From Fidelibacterota bacterium (lineage in GTDB: Bacteria; Fidelibacterota; Marinisomatia; Marinisomatales; TCS55), in the NCBI GenBank assembly GCA_004124385.1, contig SCKN01000001.1, positions 340,606-404,605 of the forward strand: 64,000 nt of DNA. The letters are read 5' to 3'. The notes below the pieces were generated by a model. It was not told the origin of the DNA. It ran no database searches and was given only the letters and a program-made list of their open reading frames with translations. This document shows, in pieces, positions 1 to 64,000 of this stretch; the stretch's first letter is position 1; the number at the start of each line of letters is the position of its first letter. The position numbers and the translations under genes were made by a program.

Positions 1-312
1 ACTATACTGTTGATTTCGCAAGCGAGCAATTATATGCTTAGCGCCTAATTCATGAGCTTGTTGGGCGGCGATAAGATTCACTTCATCAATGCGTGTTAAA
101 CATAATACATAGTCAGCATCTTCGACGCGGGCTTTATGGAGTGTTTTGGGACTGGCACCGTTACCCTCGACATCGATTGCATCGAGGTGTTCGGTAATTC
201 GACGACATTTCTCGGGATTAATATCCACTGCAGTAATATCGTGACCGTCTTCGCTGAGAGCTTTAGCAACGTGGAAGCCCACTTCGCCTACTCCTATTAA
301 TACTATCTTCAT
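1..312 (-). CDS. trkA: TrkA-type potassium uptake regulator, N-terminal part (cut by window edge)
   Basis: The first 104 codons are visible, from ATG at 312, and the frame stays open to base 1. The protein opens with a Rossmann NAD(H)-binding fold: a glycine-rich loop IGVGEVG at residues 6-12 and an acidic residue (Asp30) ending the second strand. The downstream text EGNGASP, then VEDADYVLCLT and DEVNLIAA, is typical of the RCK/KTN domain of TrkA, the cytoplasmic peripheral subunit that gates the Trk K+ uptake channel in response to nucleotide binding. The C-terminal RCK_C half, and the expected trkH/trkG partner, lie outside the window. It sits 67 bp downstream of murA on the same strand. 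The family is clear; full length cannot be judged. Confidence 0.88.
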   Translation of the reverse strand, partial: MKIVLIGVGEVGFHVAKALSEDGHDITAVDINPEKCRRITEHLDAIDVEGNGASPKTLHKARVEDADYVLCLTRIDEVNLIAAQQAHELGAKHIIARLRNQQYS

Positions 313-379
313 CAGGCTATTTTTATTAGTGCCAAGTGAGAATGTATAAAGTTAATAATATAAGAAAAAAGAATTTTTG

Positions 380-1636
380 TTAGACTGATACACGAATTAT
401 TTCCGCATTTAATGTGCTAAATTTATTTTCAATTTTTTCATAACCCCTGTCAATATGATATATGCGGCTAACGTCAGTTTGTCCATCAGCCATGAGCCCA
501 GCCAAAATTAAAGAAGCGCTCGCTCGAATATCAGTAGACATCACTTGAGCTCCCTTTAACGATTTCACTCCTTCAATTGTAGCCACATTATCATGTAATG
601 AAATTTTTGCCCCTAATCTATTTAATTCAGGTATATGAGTGAAACGATCATGATAAATAGTGTCTGTTACAACTGATTCTCCATTTGCAGAACACATTAG
701 TGCCATCCATTGGGCTTGCAAATCTGTAGGAAAACCCGGATAAACTTCTGTTGTTACGTCAATAGCAATTATTTTATCCGCTTTCTTCATATGAATTTTT
801 CCTGGCTCTGTTGTATAACTGGCACCACATTCTTCCAGTTTGTCTAATACAGTTTGAAGATGACTTGGTTCAGCATGATTTAAAGTTATATCACCCAAAG
901 CAACTCCAGCCATTAGAAAAGTACCCGCTTCAATGCGATCTGGGATAACTGTAATTTCTGTGGGATGGAGTTCAGTTACTCCATCAATAGTTAAAATATT
1001 TGTATTCAAACCTGTAATTTTTGCACCCATCATATTTAACATTTCACACAATTGTACAATATCTGGTTCACGGGCTGCATTTTCAATAACAGATGTTCCT
1101 TTTGCAAGTACAGCCGCCATTACAACATTTCCAGTGGCACCTACGGATGAATATTCAAATCGAATATGCGCACCATTCAAGGAAGATCCAGTCGCTAATA
1201 TATATCCTTGATTCAACGTCACATCTGCTCCAAGTTTTTCCATGCCCATTAAATGAAAATCAACAGGGCGAGGACCCCAAGCACAACCGCCTGGCAATGA
1301 TACCTTTACTTTCCCAAATCGACCCAATAATGGACCCATAACATAAAAAGAAGCTCTCATGGTTTTAACAAGTTCATACGGAGCTTCAAGTTTGTTAACT
1401 GTTGAACCATCAATTTTTAATGATCCATTATCAAATTCAACTTCAGCACCAATCATTTCAAGTAATCTGATCATTGTTCGAGTATCGCGCAAATCCGGCA
1501 CTTTATGAATAGTTGTAACACCATTCGCAAGTAAGGCTGCTGACATCATTGGTAGAACCGCATTTTTTGCTCCACTTATATCAACTTCCCCTTTTAAAGG
1601 TTTTTTGCCCTGGATAATAAATTTATCCACGGACAC
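380..1636 (-). CDS. murA: UDP-N-acetylglucosamine 1-carboxyvinyltransferase
   Basis: This enzyme transfers enolpyruvate from PEP to UDP-GlcNAc, the first committed step of peptidoglycan synthesis, in the cytoplasm. The 418-residue length is normal for MurA. Lys24-Asn25 in SGAKNAV match the conserved substrate-binding KN pair. Cys118 in the LPGGCAWGPRPVD loop matches the catalytic cysteine that fosfomycin alkylates, so the enzyme should be of the fosfomycin-sensitive (Cys) type. The RIEAGTFL motif near the middle is also typical of the EPT fold. Its start overlaps the end of recN by 14 bp, so the two are probably co-transcribed and translationally coupled. Confidence 0.96.
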   Translation of the reverse strand: MSVDKFIIQGKKPLKGEVDISGAKNAVLPMMSAALLANGVTTIHKVPDLRDTRTMIRLLEMIGAEVEFDNGSLKIDGSTVNKLEAPYELVKTMRASFYVMGPLLGRFGKVKVSLPGGCAWGPRPVDFHLMGMEKLGADVTLNQGYILATGSSLNGAHIRFEYSSVGATGNVVMAAVLAKGTSVIENAAREPDIVQLCEMLNMMGAKITGLNTNILTIDGVTELHPTEITVIPDRIEAGTFLMAGVALGDITLNHAEPSHLQTVLDKLEECGASYTTEPGKIHMKKADKIIAIDVTTEVYPGFPTDLQAQWMALMCSANGESVVTDTIYHDRFTHIPELNRLGAKISLHDNVATIEGVKSLKGAQVMSTDIRASASLILAGLMADGQTDVSRIYHIDRGYEKIENKFSTLNAEIIRVSV

Positions 1637-3278
1637 CTTCCATCATAGCTTCTGCAGAAGCTATGGATAACGGCGTCATAGATTCGCCACTAAATAGTTG
1701 GGCAATAACGTGTATTTTTTCATCATTGTTCAAATAGCGAATCTTAACAATCGTTCTGCCATCCTTTTGCATTTTTGAAATATGAATATGATTATTTGCT
1801 TTAGCCGCAATTTGAGGGAGATGTGATACGCAAATTATTTGTTTAGATTTAGAAAGTTTTAATAATGCTTCGCCAACTTTTTCTGCTGCAACCCCCGAAA
1901 TACCTGAATCAATTTCATCAAAGACCAATGTGTCAACAGGATCAACTTCTTGAAAAATAGTTTTAATGGCCAGCATAATTCTAGAAACTTCACCCCCTGA
2001 AGCGACATCAGTTAAAGGTTTAGTCGCTTCTCCTGGGTTCGCACTTAAATAAAATTCAATTTGATCAAACCCTTTTGGGCCATATTTAACACTTTGACCA
2101 TTTAATTCTATATCAGAACTATCCAAAGGGGTTAATTCCATTCTAACCTCAAATTTTGCTCCCGGAATATTTAAATTTGCCAATTCATTTTCAATTTTTG
2201 TACATAATTCTTGAACGCTTTTTGAACGCATCTCATGCAAATTTAGTGAAATATTTTGATAGTCAGAACGATATGTGTTTATTTGTTCTTTTAAATCATC
2301 AATTTCATCTCCTAAAGATTTAAATGATGCAATTTCACTTTTAATCTCATCACGATATGATAGGACTGATTCCATTGTTCCACCATATCTACGCTTCAAA
2401 CTCTCAATGTCTTGAAGCCGTGATTCTATTTTTTCTAATTGGGATGGGTCATGTTCAACTTGAGAAGCATATCTTCTTAATCCTTCAGAAGTATCCATAA
2501 GTGCAGTCAATGCTTCTTCTAATGATTTTAAATGGGGCATTATTTTTTCATCAATCGAACTCAAATTTTCTAAATCTTTATTTATGTCAGCCAACTCATT
2601 ATACAGTGAGTTATCTTTTTCAGTTAAACGCACGTTTAAATCATATGCTGTAGATATCAATTTTTCAGCATTTTTTAAAATTTTGAATTCTGCTGTTATA
2701 AGTTCGTCTTCACCTTGTTGAGGATCTAACAATTCAATTTCCTGTAATTGAAAAAGAAGCAGTTCTTTTCGATCTGATGCTTCATTCTGTTTTATCATCG
2801 CATCCGCTAGATCATTTTTTGCTTTTATCAGATTTTTATATACTTCATCTAATTTAGTGACTTCCGAATCCAGGTTGGCAAATGTGTCAAGAAAATCAAT
2901 ATGTGTTTCATTGTTCATAATAAATTGCTGTTCGTGTTGACCATGAAAGTCAGCAAAAGATTTTACTTGTTCTAAATAATCCTTCTCTTTGTAGGGCTCA
3001 TCATTTAAAAATGATCTACTTCGTCCGGATTTATTTATTATTCTTCTGCATATTTTTTGTTCATTATTTATAGAAACATCAATTTCTATTATCGCTTTTT
3101 CTTCTCCACTACGAACTATCGTTCCTTTCACTTTTCCGCCCAAAGATGAACGGATAGCCTGAAGAAATATGGATTTACCAGCTCCAGTCTCACCTGTAAT
3201 TACAGTTAACCCATTAAACAATTGTAATTCATATTCATCTAGAATAGCAAAGTTTTTAATAGCAATATTATTTATCAT
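1623..3278 (-). CDS. recN: DNA repair protein RecN
   Basis: RecN is an SMC-like ATPase acting in recombinational double-strand break repair. At 551 residues it has the family's usual size. The N-terminal Walker A is GETGAGKS at residues 29-36. A long central region rich in Glu, Lys and Leu (about 150-370) is the expected coiled coil. The C-terminal half carries the ABC signature SGGEVSR at 427-433 and Walker B with DEID at 454-457, followed by VSHLPQ. ATG at 3278 overlaps the VanZ-like gene by 11 bp; the 3' end overlaps murA by 14 bp. Confidence 0.95.
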   Translation of the reverse strand: MINNIAIKNFAILDEYELQLFNGLTVITGETGAGKSIFLQAIRSSLGGKVKGTIVRSGEEKAIIEIDVSINNEQKICRRIINKSGRSRSFLNDEPYKEKDYLEQVKSFADFHGQHEQQFIMNNETHIDFLDTFANLDSEVTKLDEVYKNLIKAKNDLADAMIKQNEASDRKELLLFQLQEIELLDPQQGEDELITAEFKILKNAEKLISTAYDLNVRLTEKDNSLYNELADINKDLENLSSIDEKIMPHLKSLEEALTALMDTSEGLRRYASQVEHDPSQLEKIESRLQDIESLKRRYGGTMESVLSYRDEIKSEIASFKSLGDEIDDLKEQINTYRSDYQNISLNLHEMRSKSVQELCTKIENELANLNIPGAKFEVRMELTPLDSSDIELNGQSVKYGPKGFDQIEFYLSANPGEATKPLTDVASGGEVSRIMLAIKTIFQEVDPVDTLVFDEIDSGISGVAAEKVGEALLKLSKSKQIICVSHLPQIAAKANNHIHISKMQKDGRTIVKIRYLNNDEKIHVIAQLFSGESMTPLSIASAEAMMEGVRG

Positions 3279-3642
3279 TGTTTTTCCTTAAACGATAATA
3301 CATCGTTCCAGCAACCAATGAAAAACCAATTATATCAGCAATAACATCAAAAACGCTCGGAAATCGACCTGGAACAAACGATTGCCAAAACTCATCGAAA
3401 ATAGCAAATAATATCAGTCCAATAATGACGGGGAGAGATACTTTCCCAAAACTCTTATAAGCTAAAAATCCCAAAATGCCATATTCCGCCATGTGAAGAA
3501 GTTTATCTGGTGAAAGGATAATTAATTTAGGTAAGGATTTTCCAGGAATAGTTGAAGCAACAAGTATAGCCAAAATATATAACCCCATTCCTATTCTGTA
3601 ATGGTTTTTATTCAAATGCATGTAAAACCTTTGGAAGCTCAT
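3268..3642 (-). CDS. VanZ-like small membrane protein
   Basis: The 124-residue product has about four hydrophobic segments and the VanZ-like family pattern: DKLLHMAEYGILG around residues 46-58, then DEFWQSFVPGR and a nearby DVIADIIG. VanZ-like proteins are integral membrane proteins of largely unknown function; only VanZ itself is linked to teicoplanin resistance, so no resistance is implied. The longest start (3642) overlaps the upstream repair gene by 35 bp with no Shine-Dalgarno. The internal ATG at 3621 has AAAGG eight bases upstream and overlaps by 14 bp, so 3268..3621 may be the true gene. Confidence 0.8.
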   Translation of the reverse strand: MSFQRFYMHLNKNHYRIGMGLYILAILVASTIPGKSLPKLIILSPDKLLHMAEYGILGFLAYKSFGKVSLPVIIGLILFAIFDEFWQSFVPGRFPSVFDVIADIIGFSLVAGTMYYRLRKNNDK

Positions 3643-5125
3643 CTAAAAGATCTGAAGCTATTAATCCACGTTGGCCCTTTTCTATTACTTTATTATCGGC
3701 AGCTAATCCATGAATATATACACCTGCTTGAGCTGCTTGAAAACAATCCATTCCTTGTGAAACAAATGTACCCAATATTCCAGCTAAAATATCGCCCATT
3801 CCAGCAGTTGCCATACCTGGATTTCCACTTGAGTTCACAATTGCTTTGTCATTATAATAAGTAATAGTTGGTGCATTTTTTAGTACAAGTACGCCAGGAA
3901 AATTAATCATAAACTTTTCAACGATATCCGGAAAACTTTTAATATATTCCTCGCGAGTTATTTTCAATAGATTGCAAAATTCACCCTCATGAGGTGTAAT
4001 AATAAATGGAGTTTTTATTTTATTAAAATTTTCCAGTTTTCCCTGGAATAAACATAATGCATCTGCATCAATTATAAGTGGCTTATTGGCATTTAACACT
4101 ACTTTTTCAACCATTTTAATAGTGTTTGGGGAGCGACCTAGACCTGGACCAATGACAATTGCATCGCACCATTGGATTTTATCTTTGATAATTTCAAAAC
4201 TATCCGAAATTAAAAATCCATTCCCATCATCCGGGCAACCAATTGTCATTCCTTCAATAATGGTTTTTTCATAAATATCTTCTATGGATTCTGGAGCGCA
4301 AGTAATTGTTAATCCTGCACCGGATCTCAATGAACCAAAGGTACTTAAAACAGCTGCACCTGTCATCCCTTTTGAACCAGCAATTAATAATACTTTCCCT
4401 TGTTGATGCTTATAGGTATCTGTTTCAATCTTTGAAAATAAATCAGAAATATCCGACTCTTCAAATCTGCTCCATTTTAGACCTGACAAATCATCTATAA
4501 TATTCGGAAAACCAATATCGACTGTTTTTATTTTACCCGTATGATCTTGGCCTTGCTTCATAATAAGACCTAGTTTAGGAAATCCCATTGTAATTGTTTT
4601 TCCAGCTTTTACGGAATGAGAGGCTGCCATTCCGTTATTCCCATTAATTCCAGTTGGACAATCAACCGCTAATACAATACAATGCAATGCATTCATCCAC
4701 ATTGTCCATTTTACAATGTCATCTTTTAGCTCACCTTTACACCCTGTACCCAATAATGCATCAATAACGAGATCACATTCAAAATCAATTGGCGGATTTT
4801 CACTATAATGAATTGTTATATCTTTTTCGACACATACATTATGAAAATGGGCAGAGTCACTCTTTATGAGTTCTTTATCAACACTAGTAAAAATTTGAAC
4901 GGAATATTTATCTAACCATGCAGCAGTTGCGAACCCATCTCCTCCATTATTTCCTTTTCCACAGATAATAATTATCCTGGGATCATGAATTTCTGCTACA
5001 ATTGTTTTTACGTTTTCTGCGATTTCTTTTCCCGCTGCACCCATTAAATCAATCCCGGAAATACCATAATCCTCCATGGATTTTTGATCTAATTCAGAAG
5101 CTTGTACAGCAGTGATAATTCTCAT
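3608..5125 (-). CDS. nnr: Bifunctional NAD(P)H-hydrate epimerase/dehydratase
   Basis: This enzyme repairs hydrated NADH/NADPH, which forms by damage or GAPDH side-activity: the N-terminal YjeF_N domain epimerises R- to S-NAD(P)HX and the C-terminal ribokinase-like domain dehydrates the S form using ADP or ATP. The N-domain shows CGKGNNGGDG at residues 55-64 and DALLGTGCKG. The C-domain shows GSKGMTGAA, TPHEGEF and NPGMATAGMGD ending at the catalytic Asp445. At 505 residues it is a complete fused form. It follows acpS with a 2-bp gap, the common order acpS-nnr. Confidence 0.94.
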   Translation of the reverse strand: MRIITAVQASELDQKSMEDYGISGIDLMGAAGKEIAENVKTIVAEIHDPRIIIICGKGNNGGDGFATAAWLDKYSVQIFTSVDKELIKSDSAHFHNVCVEKDITIHYSENPPIDFECDLVIDALLGTGCKGELKDDIVKWTMWMNALHCIVLAVDCPTGINGNNGMAASHSVKAGKTITMGFPKLGLIMKQGQDHTGKIKTVDIGFPNIIDDLSGLKWSRFEESDISDLFSKIETDTYKHQQGKVLLIAGSKGMTGAAVLSTFGSLRSGAGLTITCAPESIEDIYEKTIIEGMTIGCPDDGNGFLISDSFEIIKDKIQWCDAIVIGPGLGRSPNTIKMVEKVVLNANKPLIIDADALCLFQGKLENFNKIKTPFIITPHEGEFCNLLKITREEYIKSFPDIVEKFMINFPGVLVLKNAPTITYYNDKAIVNSSGNPGMATAGMGDILAGILGTFVSQGMDCFQAAQAGVYIHGLAADNKVIEKGQRGLIASDLLDELPKVLHAFE

Positions 5126-5127
5126 GA

Positions 5128-5496
5128 TTATTTAACGATTATAGCTGTTGCAATAGCTGTATCCTGTGTGTGAGATATTGAAACTTTACACGATAAACCC
5201 GTATATGGTTTTCCATGCAATTGGACGATTGGCTCACCGTCTTGTCCAGAAATAATTTCCATATCTACCCATGAAATCGAAGATTTTATACCAGAGGTCA
5301 TTAGCGCTTTTTTTACTGCTTCTTTAGCAGCAAATCTTCCGGCGTAATGAATAACGGGATCAGCTTTCCCCTTACAATACAGTTGTTCTTTGTTAGTATA
5401 TGTACGCTGAATAAAACGATTTGGATGGTCAGCGATTACTTCCCTGATTCGGGAGATGTCTACAATATCAGTCCCAATAAAGATTTTAGGCGGCAT
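5128..5496 (-). CDS. acpS: Holo-[acyl-carrier-protein] synthase
   Basis: AcpS moves the 4'-phosphopantetheine arm of CoA to a serine of apo-ACP, activating it for fatty acid synthesis. The 122-residue size is normal. The Mg2+-binding Asp10 lies in GTDIVDI, and Glu59 lies in the GRFAAKEA motif, the two hallmark metal sites of the family. The C-terminal VSISHTQD matches the family's SHd block. It overlaps the upstream HAD gene by 11 bp and precedes nnr by 2 bp. Confidence 0.94.
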   Translation of the reverse strand: MPPKIFIGTDIVDISRIREVIADHPNRFIQRTYTNKEQLYCKGKADPVIHYAGRFAAKEAVKKALMTSGIKSSISWVDMEIISGQDGEPIVQLHGKPYTGLSCKVSISHTQDTAIATAIIVK

Positions 5497-6169
5497 TCAA
5501 CTTGGAGACAATATCGACAATTTGATGAATATCATCTACGTCCCAGTCAGCTCCAGATTCAATGGTTCCAAATGTATCGCCATAGCGAGCAAAAATCGTT
5601 TTTATTCCAAGCTGCTTTGCTCCTTCTACATCTCTTTCAGGCCAATCCCCAATCATTAACGTATTTTCGGCAGAACTATTTAATTTATCTAAAGCCATTT
5701 TGAAAGGAATGGGTGATGGTTTGCGAGCACCTGTATCATCAAATGTAAGTACAACATCAAAAATATGATGTAAGTTCAAATAATATAACCTCATCCACGC
5801 TTCTCTGCTGGGAGCATCTGAAACGATTGCTAATTTTATATTCATTTTCATCAGTTGGCTTAATGTATTATTTACATTTGGATACACTTGGAGATTCGCT
5901 TCTCTAGCCCGTCTATATGAAACTATGCCTGCAGCTAGAAGTTTATTATCTACATAACCTATTTTTTCTGTAAGATATAAATCAAATATTTGCTGATTTT
6001 CCCAGCCTTTTTCATTATACATTTCAATTATACGATCATAGGCTTCGTCTGAATCAATATCCAAGCCTGCTTCTTGCATTCCAGTAATTGCTGCCTTTAC
6101 AGCAAACTCCTTCATTTTCATAAAGTCTAAAAGGGTGTTATCAAGATCAAATATGACTGCCTTAATCAT
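5486..6169 (-). CDS. HAD-superfamily hydrolase
   Basis: A 227-residue haloacid-dehalogenase-type hydrolase. Motif I is FDLDNTLL, with nucleophile Asp8 and acid/base Asp10. Motif II lies at IVSDAPS, a lysine (motif III) in ARKPSPIPF, and motif IV at MIGDWPERDVEGA. The helical cap between motifs I and II is of subclass I, as in YjjG-like or phosphoglycolate-phosphatase-like enzymes. The substrate cannot be told from sequence; small phosphorylated metabolites are likely. It is 33 bp downstream of the TPR gene and overlaps acpS. Confidence 0.85.
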   Translation of the reverse strand: MIKAVIFDLDNTLLDFMKMKEFAVKAAITGMQEAGLDIDSDEAYDRIIEMYNEKGWENQQIFDLYLTEKIGYVDNKLLAAGIVSYRRAREANLQVYPNVNNTLSQLMKMNIKLAIVSDAPSREAWMRLYYLNLHHIFDVVLTFDDTGARKPSPIPFKMALDKLNSSAENTLMIGDWPERDVEGAKQLGIKTIFARYGDTFGTIESGADWDVDDIHQIVDIVSKLNAA

Positions 6170-6202
6170 CGGGGAAACTTACATGAAATGTAAGTTTAAT
6201 AT

Positions 6203-7507
6203 TTACTTTTGATATTTAGCAGGGTTACGAACTTTATCAAGTTCATATTCAGCACTCTTGCGCCAAGATCGGTCATTGCGAGCTTTTTCCAGAGCATTTT
6301 CTGCTGCCCGTTTACTCCCACGGCCTTTGCACCATTCAGCCACACCTAATTCCAGCCAGCCTCCGCCGAAATTCGATTTCTTATCAGTACATTCACGTGC
6401 TGCACGTTTGGCATTTTCACAATCACCTTGAGCATTATACGCAATAGCTAAACGATACCAACCCATATATTTTTTCTTGTCAAGTGATGTAGCCATTTCA
6501 AGATTAGGAATGGCAAGATCGAATTGTTCTTGTTCGGAAAATAGTATTCCCAAACTTAAATATCCTTTGGCATAGTTTGGATTTACCTGGATTGCAGTAT
6601 TCAATATAGACTCTGCTTTGTCGTAATCTTTTTTATTAATATAAATATTACCCATGGCTCCATATGCTTTATCGTAACCAGGATGAATATCAACGGCCGA
6701 TTCAAGTGATAATAAAGCACCGTCATTATCGCCAATCGCTTTTTGAGATAAGGACATGGCATAAAAACCTTTATAAAAATCAGGTGCTATATCTAACGCT
6801 TTTAGATAGTGCACAATTGCAGCTGATTTATCACCCATCTTTGATTTAATAACACCAATTTGATAATGAGCCTGATAAAAAGTTTCATCTATAACTAAAA
6901 CTTCATCATAAGCTCCTAATGCACCTTCAAGATCACGACGACGATATGAATCATTACCTTCGTTGAATTTCTTTTTAGCAACGTTTGCAATTGCAGTTCT
7001 TGCATTTTCATGTAATTGATTTAATTCAAGCGCATTTTTAAAATTTTCAACCGCATTTTTAAAATCTTTTTCTCTAAATTTCACCAAACCCATGCTGTAC
7101 GCAGCTTCTGCAAAATATGGAAATTTCTCTAAAACAACACGATATGATTCAAATGCTGCGGACAAATCACCTGATTGCATATTTCGCTGACCATCAGCCA
7201 TTAATGTATTAATTTCATTTAAGCGTTCAAATTCTTCACGGAATTCCTGATTTTCAGGATCTGCATCAATTGCTTTACGAATGAATTCTTGGGTTTTTTG
7301 CATGTCACCATTGCGTAAATGGACTTTTGATAATGCAATCATCGCCGGAGCAAATGTTGGGTCTGCTTGCAGTGCTTCTTCTAATGAAATTTGAGCTCCT
7401 ACAAGGTCGCCATTGTTCATCATCTCTAAACCATTTTGTAACAAAATATCAGGTGTTTGAGCTGAAATGAATGAGAATAGTATGAATTGTATTAGATATT
7501 TTTGCAT
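6203..7507 (-). CDS. Secreted tetratricopeptide-repeat protein
   Basis: About nine or ten TPR units (each with the A-x3-G/Y-x-A-P pattern, for example NPNYAKGYLSLG) fill a protein of 434 residues. The N-terminus MQKYLIQFILFSFISAQ is a short basic-hydrophobic signal peptide, so the protein should act in the periplasm or at the envelope as a scaffold. The reading frame extends upstream to 7555, but those codons lie inside tRNA-Leu. The ATG at 7507 is preceded by AAGGA at normal spacing, so I chose it. Partner and function are unknown. A cysteine pair-rich stretch lies near residue 390 (ECTDKK, EWCKG). Confidence 0.85.
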   Translation of the reverse strand: MQKYLIQFILFSFISAQTPDILLQNGLEMMNNGDLVGAQISLEEALQADPTFAPAMIALSKVHLRNGDMQKTQEFIRKAIDADPENQEFREEFERLNEINTLMADGQRNMQSGDLSAAFESYRVVLEKFPYFAEAAYSMGLVKFREKDFKNAVENFKNALELNQLHENARTAIANVAKKKFNEGNDSYRRRDLEGALGAYDEVLVIDETFYQAHYQIGVIKSKMGDKSAAIVHYLKALDIAPDFYKGFYAMSLSQKAIGDNDGALLSLESAVDIHPGYDKAYGAMGNIYINKKDYDKAESILNTAIQVNPNYAKGYLSLGILFSEQEQFDLAIPNLEMATSLDKKKYMGWYRLAIAYNAQGDCENAKRAARECTDKKSNFGGGWLELGVAEWCKGRGSKRAAENALEKARNDRSWRKSAEYELDKVRNPAKYQK

Positions 7508-7528
7508 AGTTCCTTCTATTTGTTTATG

Positions 7529-7612
7529 TGCCGAAGGCCGGACTCGAACCGGCACAAGGTTTCCCCCACTGCCCCCTCAAGACAGCGTGTCTACCAGTTC
7601 CACCACTTCGGC
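7529..7612 (-). tRNA. tRNA-Leu(GAG)
   Basis: A class II tRNA of 84 nt. The acceptor stem GCCGAAG pairs with CTTCGGC and the discriminator is A. The anticodon stem CTGTC/GGCAG encloses loop TTGAGGG, giving anticodon GAG. A long variable arm and the TTCGAGT T-loop are present. CCA is not encoded. It lies between secG (5 bp away) and the TPR gene, evidently processed from the same transcript. Confidence 0.96.
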
Positions 7613-7617
7613 TAGTT

Positions 7618-7944
7618 TTATTCAAGATCATCAATTTTCAGCGATGCAGGCAAAGATAAGTCGAGGACTCGTTCATCAGCATCTCTTTTTAAAATAGATT
7701 CTGTTTGTACATCTGTAGGTGAGCTAAATATTCCTATAAATAATGCTAAAAACATATAAGCAGTAGCAAACCATAAAGTCATTTTACTCAAAATAGTTGC
7801 CGCACCACGACCGCCAAAAATAGCATTAGATGCACCACCACCGATTGTTCCAGATAATCCTCCGCCCTGACTGGCTTGCATTAAAATAACGCTCACCAAT
7901 AGAATACATATTATTGTATGAATAGTAATTAAAAATCCGATCAT
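7618..7944 (-). CDS. secG: Preprotein translocase subunit SecG
   Basis: SecG is the small accessory subunit of the SecYEG channel. The 108-residue product has a first membrane helix (about 4-22), the diagnostic glycine-rich cytoplasmic loop QASQGGGLSGTIGGG followed by AIFGGRGA, and a second helix (about 57-75). An acidic and basic tail of about 30 residues follows. The start overlaps the tpiA stop in an ATGA arrangement (4 bp). Confidence 0.93.
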   Translation of the reverse strand: MIGFLITIHTIICILLVSVILMQASQGGGLSGTIGGGASNAIFGGRGAATILSKMTLWFATAYMFLALFIGIFSSPTDVQTESILKRDADERVLDLSLPASLKIDDLE

Positions 7945-8717
7945 TCTGATTCCTTTATATAATTTTCTGTCTGTTGAATAATGGATATAAACTCATCAGC
8001 ATTCAAGCTTGCGCCACCAATTAAATATCCATTCACATCTTTTATTTTAAGTAATTCACTCACATTCTTACTATTGACTGAACCCCCATATAAAATGGGA
8101 ATATTGTCAGCATTACCCATTTTTATTCCAGTGATAGAAATTCGTACAGAAACATGAGCTTCCGCAATCTGATCAGGCGTTGCTCGTTCTCCTGTTCCAA
8201 TAGCCCATACAGGTTCATATGCAAATATCATTTTATTGATTTCCTCCCCAGATACACTTTCTAAACCAATTTTCAATTGGTTCTCTAAAACCGCCAATGT
8301 TTCATTATTATTTCTTTGTTCAATTGTTTCACCTATGCACAATATGGGTATTAATCCACTTGATAGTGCTTTTAAAACACGTTTGTTCACCATTCTATCT
8401 GTTTCGCCAAAAAGATGTCGACGTTCTGAATGTCCAACAATAACATGTGTAACACTACACGAAAGTAACATCTCTGCAGATATTTCTCCTGTATAAGCAC
8501 CGCTTTCTTCCCAAAACAAATTTTGTGCGCCCAGTGCATAAGGAGTCTCTTCAAGTAGACTCTTCATTGTAAAGAGTGCCGAAAATGGCGGGCAGAATAT
8601 AACTTTTGATTCGGGGATTTCCAAAAGCAAATTCGTGAAATAATCCATGTACTCGCTACATTCTTTCAGCGTCTTATTCATCTTCCAATTTGCTGCTATA
8701 TAAAATTTATTTTTCAT
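7941..8717 (-). CDS. tpiA: Triosephosphate isomerase
   Basis: Interconverts dihydroxyacetone phosphate and glyceraldehyde-3-phosphate in glycolysis. At 258 residues it is a standard TIM barrel. Active-site residues are visible: Asn10 and Lys12 in AANWKMN, His96 in GHSERR, and Glu168 in AYEPVWAIGTG, followed by the phosphate-binding loop and YGGSVN. It lies 2 bp after pgk and overlaps secG by 4 bp, the common pgk-tpiA-secG order. Confidence 0.97.
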   Translation of the reverse strand: MKNKFYIAANWKMNKTLKECSEYMDYFTNLLLEIPESKVIFCPPFSALFTMKSLLEETPYALGAQNLFWEESGAYTGEISAEMLLSCSVTHVIVGHSERRHLFGETDRMVNKRVLKALSSGLIPILCIGETIEQRNNNETLAVLENQLKIGLESVSGEEINKMIFAYEPVWAIGTGERATPDQIAEAHVSVRISITGIKMGNADNIPILYGGSVNSKNVSELLKIKDVNGYLIGGASLNADEFISIIQQTENYIKESE

Positions 8718-8719
8718 AT

Positions 8720-9907
8720 TTAACCTAATGCTGTAAAAGCCGGCAATGATTCACCACATAATAACTCAAGAGAAGCACCTCCTCCTGTAGAAACATGTGA
8801 TACATTTCGTTGATAACCGTATGAACGTATAGCTGCTGCTGTATCTCCTCCACCAACAATAGTTATTTGACCTGCATCTGCTTCTGTTAATTCAACTAAT
8901 TTTTCAGCAATCGAACTCGTTCCTTTAGAAAAACAATCTTTTTCATAAACACCCATAGGTCCATTCCATAAAATTGTATTCGATGAAGAAATTATTTTTC
9001 GAAATCGTTCAATCGATCTTGGTCCAATATCTAATCCCATCATTGTCTTTGGAATTTTTCTGCGGGAATAAATCTTTATCGATTCACTTTCAATATTTTT
9101 TGCACATATAAAATCTGATGGGAAAACCAATTTCGCTTTCTGGTTTTTAGCTTCTTTTATTATCTGCGATGCAATTGCTACCCCATTTTCATCAATTAAA
9201 GATTTTCCAACTTCCTCTCCTTTAGCTTTAAGAAACGTAAACACCATCCCGCCACTAATTATGATAGTATCAGCTTTATTCAAAAATCGCTGGATTAAAG
9301 ATATTTTCGTCCCAATTTTGGCTCCTCCTAAAATGAGAGTTACCGGACGACGTGGGCGATCAAATGATTCCTTCAAATACTTTAATTCTTTTTCCATTAA
9401 AAACCCGATGCCTTTTTGCTTGAAATGATCCACAATACCTACATTTGATGCATGGACACGGTGCGCTGTACCAAAAGCGTCATTTATATATATTTCTCCA
9501 TGCTTGGCCAACAACATTGAAAAATATGGATCATTCTGGGTTTCTTCATTATGAAATCGAAGATTTTCTAATAAATGAACCTCGCCGGCACTGATTCCTA
9601 AAGACGTATCTCTCGCATCTTCACTAATACAATCATCAGAAAATTTTATGGGCATTTCTAACATATCAGACAGCGTTTCACCAACCGGCATTAAACTTAA
9701 GTCAGCATCAACTTTTCCATTGGGCCTACCCAAATGTGACATTAATACTACTCCTGCACCTTGTTCTAAACAATATTGAATCGTGGGTAATGTAGACTGT
9801 ATCCGAAAATCATCTACAACTCGTCCATTATTAATTGGAACATTAAAATCCACTCGCATTAAAATACGTTTATTTTTTAAATAAAATGTATGTAGAGGTT
9901 TAATCAT
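8720..9907 (-). CDS. pgk: Phosphoglycerate kinase
   Basis: Catalyses the ATP-forming step from 1,3-bisphosphoglycerate to 3-phosphoglycerate. The 395-residue product has the RVDFNVP signature at residues 18-24, the SHLGRPNG substrate loop near 58, LLENLRFH, and the C-terminal nucleotide site with LWNGPMGVYE and the glycine-rich GGGDTAAA/STGGGASLE blocks. It lies 2 bp downstream of comF and 2 bp upstream of tpiA. Confidence 0.97.
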   Translation of the reverse strand: MIKPLHTFYLKNKRILMRVDFNVPINNGRVVDDFRIQSTLPTIQYCLEQGAGVVLMSHLGRPNGKVDADLSLMPVGETLSDMLEMPIKFSDDCISEDARDTSLGISAGEVHLLENLRFHNEETQNDPYFSMLLAKHGEIYINDAFGTAHRVHASNVGIVDHFKQKGIGFLMEKELKYLKESFDRPRRPVTLILGGAKIGTKISLIQRFLNKADTIIISGGMVFTFLKAKGEEVGKSLIDENGVAIASQIIKEAKNQKAKLVFPSDFICAKNIESESIKIYSRRKIPKTMMGLDIGPRSIERFRKIISSSNTILWNGPMGVYEKDCFSKGTSSIAEKLVELTEADAGQITIVGGGDTAAAIRSYGYQRNVSHVSTGGGASLELLCGESLPAFTALG

Positions 9908-9909
9908 AA

Positions 9910-10587
9910 TTAATGAGTATCCATTGGAGTCGAAACCGTTAATGCGCTTACTTGAGCAGCGCCAGCTTTTTTTAAAGAAAGTGCGCAGGCGGACATTGTT
10001 GATCCTGTAGTCAACACGTCATCGAATATTACAATCGACATATTCTCTACATTCCTCTTAACAGAAAAGGCATTATCCATGTTCGTTTTTCGTTCTTCTT
10101 TATTTAATGTTGTTTGTGATACAGTAAAACGATTACGCTTTATAATCTGTTTTTTAAAAGGGATATGCCATATTTCTGCTGCACCTTTACCAATCCACTC
10201 TGCTTGATTATAACCACGATCACGTAATTTTACACGATGAAGTGGTACAGCGGTCAATAGATCAACATGTCCAAAAGTTTCGGGAGATATTAATTGACCT
10301 AAATGCCGACCCAATTCTAACCCTAATTTAGCTCTATCATTATATTTCAAGGAATGAATAAGATCATCTAATCCTTGAGTAAAATACCAACCGGAATGAG
10401 CGGCGTCTAATCCATCAGAAACCAATAATTTATTTATTCTGTTCGATTTTATTATAGGCGTGAAATTTTCTTTACACTTTGAACAAAATGCATTCCTATT
10501 AGTATTAATAAATTGATTACATATTAAGCACATGTTTGGATAAATAAGGTCCAGACAAATATAAAATAAACTCTTCAATAAATTCAC
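9910..10587 (-). CDS. comF: ComF-family phosphoribosyltransferase-like protein
   Basis: The 225-residue protein has an N-terminal zinc-finger-like set, Cys20-x2-Cys23 and Cys35-x2-Cys38, and a C-terminal phosphoribosyltransferase fold with the PRPP-loop motif VIFDDVLTTGST at 186-197. ComF homologues are needed for DNA uptake in naturally competent bacteria, where ComFC/ComF acts on single-stranded DNA handling; many genomes carry the gene without known competence. It is the first gene of the minus-strand glycolytic set and is divergent from the next gene, with 74 bp between the two starts. Confidence 0.9.
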   Translation of the reverse strand: MNLLKSLFYICLDLIYPNMCLICNQFINTNRNAFCSKCKENFTPIIKSNRINKLLVSDGLDAAHSGWYFTQGLDDLIHSLKYNDRAKLGLELGRHLGQLISPETFGHVDLLTAVPLHRVKLRDRGYNQAEWIGKGAAEIWHIPFKKQIIKRNRFTVSQTTLNKEERKTNMDNAFSVKRNVENMSIVIFDDVLTTGSTMSACALSLKKAGAAQVSALTVSTPMDTH

Positions 10588-10661
10588 GTCAGCTAAAATT
10601 ACATTATATTATTATCATTTTCTATGCTATGTAAACAATTTTCAGGTTAATTTTTAACATC

Positions 10662-13655
10662 ATGGAAGTTAGAAAGGGAACACCTGCCGATAAGCACACG
10701 CTCCAGGACTTAATCCTACACAGGGTGCATGAGATCTTACTGATCGCTAGTGCGTACGATGCCTTCGTTATGGAGGAGGATGGTGGCTTGACGGAACAAG
10801 TTCTCCATGAATATATGGGTATGAGTTTTGGAAATGCACCTCGTATATGGAGAGCGGAAACTGCTGCAGAAGCAATGCAGATGCTAAAGGAAACGCAGTT
10901 TGATCTTGTATTGGTCATGATGCGCATTTCGGACACGGATCCTAAATCCATCGCTACTCAAATCAAAAATTTCAACAATTCAATTCCCATTATTTTATTG
11001 GCATTTGATGAATCTGAATTAAAACAACTCCCAGATAATTTACTTGGTACGTCTATTGATCAAGTTTTTATTTGGTCAGGGAATGCTAATGTCTTTATCG
11101 CAATTGTAAAGCAACTTGAAGATAAACTCAATATTGAACGAGACGTACAAATAGGAGATGTACGTTGCATTATTTTAATAGAAGATCGCCCTAGATTTTA
11201 TTCCACTATCCTGCCGTTGATTTATAAAGAAATAACGCGCAACATAAAACGATTAATGGATAAAAGTTTAAATGATGCTGAACGATTACTGCATATGCGT
11301 GCAAGACCTAAAATTCTTTTAGCTACAACCTATGAAGAAGCTCAAGAATATTTTAATAAATATCAAAGAAATACACTTGGGATAATTTCTGATATTCGTT
11401 TTCCCAAAAATGGAATTCATGATCATGAAGCAGGTCAATCGTTCGTCCGCTGGGCAAGATCTAAAGACCCTTCCATTCCAATCCTTTTACAATCTACTCA
11501 TAAAATCAATGCTCAATTAGCAAAAGAGCTCAATGTTAATTTTGTTCATAAAAAATCCAAAACACTCTTGCAAGAATTACGTGATTTTATCATTTCAAAT
11601 TTTGGTTTTGGAGATTTCATATTTCAAACTCCTGATGGAAAAGTTATTGATCATGTAACAGATTTAAAGGGATTAAAAAATGCCATTAAAAGCATTCCTT
11701 ATGAATCACTAGAATTCCATGCTGGAAACCATCATTTTTCTAATTGGTTAGCTGCAAGAGGTGAATTCATCCTAGCATCTAAAATCAGACCTTTGAATTT
11801 CAGGGATTCAACTGATTCATTGAAACATCGCAAATTATTAATTGAATTAATTGACGAATCGATTATCTTAAAAAAAGAATTGCACGTCGTAGAGTTCGAC
11901 CCTGCAAATTTTGATCCCAATAAGAATTTTATGCGTATTTGTCCCGGTTCTTTGGGTGGTAAAGCACGAGGAATTGCTTTTTCTAATTCATTATTAAGTG
12001 AAAGTAATCTTGAAAATGAATTTCCTAATGTAACAATTCGTGTCCCTAAATCGTATGTGATTGCAACTGCAGAATACGATACATTCATGCGTGATAACAA
12101 TATTTGGAAAAAAGCAGTCAGGGCCAAAACGAATAAAAAGATCGACACATTATTTCAAAAAGCAAAACTTTCGCAATCTATTCTAAATGCATTACAAGCT
12201 ATCATTTCAGAAATTAAACACCCTATTGCTGTACGATCGTCCAGTCTATTGGAAGATTCCCAGTATCAACCACTTTCGGGAGCATACGCAACGTATATGC
12301 TTCCCAATAGTGATTCCAATTCGAGCGTTCGACTCAAAGAATTATGCTCTGCGGTTAAGCGTGTATACGCATCAATGTTTCATAAGGAAGCTATTGCTCT
12401 AATCGATTCTTCTGTACATTCATTAGAACAAGAAAAAATGGCAGTTATCATTATGGAATTAATTGGCCAATCTATAAATAATCGCTTCTACCCAACCTTT
12501 AGCGGCACAACCCAGAGTTTTAATTATTATCCAGTGTCTTATATGAAGCGCGAAGAAGGAGTTGCATATGTTGCAATGGGACTTGGGAGAACTGTAGCAG
12601 AAGGTGAAAAGTCACTTCGCTTCTCACCAAAATATCCGGCGATTCTTCCTCAATATTTTTCAATAAAATCAACATTGGCAAATTCACAAAATTCATTCTA
12701 TGCATTGAATTTGACTAAAAATGTAAAAACTCTCTTGAATGGTGAAATGGAAAACCTCGATTTGTATGATCTTCAAGTAGCCGAAAATGATTCAGTACTT
12801 TCCTGGGTTGGAAGTGTTGTTTCCTACGAAGATAATGTTCTACGGAATTCTCTTAAACACAAAGGTACACGAGTCATTACGTTTGCTCCTGTTTTAAAAT
12901 TCGGACTATTTCCTCTAGCTGAAATCTTGAATAGTCTCCTGGAGATAGGAAAACGTGCTTTAGGATGTGAAGTCGAAATCGAATTTGCCGTAAACCTTTT
13001 CAAGGATAAAAATCAAAAACCAGAATTTTGTATTTTGCAAATTAAACCAATGGTATTGGGTGTTTCTGAAGATTTAACCCACCATATAGAATTAACCAAA
13101 GAAAATGTATTCTGTCATAGCTCATTGACTCTTGGAAATGGTCAGTTTAATAATATAAGAGATATTATTTTTGTTGATCCAAATAAATTTAAATCTTCCC
13201 AAAGTAAAGAAATTGCCAAAGAGATTGAAACACTCACAACTCAAATCAACTCAAAAAACCCCTACATACTTGTTGGTCCTGGGAGATGGGGAACAGCAGA
13301 CCCTTGGTTGGGTATTCCGGTGAAATGGCAGCAAATAAGCGGTGCGAAAATTATCGTTGAAGTAGGACTACCTGAATTCCCAGTAGATCCATCATTTGGA
13401 AGTCATTTCTTCCAAAATGTAACATCTATGCGATTAGGATACTTTACAGTAAATCATAAAACGAAAGAAGATTTTATGGATACTGACTGGCTTAAAGATC
13501 AACAGATAATTCAAGAATTAAAATTCACTCAATGGATACATACTGAAGAACCTTTATCTGTCATTATTAATGGGCATTCAGGAGAAGGACATATATTAAA
13601 ACCAATACCTAAATTACCCGAATCCATGGATGAACATGAAACAACTGGTATATAA
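10662..13655 (+). CDS. Receiver-like/PEP-pyruvate-dikinase N-domain hybrid protein
   Basis: A 997-residue cytoplasmic protein. Residues about 1-130 and 195-315 each look like a response-regulator receiver fold: FDLVLVMMRISD then IPIILLAFDE in the first, and GIISDIRFP, IPILLQSTHK and VNFVHKKS in the second. From about residue 428 (GSLGGKARG) it resembles the ATP-grasp nucleotide-binding domain of PEP synthase/pyruvate phosphate dikinase, including PIAVRSSSLLEDS near 521. I see neither the phosphohistidine swivelling domain nor the PEP/pyruvate barrel, so it is unlikely to be a PEP synthase. C-terminal blocks such as LVGPGRWGTADPW are conserved-looking. It could be a signalling-controlled phosphotransferase; the function is unknown. 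It stands alone on the plus strand. Confidence 0.75.
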   Translation: MEVRKGTPADKHTLQDLILHRVHEILLIASAYDAFVMEEDGGLTEQVLHEYMGMSFGNAPRIWRAETAAEAMQMLKETQFDLVLVMMRISDTDPKSIATQIKNFNNSIPIILLAFDESELKQLPDNLLGTSIDQVFIWSGNANVFIAIVKQLEDKLNIERDVQIGDVRCIILIEDRPRFYSTILPLIYKEITRNIKRLMDKSLNDAERLLHMRARPKILLATTYEEAQEYFNKYQRNTLGIISDIRFPKNGIHDHEAGQSFVRWARSKDPSIPILLQSTHKINAQLAKELNVNFVHKKSKTLLQELRDFIISNFGFGDFIFQTPDGKVIDHVTDLKGLKNAIKSIPYESLEFHAGNHHFSNWLAARGEFILASKIRPLNFRDSTDSLKHRKLLIELIDESIILKKELHVVEFDPANFDPNKNFMRICPGSLGGKARGIAFSNSLLSESNLENEFPNVTIRVPKSYVIATAEYDTFMRDNNIWKKAVRAKTNKKIDTLFQKAKLSQSILNALQAIISEIKHPIAVRSSSLLEDSQYQPLSGAYATYMLPNSDSNSSVRLKELCSAVKRVYASMFHKEAIALIDSSVHSLEQEKMAVIIMELIGQSINNRFYPTFSGTTQSFNYYPVSYMKREEGVAYVAMGLGRTVAEGEKSLRFSPKYPAILPQYFSIKSTLANSQNSFYALNLTKNVKTLLNGEMENLDLYDLQVAENDSVLSWVGSVVSYEDNVLRNSLKHKGTRVITFAPVLKFGLFPLAEILNSLLEIGKRALGCEVEIEFAVNLFKDKNQKPEFCILQIKPMVLGVSEDLTHHIELTKENVFCHSSLTLGNGQFNNIRDIIFVDPNKFKSSQSKEIAKEIETLTTQINSKNPYILVGPGRWGTADPWLGIPVKWQQISGAKIIVEVGLPEFPVDPSFGSHFFQNVTSMRLGYFTVNHKTKEDFMDTDWLKDQQIIQELKFTQWIHTEEPLSVIINGHSGEGHILKPIPKLPESMDEHETTGI

Positions 13656-13660
13656 TAAAA

Positions 13661-13684
13661 AAGGGGCAATCGCCCCTTTTTTTA
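13661..13684. terminator. Bidirectional intrinsic terminator
   Basis: AAGGGGC-AATC-GCCCCTT hairpin flanked by A-rich sequence on the left and T-rich on the right, between the convergent ends of the plus-strand dikinase-like gene (stop at 13655) and gdhA (stop at 13705). The symmetry lets it work in both directions. Confidence 0.85.
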
Positions 13685-13704
13685 TTGGAATGACTTAATT
13701 TTAA

Positions 13705-15060
<1,356 letters not shown>

Positions 15061-15126
15061 TCAAAATTTTAGCGGAAATTACGGAGCTAAACATATTGAA
15101 CAATCAATATTTTACTGACTTTTGCC

Positions 15127-15158
15127 TTTGGTTTTCCTAACGTGTGAATCTAATTTTG
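15127..15158 (+). promoter_or_regulatory. Candidate Bacteroidetes-type promoter for tRNA-Met
   Basis: TTTG (15127-15130), 20 bp, then TAATTTTG (15151-15158), matching the published -33 TTTG / -7 TAnnTTTG pattern of Bacteroidetes primary-sigma promoters. The tRNA starts 32 bp downstream. The same -7 octamer recurs upstream of the tRNA-Thr operon. Position and recurrence support it; no transcription start is known. Confidence 0.45.
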
Positions 15159-15189
15159 CGGGTTCATTTATTAGTAAAATTATTATAAT

Positions 15190-15263
15190 GGCGGCGTAGC
15201 TCAGTTGGTTAGAGCACCGGAATCATAATCCGGGTGTCCGGGGTTCGAGTCCCTGCGCCGCTA
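15190..15263 (+). tRNA. tRNA-Met(CAT), elongator type
   Basis: 74 nt. Acceptor stem GGCGGCG pairs with CGCCGCT (first pair G-U), discriminator A. Anticodon stem CCGGA/TCCGG with loop ATCATAA, anticodon CAT. The anticodon stem lacks the three consecutive G:C pairs of an initiator, and the first pair is not the C-A mismatch of initiators. A tRNA-Ile with lysidine-modified CAT is possible but the body resembles elongator Met. CCA is not encoded. Confidence 0.88.
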
Positions 15264-15271
15264 CAAACAAA

Positions 15272-15306
15272 AAAAGCCTCATCCAGATAAACCGGATGAG
15301 GCTTTT
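15272..15306. terminator. Bidirectional intrinsic terminator
   Basis: A perfect 13-bp stem (AAAAGCCTCATCC with its complement) and a 9-nt loop, with A tract on one side and T tract on the other. It lies between the converging tRNA-Met (end 15263) and cspA (stop 15329) and can terminate both. Confidence 0.9.
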
Positions 15307-15328
15307 ATGTATTACTATATAACTAAAA

Positions 15329-15535
15329 TTAATTCAGTTTAGTAACATTAGCAGCTTGATCACCTTTGGGACCGGATACTATTTCATACTCTACTTCATC
15401 GCCTTCATTGAGGGTTTTAAAACCGTCTCCGTTTAACGCGCTGAAATGTACGAATACATCTTTATCATCTTCGTTTGAAGTGACAAAGCCGAATCCTTTT
15501 TTGTCATTAAACCACTTTACTTTACCTTGTACCAT
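15329..15535 (-). CDS. cspA: Cold-shock protein, CspA family
   Basis: A 68-residue single cold-shock (OB-fold) domain, acting as an RNA chaperone that melts mRNA structure. RNP1 is KGFGFV at residues 13-18 and RNP2 is VFVHFS at 27-32; [10 protein letters not shown] at the start and [10 protein letters not shown] near the end are typical. AAAGG precedes the ATG. The AT-rich 192 bp upstream (15536-15727) would give a long 5' leader, as is common for cold-regulated csp genes, but I could not define a structure in it. Confidence 0.95.
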
Positions 15536-15727
15536 TTAAAGTACCTTTCATTTTATTTTCAAATAAAAGATATGTTTCTAAACTTAACTAAAAAAATCAC
15601 GATTGTAGATATTCGTGTGAAATATTATTCTTTTAAACCAAGTTTCTTAAAACAACTATCTTAACTGCGTGGAATTTATTGAATTATCTAAATACAAGCA
15701 TACATTTAATTAAAAGTAACTTTTTAC

Positions 15728-16615
15728 TTAATTTCCAAACAATTCATATGGATAATTGTCATTATCAATCAATTTTTGAATTTCTCCTTGAACAAAAGGT
15801 TTGTCTTCTTTGTATGTAACTCCAAACCAGGATGACTCACTTCGTAAAACAATCACCACTTCCCTATTGCTCTGAATGAGATCATTTATAACCGATGGAA
15901 TCAAAAATTCACTTTTTAATTCACTCCCCTCACCCATTAAAAACTCAACAAACATTTCTTGTAAATAATTAAAAAGTTTGGGAGTATAACCCCACATATT
16001 CATTGAAACAGGTTCTGTCCCATTTAATTCAATATTTCGATTAGATGAAACACCATAATCTGTTTTTTGAAGTTCTGATGTTTCTATAACTGTTTCGAGT
16101 TTATCATTATTTACCGTGCATAAACCACGTGTAACACCTCCAAAAGATGATAAAGTTTTATCTAATCGAAATGCGACCATTGAAAATGTATTTGCTCCAT
16201 TATTATAATAATCTGCAATAACCATAAATGATTCTCGACCATAATAATCATCCCCATTAATCACAACAAACGGCTCGTTAATCAAATCAATTGCTGATAA
16301 AATTGCATGCCCAGTTCCCCACGGTTTTATACGTTCATCAGGACATTCAAAACCGTTAGGTAATGCATCTAATTCTTGGAATGCAAATTCCACCTGAATT
16401 TTTCCAGCATATTTATTGGTTATTTTATTTATGAAATCATTTTCAAATTCTCTGCGAATAATAAATACAACTTTACTAAAACCAGCTTTAATGGCATCAT
16501 AAACTGAATAATCAATAATTGTTTCACCATTTGGGCCAATTGCATCTAATTGCTTAAGACCTCCATATCGTGAGCCCATTCCGGCTGCCATAACTAATAG
16601 TGTAATATTTTTCAT
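15728..16615 (-). CDS. Sugar-phosphate nucleotidyltransferase
   Basis: A 295-residue NTP-transferase-fold protein that should join a sugar 1-phosphate to a nucleotide. The N-terminus carries the signature AAGMGSRYGGLKQL (residues 10-23) with the glycine loop and the lysine for triphosphate binding, and VINGDDYYG near residue 118 gives the metal-binding Asp. The sugar and nucleotide are not readable. It is 31 bp from a decayed GHMP-type sugar kinase, the kinase/nucleotidyltransferase pairing seen in sugar activation pathways, so its substrate supply may have been lost. Confidence 0.82.
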   Translation of the reverse strand: MKNITLLVMAAGMGSRYGGLKQLDAIGPNGETIIDYSVYDAIKAGFSKVVFIIRREFENDFINKITNKYAGKIQVEFAFQELDALPNGFECPDERIKPWGTGHAILSAIDLINEPFVVINGDDYYGRESFMVIADYYNNGANTFSMVAFRLDKTLSSFGGVTRGLCTVNNDKLETVIETSELQKTDYGVSSNRNIELNGTEPVSMNMWGYTPKLFNYLQEMFVEFLMGEGSELKSEFLIPSVINDLIQSNREVVIVLRSESSWFGVTYKEDKPFVQGEIQKLIDNDNYPYELFGN

Positions 16616-16646
16616 TAAATAAATTATCCTTCAATAATTGACGAAG

Positions 16647-17516
16647 TTAATCAATTCTAGTTCCATCATCAGACTGAATAATATAGGATTTTCCTCCAAC
16701 CCGTTCAATCGCTTGAGCAACTTCCTCGAAGTTTTCCGGTGCATAAGCAAAGATACAACCACCACCGCCCGAAACATTAATTTTTCCTCCTAAACCGCCA
16801 GCACCCAAAGCAACATCCAACATTGTATCAATCTTGGGTGTACTAACTTTTAAGACATCTCGCAATATTTGATGATGTGTTGTTAACAAGTGTCCAATCC
16901 GATGGTGATCAATGTTAACTTTTTCCAATTCTATTAAAGCTTCCTTAAGCAGATTCCGGTTTTTGATTGTTTATCTAAAAAGGAATTTTTGCTCATCATT
17001 TAATAGTGACAAATCCAAATTATCTCCGCAAGAATGGATATCCATATTTTGATTTCTGACTTTTAATATTTGAATTATTTCAAGTCTTGCATCTCGACAT
17101 CGATTCAAAATCCCCATAGTGTCCTTTGGTCCACAGGAGTCTCCCAATACTAATGTGCCCAAATTTGGTTTCAAGGTCTGAATAGCAATGTCACGCTCGG
17201 ACTATAAATAAATCAAATGTCCCATGGCTGTAGAATATTGATCCATCATGCCGCAAGGTTCATTGAATTCTTCCACCTCTGCTTTATAAGCTAATTTGCC
17301 AATCTTTTGCTGATTCCATTTCACCGGCTCGTCCGCCACTTGGGATAAAAAATGGATCCAACTTACCACAATCGCAGATGAACTACTGGTACCGGCTTGA
17401 ATTGGAATTTGGCTTGTTATTTCACACACAAAACCAGATGAAAATTTGAGCACTTCATTTTGGCAAATAATAATCCCACTTTTTATAAAATTTTGTCTAT
17501 TCATGTTCTTATCCAT
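16647..17516 (-). pseudogene. Decayed GHMP-family sugar kinase
   Basis: Three open segments (17202-17516, 16971-17174, 16647-16928) lie in one and the same frame, separated by a TAG at 17202-17204 and a TAA at 16971-16973. Read through, they give one GHMP kinase: PIQAGTSSSSAIVVS (ATP-loop) near the start, then EEFNEPCGMMDQYS, LGTLVLGDSCGPKDT, LLTTHHQILRD, and the C-terminal GGKINVSGGGGCIFAYA. The expected first 80-100 residues (the PGR-x-x-L-x-GEH-x-D region) are missing; a stop of the upstream methyltransferase frame lies just before. Yet ATG 17516 has a strong AAAGGAG five bases upstream. Segments 2 and 3 begin only with TTG. A truncated product of about 104 residues may still be made. Confidence 0.82.
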
Positions 17517-17531
17517 AAGAACTCCTTTGAA

Positions 17532-18362
17532 TTATTTTTTGAAAAGCAGTAAGCGGTAGGTTTTGTATTTGATGAAATTTGCACCAGTGAGTTGACCGGT
17601 GAAATACACCCTGTTGATTTTTGCAAGGCGTTTTTCATATTTCCAATTCAAAAAACCGGTAAGCTTTGGATAGTTGCTTTCCAGATATTCGCCGGACATG
17701 GTTTTAATGGGTTCAAGAACTTCAGTGACAAATTTATCCAACAGGTCATTTGTTGGGGCTGTTTCTTCAGTTATATCAATATCCGTAAGTTTATTCAGAG
17801 ACGTTGATGATATTTTATCATCAAATGATTTCCATTTATGTCCACCGCCTAATGGACTTTTTCCCGGGAGATCTTTTCTGAAAAAATCACAAATGAGAAG
17901 ATGACCGCTGTCCGGAAGCATTTCGACGATTTTATCAATAGAAAAACCTAGTTTAACATATTGGAAACTCTCACTGAAAAGAATCATGTTATATGTTTTG
18001 TCTGCATCGAGATCTTCAAATTCACATACATGTACCGTTGATTGATTACCCAACTTTTTACGAATATTTTCTGCAAGAAATTCACTGGGCAGAACACAAT
18101 CCACTTCATAGCCAAGACCGAGTAATTTCTTCGCCAGATTTCCCGAACCACTGCCCACATCCAGAATGGACTTAACACCTTCAGGTATATTATCAATAAT
18201 GAGCTTTGAATGACGATATTGTGCTTCAGCAAAATTTTGAGCTGTGGCGGTTTTATCATCGGGCCAATAACCGTAGTGTAAATCTTCTGTATCCATAAAA
18301 AAACGGCCAATGAGCAATCCAATATCAAGCCCAACTGCTTTTGAGTCAATTTTTTTAGTCAT
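17532..18362 (-). CDS. Class I SAM-dependent methyltransferase
   Basis: 276 residues. Motif I is ILDVGSGSGNL at 66-76, the SAM-binding glycine loop, followed by a putative acidic post-motif and the motif IV-like NMILFSESFQY; LICDFFRK is the post-IV strand. These features fit the methyltransferase type 11/25 families of small-molecule methyltransferases. The acceptor is unknown. It lies 3 bp downstream of the sulfotransferase gene and 15 bp upstream of the GHMP kinase remnant, so it is probably the last working gene of the accessory operon. Confidence 0.82.
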   Translation of the reverse strand: MTKKIDSKAVGLDIGLLIGRFFMDTEDLHYGYWPDDKTATAQNFAEAQYRHSKLIIDNIPEGVKSILDVGSGSGNLAKKLLGLGYEVDCVLPSEFLAENIRKKLGNQSTVHVCEFEDLDADKTYNMILFSESFQYVKLGFSIDKIVEMLPDSGHLLICDFFRKDLPGKSPLGGGHKWKSFDDKISSTSLNKLTDIDITEETAPTNDLLDKFVTEVLEPIKTMSGEYLESNYPKLTGFLNWKYEKRLAKINRVYFTGQLTGANFIKYKTYRLLLFKK

Positions 18363-18365
18363 GTT

Positions 18366-19091
18366 TTAATAAATCCTTTTACGATGGAGAGTATCATAAT
18401 ATAAGAGACATTCTTCATAAATATCTTCCAGTTCATGAGGTAATTCTTCATTGGGAGCTGTGTATGGCTGAAAACCGGTAGACGCTTCTACACTCCTATA
18501 CCAATACTTGGACCAAACACCGTCTATCTCTCTTGGCCCTGCCGGCCAAGATAACATATCATCACTGAAAGAAATTCCCACAGCAGAACATAATTTTGAT
18601 AAAATATCTTTTGGATTTATTAAAATATCTTTTGCATCCACGATTGCCGGCTCGACGCAATCTCCATCCGTTAGTAAACGATATAATTCAACTTGTTGCG
18701 GATAACCCAAAAGATTAGAATGTGTTACATCATATTTTTTGCTATAAGATAAAATAACTTCCTTGGGATCACGGATGAGAAAACAATTCGTTACATGACG
18801 AGTCCAGGACAGATCCACTCCCGGGAGATTGTGTTGAGCCATGTGTTTTTGATACCAAACCGTTTCACCATTGGGCGCAGGGACAGTAATGTTTTCCACA
18901 ACTTTATCCCATTCACATTCCATGGATTTTAAAATAGCTTTCCGTCCAGGATGATCTATATCCGTATTTTTCAAATAAAATCCGTAAAAAGGTTCATCAG
19001 AAACGAATGTATCCGAGCGGTTCTCAAACGAACGCATCATTGCCGTTGAAATATTCCTCGGTCCGGACCACATGGCGATATGTTTAGTCAC
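18366..19091 (-). CDS. Sulfotransferase-family protein
   Basis: 241 residues. The N-terminal WSGPRNISTAMMRSF (residues 8-22) is the loop that binds the 5'-phosphosulfate of PAPS, and LIRDPKEVILSY with Arg107 and Ser115 matches the 3'-phosphate-binding motif of sulfotransferases. Such a protein would transfer sulfate from PAPS to a hydroxyl or amine. Relatives of this subfamily are often annotated next to, or joined to, class IV aminotransferases, as here: its start overlaps the aminotransferase stop by 8 bp. The acceptor is unknown. Similar proteins are often misnamed branched-chain aminotransferases because of that link. Confidence 0.75.
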   Translation of the reverse strand: MTKHIAMWSGPRNISTAMMRSFENRSDTFVSDEPFYGFYLKNTDIDHPGRKAILKSMECEWDKVVENITVPAPNGETVWYQKHMAQHNLPGVDLSWTRHVTNCFLIRDPKEVILSYSKKYDVTHSNLLGYPQQVELYRLLTDGDCVEPAIVDAKDILINPKDILSKLCSAVGISFSDDMLSWPAGPREIDGVWSKYWYRSVEASTGFQPYTAPNEELPHELEDIYEECLLYYDTLHRKRIY

Positions 19092-19998
19092 TAGGCGGGT
19101 ATAATGAATTGATGTCTTTTTTATAGATGTCTTGGAGACGTTCTGTCAATGCTCCCCTTTTTCCGGCGGAAATTTCATGTCCATCCATTTCCACCACAGG
19201 AATGACTCCGGCGAAGGTGCCGGTTACAAAAGCTTCATCGGCTGAATGACAGTCTTCCACATGAAAATTTCGTTCGAAAACAGGAATGTCATTTTCCTTA
19301 CACAAGCGAATGATGCTACTGCGAGTGACACCATTCAGACAATATTCACCGGTGGACGTCCAAACTTCTCCTTGGCGAACAATGAAAAAATTAGTGGAAT
19401 TACACGTGGACACATTGCCATGCATATCGAGCATAAGTCCTTCGTCAAACCCCAGTCGATCTGCTTCAATACAAGCAACGATGCAGTTCATTTTACTCAA
19501 CGTATTCCATTTTGGATCTTGTGTTTTTGACGTTCCCCTGCGGACACTTACTGTTCCCAATCTTATGCCTTTCTTTTTTACATCTTCACTAGCAATCTTG
19601 TACTCAGGTATGACAACAATAGTCGGTCCACTTACATTTACATTTGGATGTTGGTGCGGTGTCTTTTTCAATCCCCGGGAGACGATGAAGCGAATATGAA
19701 TATCCGATTCCATATTATTGGCTGCCAACGTTGAAATGATGATTTCTTCAAGCTCCGTTTCTGTTTTACCAATATCCATTCCGATGGCTGCTGCGCTTTC
19801 AAAAAGCCTGCGGAAATGCTCGTCCTTGTGTACCAATTGCTTGTTATGGTAACGGATCCCTTCCCAGACACCATCACCTAGTAAAAATCCGCTGTCAAAA
19901 ACCGACACTTTTGCTTCATTGCGGGGAACGATCTTCCCATTCACATAAATGAGAATTTCTTCATTCCGCGTATCAAATTCGTATTCGTGGGTACCCAT
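19084..19998 (-). CDS. Class IV aminotransferase (BCAT/D-amino acid transaminase fold)
   Basis: 304 residues, PLP-dependent. The pattern SVFDSGFLLGDGVWEGIRY near 32-50 and the PLP lysine, most likely Lys163 in DPKWNTLS, define the fold type IV family; CLNGVTRSSII and FVTGTFAGVIPV are the C-terminal phosphate-binding blocks. The usual glutamate after G-x-V-x, which contacts the PLP ring nitrogen, is replaced: here the text is GNVSTCNSTNFF with Thr198 at that place. Substrate (branched-chain, D-amino acid or an unknown amine) cannot be assigned. It overlaps the sulfotransferase by 8 bp and meets the amine oxidase at one base. Confidence 0.85.
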   Translation of the reverse strand: MGTHEYEFDTRNEEILIYVNGKIVPRNEAKVSVFDSGFLLGDGVWEGIRYHNKQLVHKDEHFRRLFESAAAIGMDIGKTETELEEIIISTLAANNMESDIHIRFIVSRGLKKTPHQHPNVNVSGPTIVVIPEYKIASEDVKKKGIRLGTVSVRRGTSKTQDPKWNTLSKMNCIVACIEADRLGFDEGLMLDMHGNVSTCNSTNFFIVRQGEVWTSTGEYCLNGVTRSSIIRLCKENDIPVFERNFHVEDCHSADEAFVTGTFAGVIPVVEMDGHEISAGKRGALTERLQDIYKKDINSLYPPSD

Positions 19999-21449
19999 TA
20001 CCCTTTTATAATTTCCTTGCTGGCACGCACACCGGATTCGATAGCGCCATTCATGGACGAATGAAATTCAGATGTATGTTCACCTGCAAAATGCACCTTC
20101 TCTTCCGGTTGAGCCAGGATATCAATAAAATCCCACTGTCCCGGACTTACATAGGTATAACTGCCCTGCATCCAGGGATCTTCATTCCAGTATTTGGAAA
20201 TTCCCGATTCCCAAACATACGGAGTTTCCGGCCATAATTCGGTTGCGGTTTCCCGAGCTACACGGAGTCGTTGTTGCTCACTCATATTCCCCAGTTTCGC
20301 TGCTGAAGAACCGGACGTAAACGATAATAGAATTCCCCGGGGACCCGGCTGATCAATGGAAAAATGATAAACCCGGCGTAGAGGAGTATCAGTGAACACA
20401 CGTTGGCCTACACTGCCCTGTTCATCCCAGATGCGGCGCTTGAACTGCATGGCAATCTTCATGACCTCGCCATAGGACTGCTTGCGGATACAGTGCATCT
20501 TTTCATCTGAAAAATAGGGAGTGATTTTCGTTTTCCGCAAAATAGTTAACGGCATGGCAATTACACAACGATCGGCTGACATGGCGGTCAATTTTCCGCT
20601 TTCTTCAAAAGATACTTCTACACCCTTCTTATTATGACTGATCTTTTTCACCGGGCAGTTGTATTTCAAATTGGATGCTATTTCTTTTGCAAATCGTTTT
20701 GGTAATTGATCATTACCGCCAAAGATCCGTCCTTCCATCGTATTCTCGCTGAAAGCTGATGCATAGAAATGACCGAAGACCATATTCAGCGCTGACATTT
20801 GATCGGGAGTGCAGGTGCTTTCGGTGGCGTTGGTGTACGTATACAATTCGATTATATCTTTAGGTGCACCCTCTTTGCGTAAAAGTTGGGCAGCGCTCAT
20901 ACGGTCTAATTTCATTACATCGCTCGGAATATCATTGGGATCCTTGATCTTTTCCACCCAGTGCCGGACGTATTCGAATTCCTGACCGAATAGCTTTCCG
21001 CCAACTGTTCCATCATACGGCAGTTGTTGTTTGAATGTTTTGAAATCAGCCATATCGTATTTCTTACCGCGGACGTAAATACCGTCATACAATTTTGCCG
21101 GAAGAATATCCAGACCAAATTCTTTACAATATTTACGGGCATATTCATCACTGGAATCCACATATTCGGCACCCATTTCGGCGTATAAATTATCGGCAAA
21201 GGGATCGCGACAGGTCCGCACCCTGCCTCCGGGACGGGAACGGGCTTCCAGAACAGTAATATCGATGCCGGCATTTTGCAATTCATAGGCACAGGAAACA
21301 CCCCCAAGGCCAGCGCCGATAATGATTACTTTTTCAGCAGAACTGTTACCAGTAACATTCCATAACGAACGGGCAGGAGTTATCACCATGCCAGCCGCTG
21401 CGGCAGTGCTGGCGCGTAAAAAATCTCTACGTGTTATTATTTTTGACAT
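19998..21449 (-). CDS. Tat-exported flavin amine oxidase
   Basis: 483 residues. A twin-arginine signal TRRDFLRAS (6-14) and an alanine-rich hydrophobic stretch indicate folded export to the periplasm. The FAD dinucleotide fold starts IIIGAGLGG (43-50) and is followed by EARSRPGGR, typical of monoamine-oxidase-like enzymes; HFAGEHTSEFHSSMNGAIESG near 450 is the C-terminal FAD block. Such enzymes oxidise primary or secondary amines or L-amino acids to imines with H2O2. It leads a four-gene minus-strand operon with the aminotransferase, sulfotransferase and methyltransferase. AGGAA precedes the ATG. Confidence 0.9.
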   Translation of the reverse strand: MSKIITRRDFLRASTAAAAGMVITPARSLWNVTGNSSAEKVIIIGAGLGGVSCAYELQNAGIDITVLEARSRPGGRVRTCRDPFADNLYAEMGAEYVDSSDEYARKYCKEFGLDILPAKLYDGIYVRGKKYDMADFKTFKQQLPYDGTVGGKLFGQEFEYVRHWVEKIKDPNDIPSDVMKLDRMSAAQLLRKEGAPKDIIELYTYTNATESTCTPDQMSALNMVFGHFYASAFSENTMEGRIFGGNDQLPKRFAKEIASNLKYNCPVKKISHNKKGVEVSFEESGKLTAMSADRCVIAMPLTILRKTKITPYFSDEKMHCIRKQSYGEVMKIAMQFKRRIWDEQGSVGQRVFTDTPLRRVYHFSIDQPGPRGILLSFTSGSSAAKLGNMSEQQRLRVARETATELWPETPYVWESGISKYWNEDPWMQGSYTYVSPGQWDFIDILAQPEEKVHFAGEHTSEFHSSMNGAIESGVRASKEIIKG

Positions 21450-21541
21450 AAGTTGAAATTCCTGATTGAATGATTGCGGGTAATTCTACAAAACATTCAT
21501 CTAATTTGCACACTAATACAATCAGTTGTGTAGATTTAAAA

Positions 21542-23023
21542 ATGGAATTGCCCATCTTTCATCCTTTCGAAAACGAATGGATCACCTTTGGCGCTTTTTT
21601 TGTATCCATATTCTTTTTGATAGGCATAGCCGAATTTGTACGCTCAAAGTTAAAATGGGGCCCGGAAGCCAGCCGTAAAATGGTCCATGTTATCGTGGGG
21701 ATCATGATTGCCTGCTGTCCTCTCATATTCAGATCGAATATTCAGCCTATTACCCTGGCGGTCATTTTCATTGTGGTGAATACTGCTGCATTGAACATTG
21801 ATGCATTCAAAGGCATGCATGATACGCAGCGTAAGACGTTCGGGACAGTCTACTTTCCCATCGCATTCCTCATTTTGGCAGCATTCTTTTGGGAAAAGCC
21901 CATTACCCTGATCCTGTCCATGCTGGTCATGACCTTCGCCGATACATTAGCATCTTTTGTTGGCGAACATGAAAAACGACCTTTAAAATTCCGTTTATGG
22001 GAAGATGAAAAGTCCCTCCAGGGCAGCGCGGCTATGTTCCTCTCCACTGCGCTTATCATTTATGTGGGCACAGACTTTTTTGCCTGGTTCTTTGATGCTG
22101 CGTTTTTTCTGCCTTTGGAAGTGTTGATTGGCTGCGCAGCATTTACAGGAATGGCGGCGACCTTGGCCGAAGCCGCTAGCAATAAAGGGTCTGACAACTT
22201 TTCGGTGCCAATAGTGACAGCCATTGCCTACGAATCTTATCTCATTAACTACAGCCACGGATCTTTACCTGCATTATTAACCTGGACTTTGGGTTCTGCA
22301 GTGATCTTTTATGCCGCTTACAAACTGCGATCCCTGAACGGTGGAGGAGCAGTTGCAGCATTTATTATGGGAATATTCATTTTCGGTGCTGGCGGAATCC
22401 AGTGGATCGCACCTGTCCTGGCTTTTTTCATTTTATCATCCCTACTATCAAAATTGGGGAAAAAGTCCGCTGAAACCACGCAAAAGAGCTCGAATAGGGA
22501 TGTGCTGCAGGTATTAGCCAACGGCGGAATACCCATGATCATTGCCATTGTGAATTTTTTTCAGCCTTTTGACCTGGCTTATATAATGTTCTTGGGCGCT
22601 ATCGCTGCTGCTACAGCAGACACCTGGGCAACAGAGATCGGCTTTTTCAACAAAAAGGATCCTCGTCATATTTTGAATTTTAATACAGTAATAAAAGGCA
22701 CTTCCGGCGGGGTGACACTTTTAGGTTTTGTTGGATCTGCTTTAGGAGCTGGAACTATTGCTTTAATTGGAATGAATTGGCTAAATGATTTTCCAATTCA
22801 CTGGATAGTATTAGCAGGATTTGTCGGGAGCTTTGTAGACTCCATTCTCGGCGGAAGTATTCAAGCCAAGTTCATCTGTTCAGCCTGCGGTAAAGAAACT
22901 GAAAAAAGAATGCACTGCCAAATGCATACCAGCCACTTAAAAGGTTTCAAATGGCTGGATAATGATGGGGTAAATTTTGTAAATACGATCGTGGGTATGG
23001 TGATAATATATATTCTTATATAA
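21542..23023 (+). CDS. Dolichol/phytol-kinase-like - DUF92 fusion membrane protein
   Basis: About 493 residues from ATG 21542, with 12 or more membrane segments. The first half has the VTE5/SEC59-like pattern ASRKMVHVIVG then FADTLASFVGEHE and GSAAMF, as in CTP-dependent polyprenol or phytol kinases. The second half is a DUF92 (TMEM19-like) domain: LNGGGAVAAFIMG, TADTWATEIG, KGTSGGVT and a CSAC...HC cysteine cluster. This two-domain fusion is known in bacteria; the lipid substrate is unproven. The frame is open to ATG 21470, but that would put the start only 20 bp from the divergent amine oxidase, on its ribosome site, so I prefer 21542 although no clear Shine-Dalgarno is seen. Confidence 0.82.
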   Translation: MELPIFHPFENEWITFGAFFVSIFFLIGIAEFVRSKLKWGPEASRKMVHVIVGIMIACCPLIFRSNIQPITLAVIFIVVNTAALNIDAFKGMHDTQRKTFGTVYFPIAFLILAAFFWEKPITLILSMLVMTFADTLASFVGEHEKRPLKFRLWEDEKSLQGSAAMFLSTALIIYVGTDFFAWFFDAAFFLPLEVLIGCAAFTGMAATLAEAASNKGSDNFSVPIVTAIAYESYLINYSHGSLPALLTWTLGSAVIFYAAYKLRSLNGGGAVAAFIMGIFIFGAGGIQWIAPVLAFFILSSLLSKLGKKSAETTQKSSNRDVLQVLANGGIPMIIAIVNFFQPFDLAYIMFLGAIAAATADTWATEIGFFNKKDPRHILNFNTVIKGTSGGVTLLGFVGSALGAGTIALIGMNWLNDFPIHWIVLAGFVGSFVDSILGGSIQAKFICSACGKETEKRMHCQMHTSHLKGFKWLDNDGVNFVNTIVGMVIIYILI

Positions 23024-23081
23024 AAAACGTGAATTAGACGGACCAATCCCCGCTAAAAAACTTGCTTGTTTTTATTTCGTC

Positions 23082-23272
23082 TTAAATAACTTTATAGACA
23101 AGAACGCTCACCATAACGATGAGAGCAATAAAGATCAAGGCAACGCCCATGTTGCCTTTTTTAATCTCTTCCCATTCGTCAATATCGGTGGAGAGCCAAT
23201 CGAAGACCTTAATAGCTAAACCGACGCCAAGAGAAAAACGAGCAATAATAGTTTAGTGTATTTTATCATCAT
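23082..23272 (-). pseudogene. DUF350-type small membrane protein, frameshifted
   Basis: The frame 23252 to the TAA at 23082-23084 reads GVGLAIKVFDWLSTDIDEW then EEIKKGNMGVALIF and a membrane helix, the hallmark core of DUF350 membrane proteins. It has no usable start codon and is preceded by a TAA. A second frame starting with tandem ATGs at 23272/23269 (MMIKYTKLLLLVFLLASV) overlaps it. One small indel near 23250-23258 would join them into a normal protein of about 62 residues. Either a frameshift mutation or a sequencing error; a non-canonical start is less likely. Confidence 0.62.
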
Positions 23273-23308
23273 GTTGTAAGAACAGGCGCAAGTTTACAAG
23301 ACTCACTA

Positions 23309-24490
23309 TCACGAGTTAATCGCTTTTCCATTCTTAATGATCATTTTAATGGGCACGTCTGAATCATGAAACGGAATATTCTCCAGTTTTTTTACGTCCC
23401 AGACGATAATGTCGGCCTTCCTACCGATGGTGAGCGATCCAACTTTGTGTTCCAAATTCAATGCTTTGGCTGAAAAATATGTTGATGACGCAAATGCCTG
23501 TTCTACTGTCATATCCATATGTTTAATGGCCAGGTGTATGATAAATGGCATGGATTGAATATGACAGCTACCGGGATTGAAGTCTGTGGCCAGAGCAATA
23601 TCGATACCCATTTCCATCAACGTTTGAGCCGGAGCATAGGTGTCTTTATCAAGAAAGAATGTCGTTCCCGGCAGTAATGTGGCTGTTATATTTTTATCCG
23701 CCAATTTTTGCATTCCCACAGAACTCACTGCCATGAGGTGATCAGCTGAAATTGCACCTACGTCAGCCGCTAGTTCCGCCGCTCCGGAATCCTCGAATTC
23801 ATCGGCATGCAATCGGGGAATTAAACCGAGTTCTTTGGAAGTATTTAGGATTCTTCGAGATTGATCCACATTGAAATAACCATTTTCACAGAATACATCG
23901 CAAAATACAGCTATACCCTGCTCCGCCACAGCTGGAATCATTTCATTACATAATAAATCCACATAACCATCGCGGTCATCAGCAAACTCCGGCGGGAATG
24001 CATGAGCACCCAGAAATGTGGGAATCATGTCCATTTCATGGCGTTTATTTACTTGATGTATCACTTTAAGTGATTTTAATTCTGACTCTATATTTAAGCC
24101 ATATCCAGATTTACATTCAATAGTAGTTGTGCCTAATTTTATCATCTGATCCATACGCTTGGAAACGCGCTCAATCAGCTCATCTTCCGATGCATTTCGA
24201 ACGCCATTGATGCTGGAATTGATGCCTCCGCCCTTTGCAGCTATTTCTTCATACGTCACCCCGGCTTTCCGCATGGCTACTTCGTCAACTCTCAAATTTA
24301 AAAATACCGGATGCGTGTGAGGATCCACAAACCCGGGAGTCACAAGACATTCACTGCAATCAAATTTTTCACCAATGCCTTTTTCGACAATGATTCCATC
24401 TTCAATTGCCAGTGACGTATTTGATGTTGTTTCAACTTCTCCTGAATCAGGGTTGAATGTTGTTAAATTTCCTATATTTTCTAGAATCAT
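23309..24490 (-). CDS. hutI: Imidazolonepropionase
   Basis: Third enzyme of histidine degradation, opening the imidazolone ring to N-formimino-L-glutamate. An amidohydrolase of 393 residues from this start; [14 protein letters not shown] carries the His-x-His metal ligands, RLHADEFED a further His, and TDFNPGS the catalytic Asp. The open frame reaches 24517, but ATG 24490 overlaps the hutU stop in an ATGA arrangement (4 bp), the tight coupling expected, so I chose it. Confidence 0.94.
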
Positions 24491-26136
24491 TTCATCATGG
24501 GAATATTCACATTCCATTTTTTCGCATTTTCGATGGCGCGATCATATCCTGCATCAACATGACGAAATAACCCCGTTCCGGGATCAGTCGTTAATACTCG
24601 TTGAATGCGTTCTTCCATCTCTGGTGTGCCATCAGCGCAAATCACTTGACCTGCATGAATAGCCAGCCCCATACCTACGCCGCCACCTTGATGAATAGAA
24701 ACCCACGTTGCACCACTTGCAGTATTTGCTAATGCATTGAGTAAGGGCCAGTCAGCCACCGCATCCGATCCATCTTGCATGGCTTCAGTCTCTCGATAAG
24801 GCGATGCAACAGATCCCGTATCCAGATGATCTCGACCAATGACAATTGGAGCAGATAATTCTCCACTGGCTACCATACGATTAAGCTCCACACCAAATTT
24901 TGCCCGTTGCGTATAATCCAGCCAGCAAATTCTTGAAGGTAAGCCCTGAAACTGTACTTTTTCTCGCGCCATTTTTATCCAGCGAGTTTGCGTTTCATCA
25001 TCGGGAAACATGTCTAATATCTTTTGGTCTGTTTTATAAATATCCTCCGGATCGCCTGATAATGCTACCCAGCGAAACGGCCCCCTGCCGTCACAGAATA
25101 ATGGCCGCACATACGCCGGAACGAATCCCGGGAAATCGAATGCATTTTCTACGCCTGCTTTCTTTGCTTGTCCACGGAGATTATTCCCATAATCAAATGT
25201 AATGGCTCCCATTTTCTGCAGGTCGAGCATTCCTTGGCAATGTTCTGCCATGGACCGAAAACTTTCTTTAACATATTTACTCGGATCATACTTGCGCAAA
25301 TCGAGCGCTTGCTGGTACGTCATGCCATTAGGAACATAGCCGTCCAATTCATCGTGGGCGGATGTTTGATCGGTCACCATGTCCGGAACAATACCCATTT
25401 TAGCGATTTCTGGTACAATATCGGCGGCATTACCTAATAAACCAATTGATAGTGGTTCACCCTTTGCGGCGGCGTTTCTGGCTAATGTAAGAGCGTCTCC
25501 CAACGATTCTGTCCCTACATCCAGATATTTGGTTTCTAAACGACGCTGAATGCGATATGGATCAATTTCAATACAGATTACAACTCCATTATTCATGGTG
25601 ACGGAAAGTGGTTGAGCGCCACCCATTCCACCCAAACCAGCGGTCAATACAAATTTTCCAGTGAGGTCGCTATTGTAATGCTGTTTCGCTGCAACAGCAA
25701 ATGTTTCGTACGTTCCTTGAAGAATGCCTTGCGTTCCAATATATATCCATGAGCCTGCCGTCATTTGACCGTACATCATGAGCCCTTTTTGATCCAGCTC
25801 GTTGAAATGCTCCCAATTAGCCCATTCCGGTACTAGATTTGAATTTGCAATCAACACTCGGGGAGATGTGGTATGTGTTCGAATAACGCCCACCGGTTTA
25901 CCCGATTGCACCAAAAGCGTCTCATCCGGTTCGAGTCTTATTAATGTTTCGAGAATTGCCTCAAAGCATTCCCAATTCCGAGCTGCTTTTCCCTTTCCTC
26001 CGTATACAACAAGCTCATCTGGGTTTTCTGCCACATCCGGATCCAGATTATTCTGAATCATACGGTAGGGTGCTTCAATCTGCCAATTTTTACATGTGAG
26101 TTTACTCCCTTGTGGAGCATGAATAGTCTTGAGCAT
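24487..26136 (-). CDS. hutU: Urocanate hydratase (urocanase)
   Basis: Second step of histidine degradation: adds water to urocanate using tightly bound NAD+ as an electrophile. 549 residues, normal. The NAD loop is [12 protein letters not shown] near 170, and the conserved cysteine motif [16 protein letters not shown] is present near 410. A good AGGAG precedes the ATG. hutU-hutI forms a two-gene operon; the first enzyme, histidine ammonia-lyase (hutH), and the last (hutG) are not in the window. Confidence 0.96.
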
Positions 26137-26220
26137 TTTTTCTCCTAAATTAAGTTGTTAATTTACATGAAGCTAAACTGTGGATAAAACAGACTTTCAC
26201 AAGGAATTGAATTGAAAAAT

Positions 26221-26467
26221 ATGCATCCTCTTTTAAAATCACTTTCTCTGAAGTAACGAATTGCATTAACTGAAGATTTTAAATCTTACTTGACAGATAA
26301 AAGCCGGATCGTTGTCACCTTATGCCTTGCAGGCGATGGTTGATCTGGCAGATGAAAATAAAACATTGAAGGCAGATGTTGTTCCAATTATAAAGAAAAT
26401 GATGAATGATGGTTCTCTGACTATACAAAGCAGGAGTATAAAGTTATTAATGCTATTGGGTTCTTAA
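26221..26467 (+). pseudogene. Remnant of a repeat (HEAT-like) protein C-terminus
   Basis: In plus frame 26221 a stop at 26254 and then LTEDFKSYLTDKSRIVVT are read; shifting the frame by one base near 26318 continues as YALQAMVDLADENKTL and then VVPIIKKMMNDG to a TAA at 26465-26467. Joined, this looks like a degraded C-terminal HEAT-type helical repeat (TDKSRIV-YALQAMVDLA). The 316-bp gap between hutU and the glycoside hydrolase holds nothing else that I can support. Its tail overlaps the stop of the minus-strand gene. Confidence 0.55.
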
Positions 26468-27544
26468 TAAATCCCTGGAATAACCAGCATTCTCTTTAAA
26501 CACATTATATGAAAAAATAGAGATTCCTCTGAACCGTGTGATTTCTGAATAATTAATTTTATCGATCGCATCCAACGGAGGTTGATTGTATAATGCGATG
26601 CCCATCATTATTTTTTGGCGGTATTTCCTAGGTAAATTTTCATACATAATGTCAATATTGCTGGCGAAGTCACGAAGATTTGGTGTATAATTCATTGGTA
26701 TGGCCCAGTCCAAATAACCCGCAGCTAACCACATATCCCATTCCTGAAAAAAGCGGTTTTTTGCCAATAGTAAATTTGGTTTTACTGCTGCCGAAAGTTT
26801 GCAATCCGGTCGCACATCCATTAACATTTGCTTTGTTTCTTTAACGAGATTTGTAATTGCAGCTCGTCGATAATTATTCCAATCTAACGTAATTATATTT
26901 TTATTATAATATGATTTCGCATATTCATTATTTCCATATTCACTATCATGAAATCGTATGTAATCTAAATGCAGTCCGTCTAAATCATATAATGCAGTTA
27001 ATTCTCTGAAAACAGCCAATAAGTGCTTTTGAACTTCAGGGTGATGGGGTGCGAGGAAATATCCCTCACCCATTTTTTCATTTTCATCATTATAGGAAGA
27101 TTCATCATTATTACCATTCGTATCTATCCAATTTGGGTGTCTGTTATACAAATGATGTAATGCGTGTGGAGGTTTTTCAGAAGCCCAAATAAAATACACA
27201 TTGACCCAAGCATGGACAGTTAAGCCTCTTTCATGTGCTTTTTTTAGAACATACGCCAATGGATCAAACGCTGAATCACGTAAGAGTTCACTTCTGGGAA
27301 CTAACTGCGAATTATAATATGCATCCCCTCTACCCCGAACTTGGACTAATAGATTATTAAATCCATTTACATCAGCAAATTCTATCATTTCGTCAATGGC
27401 CTGCTCATTAGTCATTGTATTTCTTACCACCCAAAGGCATCTCTCATCAAACGCATCTATTCCAGCAATTATTGGGTTTACACAGAAAAAAAGAAGGGCA
27501 GCCAAAACGACTGCCCTTAAGGATTGTTGAAATTGTAAAATCAA
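26453..27544 (-). CDS. Secreted GHL10-type glycoside hydrolase-like protein (DUF187)
   Basis: 363 residues from a TTG start. A signal peptide is likely: SLRAVVLAALLFFCVNPIIAG. The body shows LWVVRNTMTNEQAIDEMI, then LLVQVRGRGDAYYNS, HAWVNVYFIW, GLHLDYIRFH (acidic catalytic candidate Asp) and a conserved-looking AIPMNYTPNL, the features of the GHL10 (PF02638) family of presumed glycosidases. The start is 5 bp after the rplQ stop, lacks a Shine-Dalgarno, and the first 20 codons overlap a terminator hairpin, so the start is uncertain and expression may depend on read-through. Confidence 0.8.
   Translation of the reverse strand: MILQFQQSLRAVVLAALLFFCVNPIIAGIDAFDERCLWVVRNTMTNEQAIDEMIEFADVNGFNNLLVQVRGRGDAYYNSQLVPRSELLRDSAFDPLAYVLKKAHERGLTVHAWVNVYFIWASEKPPHALHHLYNRHPNWIDTNGNNDESSYNDENEKMGEGYFLAPHHPEVQKHLLAVFRELTALYDLDGLHLDYIRFHDSEYGNNEYAKSYYNKNIITLDWNNYRRAAITNLVKETKQMLMDVRPDCKLSAAVKPNLLLAKNRFFQEWDMWLAAGYLDWAIPMNYTPNLRDFASNIDIMYENLPRKYRQKIMMGIALYNQPPLDAIDKINYSEITRFRGISIFSYNVFKENAGYSRDLLRTQ
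27487..27518 (-). terminator. Intrinsic terminator ending the ribosomal superoperon
   Basis: On the minus strand, an 8-bp stem AAGGGCAG/CTGCCCTT with a 9-nt loop is followed by CTTTTTTT. It begins 32 bp after the rplQ stop. It lies within the first codons of the glycoside-hydrolase gene, inside the signal-peptide coding sequence. Confidence 0.75.
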
Positions 27545-27549
27545 ATTAT

Positions 27550-27957
27550 TTATTCAGTTGATTCTACTTCTTCATTTTTTGTTTCAACAACTGCCCCACC
27601 GCCTTCAAAATCAACGAATTCGATCAGTGAAACTGCCGCACTATCACTCGCTCGAAAACCGAGTTTAATGATTCGTGTATATCCACCCGGCCTGTCAGTA
27701 ACAGCTGGACCGATTTCATCAAACAATGTTTGAGTTGCATCTTTATGCAATTTTCTCAAGACCATTCGCCGGGAAGTTAGATCTCCCTTTTTCGCTTTTG
27801 TAACGAGTGGCTCAATATATTCACGCAATGCTTTTGCACGAGAATCTGTCGTCTTGATGCGTTTATGCTTAATCAAGTTTTCAGCCAGATTCATGAGCAT
27901 AGATCGGCGATGTGATGGGTTTACACCCAATTTACGATGTCGATTATTTTTTGCCAT
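27550..27957 (-). CDS. rplQ: 50S ribosomal protein L17
   Basis: 135 residues. The N-terminus shows KLGVNPSHRRSML, LAENLIKHKRIKTT and the AKALREYIEPLVTKAK block of L17. An acidic tail of about 20 residues (rich in Glu and Val) extends past the core. L17 binds 23S rRNA near the exit tunnel. It is the last gene of the superoperon, 2 bp after rpoA. Confidence 0.95.
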   Translation of the reverse strand: MAKNNRHRKLGVNPSHRRSMLMNLAENLIKHKRIKTTDSRAKALREYIEPLVTKAKKGDLTSRRMVLRKLHKDATQTLFDEIGPAVTDRPGGYTRIIKLGFRASDSAAVSLIEFVDFEGGGAVVETKNEEVESTE

Positions 27958-27959
27958 TT

Positions 27960-28931
27960 TTACGCAGGATCCTTTAAATATGTATCTACATCCATTCCAA
28001 AATTAAGACCCATTTCATCCAATTTTTCAACGAGTTCTGTAAGAGATTTACGGCCAAAGTTTTTGTACTTCAACATTTCGCTTTCTTCTTTCTTCACCAT
28101 TTCATAAATGAATTTAATACCAGCTGCCTGGAGACAATTGTGGCTCCGTACAGACAGTTCCATTTCGTCGATAGTACGTTTAAGAAGAGTTCTGACTTGT
28201 AAATCTTCTTCGCTTACACCTTGAGATACTTCAAGAATTTCAGGATTTGCAATCGCTTCTACGTATCTTAAATGGTCAACCATTACAGATGCAGCATGAC
28301 TGATGGCGTCTTGTGGATTGATAGATCCATCTGTTTCAACAGAAATAGTCAATATTTCAATAGGATCTTTTGCACCGGGAACCGGGCTGACATCATAGGT
28401 TACTTTTGTCACAGGATTAAAAATACTATCAATCGCCAATGTTCCAACAGGAGCATTAGGCAATTCATTTTCTTCAGAAGGAACATAGCCTTTGCCAATA
28501 CCGATTCGTAATTCAATATCTAATTTTGAATCTTTATTCAATTCTGTGATATAATGATCTCCATTAAGAATTTCGAATTGATCACTGCCTTTCTGTATAT
28601 CTTTAGCTGTGAATTTTCCAGGTCCTTTGATAGATAGAGTTAATTTATCAGGATCATTTTCCATCAATTTAAATCTGACGCCTTTTAAGTTTTGAATAAT
28701 ATCACACACATCTTCGCGAATACCTTTTATTGTTGAATAGGCATGTTGGACGCCATCGATACGTATATTAGTAATTGCAGCACCTGGGATGCATGTCAAT
28801 AAAATACGACGCAGTGAATTACCCAATGTAATTCCATATCCTCTTTCTAGAGGCTGCAATGTAAATGTACCTGCAGTGTCTGTTAGGTTTGTGTCATCAA
28901 TTTTAACTTGTATATCGAGTGTATTAGCCAT
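27960..28931 (-). CDS. rpoA: RNA polymerase alpha subunit
   Basis: 323 residues. The N-terminal domain (about 1-230) carries LQPLERGYGITLGNSLRR and LTCIPGAAITNI, needed for dimerisation and polymerase assembly. The C-terminal domain (about 250-315) shows LSVRSHNCL and GRKSLTELVEKL, which contact promoter UP elements and activators. It sits between rpsD and rplQ as in the typical alpha operon. Confidence 0.97.
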   Translation of the reverse strand: MANTLDIQVKIDDTNLTDTAGTFTLQPLERGYGITLGNSLRRILLTCIPGAAITNIRIDGVQHAYSTIKGIREDVCDIIQNLKGVRFKLMENDPDKLTLSIKGPGKFTAKDIQKGSDQFEILNGDHYITELNKDSKLDIELRIGIGKGYVPSEENELPNAPVGTLAIDSIFNPVTKVTYDVSPVPGAKDPIEILTISVETDGSINPQDAISHAASVMVDHLRYVEAIANPEILEVSQGVSEEDLQVRTLLKRTIDEMELSVRSHNCLQAAGIKFIYEMVKKEESEMLKYKNFGRKSLTELVEKLDEMGLNFGMDVDTYLKDPA

Positions 28932-28953
28932 GTATATAATGCCCTTATTTTAA

Positions 28954-29571
28954 TTATTTAGAATATAATTCTACGACCATTTGTTCATTCACTAGAACCT
29001 GCATATCTTCACGTTCTGGAATTGCAATCATACTTCCGGTCATTTTTGCTTTATCCAATTCCAACCAAGGTAAATCAATATCACCTTTAATACGTTTCAT
29101 GGAATCAAGGATAAGATCTATTTTTTTACTACGTGCACGAACTTGAATCGCATCGCCAGGCTTTACAGAAAATGAAGCTATATTGACCTTACGATTGTTT
29201 ACTAGAAAATGCCCATGGTTCACCAATTGTCTTGCAGCTGCGCGAGTTGGAGCAAACCCCAAACGATAGACAATATTATCTAAACGTTGTTCTAAAAGCT
29301 GCATCAAATTTGTTCCAGTTTCACCAGTCATTTTATCTGCTTTTTTAAAATAATTACGGAATTGCTTTTCCAATACTCCATACAATATTTTAATTTTTTG
29401 TTTTTCCCGTAGCTGTGTTCCATAATTAGACAATCTGCGGCGTCTGGATTGGCCATGTTGACCCGGTCCGTATGGTTTACGATTTAAAATGCGGTCATAT
29501 TTTGGATTTCCAAAAATATTTTCACCAAATTTACGAACGAGTTTTCCTTTAGGTGTTTTTAATTTTGCCAT
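28954..29571 (-). CDS. rpsD: 30S ribosomal protein S4 (zinc-free form)
   Basis: 205 residues. The S4 RNA-binding core LEQRLDNIVYRLGFAPTR and RQLVNHGHFLVNN is present. The N-terminus reads FGENIFGNPKY and NRKPYGPGQHG, without the four-cysteine zinc site seen in many S4 proteins, so this is the C-minus form. S4 is a primary 16S rRNA assembly protein; in E. coli it also represses its own operon. Confidence 0.96.
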   Translation of the reverse strand: MAKLKTPKGKLVRKFGENIFGNPKYDRILNRKPYGPGQHGQSRRRRLSNYGTQLREKQKIKILYGVLEKQFRNYFKKADKMTGETGTNLMQLLEQRLDNIVYRLGFAPTRAAARQLVNHGHFLVNNRKVNIASFSVKPGDAIQVRARSKKIDLILDSMKRIKGDIDLPWLELDKAKMTGSMIAIPEREDMQVLVNEQMVVELYSK

Positions 29572-29586
29572 TATTCTATCCCCGCC

Positions 29587-29982
29587 TTAAACACGACGCT
29601 TTTTAGGTGGACGACAACCGTTATGTGGTAAAGGTGTCACATCCTTAATTGAAAGAATTTCCAGACCCGCTGCCGCTAAAGCACGAATTGCTGATTCGCG
29701 ACCGGATCCAGGTCCTTTGATTCGAACATCTATTCTTAATAAACCCATATTTTTCCCTACTAATCCAACTTTATCAGCAGCCATGGTAGCAGCATAAGCT
29801 GTACTTTTACGAGATCCTTTAAAACCAGATGTACCAGCCGTTGACCAAGCAATCACATTACCATAACTATCTGTTAGAGTAATATGTGTGTTATTGAATG
29901 TTGCTTTAATATGAGCAATTCCGTTCGGTTCAACGGATTTCTTTTTAGATTTTTTCTTTACTGTACCTTTTTGACTAGCCAA
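29587..29982 (-). CDS. rpsK: 30S ribosomal protein S11
   Basis: 131 residues. After a basic lysine-rich lead (KKKSKKK), the S11 core [28 protein letters not shown] and [16 protein letters not shown] is clear. S11 lines the platform near the mRNA exit region. It lies 4 bp after rpsM and 15 bp before rpsD. Confidence 0.96.
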
Positions 29983-29986
29983 TTAA

Positions 29987-30376
29987 TTATCCTTTCTTTT
30001 CCACTGTACCTTTACCTAAACCAATTGTACGCTTTTTACCTTTTCGTGTTCGGGCATTAGTTTTTGTTCGTTGACCATTAACCGGTAATCCTCGACGATG
30101 ACGAATGCCTTTATAAGAGCCAACATCTTTCAAACGCTTAATATTCATCGCCATTTCAGATCGAGCTTGACCTTCAATTTTTATTTCTAATTTGGTGATA
30201 GCATCACGAATAGCAATCACTTGTTTTTCTTTTAAATCTTTTACACGAATATTCTCATCAACCTTTGCTTCTGTACAAATTGCTTTAGCTTTGGTTAACC
30301 CAATCCCATAAATGTAACATAGGGAAAATGCGACTTTTTTATCGCGAGGAATATCGATACCAGCAATACGAGCCAA
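29987..30376 (-). CDS. rpsM: 30S ribosomal protein S13
   Basis: 129 residues. [15 protein letters not shown] starts the protein, then a helix-two-turn-helix region; [17 protein letters not shown] and [10 protein letters not shown] give the basic C-terminus that reaches the P-site tRNA and subunit bridge B1. It is 9 bp downstream of rpmJ, so no long S4-regulated leader precedes it. Confidence 0.96.
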
Positions 30377-30385
30377 ATTATACTC

Positions 30386-30499
30386 CTAACCTTGTCTCTG
30401 TTTGTGTTTTGGATTTTCACAGATTACCAATACCACACCTTTGCGGCGGATAATCTTGCACTTGGTACACATTTTTTTAACGGATGGACGTACTTTCAT
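30386..30499 (-). CDS. rpmJ: 50S ribosomal protein L36 (zinc-ribbon form)
   Basis: A 37-residue gene read directly from the sequence: [16 protein letters not shown] then [20 protein letters not shown]. Cys11, Cys14, Cys27 and His32 form the C-x2-C-x12-C-x4-H zinc site, so this is the C-plus form. It lies between infA (5 bp) and rpsM (9 bp), the normal place. Confidence 0.96.
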
Positions 30500-30504
30500 A
30501 ATTC

Positions 30505-30732
30505 CTACTTTTGACGGTAAATAATTCTACCTCTATTTAGATCATAAGGTGACACTTCTAACGTTACTACATCTCCAGGTAACATTTTTATATAATGCAT
30601 ACGCATTTTTCCACTTACATGAGCCAAAACAATGTGTTTTTGGTCTCCAATTTCTATCTCAACTCTAAATGTTGCATTGGGCAATGTTTCTTTAACAATA
30701 CCATCGATTGTTATAGGTTGTTCTTTAGCCAT
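30505..30732 (-). CDS. infA: Translation initiation factor IF-1
   Basis: 75 residues, a single S1-type OB fold: [41 protein letters not shown] and [15 protein letters not shown]-1 occupies the 30S A site during initiation. Its ATG shares one base with the map stop. Confidence 0.96.
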
Positions 30733-31484
30733 TACGCATTACCCATGGTCAAAATTTTTGGCCCATCTGCAAGAATTGCAATGGTATGCTCAAAATGAGC
30801 AGATGATTTCCCATCTCTTGTTTTAATTGTCCAACCATCAGAATCAGTAAAAATATCTTTAGAGCCTAAATTAATCATAGGTTCAATCGCTATGCACATT
30901 CCTTCTTGCAATTGAACACCTTGTTTAGGCATTCCATAATTAGGCACCTGCGGTTCCTCATGGAGAGCTGTGCCAATGCCGTGGCCAACTAATTCACGAA
31001 CGACAGAAAATCCTTCTGCCTCAACAAATGTTTGGATGGTATAACCAATGTCTGAAACATAATTTCCAGGTTTTGCTTCTTTAATACCTTTCATTAAAGA
31101 TTCACGTGTAATATTCATCAATTTTTGTTTTTCAGAACTAATATTCCCTACAGCAAACGTTCTGGCAGAATCTCCGAAATAACCTTTCTTCTCGGCTCCA
31201 CAATCAATACCTACAATTTGGCCATCTTGCAATGTCCGTTTTGAAGGAATTCCATGCACAACTTCTTCATCAATCGAAATACAAAGAGTTGCAGGAAAGC
31301 CCATATAACCTTTAAAAGCGGGGCGTGCTCCTTTTGAACGTATAAACTCTTCAGCCATTGAATCTAATTCTAATAAATCCATTCCTGGCTTCACATAACT
31401 CGTCAGCATATCCAAAGTATCTGCAACTATTTGGCAGCTTTCAGCAATTAATTCAATTTCTCTTTCTGTACGAACGCGAACCAT
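30732..31484 (-). CDS. map: Type I methionine aminopeptidase
   Basis: 250 residues. Removes N-terminal Met from nascent proteins. The five metal ligands are visible: Asp in VGIDCGA and Asp in YFGDSARTF, His in [13 protein letters not shown], Glu in CIAIEPMI and Glu in [20 protein letters not shown] is typical. It is one base from secY and from infA at either end; adk, which often lies here, is absent. Confidence 0.96.
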
Positions 31485-32821
31485 TACATACGCCTCCGAC
31501 CACGAATTTTCCCTTTGGATAAAAATCCATCATAATGGCGCATCAACAGATGTGATTCAACTTGCTGAAGAGTATCAAGTGAAACACCCACAATAATTAA
31601 CAAACTCGTTCCGCCAAAAAATGATGCTAAATCATATCCCACATCCATAGCATTCATAAGGATATATGGAAAAATAGCTACAAATGCCAAAAAGAATGAT
31701 CCGGGTAAAGTGACTCGTGTCAAAATATTATCAATATAATCTGCTGTCTTTTTTCCTGGTCTTATACCGGGGATAAATCCACCGTGTTGTTTCATCTGTG
31801 TTGAAACCTGAACTGGGTCAAAAGCTATAGCAGTATAAAAATAAGTGAAGAAAACAATCAATGTTCCAAAGACAAACCAATAAAACGGGTGATCAAAAGA
31901 AAACCAGCGCATGACACCCTGCATGAATTCACTATCCACAAAAAACATGGCAATTGTGCTTGGCAAAAACATAATAGACTGTGCAAAAATAATGGGCATA
32001 ACACCTGCTGTATTTACTCGTAAAGGAATATGTGTTGATTGGCCACCATACACTTTACGTCCGACGACTTTTTTGGCATACTGCACAGGAATTTTACGTG
32101 TCCCTTGGGTTAAAAATACCACAAAAGCGATAATGACAAACATGATTCCCAATAGTATTAATTCTGACAGAATATTGCGCACACCTTCATTAATCATAGC
32201 TACTTCACTAATAATTACTGTGGGGAGTCGAGACATGATACCAATCATGATAATTAAGGAAATTCCATTTCCAATTCCTCGCTCGGTAATCCGCTCGCCT
32301 AACCACATCAAAAGCATTGTGCCAGTTACAATTGTAATAATTGCCCCAAATTTGAATCCTAATCCTGGAATTGCAACTACAGCAATAGTTCCAGCTGCAG
32401 AACTTGCTGTCATTGATTCAAGAAAAACTGTAACACTATACGCCTGAAAAATTGCAATGAGAACTGTTCCATATCGTGTTATTTGTGTAATTTTTTTTCG
32501 TCCCGCTTCACCTTCTTTCTGCAAGCGTTGAAAATAAGGAACAACTGTTCCCATTAACTGAATCATAATTGAAGCAGAAATATAGGGCATTATTCCAAGA
32601 GCAAATAATGTTGCTTTTTGGAATGCACCTCCAGCAAACATATCGAATAGCCCGAAGAGGGTATTTTGCATAGACTCAAAAGCCACACGAAGAGCTTCTC
32701 CATTTACACCTGTAATTGGAATATGAGCTCCAAGTCGAACAACCACTAAAACTCCAAAAGTAAATAAAATTCTCTTCCGGAGTTCAGGGATGCTAAAAAC
32801 GTTTTTGATTTTATCAATCAT
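31484..32821 (-). CDS. secY: Preprotein translocase channel SecY
   Basis: 445 residues, about ten membrane helices. The N-terminal cytoplasmic lead IPELRKRILFT, the plug/TM2 text FDMFAGGAFQKATLFALGIMPYISASI, and ERGIGNGISLI are conserved SecY blocks; SecG and SecE of the same channel are also in the window. The start overlaps rplO by 4 bp (ATGA). Confidence 0.97.
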   Translation of the reverse strand: MIDKIKNVFSIPELRKRILFTFGVLVVVRLGAHIPITGVNGEALRVAFESMQNTLFGLFDMFAGGAFQKATLFALGIMPYISASIMIQLMGTVVPYFQRLQKEGEAGRKKITQITRYGTVLIAIFQAYSVTVFLESMTASSAAGTIAVVAIPGLGFKFGAIITIVTGTMLLMWLGERITERGIGNGISLIIMIGIMSRLPTVIISEVAMINEGVRNILSELILLGIMFVIIAFVVFLTQGTRKIPVQYAKKVVGRKVYGGQSTHIPLRVNTAGVMPIIFAQSIMFLPSTIAMFFVDSEFMQGVMRWFSFDHPFYWFVFGTLIVFFTYFYTAIAFDPVQVSTQMKQHGGFIPGIRPGKKTADYIDNILTRVTLPGSFFLAFVAIFPYILMNAMDVGYDLASFFGGTSLLIIVGVSLDTLQQVESHLLMRHYDGFLSKGKIRGRRRM

Positions 32822-33258
32822 TGGACGGTAACTGATCCACCTACTTTTTCAATTTTTTCTTTTGCAGTTGCACTAAAAGTACTTGCTATAATATTCACTT
32901 TTCGTGAAAGTTCACCATTTGCTAATATTTTAATTGGCTGTAAAGCAGAACGCACTAAACCATTATCCTTCAATACTTGTCCATCGATATCTTTATCTTT
33001 CAATTTTTCAATTGCAGTTAAGTTCACAACTTGGAATGTTTTTTTAAACATATGGTTTGAAAAACCACGTTTAGGCAAACGACGCTGCAATTGCATTTGC
33101 CCACCTTCAAACCAAGCTAATGATTTACTACCACTACGTGAATGATAGCCTTTTTCGCCTCTACCGCCTGTACGACCTAAACCGGTTCCAGGTCCACGTC
33201 CACGGCGTTTAGTATTTTTTACGGCACCGATTGTTGGTTTAATTTCACCGAGTTTCAT
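32818..33258 (-). CDS. rplO: 50S ribosomal protein L15
   Basis: 146 residues. The glycine/arginine-rich N-terminus KRRGRGPGTGLGRTGGRGEKG threads into 23S rRNA; EGGQMQLQRRLPKRGF is the L15 signature. It meets rpmD at one base and secY by a 4-bp overlap. Confidence 0.95.
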   Translation of the reverse strand: MKLGEIKPTIGAVKNTKRRGRGPGTGLGRTGGRGEKGYHSRSGSKSLAWFEGGQMQLQRRLPKRGFSNHMFKKTFQVVNLTAIEKLKDKDIDGQVLKDNGLVRSALQPIKILANGELSRKVNIIASTFSATAKEKIEKVGGSVTVQ

Positions 33259-33446
33259 TAGACTTCCTCTACCTTCACCAAAAAGTTCACTGTATTGATC
33301 ATACCGCGAATAATGTCCGTATCACTATGTTCAACAATTTGATTTATTTTTTTCAAGCCCAAGGCGTCTAAAGTTGCCTTTTGATAGGGTCGTCTTCCGA
33401 TTCTACTACGGACTTGCGTTATACGAAGTGTTTTTGTTTTAGCCAT
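33258..33446 (-). CDS. rpmD: 50S ribosomal protein L30
   Basis: 62 residues, a single small L30 domain: [13 protein letters not shown], then [15 protein letters not shown] and [15 protein letters not shown]30 is missing from some bacteria; here it is intact between rpsE and rplO. Confidence 0.93.
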
Positions 33447-33449
33447 AAT

Positions 33450-33953
33450 TTAACTGAATACTTCTTTAATTGTTATGCCCCGTTTATTAGCAATAGCAAC
33501 TGCATCTTGTAAATTTTGAAGAGCATTAATTGTTGCCCTCACAACATTCAAAACATTATTAGAACCATAACGCTTTGACAAGATATTATGGACTCCCACT
33601 TGCTCCATAACATGACGGACAGCTGCACCGGCAATAATACCTGTACCAGGAGAAGCAGGTTTTAACATTACCCTACTGGCTCCGTGTTTACCCGTAATTT
33701 TATGAGGAATTGTACCATTTAAGATTGATGCCCTAAAAATATTTCGTTTTGCATCATCTTTTGCTTTTGAAATACTGCCCATGACATCATTTGCTTTACC
33801 CAAGCCAATGCCAACATGACCTTTTCCATCACCTACCACAACTAATGTAGAAAAACGAAAACGTTTTCCACGAGAGGTAACTTTTGCGACTCGATTGATA
33901 CGAACGACTGCTTCTTCTTTAAGATCTAATTCTGCTGGATTAATAATTGCCAA
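33450..33953 (-). CDS. rpsE: 30S ribosomal protein S5
   Basis: 167 residues. The double-stranded-RNA-binding part FSTLVVVGDGKGHVGIGLGKA and the C-terminal GAAVRHVMEQVGVHNILSKRYGS and NVVRATINAL are typical. S5 helps ribosomal accuracy. It lies 3 bp before rpmD and 11 bp after rplR. Confidence 0.96.
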   Translation of the reverse strand: MAIINPAELDLKEEAVVRINRVAKVTSRGKRFRFSTLVVVGDGKGHVGIGLGKANDVMGSISKAKDDAKRNIFRASILNGTIPHKITGKHGASRVMLKPASPGTGIIAGAAVRHVMEQVGVHNILSKRYGSNNVLNVVRATINALQNLQDAVAIANKRGITIKEVFS

Positions 33954-33964
33954 TGAAAACTCCT

Positions 33965-34336
33965 TTAAAAAACCAATCCGCCTTCACGTGCACCATCAGC
34001 TAATGCTTTGACGCGACCGTGATAAGGGAAACCATTTCTATCAAATACTACTTTTTCAATATCTTTTGCTTTAGCTTTAACTGCAAGTTCCTCGCCGACT
34101 AATTTGCTCTGCTCCACTTTACTTTCTGCTTTCTTCAATTTTGATTGCAAATTCTTATCCAAAGTAGAAGCTGATACAAGTGTAGCATCTTGTGAATCAT
34201 CAATAATTTGAGCAGAAATATTTTTCAAGCTGCGTGATACTACCAAACGAAATCGCTCCGGATGAAACCGATTTTTCCTTTTACTACGATTACGTCTGCG
34301 TTCATAACGAATTTTTTTATCTGAAATTTTACTCAT
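33965..34336 (-). CDS. rplR: 50S ribosomal protein L18
   Basis: 123 residues. [33 protein letters not shown] gives the 5S rRNA-binding region (written here as its key blocks only: [18 protein letters not shown]), and [21 protein letters not shown] ends as expected. It follows rplF after 3 bp. Confidence 0.94.
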
Positions 34337-34339
34337 TGA

Positions 34340-34882
34340 TTAACCACCTGTGGCAATTGTTTTGCCTTGTTTAGAGCGGACATATTCATCTTTATAACGA
34401 ATCCCTTTTCCTTTATACGGCTCTGGTTTTCTAAAAGAACGAATTTTTGCAGATACTTCACCAACAAGTTGCTTATCTATACCAGAAACAGTTATTTCTG
34501 TCCTCTTTGCTGTAATTTCAATTCCTTCTGGAGGATCAAAATAAATGTCATGTGAATATCCCAAAACTAATTGCAATCTATTTCCTTGCATATTGGCTTG
34601 ATATCCTATCCCTCTTAATTCTAAATCTTTTGTATAACCATCAGACACACCCTGCATTGCGTTTGCTATTAACATACGTGTGGTGCCATGTATGGATCTG
34701 TCAAGTTTATTGTCTGATGCACGAGACACGACAATCTTGTTGTCATTTTGCTCAACTTTAATGGCAGAATGCACAATAACCTGCAGTTCACCTTTTGGAC
34801 CTTTTACCTTAACCGATCCCTGTTGAATTTCGACAGTAGTATTTTCAGGTAGTGTAATGGGTTGTTTTCCTATTCTTGACAT
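34340..34882 (-). CDS. rplF: 50S ribosomal protein L6
   Basis: 180 residues, two repeats of the L6 fold. SRIGKQPITLPENT starts it, and the signature KPEPYKGKGIRYKDE near the C-terminus binds the sarcin-ricin region. Between rpsH (4 bp) and rplR (3 bp). Confidence 0.96.
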   Translation of the reverse strand: MSRIGKQPITLPENTTVEIQQGSVKVKGPKGELQVIVHSAIKVEQNDNKIVVSRASDNKLDRSIHGTTRMLIANAMQGVSDGYTKDLELRGIGYQANMQGNRLQLVLGYSHDIYFDPPEGIEITAKRTEITVSGIDKQLVGEVSAKIRSFRKPEPYKGKGIRYKDEYVRSKQGKTIATGG

Positions 34883-34886
34883 ATTC

Positions 34887-35285
34887 TTACCAAACGTTGC
34901 ATATTATTTCACCACCTACACCAAACTTTTTTGCCATTTTATTTGAAATGACACCTTTTGATGTAGACATAATAGAGATTCCTAATCCATCGAGTACTCG
35001 GGGAAGTTCTTTTTTCCCTTTATACACACGCAAACCAGGTTTACTTACTCTTTCAATGACTGAAATGACCGGTTTTCCCTGATAATCATATTTCAGAAAA
35101 ACGCGAATCTGTTTGCGACCATTATCATCAATCAAAATAAAATCTTCGATATATTTTTCTTCTTTCAGAATAAAAACGATTCGTTTCTTTTCATTCGAAG
35201 ACGGAATATCTACCCATCGCTTGCCGGCACGTAAACCGTTACGTATCCGTGTCAGTAAGTCAGCAATTGGATCTGTCATACTCAT
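34887..35285 (-). CDS. rpsH: 30S ribosomal protein S8
   Basis: 132 residues. MTDPIADLLTRIRNG and the C-terminal ISTSKGVISNKMAKKFGVGGE are S8 hallmarks. S8 is a primary 16S rRNA binder and, in E. coli, the repressor of the spc operon at the rplE start. Confidence 0.96.
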   Translation of the reverse strand: MSMTDPIADLLTRIRNGLRAGKRWVDIPSSNEKKRIVFILKEEKYIEDFILIDDNGRKQIRVFLKYDYQGKPVISVIERVSKPGLRVYKGKKELPRVLDGLGISIMSTSKGVISNKMAKKFGVGGEIICNVW

Positions 35286-35299
35286 TTAATCTATTCTCC

Positions 35300-35485
35300 T
35301 TACCAGCTTGCCTTAGTAATACCAGGAATTTCACCTTTTAAGGCCATTTCACGAAAACAAATTCGACATAATCCAAACTTGCGCAAATAACCAGCAGCTC
35401 GACCACAGTTAAAACAACGGTTATATCCCCGCGATGAAAACTTTGGTTTTCTTTTTGCTTTAATAATCAGTGATTTTTTTGCCAT
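35300..35485 (-). CDS. rpsN: 30S ribosomal protein S14, type Z (zinc)
   Basis: 61 residues, the short S14 form. Cys pairs in [10 protein letters not shown] and LCRICFRE form the C-x2-C-x12-C-x2-C zinc site. ATG shares one base with the rplE stop. No second, zinc-free S14 was seen. Confidence 0.96.
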
Positions 35486-36201
35486 TAAGCAGCCTCAACA
35501 ATTTCATCTGTTTTAACAGGTTTTTCTCTTAAAGGAAAGCCGAATTCTTTTAGTAACCAATAAGCTTCATCATCCGAATTCGATGAAGTAGCAATTGTAA
35601 TATCCATACCGCGAATTGAATGAATTTTATCATAATCTATTTCGGTAAAAACAATTTGTTCTTTAACACCAAAGGAATAGTTCCCCTTTCTATCAAACGA
35701 TTTAAACGAAAGGCCATTGAAATCACGCGTTCGTGGAAGAGCAATAGAAATAAGCCTTTCAAGAAACTCGTACATACGATTTCCACGCAATGTAACCTTA
35801 CAACCAACCGGAAAACCTTTACGAATTTTAAAGTTTGATATATCTTTCCGTGAGCGCGTAACAACTGTTTTTTGGCCCGTAATCGCTGTCAATTCTTCAA
35901 CGGCATTTTCAAGCGCTTTAGGATTAAGCTTTGCATCGCCTATGCCCATATTGAGAGAAATAACAGAAATATGCGGCACTTCCATTACATTTTTATAATC
36001 AAAACGCTTCATCAATGCAGATACAATTTCATCTTTATATTTCTTTTTCAAGTTTGGCATGTACGTTTCATTCCTTGACGTGATCTTTTTAGATGCCGTT
36101 TTTTTAGCAGCAGCTTTTTTAGGTGCAGTCTTTTTAGCTGACCTCTTTTTAGCTACAGTTTTTTGCTTCTTCGGCACTTCGCTTGATTCTTTCTTTGCCA
36201 T
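35485..36201 (-). CDS. rplE: 50S ribosomal protein L5 with Lys/Ala-rich N-terminal extension
   Basis: 238 residues, against about 180 for the family. L5 proper begins near residue 48 ([13 protein letters not shown]) and shows [17 protein letters not shown] and [17 protein letters not shown]; it binds 5S rRNA. The added first 47 residues are made mostly of Lys, Ala, Ser and Thr in [13 protein letters not shown]-type repeats, like the tails of histone H1-like proteins. The long start leaves a 4-bp gap to rplX, matching the tight spacing of the operon; starting at residue 48 would leave a 145-bp hole, though an AGGAA lies before it, so a shorter second product cannot be excluded. Confidence 0.93.
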
Positions 36202-36205
36202 AATT

Positions 36206-36511
36206 CTACTCTAACTCTTCACCTGTTTTGGCAACAATTCTTACTTTGCGACCATTTTCTAAAATTTTATACCCAACTCGCGTTGTTTTTCCTTTGTGGA
36301 CGGGTAGCATATTCGAAATATGTATAGGAGCCTCTTTTTCTACAAAACCACCTGCTGGGTTTTCTTGAGAAGGACGCGTTGCCCTTTTAATCAAATTGAC
36401 TCCTTCAACTATCACTCTATCAGATTCAAGAAAAATATGAAGCACTTTACCTTCCGATCCCTTGTGGTTACCACTGATAATACGAACCTTCATCCCCTTC
36501 TTAATATGCAC
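36206..36511 (-). CDS. rplX: 50S ribosomal protein L24
   Basis: 101 residues with an N-terminal KOW motif: [18 protein letters not shown], then [16 protein letters not shown] and [16 protein letters not shown]24 starts 50S assembly. One base shared with rplN. Confidence 0.96.
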
Positions 36512-36879
36512 TATAATACCTCCGGCGCCATCGAAATAATTTTCATATAGCCAACATCACGCAATTCTCTAGCAACAGGACCAAAAATACGTGTACCTCG
36601 TGGTTCACCAGCACTATCTAGTAATACAGCCGCATTATCATCAAAACGAATATATGAACCGTCTTTTCGACGAATTTCTTTCTTTGTTCGTACAACAACT
36701 GCTCGTGATACGTCACCTTTTTTTACCATTCCGTTTGGAATCGCATTTTTTACAGTAATAACAATAATGTCACCCACGGTTGCATAACGCCGCTTGGAGC
36801 CACCAATAATTTTGAAACATAAAATTTCTTTAGCTCCTGTATTATCTGCAACTTTTAATCTTGTCTCTTGCTGAATCAC
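36511..36879 (-). CDS. rplN: 50S ribosomal protein L14
   Basis: 122 residues, the standard length. [18 protein letters not shown] and the C-terminal [15 protein letters not shown] are typical. L14 forms part of bridge B8 and the RsfS silencing site. Confidence 0.97.
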
Positions 36880-36885
36880 AATTTT

Positions 36886-37146
36886 CTATCCAATTTTTAC
36901 CGATTCACGAATAATTTCACTCACCTGCCAACGTTTTCTTTTACTCATCGGCCTAATTGATGTGATGCGAACAATATCACCTTCTTTTGGTACTACACTA
37001 GCTACATGAACCATATACTTACGTGAACTATTTATAATTTTTTTATACACTTTATGTTGGATACGACGAACAACTTTCACAACAATAGTTTTGTCCATTT
37101 TTGTACTTACTACTTCACCAGTGAGAGAATGTCTTTTACGTTCCAT
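36886..37146 (-). CDS. rpsQ: 30S ribosomal protein S17
   Basis: 86 residues, OB fold: LTGEVVSTKMDKTIVVKV and the IVRITSIRPMSKRKRW block of S17. Gap of 6 bp to rplN and 2 bp to rpmC. Confidence 0.96.
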   Translation of the reverse strand: MERKRHSLTGEVVSTKMDKTIVVKVVRRIQHKVYKKIINSSRKYMVHVASVVPKEGDIVRITSIRPMSKRKRWQVSEIIRESVKIG

Positions 37147-37148
37147 AG

Positions 37149-37364
37149 TTATTTTGAACCCTTTTCTTCTCGAACACCCAATTTAAATTCATGCATTACA
37201 GTTTTAATTTGGGCAATTTCTTTTCTTATATGTTTAATTTGTAAAGGATTTTCTAATTGTTGTAAAGATTTCTGGAAACGCAGATTTTGCAATGCTTCCA
37301 TATCATCATGGAGTTTTACATCTAATTCAATCAATGTCATTTCATTTAATTCAGAACGCTTCAT
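37149..37364 (-). CDS. rpmC: 50S ribosomal protein L29
   Basis: 71 residues, a two-helix protein: LNEMTLIELDVKLHD, then NLRFQKSLQQLENPLQIKHIRKEIA. L29 lies by the exit tunnel and helps dock SRP and trigger factor. Overlaps rplP by one base. Confidence 0.94.
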   Translation of the reverse strand: MKRSELNEMTLIELDVKLHDDMEALQNLRFQKSLQQLENPLQIKHIRKEIAQIKTVMHEFKLGVREEKGSK

Positions 37365-37777
37365 CAGATGTCTCTCCGTTCAACAATTTTTGTCTTTAAA
37401 GGCAATTTATGAGATGCATTGGTGAATGCCAATTCCATCTCTTCACGACTAACACCTTCCACTTCAAATATAATCCTTCCGGGTTTTACAACCGCTACCC
37501 AGTATTCTGGCGTACCCTTACCTTTACCCATACGAGTTTCAGCAGGTTTCTTTGTAATTGGTTTGTCTGGAAAAATACGAATCCACATTTTACCCGTTTT
37601 ACGAACTACTCTTGAAATTGTAATACGGGCTGCTTCTATTTGGCGAGCAGTAACCCACCCCGGTTCAATTGCTTTTAAACCATAGGTACCAAATGACACT
37701 TCAGCGCCACGCATGGCCATACCTCGACGATTACCCCGATGATGACGACGAAATTTTACTTTTCTGGGTTCTAACAT
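37364..37777 (-). CDS. rplP: 50S ribosomal protein L16
   Basis: 137 residues. [39 protein letters not shown] and [16 protein letters not shown] are L16 blocks; the protein helps position A-site tRNA. Gap of 18 bp from rpsC. Confidence 0.97.
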
Positions 37778-37795
37778 AACGTTTATTAAACCTAT

Positions 37796-38410
37796 TTATC
37801 CGTTACAAATCCAAACTTTAATACCAATAACACCATAAGCGGTATGGGCTTCTGTCAATGCATAATCGATATCTGCGCGTAAAGTGTGTAAAGGGACTGA
37901 TCCTTCATGAAACTTTTCACTTCGAGCTATTTCTGTGCCACCTAAACGACCAGCAACATTGATCCGTATACCTTGGGCACCCATGCGCATGGTGGACTGC
38001 ATTGCTTTACTAACTACACGTCTGTACGAAATCTTTTTTAGCAATTGATGAGCAATATTTGATCCAACTAAAGCGGCATTTAATTCTGGTCGTTTTACTT
38101 CTGAAATATTAATTTGCACATTTTTTTTAGAAAGTTGGTTCAATTCTTCTTTTAATCGATTCACTTCTTCACCACCCTTACCAATCACGATGCCAGGTCG
38201 AGCTGTGTGAATAGTAACAGTGACCACTTTTGAAGTTCGACTTATCTCAACAAGGGAGATACCCGCATTAGGCATACGCTGCTTGATATATTTACGGATT
38301 TTAACATCCTCTTCCAGCTCTACGGCAAATGACTTATCAGCAAACCAATTTGAACGCCAATTCCTTTTGACTGATAAACGAAAACCGACTGGATGTGTTT
38401 TTTGACCCAA
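37796..38410 (-). CDS. rpsC: 30S ribosomal protein S3
   Basis: 204 residues, a little short of E. coli S3 at the C-terminus. MGQKTHPVGFRL starts it; the KH domain has ARPGIVIGKGGEEV with the GxxG loop; the C-domain shows MGAQGIRINVAGRLGG and ERSEKFHEG-like text (ARSEKFHEGSVPLHTLRADIDY). S3 lies at the mRNA entry tunnel and helps mRNA unwinding. Confidence 0.96.
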   Translation of the reverse strand: MGQKTHPVGFRLSVKRNWRSNWFADKSFAVELEEDVKIRKYIKQRMPNAGISLVEISRTSKVVTVTIHTARPGIVIGKGGEEVNRLKEELNQLSKKNVQINISEVKRPELNAALVGSNIAHQLLKKISYRRVVSKAMQSTMRMGAQGIRINVAGRLGGTEIARSEKFHEGSVPLHTLRADIDYALTEAHTAYGVIGIKVWICNG

Positions 38411-38419
38411 ACTAACTCC

Positions 38420-38761
38420 TTACTCGTCACACACAACAACAGTTACATGACTTGTTGGTTTATTTAATCGTGAAATGCGCCCCATAGATGCCGGACGAAA
38501 CCGTTTCATATGAGGACCACCGTTAACAAAAGCTTTAGAAACAATTAATGAATCTGGATCAATATTCGCATCATCTGCTTTTTGTAACAAATTGCTCACT
38601 GCAGAACGCAATGTTTTCTCAATCACATCAGATCCTTTTTTAGGAGAAAAATGTAAATAATTCAACGCATCACTAACTTTTTTACCACGCACTTCATTTA
38701 TAACAATGCGTATTTTTCGTGGAGACTGCCTAACGTAACGACTACAAGCTTGAGCTTCCAT
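38420..38761 (-). CDS. rplV: 50S ribosomal protein L22
   Basis: 113 residues. RYVRQSPRKIRIVINEVRGK and RFRPASMGRISRLNKPTSH give the globular core and the hairpin tip that reaches the exit tunnel, where macrolide-resistance mutations arise. Gap of 2 bp to rpsS. Confidence 0.96.
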   Translation of the reverse strand: MEAQACSRYVRQSPRKIRIVINEVRGKKVSDALNYLHFSPKKGSDVIEKTLRSAVSNLLQKADDANIDPDSLIVSKAFVNGGPHMKRFRPASMGRISRLNKPTSHVTVVVCDE

Positions 38762-38763
38762 AT

Positions 38764-39030
38764 CTATTTACGATCTCCTGAATGCATTCTAAAAATTCGC
38801 GTTGGGGCAAATTCACCCAACTTATGTCCAACCATATTCTCTGAAATGAATACAGGAATAAATTTATTTCCATTATGAATTGCAAATGTGTGACCAACAA
38901 AGTCAGGAGTGATCATTGAGCGTCGAGACCATGTTTTAATCACTTTTTTCTTTCCGCCATCATTCATACCCTGAACTTTTTTCAAGAGTTTTTCATCCAC
39001 GTAAGGTCCTTTTTTTAAGGATCTTGCCAT
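38764..39030 (-). CDS. rpsS: 30S ribosomal protein S19
   Basis: 88 residues. [39 protein letters not shown] and [13 protein letters not shown] are diagnostic. S19 forms the 30S head with S13. One base from rplB. Confidence 0.97.
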
Positions 39031-39031
39031 C

Positions 39032-39856
39032 CTACTTTCTCCTCTTCACTATATAATCATTTGATTTTTTATTCTTTTTTCGGGTTTTATAACCTTTAGT
39101 AGGCTTACCCCATGGTGTTTTCGGATGTCCTCCACCAGAAGTCTTACCTTCACCACCACCCATAGGGTGATCTACAGGATTCATAGCAACACCACGTACT
39201 CTTGGCCTAATGCCAAGCCAGCGGCTTCTTCCTGCTTTACCCGATACAATTTGTTCGTGAGATTTATTACCCACCTCACCTAATGTTGCCAAACATTCAT
39301 CACGGACCATACGTATTTCACCGGAAGGTAATTTCAAGGTTGTGAATCCACCATCGCGTGCCATAACTTGAGCAGACGCTCCGGCACTTCTTACCATTTG
39401 CCCCCCATTACCAGGATTCAATTCAACATTATGCACAAACATCCCTGTAGGAATTTTTGAAAGCGGCAAAGCATTTCCAATTTTCAACGGAGCATTTTCT
39501 CCAGATAAAATTGTATCTCCAACTTTAATTCCAAAGGGTGATAAAATATAACGTTTTTCACCATCTGCATAATGCAATAATGCAATATTCGCAGATCGAT
39601 TTGGATCGTACTCAATTCCAAACACTTTTGCGGGTATATCATGTTTATTTCTTTTAAAATCTATAATACGATAACGCTGCTTATGACCGCCACCTCTGTG
39701 ACGACTGGTAATGCGACCATTATTATTTCGTCCACCCGTTTTACGTTTGACTGTAGTTAAACTTTTTTCGGGAGTACTTTTTGTAATTTCAGAAAAATCA
39801 GATCTAGTTGCAAAACGATTACCAGGAGTTGTTGGTTTTATGATACGAATACCCAT
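39032..39856 (-). CDS. rplB: 50S ribosomal protein L2
   Basis: 274 residues, the usual length. [30 protein letters not shown] and the conserved [16 protein letters not shown] (with the peptidyl-transferase-proximal His) are present. L2 is required for subunit joining and peptidyl transfer. One base shared with rplW. Confidence 0.97.
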
Positions 39857-40173
39857 TATCCAACGTCCCCTCTAATAAGATCTATAACCGAACCTTCTTT
39901 TAAAGTAATGATTGCTTTTTTCCAATCTGAACGATGACCTAAAGTGCGAATAGTACGGCCACCACTGCGTACAGTCATTTGCTTGGACTTACCCAGTCTA
40001 TTCATGGTAGCTACTTTTAAAACTTTCACATCAAATCTTTTTTCGACAGCATCTTTTATTTCAATTTTATTAGCAGAACTAGCCACCTGGAAAGCATATT
40101 TCAATTGAGTGTCTTCCAGTTGACTCATTTTTTCAGTAAATAATGGTTTAATGATAATTTCTCTTATTGACAT
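39856..40173 (-). CDS. rplW: 50S ribosomal protein L23
   Basis: 105 residues: [16 protein letters not shown], then [21 protein letters not shown]23 is the docking site of trigger factor and SRP at the tunnel exit. One base shared with both rplD and rplB. Confidence 0.95.
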
Positions 40174-40802
40174 TATTCCACCATCAATTGTTCTGTTAAA
40201 ACTTCAACGCCACTTTTTTCAATTAATATGACCTCACAATCGATTAAATCATATGCACTTGCATGAACTGCTTCCAATACTGCAACATTAGGCAAATTTC
40301 TGCCAGCCATAAACACTGTAGACTTACTCTCGCCCAATAAAACAGTTACTTTCTTATCAGCAATATTTAATTCATTTAACATTTTTACAAATTCTTTTGT
40401 TCTTGGTACAGTCACACTCAATTCATCAACAACAATCATTTCATTATTATTGGCTTTATGCGAAAGAACTGATCGTCGAGCTAAAGATTTCATCTTCTTA
40501 GGTAATTTATAAGAATAACTATGAGGCTCTGGTCCAAAAACGGTACCTCCGCCTTTCCACAATGGAGATCGCGTAGATCCTGCACGGGCCATACCTCGAC
40601 CTTTTTGCTTAAAAGGTTTACGACCTCCTCCTCTAACCTTGCTTCTATTTTTAGAAGAATGAGTTCCTTGGCGACTATTTGTTAATTCTGATTGAACAGC
40701 GCGAAAAACAACATCTTCGTTTGGTTCAATACCAAATACAGTTTCATTTAGCTTCATTTTTGAAACTTTACTACCATCTTGTTTAAAAACTTGTAATTCC
40801 AT
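40173..40802 (-). CDS. rplD: 50S ribosomal protein L4
   Basis: 209 residues. The extended loop SRQGTHSSKNRSKVRGGGRKPFKQKGRG is a tunnel-lining element (key part: RGGGRKPFKQKGRGMARAG). VDELSVTVPRTKEFV lies in the second half. In E. coli L4 autoregulates the S10 operon through a leader; none can be placed here because rpsJ directly follows tuf. Confidence 0.96.
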   Translation of the reverse strand: MELQVFKQDGSKVSKMKLNETVFGIEPNEDVVFRAVQSELTNSRQGTHSSKNRSKVRGGGRKPFKQKGRGMARAGSTRSPLWKGGGTVFGPEPHSYSYKLPKKMKSLARRSVLSHKANNNEMIVVDELSVTVPRTKEFVKMLNELNIADKKVTVLLGESKSTVFMAGRNLPNVAVLEAVHASAYDLIDCEVILIEKSGVEVLTEQLMVE

Positions 40803-40804
40803 AA

Positions 40805-41425
40805 TTATTTCTTAATTAGAATAAAACTGTTTTGAACGCCTGGGACTGCACCTTTAATTAGAAGCTGATTCTTTTCGCCATCTACTCGTATAATTTCGAG
40901 ATTCTTCACTGTCACCTTTTCAACGCCCATATGTCCGGCCATACGCATTCCTTTATACACTCGAGAAGGGTCAGAACCCTGCCCGATTGATCCAGGCGAA
41001 CGATCGTATTCACGTTGTCCGTGAGATTTCGGACCACCGGCAAAACCATGACGCTTCATCACACCAGCAAATCCTTTTCCTTTTGACGTACCAGTAACAT
41101 TTACAATGTCGCCTTCTTTAAAAATTGATGCTCCAAATTCTTGTCCGACTTTATAATCAAAACCCTGAATCGGTGCAAATTCAGATAAAATACGCTTTGG
41201 AGTTGTATTTGCTTTATTAAACATACCTTTCATTGGTTTATTGGTATGTTTTTCTTTACGCTCTCCAAAACCAAGCTGAACCGCTGAATAACCATCAATC
41301 GATTCGATTTTTACTTGTGTCACAACGCATGGCCCAGCATCAACAACCGTCACAGGAATCATGATTCCGCGATCTCCGAATACTTGCGTCATACCTATTT
41401 TTTTACCAATTAAACCGCGCATCAT
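40805..41425 (-). CDS. rplC: 50S ribosomal protein L3
   Basis: 206 residues: GLIGKKIGMTQVF at the start, then the central loop GFAGVMKRHGFAGGPKSHGQ that reaches the peptidyl-transferase centre. DRSPGSIGQGSDPSRVYKG and MAGHMG follow. One base shared with rpsJ, 2 bp from rplD. Confidence 0.97.
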   Translation of the reverse strand: MMRGLIGKKIGMTQVFGDRGIMIPVTVVDAGPCVVTQVKIESIDGYSAVQLGFGERKEKHTNKPMKGMFNKANTTPKRILSEFAPIQGFDYKVGQEFGASIFKEGDIVNVTGTSKGKGFAGVMKRHGFAGGPKSHGQREYDRSPGSIGQGSDPSRVYKGMRMAGHMGVEKVTVKNLEIIRVDGEKNQLLIKGAVPGVQNSFILIKK

Positions 41426-41733
41426 TAAACCTTTATTTGAATGTCAACGCCAGCTGGCAAATCTAATTTCATTAATGCTTCAACTGTATTAGGAGTAGAA
41501 TTCAAGATATCAACAACTCGTTTATGTATTTTGGTTTGAAACTGTTCTCTCGATTTTTTGTCAACAAATGGAGATCTTAAAACAGTATAAATAGTCCGCT
41601 TTGTTGGCATAGGAATCGGTCCAGAGATAATCGCTCCAGTAGATTTAGCTGTTTTTACGATCTTTTCTGTAGATTTATCCAACAGATGATGATCGTATGC
41701 TTTTAAACTTATTCGTATAGTTTGATTTGCCAC
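41425..41733 (-). CDS. rpsJ: 30S ribosomal protein S10 / NusE
   Basis: 102 residues: [16 protein letters not shown] and [18 protein letters not shown] are diagnostic. S10 is also NusE, which bridges NusG to the ribosome; nusG is in the same transcript. It follows tuf after 11 bp rather than starting its own operon. Confidence 0.97.
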
Positions 41734-41744
41734 TTTTTAATTCC

Positions 41745-42935
41745 TTACTCAACAATCTCCGTTACAACACCTGCACCGACAGTACGCCCGCCCTCACGTA
41801 TTGCAAAGCGAAGCTCTGTGTCCATTGCAATCGACGTAATCAAGGATATATCCACAACAATATTATCACCTGGCATTACCATTTCCGTTCCCTCCGGCAA
41901 TGTCACAATTCCCGTTACATCTGTTGTCCTAAAATAAAACTGAGGACGATATCCATTGAAAAATGGTGTATGACGTCCGCCCTCTTCCTTCTTCAATACA
42001 TATACATTCGCCTTAAACTTGGTGTGCGGTGTAATGGATCCCGGTATAGCCAATACCATACCGCGTTTCAATTCTTCCTTATCTATACCTCGCAACAAAA
42101 GACCTGCATTGTCACCTGCCCGACCTTCATCTAATAACTTACGGAACATCTCCACACCGGTAACAACTGTCTTCTTTTGCTCACCCATACCGATCATTTC
42201 AACTTCATCGCCTACTTTGATAATTCCACGTTCAATACGACCTGTACCTACTGTACCACGACCTGTAATTGAAAATACATCTTCCACGGGCATTAAAAAG
42301 GGCCTGTCTACATCACGCTTCGGTTCTGGAATAAAACTGTCACAGGCTTCCATAAGCTCTACTATACACGCATTCGCTTCTTCATCGCCCGGATTATTCA
42401 ATGCATGTAATGCACTGCCCTTGATAATCGGGGTATCATCACCCGGAAACTCATACTCATTGAGCAGGTCCCTTAATTCCATCTCTACCAACTCTATAAG
42501 CTCCGGATCATCTACCTGATCCGTCTTATTCATAAATACTACCATACTGGGCACATTCACCTGGCGGGCCAGCAAAACATGCTCTCTCGTCTGAGGCATA
42601 GGACCATCTGCTGCACTGACAACCAGAATCGCTCCATCCATCTGGGCGGCTCCGGTTATCATGTTCTTTATATAATCCGCGTGTCCAGGACAGTCTACAT
42701 GGGCATAATGACGGTTCTCTGTCTCATACTCTACATGGGCCGTCTGAATCGTAATTCCACGCTCACGCTCCTCAGGAGCGTTATCAATACTATCAAAAGA
42801 TCGCACCTCTGCCATCCCGCGGGCTGATTGTACCAACGTTATCGCTGCCGTCAACGTCGTCTTTCCATGATCCACATGACCTATCGTGCCAATGTTTACA
42901 TGGGGTTTAGTTCGTTCAAATTTTTCTTTAGACAT
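41745..42935 (-). CDS. tuf: Elongation factor Tu, copy 1
   Basis: 396 residues. Delivers aminoacyl-tRNA to the ribosome as a GTPase. G1 GHVDHGKTT at 19-27, G3 DCPGH at 81-85 with the catalytic His of that motif, G4 NKTD at 136-139 and G5 GSAL near 173. This copy keeps the common Asp219 (PVEDVFSI). It lies between fusA and rpsJ, the str-operon place. The second copy is at 57153-58343. Confidence 0.98.
42513..42627. other. Divergent patch between the two tuf copies
   Basis: Comparing 41745-42935 with 57153-58343 (offset 15408), 17 of 19 differences fall in these 115 bp (partner 57921-58035), all synonymous. Only two others occur in the remaining roughly 1,076 bp (42111 silent; 42280 changing Asp219 to Ala). 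The identity stops at the gene ends, so flanks differ. Confidence 0.85.
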
Positions 42936-42955
42936 CTTTTACTCCACTACTTACG

Positions 42956-45046
42956 TTATGATGCTTTACCATGTACTTTTTCTATTATTTCCGTTTCTAC
43001 ACTTTCCGGAACTTTCTTGAATTCAGCAAATTCCATATGAAAAACAGCTCTACCCTGCGTTAAAGACCTTAAATCAGTTACATAACCAAACATTTTACTC
43101 AATGGTACATGAGCATTGATAACTTGCGCATCTTTACGTTGATTCATGCCAAGCACATTGCCACGACGGGAATTAATGTCACCCATTACATCGCCTAAAT
43201 ATTCATCAGGAACTATCACTTCAACTTTCATAATCGGCTCCATTAACACCGGGCTCGCTTTTCTACACGCTTCTTGGATAGCCATAGAACCTGCGATTTT
43301 AAACGCCATTTCAGAAGAATCAACGTCATGATAAGAGCCATCAATTAGCTCCACGCGTACATCCTCAATAGGATATCCAGCTATAACACCATTTTTAATA
43401 GCTTCTTCCATACCCTTACTCACAGAAGGTATATATTCACGGGGAATGGACCCACCTACAATTTTATTTTCAAAATGATAACCTTTGCCGGACTCATTCG
43501 GTTCAATATTAATAACGACATGACCGTATTGACCGCGTCCACCAGACTGTCGTACAAATTTTGTTTCTACATTTTCAATGCGTTTAGTAATAGCTTCTGT
43601 ATAAGCAACTTGAGGTTTCCCTACGAATGCCTGCACATTAAATTCACGCAATAATCTGTCAACAAGAATTTCCAAATGCAATTCGCCCATACCAGCAATA
43701 ATTGTTTGCCCAGTATCATGATTAAATGAAACTTTAAAAGTAGGATCTTCTTCTCCCAGCTTTGCTAAAGCTTTTGACAAACTTTCTTGATCTGCTTTTG
43801 ATGCAGGTTCGACTGAAACTTCAACAACAGGCTCTGGAAAGTCCATCGATTCCAAAAGAATTGGATTATTTTCATCGCATAATGTATGGCCAGTCTGGGT
43901 TTTCTTTAATCCAACCGCAGCTACAATTTCTCCAGCCGATACCATTTCTAATTCTTCACGTTTATTAGCATGCATCAAAAGAATGCGACTGATTCTTTCT
44001 CGTTTTCCAGAGTTAGGATTGAAAACATAAGAGCCCTTATTAAGCGAACCAGAGTAAACACGCATATAAGTCAATTTTCCAACATAAGGATCTGTCATAA
44101 TTTTGAATGCCAATGCGCTAAACGGGGCATCTGAACTAACATCACGTCTTAATTCAATATCTGAATCTTGAGGGTCTAAACCTATTACTGCTTCTAAATC
44201 TTTAGGGGAAGGCATAAAATCAATAACAGCATCCAACAACCTTTGTACGCCCTTATTTTTAAATGCAGAACCACACAAAGTCGGAATAAACGTATTATCT
44301 AAACATCCCTTACGAATAGCGGCTTTTAATTCATCAACAGTAATTTCTTCTTCTTCAAGATATTTTTCCATCAAATGTTCATCATAACTCGCTGTTTCTT
44401 CAATCAAATGATGGCGCCATTTTTCAGCCTCTTCCATCATATCATTAGGAATATCAGCATATTCATAATGAGCGCCTAAAGATGAATCATTATATAAAAT
44501 AGCCTTCATTGAAAGTAAATCGACAATACCGGTAAACATTTCACCGGTGCCAATAGGAATTACAACGGGTAAAGGATTAGAGCCAAGCCGTTCTTTTATC
44601 ATCGTAAGAACATTATAAAAATCGCCGCCAACACGGTCCATTTTATTTACAAAAGCAATTCGTGGAACATCATACTTATCTGCTTGACGCCAAACAGTTT
44701 CACTTTGGGGCTCCACGCCGCCTACGGCACAAAAAACGGCTACCGCTCCATCTAATACACGGAGTGACCGTTCAACTTCAACAGTAAAGTCGACGTGTCC
44801 AGGCGTGTCAATAATATTAATACGATGGTCATCCCAAATAGCAGTTGTAGCAGCAGATGTAATAGTAATACCGCGTTCTTTTTCTTGCTCCATCCAATCC
44901 ATTGTAGCACCGCCTTCATGGACTTCACCAATACGATGCGTTCGACCAGTATAAAAAAGAATTCTCTCTGTTAACGTTGTTTTGCCAGCATCTATGTGAG
45001 CCATGATGCCAATATTGCGAACTCTATCTAATGGGATGTGCTTCAT
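42956..45046 (-). CDS. fusA: Elongation factor G
   Basis: 696 residues, translocase GTPase. [20 protein letters not shown] near the N-terminus, [21 protein letters not shown] and NKMDRVG are the GTP-binding motifs; [14 protein letters not shown] and the C-terminal SRRGNVLGM and [15 protein letters not shown] are domain IV-V features. Only one fusA is present. Gap of 11 bp to rpsG and 20 bp to tuf. Confidence 0.97.
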
Positions 45047-45057
45047 ACTAAAAAATC

Positions 45058-45522
45058 TTAACGAAAATGTGCGAATGCTTTATTTGCTTCAGCCATACGA
45101 TGCGTATCATCTTTTTTCTTGATTGCACCTCCCTCTTCATTTGCTGCAGCAATTAATTCTAATGCCAATCTATCTGCCATCGGTTTTCCTTTTCGGCCCG
45201 TTGCAGCTCTTATAATCCAATGCGAAGCCAAATAAAAACGTCGATGCGTTGCAACTTCAATAGGGACTTGATACGTTGCACCACCAATTCGCCGAGACTT
45301 AACTTCAACAGTTGGTGACGTTTTTTCTATTGCTTTCTCAAATATTTTAATTCCATCTGTTTTTGTTTTGGACTTTATTGAATCCATCGCCGAATAAAAA
45401 ATTTGCTCGGAAACACCTTTCTTGCCTTTTTTCATTAAATAATTAATGAATTTTGCCACAGCTAGATCGTTATAAACTGGATCGGGTAAAATTTTTCTTT
45501 TTTCTGGTCTTCTCCGTCTCAT
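45058..45522 (-). CDS. rpsG: 30S ribosomal protein S7
   Basis: 154 residues. [19 protein letters not shown] and [12 protein letters not shown] start it; [19 protein letters not shown] is the signature hairpin. S7 nucleates the 30S head and in E. coli represses the str operon. Between rpsL (6 bp) and fusA (11 bp). Confidence 0.96.
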
Positions 45523-45528
45523 AAGAAT

Positions 45529-45900
45529 TTACTTTGGTTTTTTAGCCCCGTATCGTGAACGGCTTGTTTTTCTGTCTGACACGCCTGCAGTATCCAAGGA
45601 TCCGCGAACAATATGATAACGAACGCCAGGCAAATCCTTCACACGCCCCCCTTCGATCAGCACAATTGAGTGCTCCTGAAGATTATGTCCTTCACCAGGA
45701 ATATAGGCATTTACTTCACGCCCATTTGTTAAACGAACTCGCGCTACTTTCCGTAAAGCAGAATTCGGTTTTTTAGGCGTTGTCGTATATACACGTGTAC
45801 ACACACCCCTCTTTTGAGGGTTGCCTGCTAACGCAGGAGTAGAATTCTTTTTTCCCACTCTTTTGCGTCCTTTTCTTATTAATTGATTTATCGTCGGCAT
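45529..45900 (-). CDS. rpsL: 30S ribosomal protein S12
   Basis: 123 residues. [14 protein letters not shown] starts it; [17 protein letters not shown] and [17 protein letters not shown] hold the two lysines (42/87 region) at which streptomycin-resistance changes arise, both wild type, and the Asp of KDLPG that RimO modifies. First gene of the str group, preceded by an 84-bp gap with a candidate promoter. Confidence 0.97.
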
Positions 45901-45920
45901 ATCATTTCTAAAAAAGCCAA

Positions 45921-45952
45921 TAAAATTACCATATTTTATGAATCTCAGTCAA
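45921..45952 (-). promoter_or_regulatory. Candidate promoter upstream of rpsL
   Basis: In the rpoC-rpsL gap, minus strand: TTG (45950-45952), 21 bp, TAATTTTA (45921-45928). This is 7 of 8 to the TAnnTTTG octamer, with the same 21-bp spacing as the tRNA-Thr promoter. The gap of 84 bp is the largest in this part of the superoperon, so a secondary promoter here is plausible. Confidence 0.35.
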
Positions 45953-45984
45953 TTGTTTTAGTTATTATTATTTTAATGTTTTAT

Positions 45985-48900
45985 TTAACTAACTGCTTTA
46001 GTTAATGGGTCTTCTTCAACCGTTGCATCAGGGCCCGTAACAAAAATATCTAGCAAATCAGGTGTACCAGTTCCAGCAGGAATTAATTTACCTACTGCAA
46101 TGTTTTCTTTTAAACCAAGCAAATAATCAGTCTTGCATTCAACAGCTGCATTTGTCAATATCCTAGTCGTCTCCTGAAATGAAGCCGCAGAAATAAAACT
46201 TTCTGTATTCAATGAGGCCTGCGTTATGCCCATAAGCAACGGTTTAAATGTAGGCGGTTTTGGCTTACGAAATTTAGCAGGAGTTTTACCATCCTCTTTA
46301 ATGACTTTATTAATTTCTCGCAATTCCTTTTTATCGACCAATGAATCTTCTTCAAATTCTGAATCTCCCGGGCTTACAATCACAGCCATATTCAAAAGAA
46401 TACGATTCGCTTCAAAGAAATCACCCTTATTAACACGATCCCCTGGCATATAAATACTATCTCCCGGATCAATAACATTGACTTTTTGCATCATTTGACG
46501 AACAATAACTTCAATATGTTTATCATTAATTTTCACACCCTGCAAACGATACACTTCTTGAATTTCATTTACAAGATATTCACGTACTTTTCCTGATCCA
46601 AGAATATTCAAAATATCACTCGGGGAAATTGACCCCTCACACAGTTCAGTTCCTGCTGTTATATAGTCACCTTCATGAACGATAATATGTTTACCATAAG
46701 GAATAGAATATTTCTTTACATCTTCATCATCGCCAATCACATGGATTTTTCGAATACCTCGCTTAGAATCACCAAACTGCACTTTTCCATCAATTTCACT
46801 TACAACTGAAGGATTTTTTGGCTTTCTAGCTTCGAACAATTCAGCAACACGTGGTAAACCACCCGTAATATCTCGCGTCTTACCAATATCTTTTGGTATT
46901 TTAACCAACGTTTGGCCACGCTGTACTTGTTGACCATCACGAACAACGAGCGAAGCTTTAACGGGTAAAATAGTTCCACCAGCAAGCACCTTATCACTTT
47001 TATCAACAATGTCAATATGAGGACTTAAGTTTCTATCTTTAGCTTCAACTATAACCATCTGTTTTTTTCCACCCTCTACAGATTCAATATGATACGTTTC
47101 ACCTTCAATGAAATCCTTACACAGAATTTTACCAGTTTGACGAGCTAAAATAAGATCTGTATAGGGGTCCCATTGGAATAATACCTGGCCACCCTTTATT
47201 TTTTCTTTATCAGTTACTACTACATCAGATCCATAAGGAACGTTATAGTTATTTATTTCTTTACCCTTCTTATCGACAATAGTTATCTTTGCATTGCGAA
47301 CCATACAACGATTAACCTTATTTTCATCCTCATCTTTTGTCGATGCAATTTCCATTGTATCAGAAAATTGAATAGTCCCTGCATACTTTGTAGTCATTTC
47401 TGATTGCGCAATGATTACAGTAGCCGTACCACCGATATGGAATGTACGCAATGTTAACTGCGTTCCCGGCTCTCCAATACTTTGTGCAGCTTGAATACCC
47501 ACAGCTGTGCCTCTGATTACTAAGTTATGCGTAGAAAGATTCCATCCATAACATTTAGCACAAACACCGCGCAAAGATTCGCAAGTCAATACGGTTCTTA
47601 ATCGAACATTCTCAACATTACTATCAGAAATTATTTCAGCTTCAACTTCACTTATCAATTGACCAGCTTTTATCATCTTTTTTCCGTCAGTTATAAAGTC
47701 GTCAAGAATTGTACGACCCAGAACGCGGTCTGACAAAGGTTCTATAATTTCTTCACCTTCTTTTAGATCAGAAATCACTATTCCATTGATCGTACCACAA
47801 TCTTCGTCATAAATCACAACATCCTGCGCTACATCAACTAATCGCCGAGTCAGATAACCAGCATCAGCTGTTTTTAAAGCTGTATCAGCCAAACCTTTTC
47901 GTGCACCATGAGTAGAAATAAAATATTCCAACACAGACAAACCTTCTTTAAAATTAGAAGTTATAGGTGATTCAATAATTTCGCCCTGACCTCCAGACAT
48001 CAATTTTTTAGGTTTAGCCATCAAACCACGCATTCCGGCAAGCTGCTTAATCTGATCCTGACTACCTCTAGCTCCTGAATCTGCCATCATATATACTGGG
48101 TTAAACCCTTGATCATCTTTCTTGAGGTTTTCCATCATTGTAGCAGCAACACGGTTAGTAGCATGTGTCCAGATATCTATGATTTTATTATATCTTTCAC
48201 CGTCGGTTAGGATATGACGATCAAATTTACTTTGAATCGAAGCCACTTCTTTTGATGCTGCTTCAATAATTTCATCTTTTTGGTCAGGAATTAAAATATC
48301 ACTAATTGAGATTGAGGTACCACTTTTTGTCGCAATATTAAAACCCAAATCTTTTAATTTATCTAAAAAATCTACAGTTGTATAATTACCAGCGAGCAAA
48401 TAGGCATCATTTACAATTTTCTGAAGAGATTTCTTATCAATGATACCATTAAAATACTCGAGCTCTTCAGGCATAATTGCATTAAAAATTACACGGCCTA
48501 CCGTTGTTTCCTTATGCCAATCACCTTTGTGTCGAACGTTGATGATTGCATTCATATCAACAACTTTATTTTCATAAGCCAAAATTACTTCTTCAAATGA
48601 TCCAAAACTCTTTCCTTCACCTTTTGCATCTTTACGAGGACGAGTTAAGTAATGACAACCAAGCACCATGTCCTGAGAAGGAATTGCTATAGGTTTACCA
48701 TTTGCCGGATGTAAAATATTATGACTAGAGAGCATTAGAACACGCGCTTCTATTTGTGATTGTACTGAAAGTGGGACATGAACAGCCATCTGATCACCAT
48801 CAAAATCCGCATTAAACGCCGCACAAACTAATGGATGAATTCTGATTGCTTTACCATTTACTAATACCGGTTGAAAAGCTTGAACACCCAATCGATGTAG

Positions 48901-50229
48901 CGTTGGAGCACGGTTTAATAAAATAGGATGATCCATAACTACATATTCAAGCACTTTAAAAACAATAGGATCACTATTTTCAATCATTAGTTTGGCACCT
49001 CGAGGAGTTGTTGCATATCCTCTCTTGATGAGCTCATGGATCATATGAGGCTTAAATAATTCCAAACCCATTTGCTTAGGTAATCCACATTCATGCAGCT
49101 TTAATTCTGGCCCTACAACAATAACAGAACGCCCTGAATAATCTACTCGTTTACCAAGGAGATTTTGTCTAAAACGTCCTGTTTTACCTCTGAGCATATC
49201 AGAAATCGATTTCAACGGACGACGAGTGCCGGATCGAATTGCTGTTTTTCTTCTGTTATTATCAAAAATCGCATCAACAGACTCTTGAAGCATACGTTTT
49301 TCATTACGTAAAATGACATCTGGAGCTTTGATTTCCATCAACTGTTTCAAACGATTATTACGAATTATTATCCTTCTATAAAGATCATTTAAATCACTAG
49401 CCGCAAAACGGCCACCATCAAGAGGAACGAGAGGTCGAAGCTCAGGGGGCATAACGGGTAATACAGAAATAACCATCCATTCAGGTTTATTAACTTTTTT
49501 CTTTTCAGGTGTGGGTAAAAATGCTTTAGCTACTTTTAATCTTTTGAGAGCATCTTCCTTTTTTTGTTTTGACTTAGACGTATTGATGGTTTCAATCAAA
49601 GTATTCTTCAATTCGATCATATTTAATCTGGATAGCATTTCCCGAAGAGCTTCTCCACCCATTGAAGCATAGAAAAAGTCATCATTATCACGTTCTTCTT
49701 CTGTCGCTGCATAAAAACCATATTTAGTATCCAACTCAAGAAATTCGTCTTCATCTATAAGCTCCTTCATTTCTCGACCGCTAGCACCCGGTTCAATAAT
49801 AACATAAATTTCATAGTAAATGATGCGTTCAAGATTTTTTGTGCTTAATCCAAGCAAATAACTCAACTTACTTGGGATCGAACGTAAATACCAAATATGA
49901 ATGACGGGAACGGCCAAAGTTATATGACCCATCCGTTCACGACGCACACGTTTACGAGTTACTTCTACTCCGCAACGATCGCAAATGATTCCACGATAAC
50001 GAATACCTTTATATTTACCACAATGGCATTCATAATCTTTAACAGGCCCAAAAATCTTTTCACAAAAAAGACCGTCTTTTTCCGGCTTGTATGATCGGTA
50101 ATTGATTGTTTCTGGTTTTAACACTTCACCATAAGATCTCGTCAGAATCATTTCTGGCGACGCCAAGCTAATAGTGATAGAGTGATAATCTTTCGAAGTA
50201 TCTATTTTTGTAGATTGAATGAATGTCAA
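45985..50229 (-). CDS. rpoC: RNA polymerase beta' subunit
   Basis: 1,414 residues. N-terminal zinc site in [20 protein letters not shown] (Cys pairs at about 69-88), the universal catalytic [14 protein letters not shown] with three Mg2+-binding Asp, and a second zinc cluster [11 protein letters not shown] near 890. [17 protein letters not shown] is the trigger-loop region. Not fused to rpoB (15-bp gap). Confidence 0.98.
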
Positions 50230-50244
50230 AACTTCATCCTCCCT

Positions 50245-53200
50245 TTATTCAAGTTCAATATCTAGACCAAGACCTTGCAGCTCTTTGATCAACACATTAA
50301 ATGATTCCGGTGAACCAAATTTCGGTAAATCCTCACCTCTCACGATTGCATTATACGTTTTTGATCTTCCTTCAACATCATCAGATTTAACTGTTAATAT
50401 TTCTTGAAGTGTACTTGCAGCACCGTAAGCTTCTAATGCCCAACATTCCATTTCACCAAACCTCTGTCCACCAAATTGAGCCTTACCACCCAATGGCTGT
50501 TGAGTTATTAATGAATATGGACCTGTCGAACGTGCATGCATTTTATCTTCTACCATATGACTCAATTTCATCATATAGATCATGCCAACTGTGATTGGAT
50601 TATCAAATTTCTCACCCGTTCGACCATCTATCAATGTTGTTTTACCTGTAATAGGTAAATTGGCTTTTTTCAATTCATCTTCAACCTGATCAGGTGTGGC
50701 TCCATCAAATACAGGTGTTTCATATTTGCATCCTAATACCGAGCCAGCCCAGCCCAACATCGTTTCATATAATTGACCAAGGTTCATACGAGATGGCACA
50801 CCTAATGGATTCAAAGCTATATCAATAGGAGTTCCATCTTCCATAAATGGCATATCTTCTTCGGGAACGATTATTGCAACTACACCTTTATTTCCATGAC
50901 GACCAGCCATTTTATCGCCAACCTGAATTTTACGCTTATTAGCAATATATACTTTAGCAAGCTGTAAAATTCCGGGTTGCAGTTCATCTCCAATACGCAG
51001 TTTAAAAACTTCTCTTTCAAGATAATCTTCGATTGCTTGCCATTCTTTACGATATGAACGCCATACAGTTTTGATTTTATTCCAAAATTCTTTGTCTTCT
51101 ACCCAAGGAGCATCATGAGCAAAACGTTCTAAATCATAGCTCTTAATACGCTTGATAGTCAATTTTGTAGATTTTTTGATAAGTGTCTTTCCAGTAGATC
51201 TGTCACGGATACCGCTGGAAATTTGACCCTTCAGAAGCGTAAACAGTTTTTCATCACGCTCTTTTTTGAGAGACTGTTTTTTGGCCATAGTCTCTCTTTG
51301 ATAATTAATAGTTGCTTCTCTCAATTCCTTTTTTGAAATTTTCTTTTTCTTTTCAAAAAGTTTTGTATTAATCACAACACCTTTAATACCAGGTTCAGCT
51401 GTTTTTGAAGCATCTTTTACTTCGCCTGCTTTTTCACCAAAAATTGCCCGGAGAAGCTTTTCTTCAGGGGTCGGATCCGTTTCACCTTTTGGCGACACTT
51501 TTCCAATTAGAATGTCACCCTGCTTGACCTTTGCTCCAATTCGAATAATACCACGCTCATCTAATTGCCGCGTAGCGTCTTCACTCACATTTGGAATTTC
51601 TCCAGTCAACTCTTCTTCACCGCGCTTCGTATCTCTTACTTCTAAATCAATTTCATTAATATGGAGACTGCTGAAAACATCATTTTTAACCAAACGCTCA
51701 CTAATAACAATAGCATCTTCAAAATTATATCCACGCCATGGCATAAAAGCAACCAAGATATTTTGACCAAGGGCCAATTCACCTTCATTGCTTGAAGCAC
51801 CATCCGCGATAACATCACCCGCTTTTATTCTTTGCTTTACGCGTACAAGGGGGCGTTGATTTTGGCATGTATTTTGATTTGTTCGTTGATATTTTCTTAA
51901 AGGAATCTCCACAATATTCGTATGCTCTGTTAATGCCAATTCATCCGGAACTTCACTTGAGCGAATTAATATTCTCTCTGCATCAACATAGTCAACGACT
52001 CCAGAAACAGGAGAAACAACAGCTGTCCGAGAGTCCTTTGCAACTTTAGCCTCCAAACCTGTTCCAACAATTGGAGCGTGAGGCATCATTAACGGAACAG
52101 ATTGACGTTGCATATTTGAACCCATCAAAGCTCTATTAGCATCATTATGTTCTAGAAATGGTATTAAAGCAGCAGCAACACTTAGAATTTGGTTGGGAGC
52201 AACATCCATGTAATTAACATCCGTAGGATGAACAACTGGAAAATCACCACGAATCCGAGCACGAACAAATTCATCCATCAATTTACCCTCTTTGTTCATT
52301 TTTGCATTCGATTGTGCAATCATGACCCGATCTTCATCATCTGCTGATAAATATTTAACTTTTCTTGAACCAAAAGAATTCTTCCCTTTTTTGGTTATAA
52401 CACGATAAGGCGCTTCAATGAAGCCATGTTTGTTTACAATCGCAAATAAAGCCAATGAAGAAATTAGACCAATGTTTGGTCCTTCAGGAGTTTCAATGGG
52501 ACATAATCGACCATAATGTGTATAGTGAACATCTCGTACTTCAAATCCGGCTCTTTCTCTTGTTAAACCACCAGGCCCAAGGGCAGAAATACGTCGTTTA
52601 TGAGTAATTTCAGCCAATGGGTTTGTTTGATCTCCAAACTGTGATAATTGACTTGTACCAAAAAAGGTGTTTATAACCGTAGTAACAACACGCGAATTGA
52701 TCAAATCTTGGGGAGTAATAGACTCTTGCTCACGCAAATTCATTCTTTCGTAAATCGTACGTAACATTCGACTCAATGCAACACTAAATTGATTCGTAAG
52801 CTGTTCACCTATAGTTTTAACTCGCCGATTACCTAAATGATCAATATCGTCAGGACCACGTTCGCCTTTGCGCATTTCCACTAAAAATTTTATTACTTGG
52901 ATAATATCATCCATGGTCAAAACTGTGTTTTCTACTGGAACATCGAGGTTGAACTGCTGATTTAATCGGTAACGACCTACTTCACCTAGATCATATTTTT
53001 TAGGACTAAAGAAAATTCTTTCAATGAATTTTTGAGCTGTTTCAAGATTAGGCGGATCACCGGAACGTAATAATTGATACACAACGCTCAAGGCCTGCTC
53101 CGTATTTTGAGTAGGGTCTTTCCCCATAGTATTTAAAAGGAGCATAGCAGAAAAATCTTTATTACCATCCACAACTTCAATGGATTTGATACCCGCTTCT

Positions 53201-54021
53201 TTCAATGTATCTACGACTTCTTGATTAACTTCAGTTCCGCCTTCAAAGAAAATTTCCCCTGTCAACTCATCAACAATATCCTCTACTAAAGTATGACCAA
53301 ATGAGCTTTCGATTTTTTTATCAGATAAACCAAATGATTTAACAGAACCAAATGCTTCGAAAATATCACGATTTGTAGAATAGCCAAGTGCACGCAATAG
53401 CATTGTCACTGGAAATTTTCTCCGACGATCAATAATTGCGAATAAACAATCGTTAATATCAGTCGTGAAGTCTACCCAAGAACCACGAAAAGGAATAATT
53501 CTAGCCTGGAAAAGCTTCGTACCGTTAGGGTGAATATTTTCGTCAAAAAATACACCAGGTGAACGCTGCAATTGTGACACGATAACTCGCTCAGCACCAT
53601 TGATGACAAAGGTTCCTTTGTCAGTCATATAAGGAATATTACCGAAGTACACTTCCTGTTCAATACTTTGAGCAAATTTGCTTTTGTCTTCTTCATCCGT
53701 AATATGAAGAACAAGACGTACTTTTAAAGGCACAGAATATGTAACACCTCTATCAATACACTCTTCAGGTGTATATTTTGGTTGGCCTAAAAAATAATTA
53801 CTGTATTCAAGTACATAATTGCGATGTGTATCTTCCAGAGGGAATACATTCCTGAAAACACTTTCAAGTCCAATTAAACTTCTTTCATCTTCAGCAACGT
53901 TTTCCTGTAAAAACTCCTGAAAAGAATCTTTTTGTAGTGATAGTAAATCTGGCATATCAATAAAAGAATTTATTTTCGAAAATGAAATACGATCAGACGT
54001 ACGTTTAGTTGTGGCTCCCAA
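50245..54021 (-). CDS. rpoB: RNA polymerase beta subunit
   Basis: 1,258 residues. Rifampicin region reads TSQLSQFGDQTNPLAEITHK then RRISALGPGGL; the residue aligned with E. coli Met515 is Gly here, while the residues aligned with Asp516, His526 and Ser531 are intact. RVMIAQSNAK, GYNFEDAIVISERLV and KMAGRHGNKGVV are conserved blocks, and the C-terminus shows GGKAQFGGQRFGEMECWALEAYGA. A 56-bp gap precedes it after rplL, a site of attenuation in E. coli, but no clear hairpin was found. Confidence 0.97.
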   Translation of the reverse strand: MGATTKRTSDRISFSKINSFIDMPDLLSLQKDSFQEFLQENVAEDERSLIGLESVFRNVFPLEDTHRNYVLEYSNYFLGQPKYTPEECIDRGVTYSVPLKVRLVLHITDEEDKSKFAQSIEQEVYFGNIPYMTDKGTFVINGAERVIVSQLQRSPGVFFDENIHPNGTKLFQARIIPFRGSWVDFTTDINDCLFAIIDRRRKFPVTMLLRALGYSTNRDIFEAFGSVKSFGLSDKKIESSFGHTLVEDIVDELTGEIFFEGGTEVNQEVVDTLKEAGIKSIEVVDGNKDFSAMLLLNTMGKDPTQNTEQALSVVYQLLRSGDPPNLETAQKFIERIFFSPKKYDLGEVGRYRLNQQFNLDVPVENTVLTMDDIIQVIKFLVEMRKGERGPDDIDHLGNRRVKTIGEQLTNQFSVALSRMLRTIYERMNLREQESITPQDLINSRVVTTVINTFFGTSQLSQFGDQTNPLAEITHKRRISALGPGGLTRERAGFEVRDVHYTHYGRLCPIETPEGPNIGLISSLALFAIVNKHGFIEAPYRVITKKGKNSFGSRKVKYLSADDEDRVMIAQSNAKMNKEGKLMDEFVRARIRGDFPVVHPTDVNYMDVAPNQILSVAAALIPFLEHNDANRALMGSNMQRQSVPLMMPHAPIVGTGLEAKVAKDSRTAVVSPVSGVVDYVDAERILIRSSEVPDELALTEHTNIVEIPLRKYQRTNQNTCQNQRPLVRVKQRIKAGDVIADGASSNEGELALGQNILVAFMPWRGYNFEDAIVISERLVKNDVFSSLHINEIDLEVRDTKRGEEELTGEIPNVSEDATRQLDERGIIRIGAKVKQGDILIGKVSPKGETDPTPEEKLLRAIFGEKAGEVKDASKTAEPGIKGVVINTKLFEKKKKISKKELREATINYQRETMAKKQSLKKERDEKLFTLLKGQISSGIRDRSTGKTLIKKSTKLTIKRIKSYDLERFAHDAPWVEDKEFWNKIKTVWRSYRKEWQAIEDYLEREVFKLRIGDELQPGILQLAKVYIANKRKIQVGDKMAGRHGNKGVVAIIVPEEDMPFMEDGTPIDIALNPLGVPSRMNLGQLYETMLGWAGSVLGCKYETPVFDGATPDQVEDELKKANLPITGKTTLIDGRTGEKFDNPITVGMIYMMKLSHMVEDKMHARSTGPYSLITQQPLGGKAQFGGQRFGEMECWALEAYGAASTLQEILTVKSDDVEGRSKTYNAIVRGEDLPKFGSPESFNVLIKELQGLGLDIELE

Positions 54022-54077
54022 TTAAGCCTCCTTTGTTAAAATTGAAGAAACGATGGTTTTGCTAATGTCTATTTGAA

Positions 54078-54461
54078 TTATTTCAATTCGACAGTGGCGC
54101 CAGCTTCTTCCAGCTTGGCTTTCAATTCATCAGCTTCAGCTTGAGGAACACCTTCCTTTACAGCTTTGGGCGCAGCATCAACCAATTCCTTGGCTTCTTT
54201 CAATCCCAACTCTGTTACAGCACGAACAACTTTAATAACACTGATTTTAGATAGACCTACTTCAGTAATAACCACATCAAAGGCATCTTTAACTTCAGCA
54301 GCACCAGCATCACCAGCTGCAGGCGCAGCGGCGGCAACGGCTACCGGAGCGGCAGCAGTAACACCGAATTTTTCTTCAATATCAGAAATTAATTCTGATA
54401 TTTCAACCATGTTAGCAGTTTCGAGATAATTTAATACATCAGCTCTTTTGACTTCAGCCAT
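54078..54461 (-). CDS. rplL: 50S ribosomal protein L7/L12
   Basis: 127 residues. An N-terminal dimerisation part, an Ala/Gly/Pro hinge (rich in [13 protein letters not shown]), and the C-terminal [27 protein letters not shown] that recruits translation GTPases. Stalk partner of L10, encoded 23 bp upstream. Confidence 0.97.
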
Positions 54462-54484
54462 GTTTTTTACTCCTTCATTTAATA

Positions 54485-55000
54485 TTAAGATTTCTGTTCT
54501 TTTAAACTATTTAACACATTAGCGATATTTGTAAGCGGCGCACTTAAAGTATTTGCTAATTTTACAAATGGGCTCTGTAATAAAGCAGCCAGCATGGATA
54601 ACAATTCTGGTTTACTGGGCATATTAGCTAATCGTTTGAACTCTGAACCATCGAGGACAACTCCTTCAAACAAAATCCCTTTTACTTTAGGTTTATCATG
54701 TTCTTTCATGAAAGATTTAATAACTTTTGCTGGGCTTGTTGGCTCATCGTAAGAAATTGCAATTGCCGTAGGACCCTTTAAAAACTCATCTAATCCTTCA
54801 ATTTTATTTTCTTTTGCTGCAATTTTAAGTAACGTATTTTTGGCAACAGTATACTCAACATCAGCATGAAAAAACTTGTTTCGTAATTCAGTAATACTAC
54901 CTACATCCAAACCAATATAGTCCGTGAAATAAATTGCTTTTGCACGGTTTAGCTTTTCGCTTAATTCTTTTACTGCTTCAATATTTTTTGTACTTGGCAT
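54485..55000 (-). CDS. rplJ: 50S ribosomal protein L10
   Basis: 171 residues. [20 protein letters not shown] and [20 protein letters not shown] are the rRNA-binding part; the C-terminal helix tail binds L12 dimers. Only 4 bp separate it from rplA, so the leader used for L10-L12 autoregulation in E. coli is absent. Confidence 0.95.
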
Positions 55001-55004
55001 TTCT

Positions 55005-55694
55005 TTACCTTATAGTTGCTAAATCAATTTTAATTCCAGGCCCCATAGTTGAGGACAAGGTCATTTTCTTCAAATAAGTTCCCTTGACTGAAGAAGGACG
55101 CGCTTTAATAACTGTATCATATATAACAAGTATATTTTCTAAAATCTGTTCAGCACCAAATGATGCTTTACCACAAATTGTATGAATTATTCCATCTTTA
55201 TCAACGCGTAATTCAACTTTACCAGCTTTTATTTCTTTAACAGCCTTTCCCACATCCATTGTGACAGTTCCGCTTTTTGGATTTGGCATTAATCCTTTAG
55301 GACCTAAAATCTTACCCAGCTTTCCCAAATCAGCCATCATATCAGGAGTTGCAACTATTTTATCAATATCGGCCCAGCCACCTTTTATTTTAACTAGAAA
55401 ATCATCATTTCCAACATAGTCTGCGCCTGCATCTTTCGCTTCTTTTTCTTTAGGACCGCGAGTCAATACCAACACCTTAACTTCCTTGCCTGTTCCATTA
55501 GGAAGACTTGTTGTGACACGGATATTCTCTTCAGCATGGCGAGGATCCACACTTAAATTTATAGCCAAATCAATTGTTTCATCAAATTTGGCATATTTTA
55601 ATTTATCAATAAGCTGCATTGCATTATCCAATGAATATTCTTTCATTCCATCAAAATGCTGTTCAATAGATTTTTTTTGTTTAGATTTTTTCAT
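55005..55694 (-). CDS. rplA: 50S ribosomal protein L1
   Basis: 229 residues. [48 protein letters not shown]-like text ([19 protein letters not shown]) and [19 protein letters not shown] are diagnostic. L1 forms the mobile stalk at the E site. 2-bp gap to rplK. Confidence 0.97.
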
Positions 55695-55696
55695 GC

Positions 55697-56119
55697 TTAT
55701 TGAACCTCCAGACCCATACTACGCGCAGTACCTCGAATCATTTCCATTGCTTGCTCTATAGTATTTGCATTGAGATCATTCATTTTAATTTCAGCGATAT
55801 CTTTTAAATCTTGATCAGAAACTTTTCCTACCTTATTCCTGTTAGGTTCAGCAGATCCTTTATCAATTTTTGCCGCTTTTTTTAATAATACTGCTGCTGG
55901 AGGCGTTTTAGTAATAAATGTAAAACTACGATCAGCAAATACAGTTATCTCTACAGGAATAATCATTCCCGGCTGATCCTGTGTATTCGCATTAAATGCT
56001 TTACAGAATTCCATAATATTCACACCATGCTGTCCTAAAGCCGGACCTACAGGTGGCGCAGGATTAGCCTGCCCTGCTGGAATCTGTAACTTGATAAATC
56101 CTATTTCTTTTTTTTCCAT
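55697..56119 (-). CDS. rplK: 50S ribosomal protein L11
   Basis: 140 residues. [26 protein letters not shown] (key: [15 protein letters not shown]) and [13 protein letters not shown] are signatures. L11 carries the thiostrepton-binding site and stimulates the stringent-response enzyme. 12 bp after nusG. Confidence 0.97.
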
Positions 56120-56131
56120 TGTAGACAGTCC

Positions 56132-56659
56132 CTACTTTTCAAGTTCAACTTGTAAATAATTCAATTCTACCGGAGTTGGTCGACCAAAAATGCTCACAGA
56201 TACTTTCAATTTTTGCTTATCATCATTTACTTCTTGCACATATCCATTGAATTCAACAAACGGACCATCCGTGACTTTAACATGATCCCCAACACGGTAA
56301 AGAGTTTTTATCACTTCCCTGGCATCACCACTTTCTACAACGCCAATGATGCGATTAATTTCATCTGTCTTAATTGGATCAGGATGCCCTTGAGGACCAA
56401 CAAATCTCATTACTCCAGTAATATTTTCAACCAAATATCGAGATTCATTATTCATATCCATTTGAATCAACAAGTAACCTGGAAAGAAAACTTTATTTCG
56501 AATTTTCTTTTTACCGTCTTTCATTTCAATGATATTTTCAGAAGGAACAAGAATATCTATCACTTGTTCTTCAAAACCATTTGAAGAAACCTCGTAAAGA
56601 ATATTCTCGCGAATTTTCCTTTCCTTACCGGAAATGACTCTTAATGTATACCATTCCAT
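56132..56659 (-). CDS. nusG: Transcription elongation/antitermination factor NusG
   Basis: 175 residues. MEWYTLRVISGKERKIRE is the NGN domain start; FFPGYLLIQM and MRFVGPQG follow; the C-terminal KOW domain has VKVTDGPFVEFNGYVQEV. NusG couples RNA polymerase with Rho and S10. 2 bp after secE, the universal order. Confidence 0.97.
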   Translation of the reverse strand: MEWYTLRVISGKERKIRENILYEVSSNGFEEQVIDILVPSENIIEMKDGKKKIRNKVFFPGYLLIQMDMNNESRYLVENITGVMRFVGPQGHPDPIKTDEINRIIGVVESGDAREVIKTLYRVGDHVKVTDGPFVEFNGYVQEVNDDKQKLKVSVSIFGRPTPVELNYLQVELEK

Positions 56660-56661
56660 AA

Positions 56662-56844
56662 TTAGATAATCACTTTCAATATTCGAGAGAGAATAATATC
56701 AATAAAAAACAAGAAGACACCAATCAGCAATGCAACAGATATAACAACATAGGTAGATCCTTTTAATTCATCCCATGTTGGCCAGGAAACTTTACCCATT
56801 TCAAACTGAACATCGCTGAAAAATTGACGTGTTTTCTTAATCAT
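56662..56844 (-). CDS. secE: Preprotein translocase subunit SecE
   Basis: 60 residues, the short single-helix form. KVSWPTWDELKGSTYVV is the SecE signature, then one membrane helix (about 33-55). SecE clamps SecY in the channel. Confidence 0.95.
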   Translation of the reverse strand: MIKKTRQFFSDVQFEMGKVSWPTWDELKGSTYVVISVALLIGVFLFFIDIILSRILKVII

Positions 56845-56875
56845 ATTATTTTATGAACAGCATAAGCTATCTTTG

Positions 56876-56948
56876 CAGGAGTGGCAGGAATTGAACCCGC
56901 AACCCCCGGTTTTGGAGACCGGTGCTCTACCAATTGAGCTACACTCCT
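56876..56948 (-). tRNA. tRNA-Trp(CCA)
   Basis: 73 nt. Acceptor AGGAGTG/CACTCCT, discriminator G; anticodon stem CCGGT/ACCGG with loop CTCCAAA, anticodon CCA. CCA end not encoded. Lies between rpmG and secE, as in many bacteria. Confidence 0.97.
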
Positions 56949-56984
56949 ATTTGTGATTGAATATTTCACTATAAACCGGACGTG

Positions 56985-57149
56985 TTATTTCGTCTCTTTG
57001 AAGATTACATGTTTTCTTATTACAGGATCGTATTTTTTAAATTCAACACGATCTGGGTGCAATCGTCTACTTTTTGTAATAGTATAACGATAACCAGTAC
57101 CAGCTGTGCTTTCTATTTGAATAATATCTCTTTTACTGTTTCCAGCCAT
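56985..57149 (-). CDS. rpmG: 50S ribosomal protein L33 (zinc-free form)
   Basis: A 54-residue gene read directly: [19 protein letters not shown] then [15 protein letters not shown] and [20 protein letters not shown]. No cysteine is present, so this is the C-minus form that needs no zinc. It follows tuf after 3 bp and precedes tRNA-Trp. Confidence 0.95.
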
Positions 57150-57152
57150 AAT

Positions 57153-58343
57153 TTACTCAACAATCTCCGTTACAACACCTGCACCGACAGTACGCCCGCC
57201 CTCACGTATTGCAAAGCGAAGCTCTGTGTCCATTGCAATCGACGTAATCAAGGATATATCCACAACAATATTATCACCTGGCATTACCATTTCCGTTCCC
57301 TCCGGCAATGTCACAATTCCCGTTACATCTGTTGTCCTAAAATAAAACTGAGGACGATATCCATTGAAAAATGGTGTATGACGTCCGCCCTCTTCCTTCT
57401 TCAATACATATACATTCGCCTTAAACTTGGTGTGCGGTGTAATGGATCCCGGTATAGCCAATACCATACCGCGTTTCAATTCTTCCTTATCTATACCTCG
57501 CAACAAAAGACCTGCATTATCACCTGCCCGACCTTCATCTAATAACTTACGGAACATCTCCACACCGGTAACAACTGTCTTCTTTTGCTCACCCATACCG
57601 ATCATTTCAACTTCATCGCCTACTTTGATAATTCCACGTTCAATACGACCTGTACCTACTGTACCACGACCTGTAATTGAAAATACAGCTTCCACGGGCA
57701 TTAAAAAGGGCCTGTCTACATCACGCTTCGGTTCTGGAATAAAACTGTCACAGGCTTCCATAAGCTCTACTATACACGCATTCGCTTCTTCATCGCCCGG
57801 ATTATTCAATGCATGTAATGCACTGCCCTTGATAATCGGGGTATCATCACCCGGAAACTCATACTCATTGAGCAGGTCCCTTAATTCCATCTCTACCAAC
57901 TCTATAAGCTCCGGATCATCCACCTGGTCTGTCTTATTCATAAATACTACCATACTGGGCACATTCACCTGGCGGGCCAGCAGTACGTGCTCACGGGTCT
58001 GCGGCATGGGGCCATCCGCTGCACTCACAACTAATATCGCTCCATCCATCTGGGCGGCTCCGGTTATCATGTTCTTTATATAATCCGCGTGTCCAGGACA
58101 GTCTACATGGGCATAATGACGGTTCTCTGTCTCATACTCTACATGGGCCGTCTGAATCGTAATTCCACGCTCACGCTCCTCAGGAGCGTTATCAATACTA
58201 TCAAAAGATCGCACCTCTGCCATCCCGCGGGCTGATTGTACCAACGTTATCGCTGCCGTCAACGTCGTCTTTCCATGATCCACATGACCTATCGTGCCAA
58301 TGTTTACATGGGGTTTAGTTCGTTCAAATTTTTCTTTAGACAT
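57153..58343 (-). CDS. tuf: Elongation factor Tu, copy 2
   Basis: 396 residues, differing from copy 1 at one residue: Ala219 (PVEAVFSI) where copy 1 and most bacterial EF-Tu have Asp. All GTPase motifs are intact ([18 protein letters not shown]). It is preceded by a tRNA cluster and followed by rpmG and tRNA-Trp, the classic tufB place. Near-identity extends exactly over the open reading frame. Confidence 0.98.
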
Positions 58344-58394
58344 CTTTCGATCTCCTTAATTTTTATTTATTTATTCAACCACTGCTTCACTTTG

Positions 58395-58467
<73 letters not shown>

Positions 58468-58513
58468 ATTCATTAGCCCACGCTTACTTGTCGCTTCAGT
58501 ATCAGCCTGCTTG

Positions 58514-58586
58514 AGCGGGCGACGAGATTCGAACTCGCGACCCTCAGCTTGGAAGGCTGATGCTCTACCAGCTGAGCTACACCCGC
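58514..58586 (-). tRNA. tRNA-Gly(TCC)
   Basis: 73 nt. Acceptor GCGGGTG/CGCCCGC (one T-G pair), discriminator T; anticodon stem TCAGC/GCTGA, loop CTTCCAA, anticodon TCC. The glyT place of the conserved cluster. Confidence 0.97.
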
Positions 58587-58594
58587 ATTAATTG

Positions 58595-58677
58595 TGGGGA
58601 GAGAAGGATTCGAACCTCCGTAGGCGTACGCCGGCAGATTTACAGTCTGCTGCCATTGACCGCTCGGCCATCTCCCC
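58595..58677 (-). tRNA. tRNA-Tyr(GTA)
   Basis: 83 nt class II tRNA. Acceptor GGGGAGA/TCTCCCC, discriminator A; loop CTGTAAA, anticodon GTA; long variable arm. The tyrU place of the cluster. Confidence 0.97.
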
Positions 58678-58707
58678 AACAGACTATTTTCATTTTTAAA
58701 AAGCGTG

Positions 58708-58780
58708 AGCCACCGAAGGGACTCGAACCCCCGACCGACTGATTACAAATCAGTTGCTCTACCAGCTGAGCTACGGTGGC
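58708..58780 (-). tRNA. tRNA-Thr(TGT)
   Basis: 73 nt. Acceptor GCCACCG/CGGTGGC, discriminator T; anticodon stem ACTGA/TCAGT, loop TTTGTAA, anticodon TGT. First RNA of the superoperon, the thrU place. Confidence 0.97.
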
Positions 58781-58884
58781 ATGCCGGGTTTTCTTATTTT
58801 TTCGAACCATCTGATTCGGGCAAACCTGACCGTCGAGAAATCAATTAATAATGATTAGGCGAAAATCAGGAAATGCAAAGCCTT

Positions 58885-58916
58885 CAAAATTAGATATAAT
58901 AAAGGATACCTTGCAA
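58885..58916 (-). promoter_or_regulatory. Candidate promoter of the tRNA-tuf-ribosomal superoperon
   Basis: Minus strand: TTG (58914-58916), 21 bp, TAATTTTG (58885-58892), the Bacteroidetes-type pattern, about 100 bp before tRNA-Thr(TGT). The rest of the 206-bp gap to cysS (58781-58986) is AT-rich with nothing else that I can support. Confidence 0.4.
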
Positions 58917-58986
58917 TAGTCTTTTATAAGATAATTGAAAATAATAATTACTTTTAATTAATAAACTAAAACTTACTTTTTATAAT

Positions 58987-60363
58987 TTATATAGGAAGAC
59001 ACTTATAACCATCGTGAGTATCTTCTATTATCCATCCTTTTTCCTTTATTTTATCTCTCAATGAATCAGACAATTCCCATTGTTTTTCTTTGCGAGCTTT
59101 TTCTCTTAAAACTATTAATTTAGAAATGCTCTCTGGTATTATTACTTTATCAACCAACAATGCAAATATTTTATCTGCTTGTTTAATAAAATTCAATCCC
59201 ATAGTTGCTTCACTTTTAGATAATTCATTTTTTGAAATTTTCCGATTAACTTTTCTTAAATAATTAAATAATATCCCTAAAGCTTTTGGAGTATTTAAAT
59301 CATCCGATAAGGATTCAATGAATTTATTGTATTCTTCTGGCAATGAATCACTTTCAATTGATCTCTCATTTAATTTCTCAAATACGTCATTAATCCGATG
59401 AACTGCTTTTTTAGCATCTTCTAGCTTATTAATTGAAAAAGAAAGTTTAGATCTATACTGACTACTTATTAGTGCATATCTTAAACTTTCAGGTGAATAT
59501 CCATCATTTAATAGTTCAGGTATTGTTTTAATATTACCTAAAGATTTACTCATTTTTTCATCTGCCATATTTAAATGCTCGCTGTGCATCCAAATATTAA
59601 CAAAATCAGTTTCTAAAGCAGCACAGGATTGAGCGATTTCATTTTCATGGTGGGGAAATATATTATCAACTCCCCCACAGTGAATATCAAAATGATCACT
59701 TAAATACTGTGTTGACATGACTGAACATTCCAGATGCCATCCCGGCCTTCCCTTTCCCCAGGGTGAATTCCATGATATATCACCATCTTCTTTTTTCCAC
59801 GATTTCCATAATACAAAATCCTGAATATTATCTTTAGTATATTCATCTGAAGCAACTCTATCCGTTTGTTTTTGACTGCTCATATCCAACTTCGCTAGCT
59901 TTCCGTAATTCTCGAATGAATTTATTGAAAAATAGACAGAACCATCATCTGTTACATAGGCATTTCCCTTTTCAATTAGAGTTGTAGTCATAGCAATCAT
60001 TTCTTGAATATGATCTGTTGCTGCCGGATATTTATTTGCTGGTAATATTTTTAATGTGTTCATGTCCTCTATAAATTCTGAAGTGTATTTTGATGTTATT
60101 TCCTTCAGCTTTTTATTTTCTTCATTTGCCTTTTTAATTGTCTTATCATCAATGTCGGTAATATTCATTACATGATTAACTTTATAACCCACTAACAGCA
60201 AAACACGTTTCAGTATATCCTCGAAAATAAATGTACGGAAATTTCCAATGTGGGACCTGTTATACACTGTAGGTCCGCATGTATAAATGGATACTTCACC
60301 CGGTTTAATTGGATTTAATTTTTCCTTTTTTCTAGTAAGTGTATTATAGAATTGAATGTCCAT
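58987..60363 (-). CDS. cysS: Cysteinyl-tRNA synthetase
   Basis: 458 residues. The HIGH-type motif is YNRSHIGNFRTF (HIGN), the KMSKS motif is KMSKSLGN; zinc ligands include Cys in YTCGPTV and Cys/His in LECSVMST and PHHENEIAQ. Charges tRNA-Cys. TAATG one-base overlap with ddl. Confidence 0.97.
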   Translation of the reverse strand: MDIQFYNTLTRKKEKLNPIKPGEVSIYTCGPTVYNRSHIGNFRTFIFEDILKRVLLLVGYKVNHVMNITDIDDKTIKKANEENKKLKEITSKYTSEFIEDMNTLKILPANKYPAATDHIQEMIAMTTTLIEKGNAYVTDDGSVYFSINSFENYGKLAKLDMSSQKQTDRVASDEYTKDNIQDFVLWKSWKKEDGDISWNSPWGKGRPGWHLECSVMSTQYLSDHFDIHCGGVDNIFPHHENEIAQSCAALETDFVNIWMHSEHLNMADEKMSKSLGNIKTIPELLNDGYSPESLRYALISSQYRSKLSFSINKLEDAKKAVHRINDVFEKLNERSIESDSLPEEYNKFIESLSDDLNTPKALGILFNYLRKVNRKISKNELSKSEATMGLNFIKQADKIFALLVDKVIIPESISKLIVLREKARKEKQWELSDSLRDKIKEKGWIIEDTHDGYKCLPI

Positions 60364-61265
60364 TACTTTGCTAATGCCTGTTGAATTATTGAATCTATTA
60401 AATCTTCAAAAGAAATACCACTTGTCTTGGCAGCTTTTGGCACTAAACTAGTATCTGTCATTCCTGGAAGTGTATTTAATTCCAAAAACCAATGCAGATT
60501 ATTATGACCCAAGCGAAAATCAACTCGACCATAATGCCGACATTTTAATAATTTATATACTTTTAAAGCAGTTTCCTGAATCTTTTTTGTTAACCCTTCA
60601 TCTAATACAGCCGGACAAATATATTCCGTCATTCCTTCTGTATACTTGCATTCATAATCATATAAATTATGTTTTGGTATAATTTCTATGATTGGCAATA
60701 TTTCATTACCAACAATTGATACTGTTATTTCTCTACCGCTAATGAATTTTTCAATGAGTATTTCATTATCATATTTGAAAGCGTCAATTACGGCCGCATC
60801 AAAAGAATTTTCATATTGTACAATAGTCAGACCTATAGTACTTCCTTGGCTATTTGGTTTTACAACACATGGATATTCAAAATCGTTCTTATCAACAAGT
60901 TGTCCTTTTCTAATCCTTTTCCATTTGGGAGTTTTAATCCCAACATCTTCAGCTAATAATTTACTAATATGTTTATCCATGCTCATTGCTGAAGACAATG
61001 CATTAGAACCGGTATAACGGATGCCAATACTTTCAAACATGCCCTGAATCCGCCCATTTTCACCTATCCCGCCATGCAGCGCAATTAATACAATATCAAC
61101 ACTTTTTAGAGTATCCAAATGACTTAAAATATCATTTTCAAATTCTACTGAAATGGCATCATATCCAAGCGCTGTACATGCAGCAAACATTGCTTTTCCG
61201 GAACTCAATGATACTTCTCTTTCAGAGGAAAGCCCCCCCATTAATACGGCAATTTTAGTGCTCAT
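60363..61265 (-). CDS. ddl: D-alanine-D-alanine ligase
   Basis: 300 residues, ATP-grasp. GGLSSEREVSLSSGKAM starts it; ALHGGIGENGRIQGM, CVVKPNSQGSTIG and the C-terminal LELNTLPGMTDTSL are diagnostic. Makes D-Ala-D-Ala for peptidoglycan, complementing murA in this window. Start overlaps the HAD gene by 4 bp (ATGA). Confidence 0.96.
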   Translation of the reverse strand: MSTKIAVLMGGLSSEREVSLSSGKAMFAACTALGYDAISVEFENDILSHLDTLKSVDIVLIALHGGIGENGRIQGMFESIGIRYTGSNALSSAMSMDKHISKLLAEDVGIKTPKWKRIRKGQLVDKNDFEYPCVVKPNSQGSTIGLTIVQYENSFDAAVIDAFKYDNEILIEKFISGREITVSIVGNEILPIIEIIPKHNLYDYECKYTEGMTEYICPAVLDEGLTKKIQETALKVYKLLKCRHYGRVDFRLGHNNLHWFLELNTLPGMTDTSLVPKAAKTSGISFEDLIDSIIQQALAK

Positions 61266-61804
61266 GATATAATTAACTCTGCCCCCACTAATAGATTTTC
61301 TACAACGAAATTTGGCGTAAGATTTTTATTCAATTTTTGCAGTGTTTCCGGCCCTTTCCCTGTCAATACAAGCATTGTATCCATACCCAATTTAGCACCA
61401 ACTTCTATATCTGAACCCGCATCACCCACCATCAATGAACTTTGCAGATCTATATCAAAATCTGATGACGCTTCATTAAACATTCCAATTCCAGGTTTAC
61501 GATATTCTGTTGCGTTGTCTGGATGATCTGGACAATAATAAATATCAACTAATTCCAATTTATTTTCTGTAAATGTCTTGCGGATAAAGTCATGGATTTC
61601 ATTCAACTTTAATTCATCGATTAAGCCTCGTCCAATTCCTGATTGATTGCTTATAATGCAAAATCGTTTACAGCAATTAGACATTTTTTTCAGCGCATCC
61701 AGTGTAAATAGAAAAAACTGAAAATTTTTCAAATCACTAATATATCCAGGATCAGGGTTTAACGTACCATCCCGGTCAAGAAAAATTGTGTCGTAATTTT
61801 TCAT
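61262..61804 (-). CDS. gmhB: GmhB-like histidinol/heptose bisphosphate phosphatase
   Basis: 180 residues, HAD subfamily IIIA. FLDRDGTLN (nucleophile Asp and acid Asp), ISNQSGIGRG, and MVGDAGSDIEVG are motifs I, II and IV. GmhB removes the 7-phosphate of manno-heptose bisphosphate for lipopolysaccharide. The zinc loop is incomplete: the text YYCPDHPDNATEYRKPG keeps Cys and His but lacks the second C-x-C pair. Heptose specificity is therefore not certain; a related phosphatase activity is possible. 4-bp overlaps on both sides. Confidence 0.75.
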   Translation of the reverse strand: MKNYDTIFLDRDGTLNPDPGYISDLKNFQFFLFTLDALKKMSNCCKRFCIISNQSGIGRGLIDELKLNEIHDFIRKTFTENKLELVDIYYCPDHPDNATEYRKPGIGMFNEASSDFDIDLQSSLMVGDAGSDIEVGAKLGMDTMLVLTGKGPETLQKLNKNLTPNFVVENLLVGAELIIS

Positions 61805-62784
61805 GCAATTATTTCTTCTGTTTTAACATCACTGATATGAATTGAACTGCTCAGGAAATACCCAAATCCGATAAACACTAATGGAATAAAACCAATAGCA
61901 TGGATCAATACAGCGAATGCCTGAGATTCAGTTAACCCAACACCAAAAATATTAACTAAAACATACACTGCTGCTGCATGATAGGTCCCAACGTAGCCCG
62001 GCGCTGACGGAACTGTAATCGCCATTGTAGTTGCAATTAAAACAATACCTACTGCGACCCATGTTATTTTAAGCCCTGTAGCAAAGACTACAAGTATTAT
62101 ACAAATGTAGTATAAAACCCAAAGCATCAATGTTAGAAAGACCAACTGAACAGAATGCTTTGTTTTAACTATGGATGTTAATCCTGTAAATACATTTTGA
62201 ATATTTCCCAACAATTTTTGACCGGTCGAAGTTTGAAATAATTTCCAATGGACAAATTTATCGTGAAAATTGGAATGACTTTTACCCAACCAAATAATAA
62301 ATACAAGTCCTCCAATTGTAAACACCACAAGGCCAATTAATATTTTACCACTCCATTCCATTAAAGGTGAAAAAAAGGCGAAAAAGATCATCATAGCAGC
62401 CAATCCCATCAAATCGAGTATACGCTCCAAGATGATCGTTCCAAATGCCACTGAGGCGGTGATCATGTTGCTACGTGAAATAGCATATGCACGTAACAAC
62501 TCACCCAATCTAAAAGGCAAGACACCATTCCCAAAATAACCGATCATGGTTGAACTGAATAAAGGATTAAATGTAAATACATGAATTGGGTTTAATATTA
62601 GCTGCCATCTATATGCACGTAATGCAACGCTTATCACCATAATAATCATTGATAAAAATACATACGACATATGGGTATGTGATAAATTTTCCATCAGATC
62701 CTTGAAATTCATTTCACGAAATGCATACCAAAGGCCGGCAGCGGTTATAGCAAACCCAATAATTAATTTTAAAGCTCTATTCAC
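61801..62784 (-). CDS. YbhN/AglD-type (LPG synthase membrane domain) protein
   Basis: 327 residues with about eight membrane helices. ISVALRAYRWQLIL, GYFGNGVLPFRLGELLRAY and the PSAPGYVGTYHAAAVYV block are typical of the lysylphosphatidylglycerol synthase transmembrane region (UPF0104) family, here without the soluble synthase domain. Such stand-alone proteins are thought to move or protect lipids; the role is unknown. 8-bp overlap with the LolA-like gene. Confidence 0.82.
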   Translation of the reverse strand: MNRALKLIIGFAITAAGLWYAFREMNFKDLMENLSHTHMSYVFLSMIIMVISVALRAYRWQLILNPIHVFTFNPLFSSTMIGYFGNGVLPFRLGELLRAYAISRSNMITASVAFGTIILERILDLMGLAAMMIFFAFFSPLMEWSGKILIGLVVFTIGGLVFIIWLGKSHSNFHDKFVHWKLFQTSTGQKLLGNIQNVFTGLTSIVKTKHSVQLVFLTLMLWVLYYICIILVVFATGLKITWVAVGIVLIATTMAITVPSAPGYVGTYHAAAVYVLVNIFGVGLTESQAFAVLIHAIGFIPLVFIGFGYFLSSSIHISDVKTEEIIA

Positions 62785-63364
62785 GTAAATCGATCACTTC
62801 TACTGCTTCTTTTCCAAATGTAGAAAACGAGTAAGAACCTCTTAATATCTGCCAAGCTGACACCTTTAAACTAATCCAATTATCCTTATCATAATCAACA
62901 TTCAAATTCTCAAAATGCCAATTTTCCTTATTTACAGAAATTGTTCCATTCATTTCGATCTCTTTCATTTCAAATGAAAACGTAATTAATCCATTTTCGT
63001 TCCGTTTATTTGAAATAGAAATTCCGGATAAATCACCTAAAATAATTGAAAAAATATCTCGATCTTCCGAAAATCGTTCATCTATAATAAGCTGTTTAGT
63101 TAACTTATTTAATGTTTTGATAATATTGCCTGAAATAAATATATCTTGTTCGCTGGATTCAATTAAATAACTTAATGAATCAATAAATGAAACGGATAAA
63201 TTTGAATTATAGGTTTGCCCATATTGAAATTGATTTAATTCAACTTCGATTTTTTTCCATTTAAAAAACTCCAATCCTCTCTTTAAAGAATCAAGATCTG
63301 ATGAAGGAGTTCCCTGTAAAAATGAAAACAACAATAGCCCGTAAATAGGCAAACGGAACCGCAT
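62777..63364 (-). CDS. LolA-like periplasmic lipoprotein carrier
   Basis: 195 residues with an N-terminal signal (RLPIYGLLLFSFLQG). The middle text SLSYLIESSEQDIFISGN and TLNKLTKQLIID resembles the LolA half-barrel (Gly/Tyr-x-Pro-x2-K pattern), but identity to any LolA is low by eye. Its place just after ftsK matches the ftsK-lolA order of other Gram-negative bacteria, which is the main support. An alternative is an unrelated outer-membrane or envelope protein. Confidence 0.5.
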   Translation of the reverse strand: MRFRLPIYGLLLFSFLQGTPSSDLDSLKRGLEFFKWKKIEVELNQFQYGQTYNSNLSVSFIDSLSYLIESSEQDIFISGNIIKTLNKLTKQLIIDERFSEDRDIFSIILGDLSGISISNKRNENGLITFSFEMKEIEMNGTISVNKENWHFENLNVDYDKDNWISLKVSAWQILRGSYSFSTFGKEAVEVIDLRE

Positions 63365-63368
63365 AACT

Positions 63369-64000
63369 TTAATCTTCTAAATGGAGCAAGTAAGTTTCAT
63401 CCACCAAAACTTCACGAGCTTTACTACCGGTAAAGGGACCGACAACTGCAATCTGTTCCATCTGATCCATGAGTCGTGCTGCGCGCGAATATCCAACTTT
63501 TAGGCGACGTTGTATGAGTGATATAGATCCTTGCTGGTGAGTAACCACTAGACGAATAGCTTCATATAATAATTCATCTTTATCGCTGTCTACTCCACCA
63601 TCTACTCCATTACCATCAAGAAGCTGACCTTCACGAATACTGGGCAGAATTAATTCTGTAGCTTTTGGTTGATCTTGAATATGTTCCATAAGTGCTTCAA
63701 TTTCTTCCAACGATAAAAATGCATTATGCAAACGAATCGGATCAGATGCTCCTGATCCTAGATAAAGCATATCACCCCTGCCGATCAATTTTTCAGCTCC
63801 CATTATATCAATAATTACGCGGGAGTCAATTTTACTGGCTACCTGGAATGCAATTCTTGATGGGAAGTTGGCCTTGATCAAACCGGTGATTACATCAACA
63901 GACGGTCGCTGTGTGGCAATAACCAAGTGGATACCAACCGCTCTTGCCAATTGAGCCAGACGGGCAATGGGCGCTTCCACTTCTCGGGCATTCAGCATCA
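63369..64000 (-). CDS. ftsK: DNA translocase FtsK, C-terminal part (cut by window edge)
   Basis: The last 209 or so codons are visible and the frame runs to base 64000. IARLAQLARAVGIHLVIATQRPSVDVITG and IKANFPSRIAFQV (sensor-type motifs of the RecA-like motor), GAEKLIGRGDMLYLGSG, and a C-terminal winged-helix gamma domain GSISLIQRRLKVGYSRAARLMD, which reads KOPS sites. The N-terminal membrane part and Walker A are outside the window. Confidence 0.95.
   Translation of the reverse strand, partial: MLNAREVEAPIARLAQLARAVGIHLVIATQRPSVDVITGLIKANFPSRIAFQVASKIDSRVIIDIMGAEKLIGRGDMLYLGSGASDPIRLHNAFLSLEEIEALMEHIQDQPKATELILPSIREGQLLDGNGVDGGVDSDKDELLYEAIRLVVTHQQGSISLIQRRLKVGYSRAARLMDQMEQIAVVGPFTGSKAREVLVDETYLLHLED

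Follow-up and report, generated by a model that had tools for sequence, protein, structure and literature searches.

A conserved gene pair of a lysine-less aminotransferase-fold protein and a sulfotransferase in Marinimicrobia: a candidate module for a sulfated metabolite

Four minus-strand genes at positions 17532-21449 of the 64,000-nucleotide stretch analysed here (the window) had been proposed in a preliminary description to form one operon whose four enzymes serve a single pathway. The locus raises the question of which of these genes belong together as a functional unit and what that unit may do.

The locus and its conserved gene pair

The operon layout was confirmed, as the four consecutive open reading frames lie on the minus strand with overlaps or gaps of at most 8 bp. 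They encode a flavin amine oxidase predicted to be exported by the Tat system (AO; 19998..21449, 483 aa), a protein of class IV aminotransferase fold without the catalytic lysine (AT; 19084..19998, 304 aa), a PAPS-type sulfotransferase with a GTG start (ST; 18366..19091, 241 aa) and a class I SAM-dependent methyltransferase with the motif DVGSGSG (MT; 17532..18362, 276 aa). AO and AT overlap by 1 bp and AT and ST by 8 bp, and a gap of 3 bp separates ST and MT. The family names given earlier agree with Pfam, namely Amino_oxidase (5.4e-64), Aminotran_4 (1.7e-42), PF19798 Sulfotransfer_5 (1.8e-54) and Methyltransf_23/25/11, the last of these being weak (2.4e-6 for Methyltransf_23). Promoter and terminator scans gave results close to the shuffled expectation. 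The suggestion that these four genes are richer in G+C and thus transferred did not hold: only AO (0.459) and AT (0.430) are rich, ST (0.391) and MT (0.372) differ little from the window mean of 0.376, and the case for transfer fails because the high-G+C block runs on through DUF92 (0.431), hutI (0.415) and hutU (0.458), three genes that keep their synteny in congeners and are just as G+C-rich.

Co-occurrence was determined across 101 Marinimicrobia genomes, of which 45 carry ST and 56 do not. AT was present in all 45 ST-positive genomes, adjoining ST in the same order, and in 2 of the 56 ST-negative genomes, one of the two at a contig edge. In a set of 50 loci, which counts some genomes twice, AT and ST were on one strand in 50/50 and AT was upstream in 49/50, with varying flanking genes, and the pair was retained even in family f15 genomes of 0.7-1.0 Mb. 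AO and MT are found apart in most relatives, but AT and ST stay together, and their pairing is strongly supported. The gap that seems to interrupt AT in one genome (G087) comes from a run of N in its contig and has no biological meaning. A search of open-access papers returned none on the AT-ST pair.

The constant pairing in Marinimicrobia points to a sulfated small molecule. The best explanation, to which we assign a probability of about 0.5, is that AT and ST, rather than all four genes, make up the functional unit, a two-gene module for the sulfation of an amino- or imino-acid-like metabolite in which AT is a non-transaminating fold and to which AO and MT are optional neighbours.

An aminotransferase fold without its lysine

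The class IV aminotransferase assignment of AT stands for the fold and the Aminotran_4 domain, with Foldseek TM scores of 0.93 to 7z79 and 0.87 to 5mqz, but not for the active site, where Lys, Tyr and Glu are all replaced. The canonical roles of the catalytic and cofactor-binding residues of PLP fold type IV have been described (PMC12429042). At the position of the Schiff-base lysine AT carries Asn165 (Asn in 49/50 paired homologues, His in 1/50), the tyrosine at O3' is Lys169 (Lys in 49/50) and the glutamate at N1 is Thr198 (Thr in 49/50). The phosphate cup is kept through Arg64 (50/50), Thr225 (50/50) and Thr261 (48/50, with Ser in 2/50). Branched-chain and D-amino-acid transaminases of the same fold type (5mqz, 1daa) share the fold, the phosphate-cup residues and the Aminotran_4 domain with AT, but hold the PLP ring by Lys, Tyr and Glu where AT has Asn, Lys and Thr. 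As controls, L151 and L152, which are further class IV proteins from this genome, retain both Lys and Glu, and the lysine is also present in two canonical BCATs from plasmids; the Lys-less plasmid homologues of AT have Asn at this position in 17/17. Judged by these residues, AT is probably not an aminotransferase. Its dN/dS of about 0.07 indicates that the gene is nevertheless maintained, and dense family-specific polar residues are conserved in it (NSxSK/RxN and STCNSTN).

In the tree, the Lys-less clade (SH-like support 0.999) takes in proteobacterial homologues. The best PDB match of AT, by sequence (1.4e-85) as well as by fold (TM 0.93, about 44% identity), is the Variovorax paradoxus protein of 7z79, deposited as "aminotransferase-like protein", with its N174K mutant 9j32; the open-access literature search returned no paper on 7z79. 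Like AT, this protein has Asn at the place of the catalytic lysine and an S-S/T-CNSTN motif. Unlike AT, it has Arg where AT has Lys169, and proteobacterial homologues of its type do not adjoin a PF19798 sulfotransferase. The neighbours of the proteobacterial Lys-less homologues include amino-acid ABC transporters and pyrroline/imino-acid reductases, and chloride channels are also found near them. No PF19798 gene was seen in the viewed regions around these homologues, and therefore AT does not need ST. By analogy with these neighbours in other phyla, the substrate class would be amino- or imino-acid-like. In Mameliella, a choline-sulfatase gene overlaps the Lys-less homologue (one case); a full hydroxyproline pathway considered for this cluster was rejected, as all family models except choline-sulfatase fell below their cut-offs, and it is retained as a hint only.

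AT might instead be a non-catalytic partner that binds ST, or that takes up the substrate or a PLP-like effector and presents it, leaving the reaction to ST alone. The joint loss of the three residues contacting the PLP ring, with fold and phosphate cup staying in place, is what such a pseudoenzyme would be expected to display, and the obligate pairing with ST in Marinimicrobia is in line with it. However, homologues with the same losses that lack ST and lie beside amino-acid transporters and pyrroline reductases suggest an activity of their own, and the dense polar residues kept in the family also speak against it, so that we regard this possibility as worth bearing in mind but unlikely.

Another route would be sulfation-assisted chemistry, in which ST would sulfate an amino-acid hydroxyl so that it can leave as sulfate, and the Lys-less AT would catalyse the elimination or a ring closure. 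Sulfate is known as a leaving group from LGS1/ficellomycin (PMC8713700), and AziU3/U2 (PDB 7WUX) forms an aziridine via sulfate elimination according to work cited in PMC11168924. The sulfotransferases of CurM and OLS are among the nearest folds to ST, and the pyrroline/imino-acid reductases and chloride channels near the proteobacterial homologues would fit the elimination of HX from amino acids that carry a substituent. But CurM and OLS share the general sulfotransferase fold, the chloride-channel link may be unrelated, and AziU3/U2 resembles the system in the proposed chemistry only, as PMC11168924 describes it as a novel fold, with no AT fold. We therefore hold this route to be improbable. 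Quite improbable, too, is the broader idea of the Lys-less class IV fold as a new kind of catalyst, in which a pyridoxal or another phospho-ligand, bound non-covalently, would act on an amino or imino acid carrying an O-sulfate, for example by elimination or cyclisation with sulfate leaving; ST would supply the substrate in Marinimicrobia, and the proteobacterial homologues would take theirs up from outside.

The sulfotransferase and its PAPS supply

In the module proposed here ST would be a PAPS-dependent enzyme, and this part of the preliminary description was supported by its motifs, by its fold and by its linkage to genes for PAPS synthesis. Both PAPS motifs are intact: in the 5'-PSB loop WSGPRNxSTA (residues 8-17) W8, S9, P11, R12, S15 and T16 are invariant across 17 sequences, as are R107, P109 and S115 of the 3'-phosphate motif R107-D-P...S115. 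A PDB sequence search with ST returned antibody noise only and a fold search was used instead. With the AlphaFold model (pLDDT 92), the best PDB fold matches were tyrosylprotein sulfotransferase, CurM ST, OLS ST, Stf0 and StaL, and all 34 Foldseek matches at E <= 0.001 were sulfotransferases (E to 2.8e-7). CyrJ of the cylindrospermopsin cluster belongs, like ST, to PF19798; it is 33.6% identical to ST over 99% of the ST length and its gene lies close to one for an APS kinase, but unlike ST it is part of a PKS/NRPS natural-product cluster and has no AT-type partner in the viewed region. CyrJ has been proposed to be PAPS-dependent (PMC2885083). From its gene order, the Dolichospermum plasmid cluster appears to be a cyr cluster.

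The host genome has a fused ATP-sulfurylase/APS kinase gene, and PF01507 gave no match in it. One relative (G052) has the genes in the order AT-ST-Sat/APS kinase, and its ATP-sulfurylase/APS-kinase gene overlaps ST by 17 bp. APS kinase was present in 33/45 ST-positive vs 20/56 ST-negative genomes (P = 3e-4, with kinship among genomes ignored), and no convincing APS kinase was detected in 12/45 ST-positive genomes, including G070 and G084, which are 95-96% complete. These 12 genomes count against the proposed module and, together with weak fold matches of ST to adenylate and nicotinamide riboside kinases, could indicate that at least some members of the family draw on a donor other than PAPS or act as kinase-like P-loop enzymes; this latter reading appears very unlikely in view of the conserved PAPS motifs in 17 homologues, the uniform sulfotransferase matches, the operon with a PAPS synthase in G052 and the likeness to CyrJ. 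The idea that ST is the host's only PAPS consumer was discarded, since the host carries three further sulfotransferases (Sulfotransfer_3) and its PAPS therefore serves more than ST.

Optional neighbours and the role of the pair

AO carries the twin-arginine leader TRRDFLRAS, with Pfam TAT_signal at 21.1 bits, slightly under the cut-off of 22.7, and an Amino_oxidase domain spanning 48-481 with the FAD motif GAGLGG. Its nearest solved relatives are snake-venom and ancestral L-amino-acid oxidases (7e-45), with which it shares the FAD fold and the Lys of the KIxxxF motif, and from which it differs in its bacterial Tat export. In L-amino-acid oxidases the Arg of the GAMRIPS motif binds the substrate carboxylate; this motif reads GAEYVDS in AO, and an L-amino-acid oxidase was ruled out by the missing Arg. 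MT is recognised by Methyltransf_23 at 27.8 bits against a cut-off of 27. AO adjoins AT-ST in 3/45 ST-positive genomes, MT occurs in 17/45 ST-positive and 20/56 ST-negative genomes, and neither is associated with ST at the genome level (Fisher P = 0.24 for AO and 0.84 for MT; 101 genomes). Elsewhere AO and MT pair up with each other, and the complete AO-AT-ST-MT set is found in this genome only, among the 101. Aminopeptidase P lies beside AT-ST in G052, G016 and G021 and beside AO-MT in genus g6, too thin a hint of proline-containing substrates.

A single pathway in which working forms of all four enzymes act on one amine, as first proposed, has the tight gene spacing and the close congener G001 (AO-AT-ST, then contig end) in its favour, but it was rejected after the neighbourhood and co-occurrence tests and we give it hardly any credence, as AT lacks the active-site lysine, neither AO nor MT shows linkage to ST across the 101 genomes, the equivalent site has MT alone in G002 and no AO in G005 and G006, and AO is predicted to be exported whereas AT, ST and MT are predicted to be cytosolic.

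In the two-gene module that we favour, a soluble PAPS-dependent ST would transfer a sulfo group to a small amino- or imino-acid-like metabolite. The pyridoxal chemistry of AT would have been dismantled with the loss of the Schiff-base Lys, the N1 Glu and the O3' Tyr, and the phosphate cup retained. AT would most likely bind the same substrate family as ST, may hold PLP or PMP non-covalently or else another phosphorylated ligand, and may perform or aid a step other than transamination, either ahead of sulfation or following it. At the sequence level the module is supported by the pairing, the three-residue loss, the motifs and fold of ST, and a PAPS synthase gene that is present in the host and, in one relative, within the operon; the role of AT and the substrate class are inferred, the latter from the neighbours of the proteobacterial homologues.

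Genome records label such AT-type proteins "aminotransferase class IV" or "D-amino acid aminotransferase", and pathways reconstructed for marine bacteria therefore include a transamination step that is probably absent. As AT and ST are paired obligately, even in genomes of 0.7-1.0 Mb, these two small soluble proteins would give direct experimental access both to a sulfated metabolite from a marine phylum that is still uncultured and to the chemistry of a PLP fold that has lost its lysine.

Gene arrangement and G+C content

The four minus-strand genes occupy 19998-21449 (amine oxidase, AO), 19084-19998 (class IV aminotransferase-fold gene, AT), 18366-19091 (PF19798 sulfotransferase, ST) and 17532-18362 (SAM methyltransferase, MT). 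They are packed as tightly as the preliminary description had reported, with overlaps of 1 bp (AO/AT) and 8 bp (AT/ST) and a gap of 3 bp (ST/MT), and the enzyme names agree with Pfam, MT being classified weakly. Close homologues of the window fall on contigs of Marinimicrobia (Neomarinimicrobiota), placing the source genome in the same phylum. Upstream lies a divergent DUF92 membrane protein gene (21470-23023), whose alignment with relatives suggests a true start near residue 25, followed by hutI and hutU. Relatives carry a further gene of ~176 aa between hutI and DUF92 (L134:3661-4191), of which the window retains essentially nothing but an 18-residue remnant match at 23278-23331. Directly 3' of MT, a GHMP-type sugar kinase gene (16647-17516, minus) is split by internal stops into at least two ORFs, and one continuous alignment covers the version of a relative (L060, G006); either a pseudogene or an error of assembly may explain the break.

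The G+C richness of the stretch had been taken as a sign of operon transfer. AO and AT do exceed the window mean, as do hutU, hutI and DUF92, three genes that keep their order in congeners and have similar G+C values there, and neither ST nor MT is elevated; transfer of the operon as such thus finds no support. The DUF92-hutI-hutU block (21470-26136), as rich in G+C as AO and AT, is syntenic across the family.

A recurrent AT-ST core in a mosaic site

ST was found in 45 of 101 related genomes and AT in all 45 of these, while AT without ST occurred in two genomes only, in one of them at a contig edge (Fisher P about 1e-26 for co-occurrence across the 101 genomes). AT and ST are co-stranded in 50 loci, a count drawn from two collections so that some genomes enter twice, with AT upstream in 49; the sole exception, ST-AT, is a Bacteroidetes MAG locus (L047). 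The flanks of the pair vary by lineage and include SpoU methylase, nitroreductase, CHASE2 cyclase and peptidase genes, among others. One Lys-less AT, that is, without the Schiff-base lysine, stands without ST beside an alanine racemase gene (L142, G036:C40). In a streamlined 1.0 Mb genome both genes have decayed, with stop codons and a broken frame (L090, G083:C1:141549-143099); its close relatives keep them intact.

The reading of all four genes as one conserved unit did not hold, as MT (17/45 genomes with ST vs 20/56 without, P = 0.84) and AO (8/45 vs 16/56, P = 0.24) occur independently of ST and the site beside DUF92 varies among congeners and near relatives. There, one relative has MT only (G002), two have AT-ST-MT (G005, G006), one has AO-AT-ST on a contig ending in ST (G001), and the present genome has all four. 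This site is therefore a mosaic, and its recurrent core is AT-ST. The earlier observation was largely right and its interpretation partly right.

AO and MT neighbour each other as a pair of their own in another genus of the family (G039, G036, G017). The block in this genus, g6 (L123, L124, L125), reads aminopeptidase P - AO - MT - (APH kinase - class III aminotransferase), and genomes differ in whether AO or MT is present at the site. AO is predicted to be Tat-exported, and its nearest kin are L-amino-acid oxidases; the Arg with which these bind the carboxylate is missing from AO, so its substrate is more likely an amine than an alpha-amino acid. MT is a class I methyltransferase of generic type. 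Beyond local co-transcription, no link of AO or MT to the AT-ST reaction was found.

The active site of the aminotransferase-like protein

In transaminases of fold type IV, a Schiff-base Lys anchors PLP together with a Glu at N1, a Tyr at O3' and a phosphate cup of Arg, Thr and Thr (PMC12429042). The equivalent places in the window's AT carry Asn165, Thr198 and Lys169, with the cup formed by Arg64/Thr225/Thr261. Across 50 aligned AT sequences, Asn, Thr and Lys each occur in 49 at the catalytic-Lys, Glu and Tyr places, and the cup is retained in all 50, Ser replacing one Thr in two. L047 is the exception at all three places (His, Glu and Leu). The other two class IV proteins of the window's own genome (L151, L152) retain Lys and Glu, which shows that the AT alignment is sound. 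The L047 protein (L047:8722-9621), in its reversed pair with ST, lies by a tryptophan dioxygenase. Plasmid homologues of Alkalihalophilus and Thiothrix, at 35-38% identity, have a canonical active site. Judged from its sequence, the active site of this 'aminotransferase' is gone, and the name finds no support at that level. Its dN/dS of about 0.07, a rough value as dS is high, indicates strong purifying selection. What is new is that AT, having lost its catalytic residues, is still conserved and in obligate partnership with a sulfotransferase.

By both sequence and fold, the closest solved protein is 7z79, an 'aminotransferase-like protein from Variovorax paradoxus', together with its N174K mutant 9j32. 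Since the mutation falls on the very Asn that matches AT's catalytic-lysine place, the depositors were presumably aware of the same loss; no paper on this protein was found in the openly accessible literature. All Lys-less proteins and L047 form one clade (SH-like support 0.999), and since members paired with ST occur at its base (L047), with L048/L071, and within the main Marinimicrobia group, the pairing may be ancestral, as far as tree positions in a small sample indicate.

Sulfate donor and possible product

ST looks intact, its 5'-phosphosulfate loop WSGPRNxSTA and 3'-phosphate motif RDPxxxxxS being (near-)invariant in 17 sequences down to 40% identity. Its AlphaFold model (pLDDT 92) ranks sulfotransferases first in a fold search, namely tyrosylprotein sulfotransferase, the CurM and OLS sulfotransferase domains, Stf0 and StaL, at TM-scores of 0.4-0.55 that signify likeness of fold, not of subfamily. 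Motifs and predicted fold agree with the proposed PAPS-type sulfotransferase. Among the annotated plasmid relatives of ST, the best is a sulfotransferase that has an APS kinase gene nearby and belongs to an apparent cylindrospermopsin cluster, i.e. CyrJ (PMC2885083).

The host encodes a fused ATP-sulfurylase/APS kinase (L143:4525-6231) and its genome has no match to PF01507 (PAPS-reductase/CysD family), which fits PAPS made for sulfation; with three Sulfotransfer_3 proteins in the host, ST is not the sole candidate user. In one genome (G052) AT and ST are followed by ATP-sulfurylase/APS kinase, the genes overlapping one another, and several members of a family with 0.7-1.0 Mb genomes have an APS-kinase match within a few kb of AT-ST. 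A convincing APS kinase was not found in 12 of the 45 genomes with ST, which counts against PAPS supply there; these include G070, G084, G087, G090, G093 and G099 of family f7.

Lys-less homologues with the same Asn occur on proteobacterial plasmids (Ruegeria, Dinoroseobacter, Mameliella, Yoonia, Paracoccus, Thioclava, Agrobacterium, Pseudomonas, Pantoea and others). In 15/15 annotated cases amino-acid ABC (or TRAP) transporters adjoin them or lie no more than a few kb away. Five such loci have a pyrroline-5-carboxylate reductase or ornithine-cyclodeaminase/pyrroline-2-carboxylate reductase nearby, and in five a ClC-type chloride channel lies close to the homologue. The Lys-less homologue adjoins such a channel, often with ProC, in L157, L163, L164, L057 and L054, which might point to halide-releasing amino-acid chemistry. 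The Mameliella homologue shares 4 bp with a true choline-sulfatase gene, after which come DapA-like, D-amino-acid-dehydrogenase-like, aldehyde-dehydrogenase and proline-racemase-family genes; the set resembles hydroxyproline breakdown, with family models below cut-off except for the sulfatase. The AT fold thus appears to go with small amino or imino acids and to be tied to sulfate esters in two distinct ways; we infer from this that the product of the Marinimicrobia AT-ST pair is a sulfated compound resembling an amino or imino acid.
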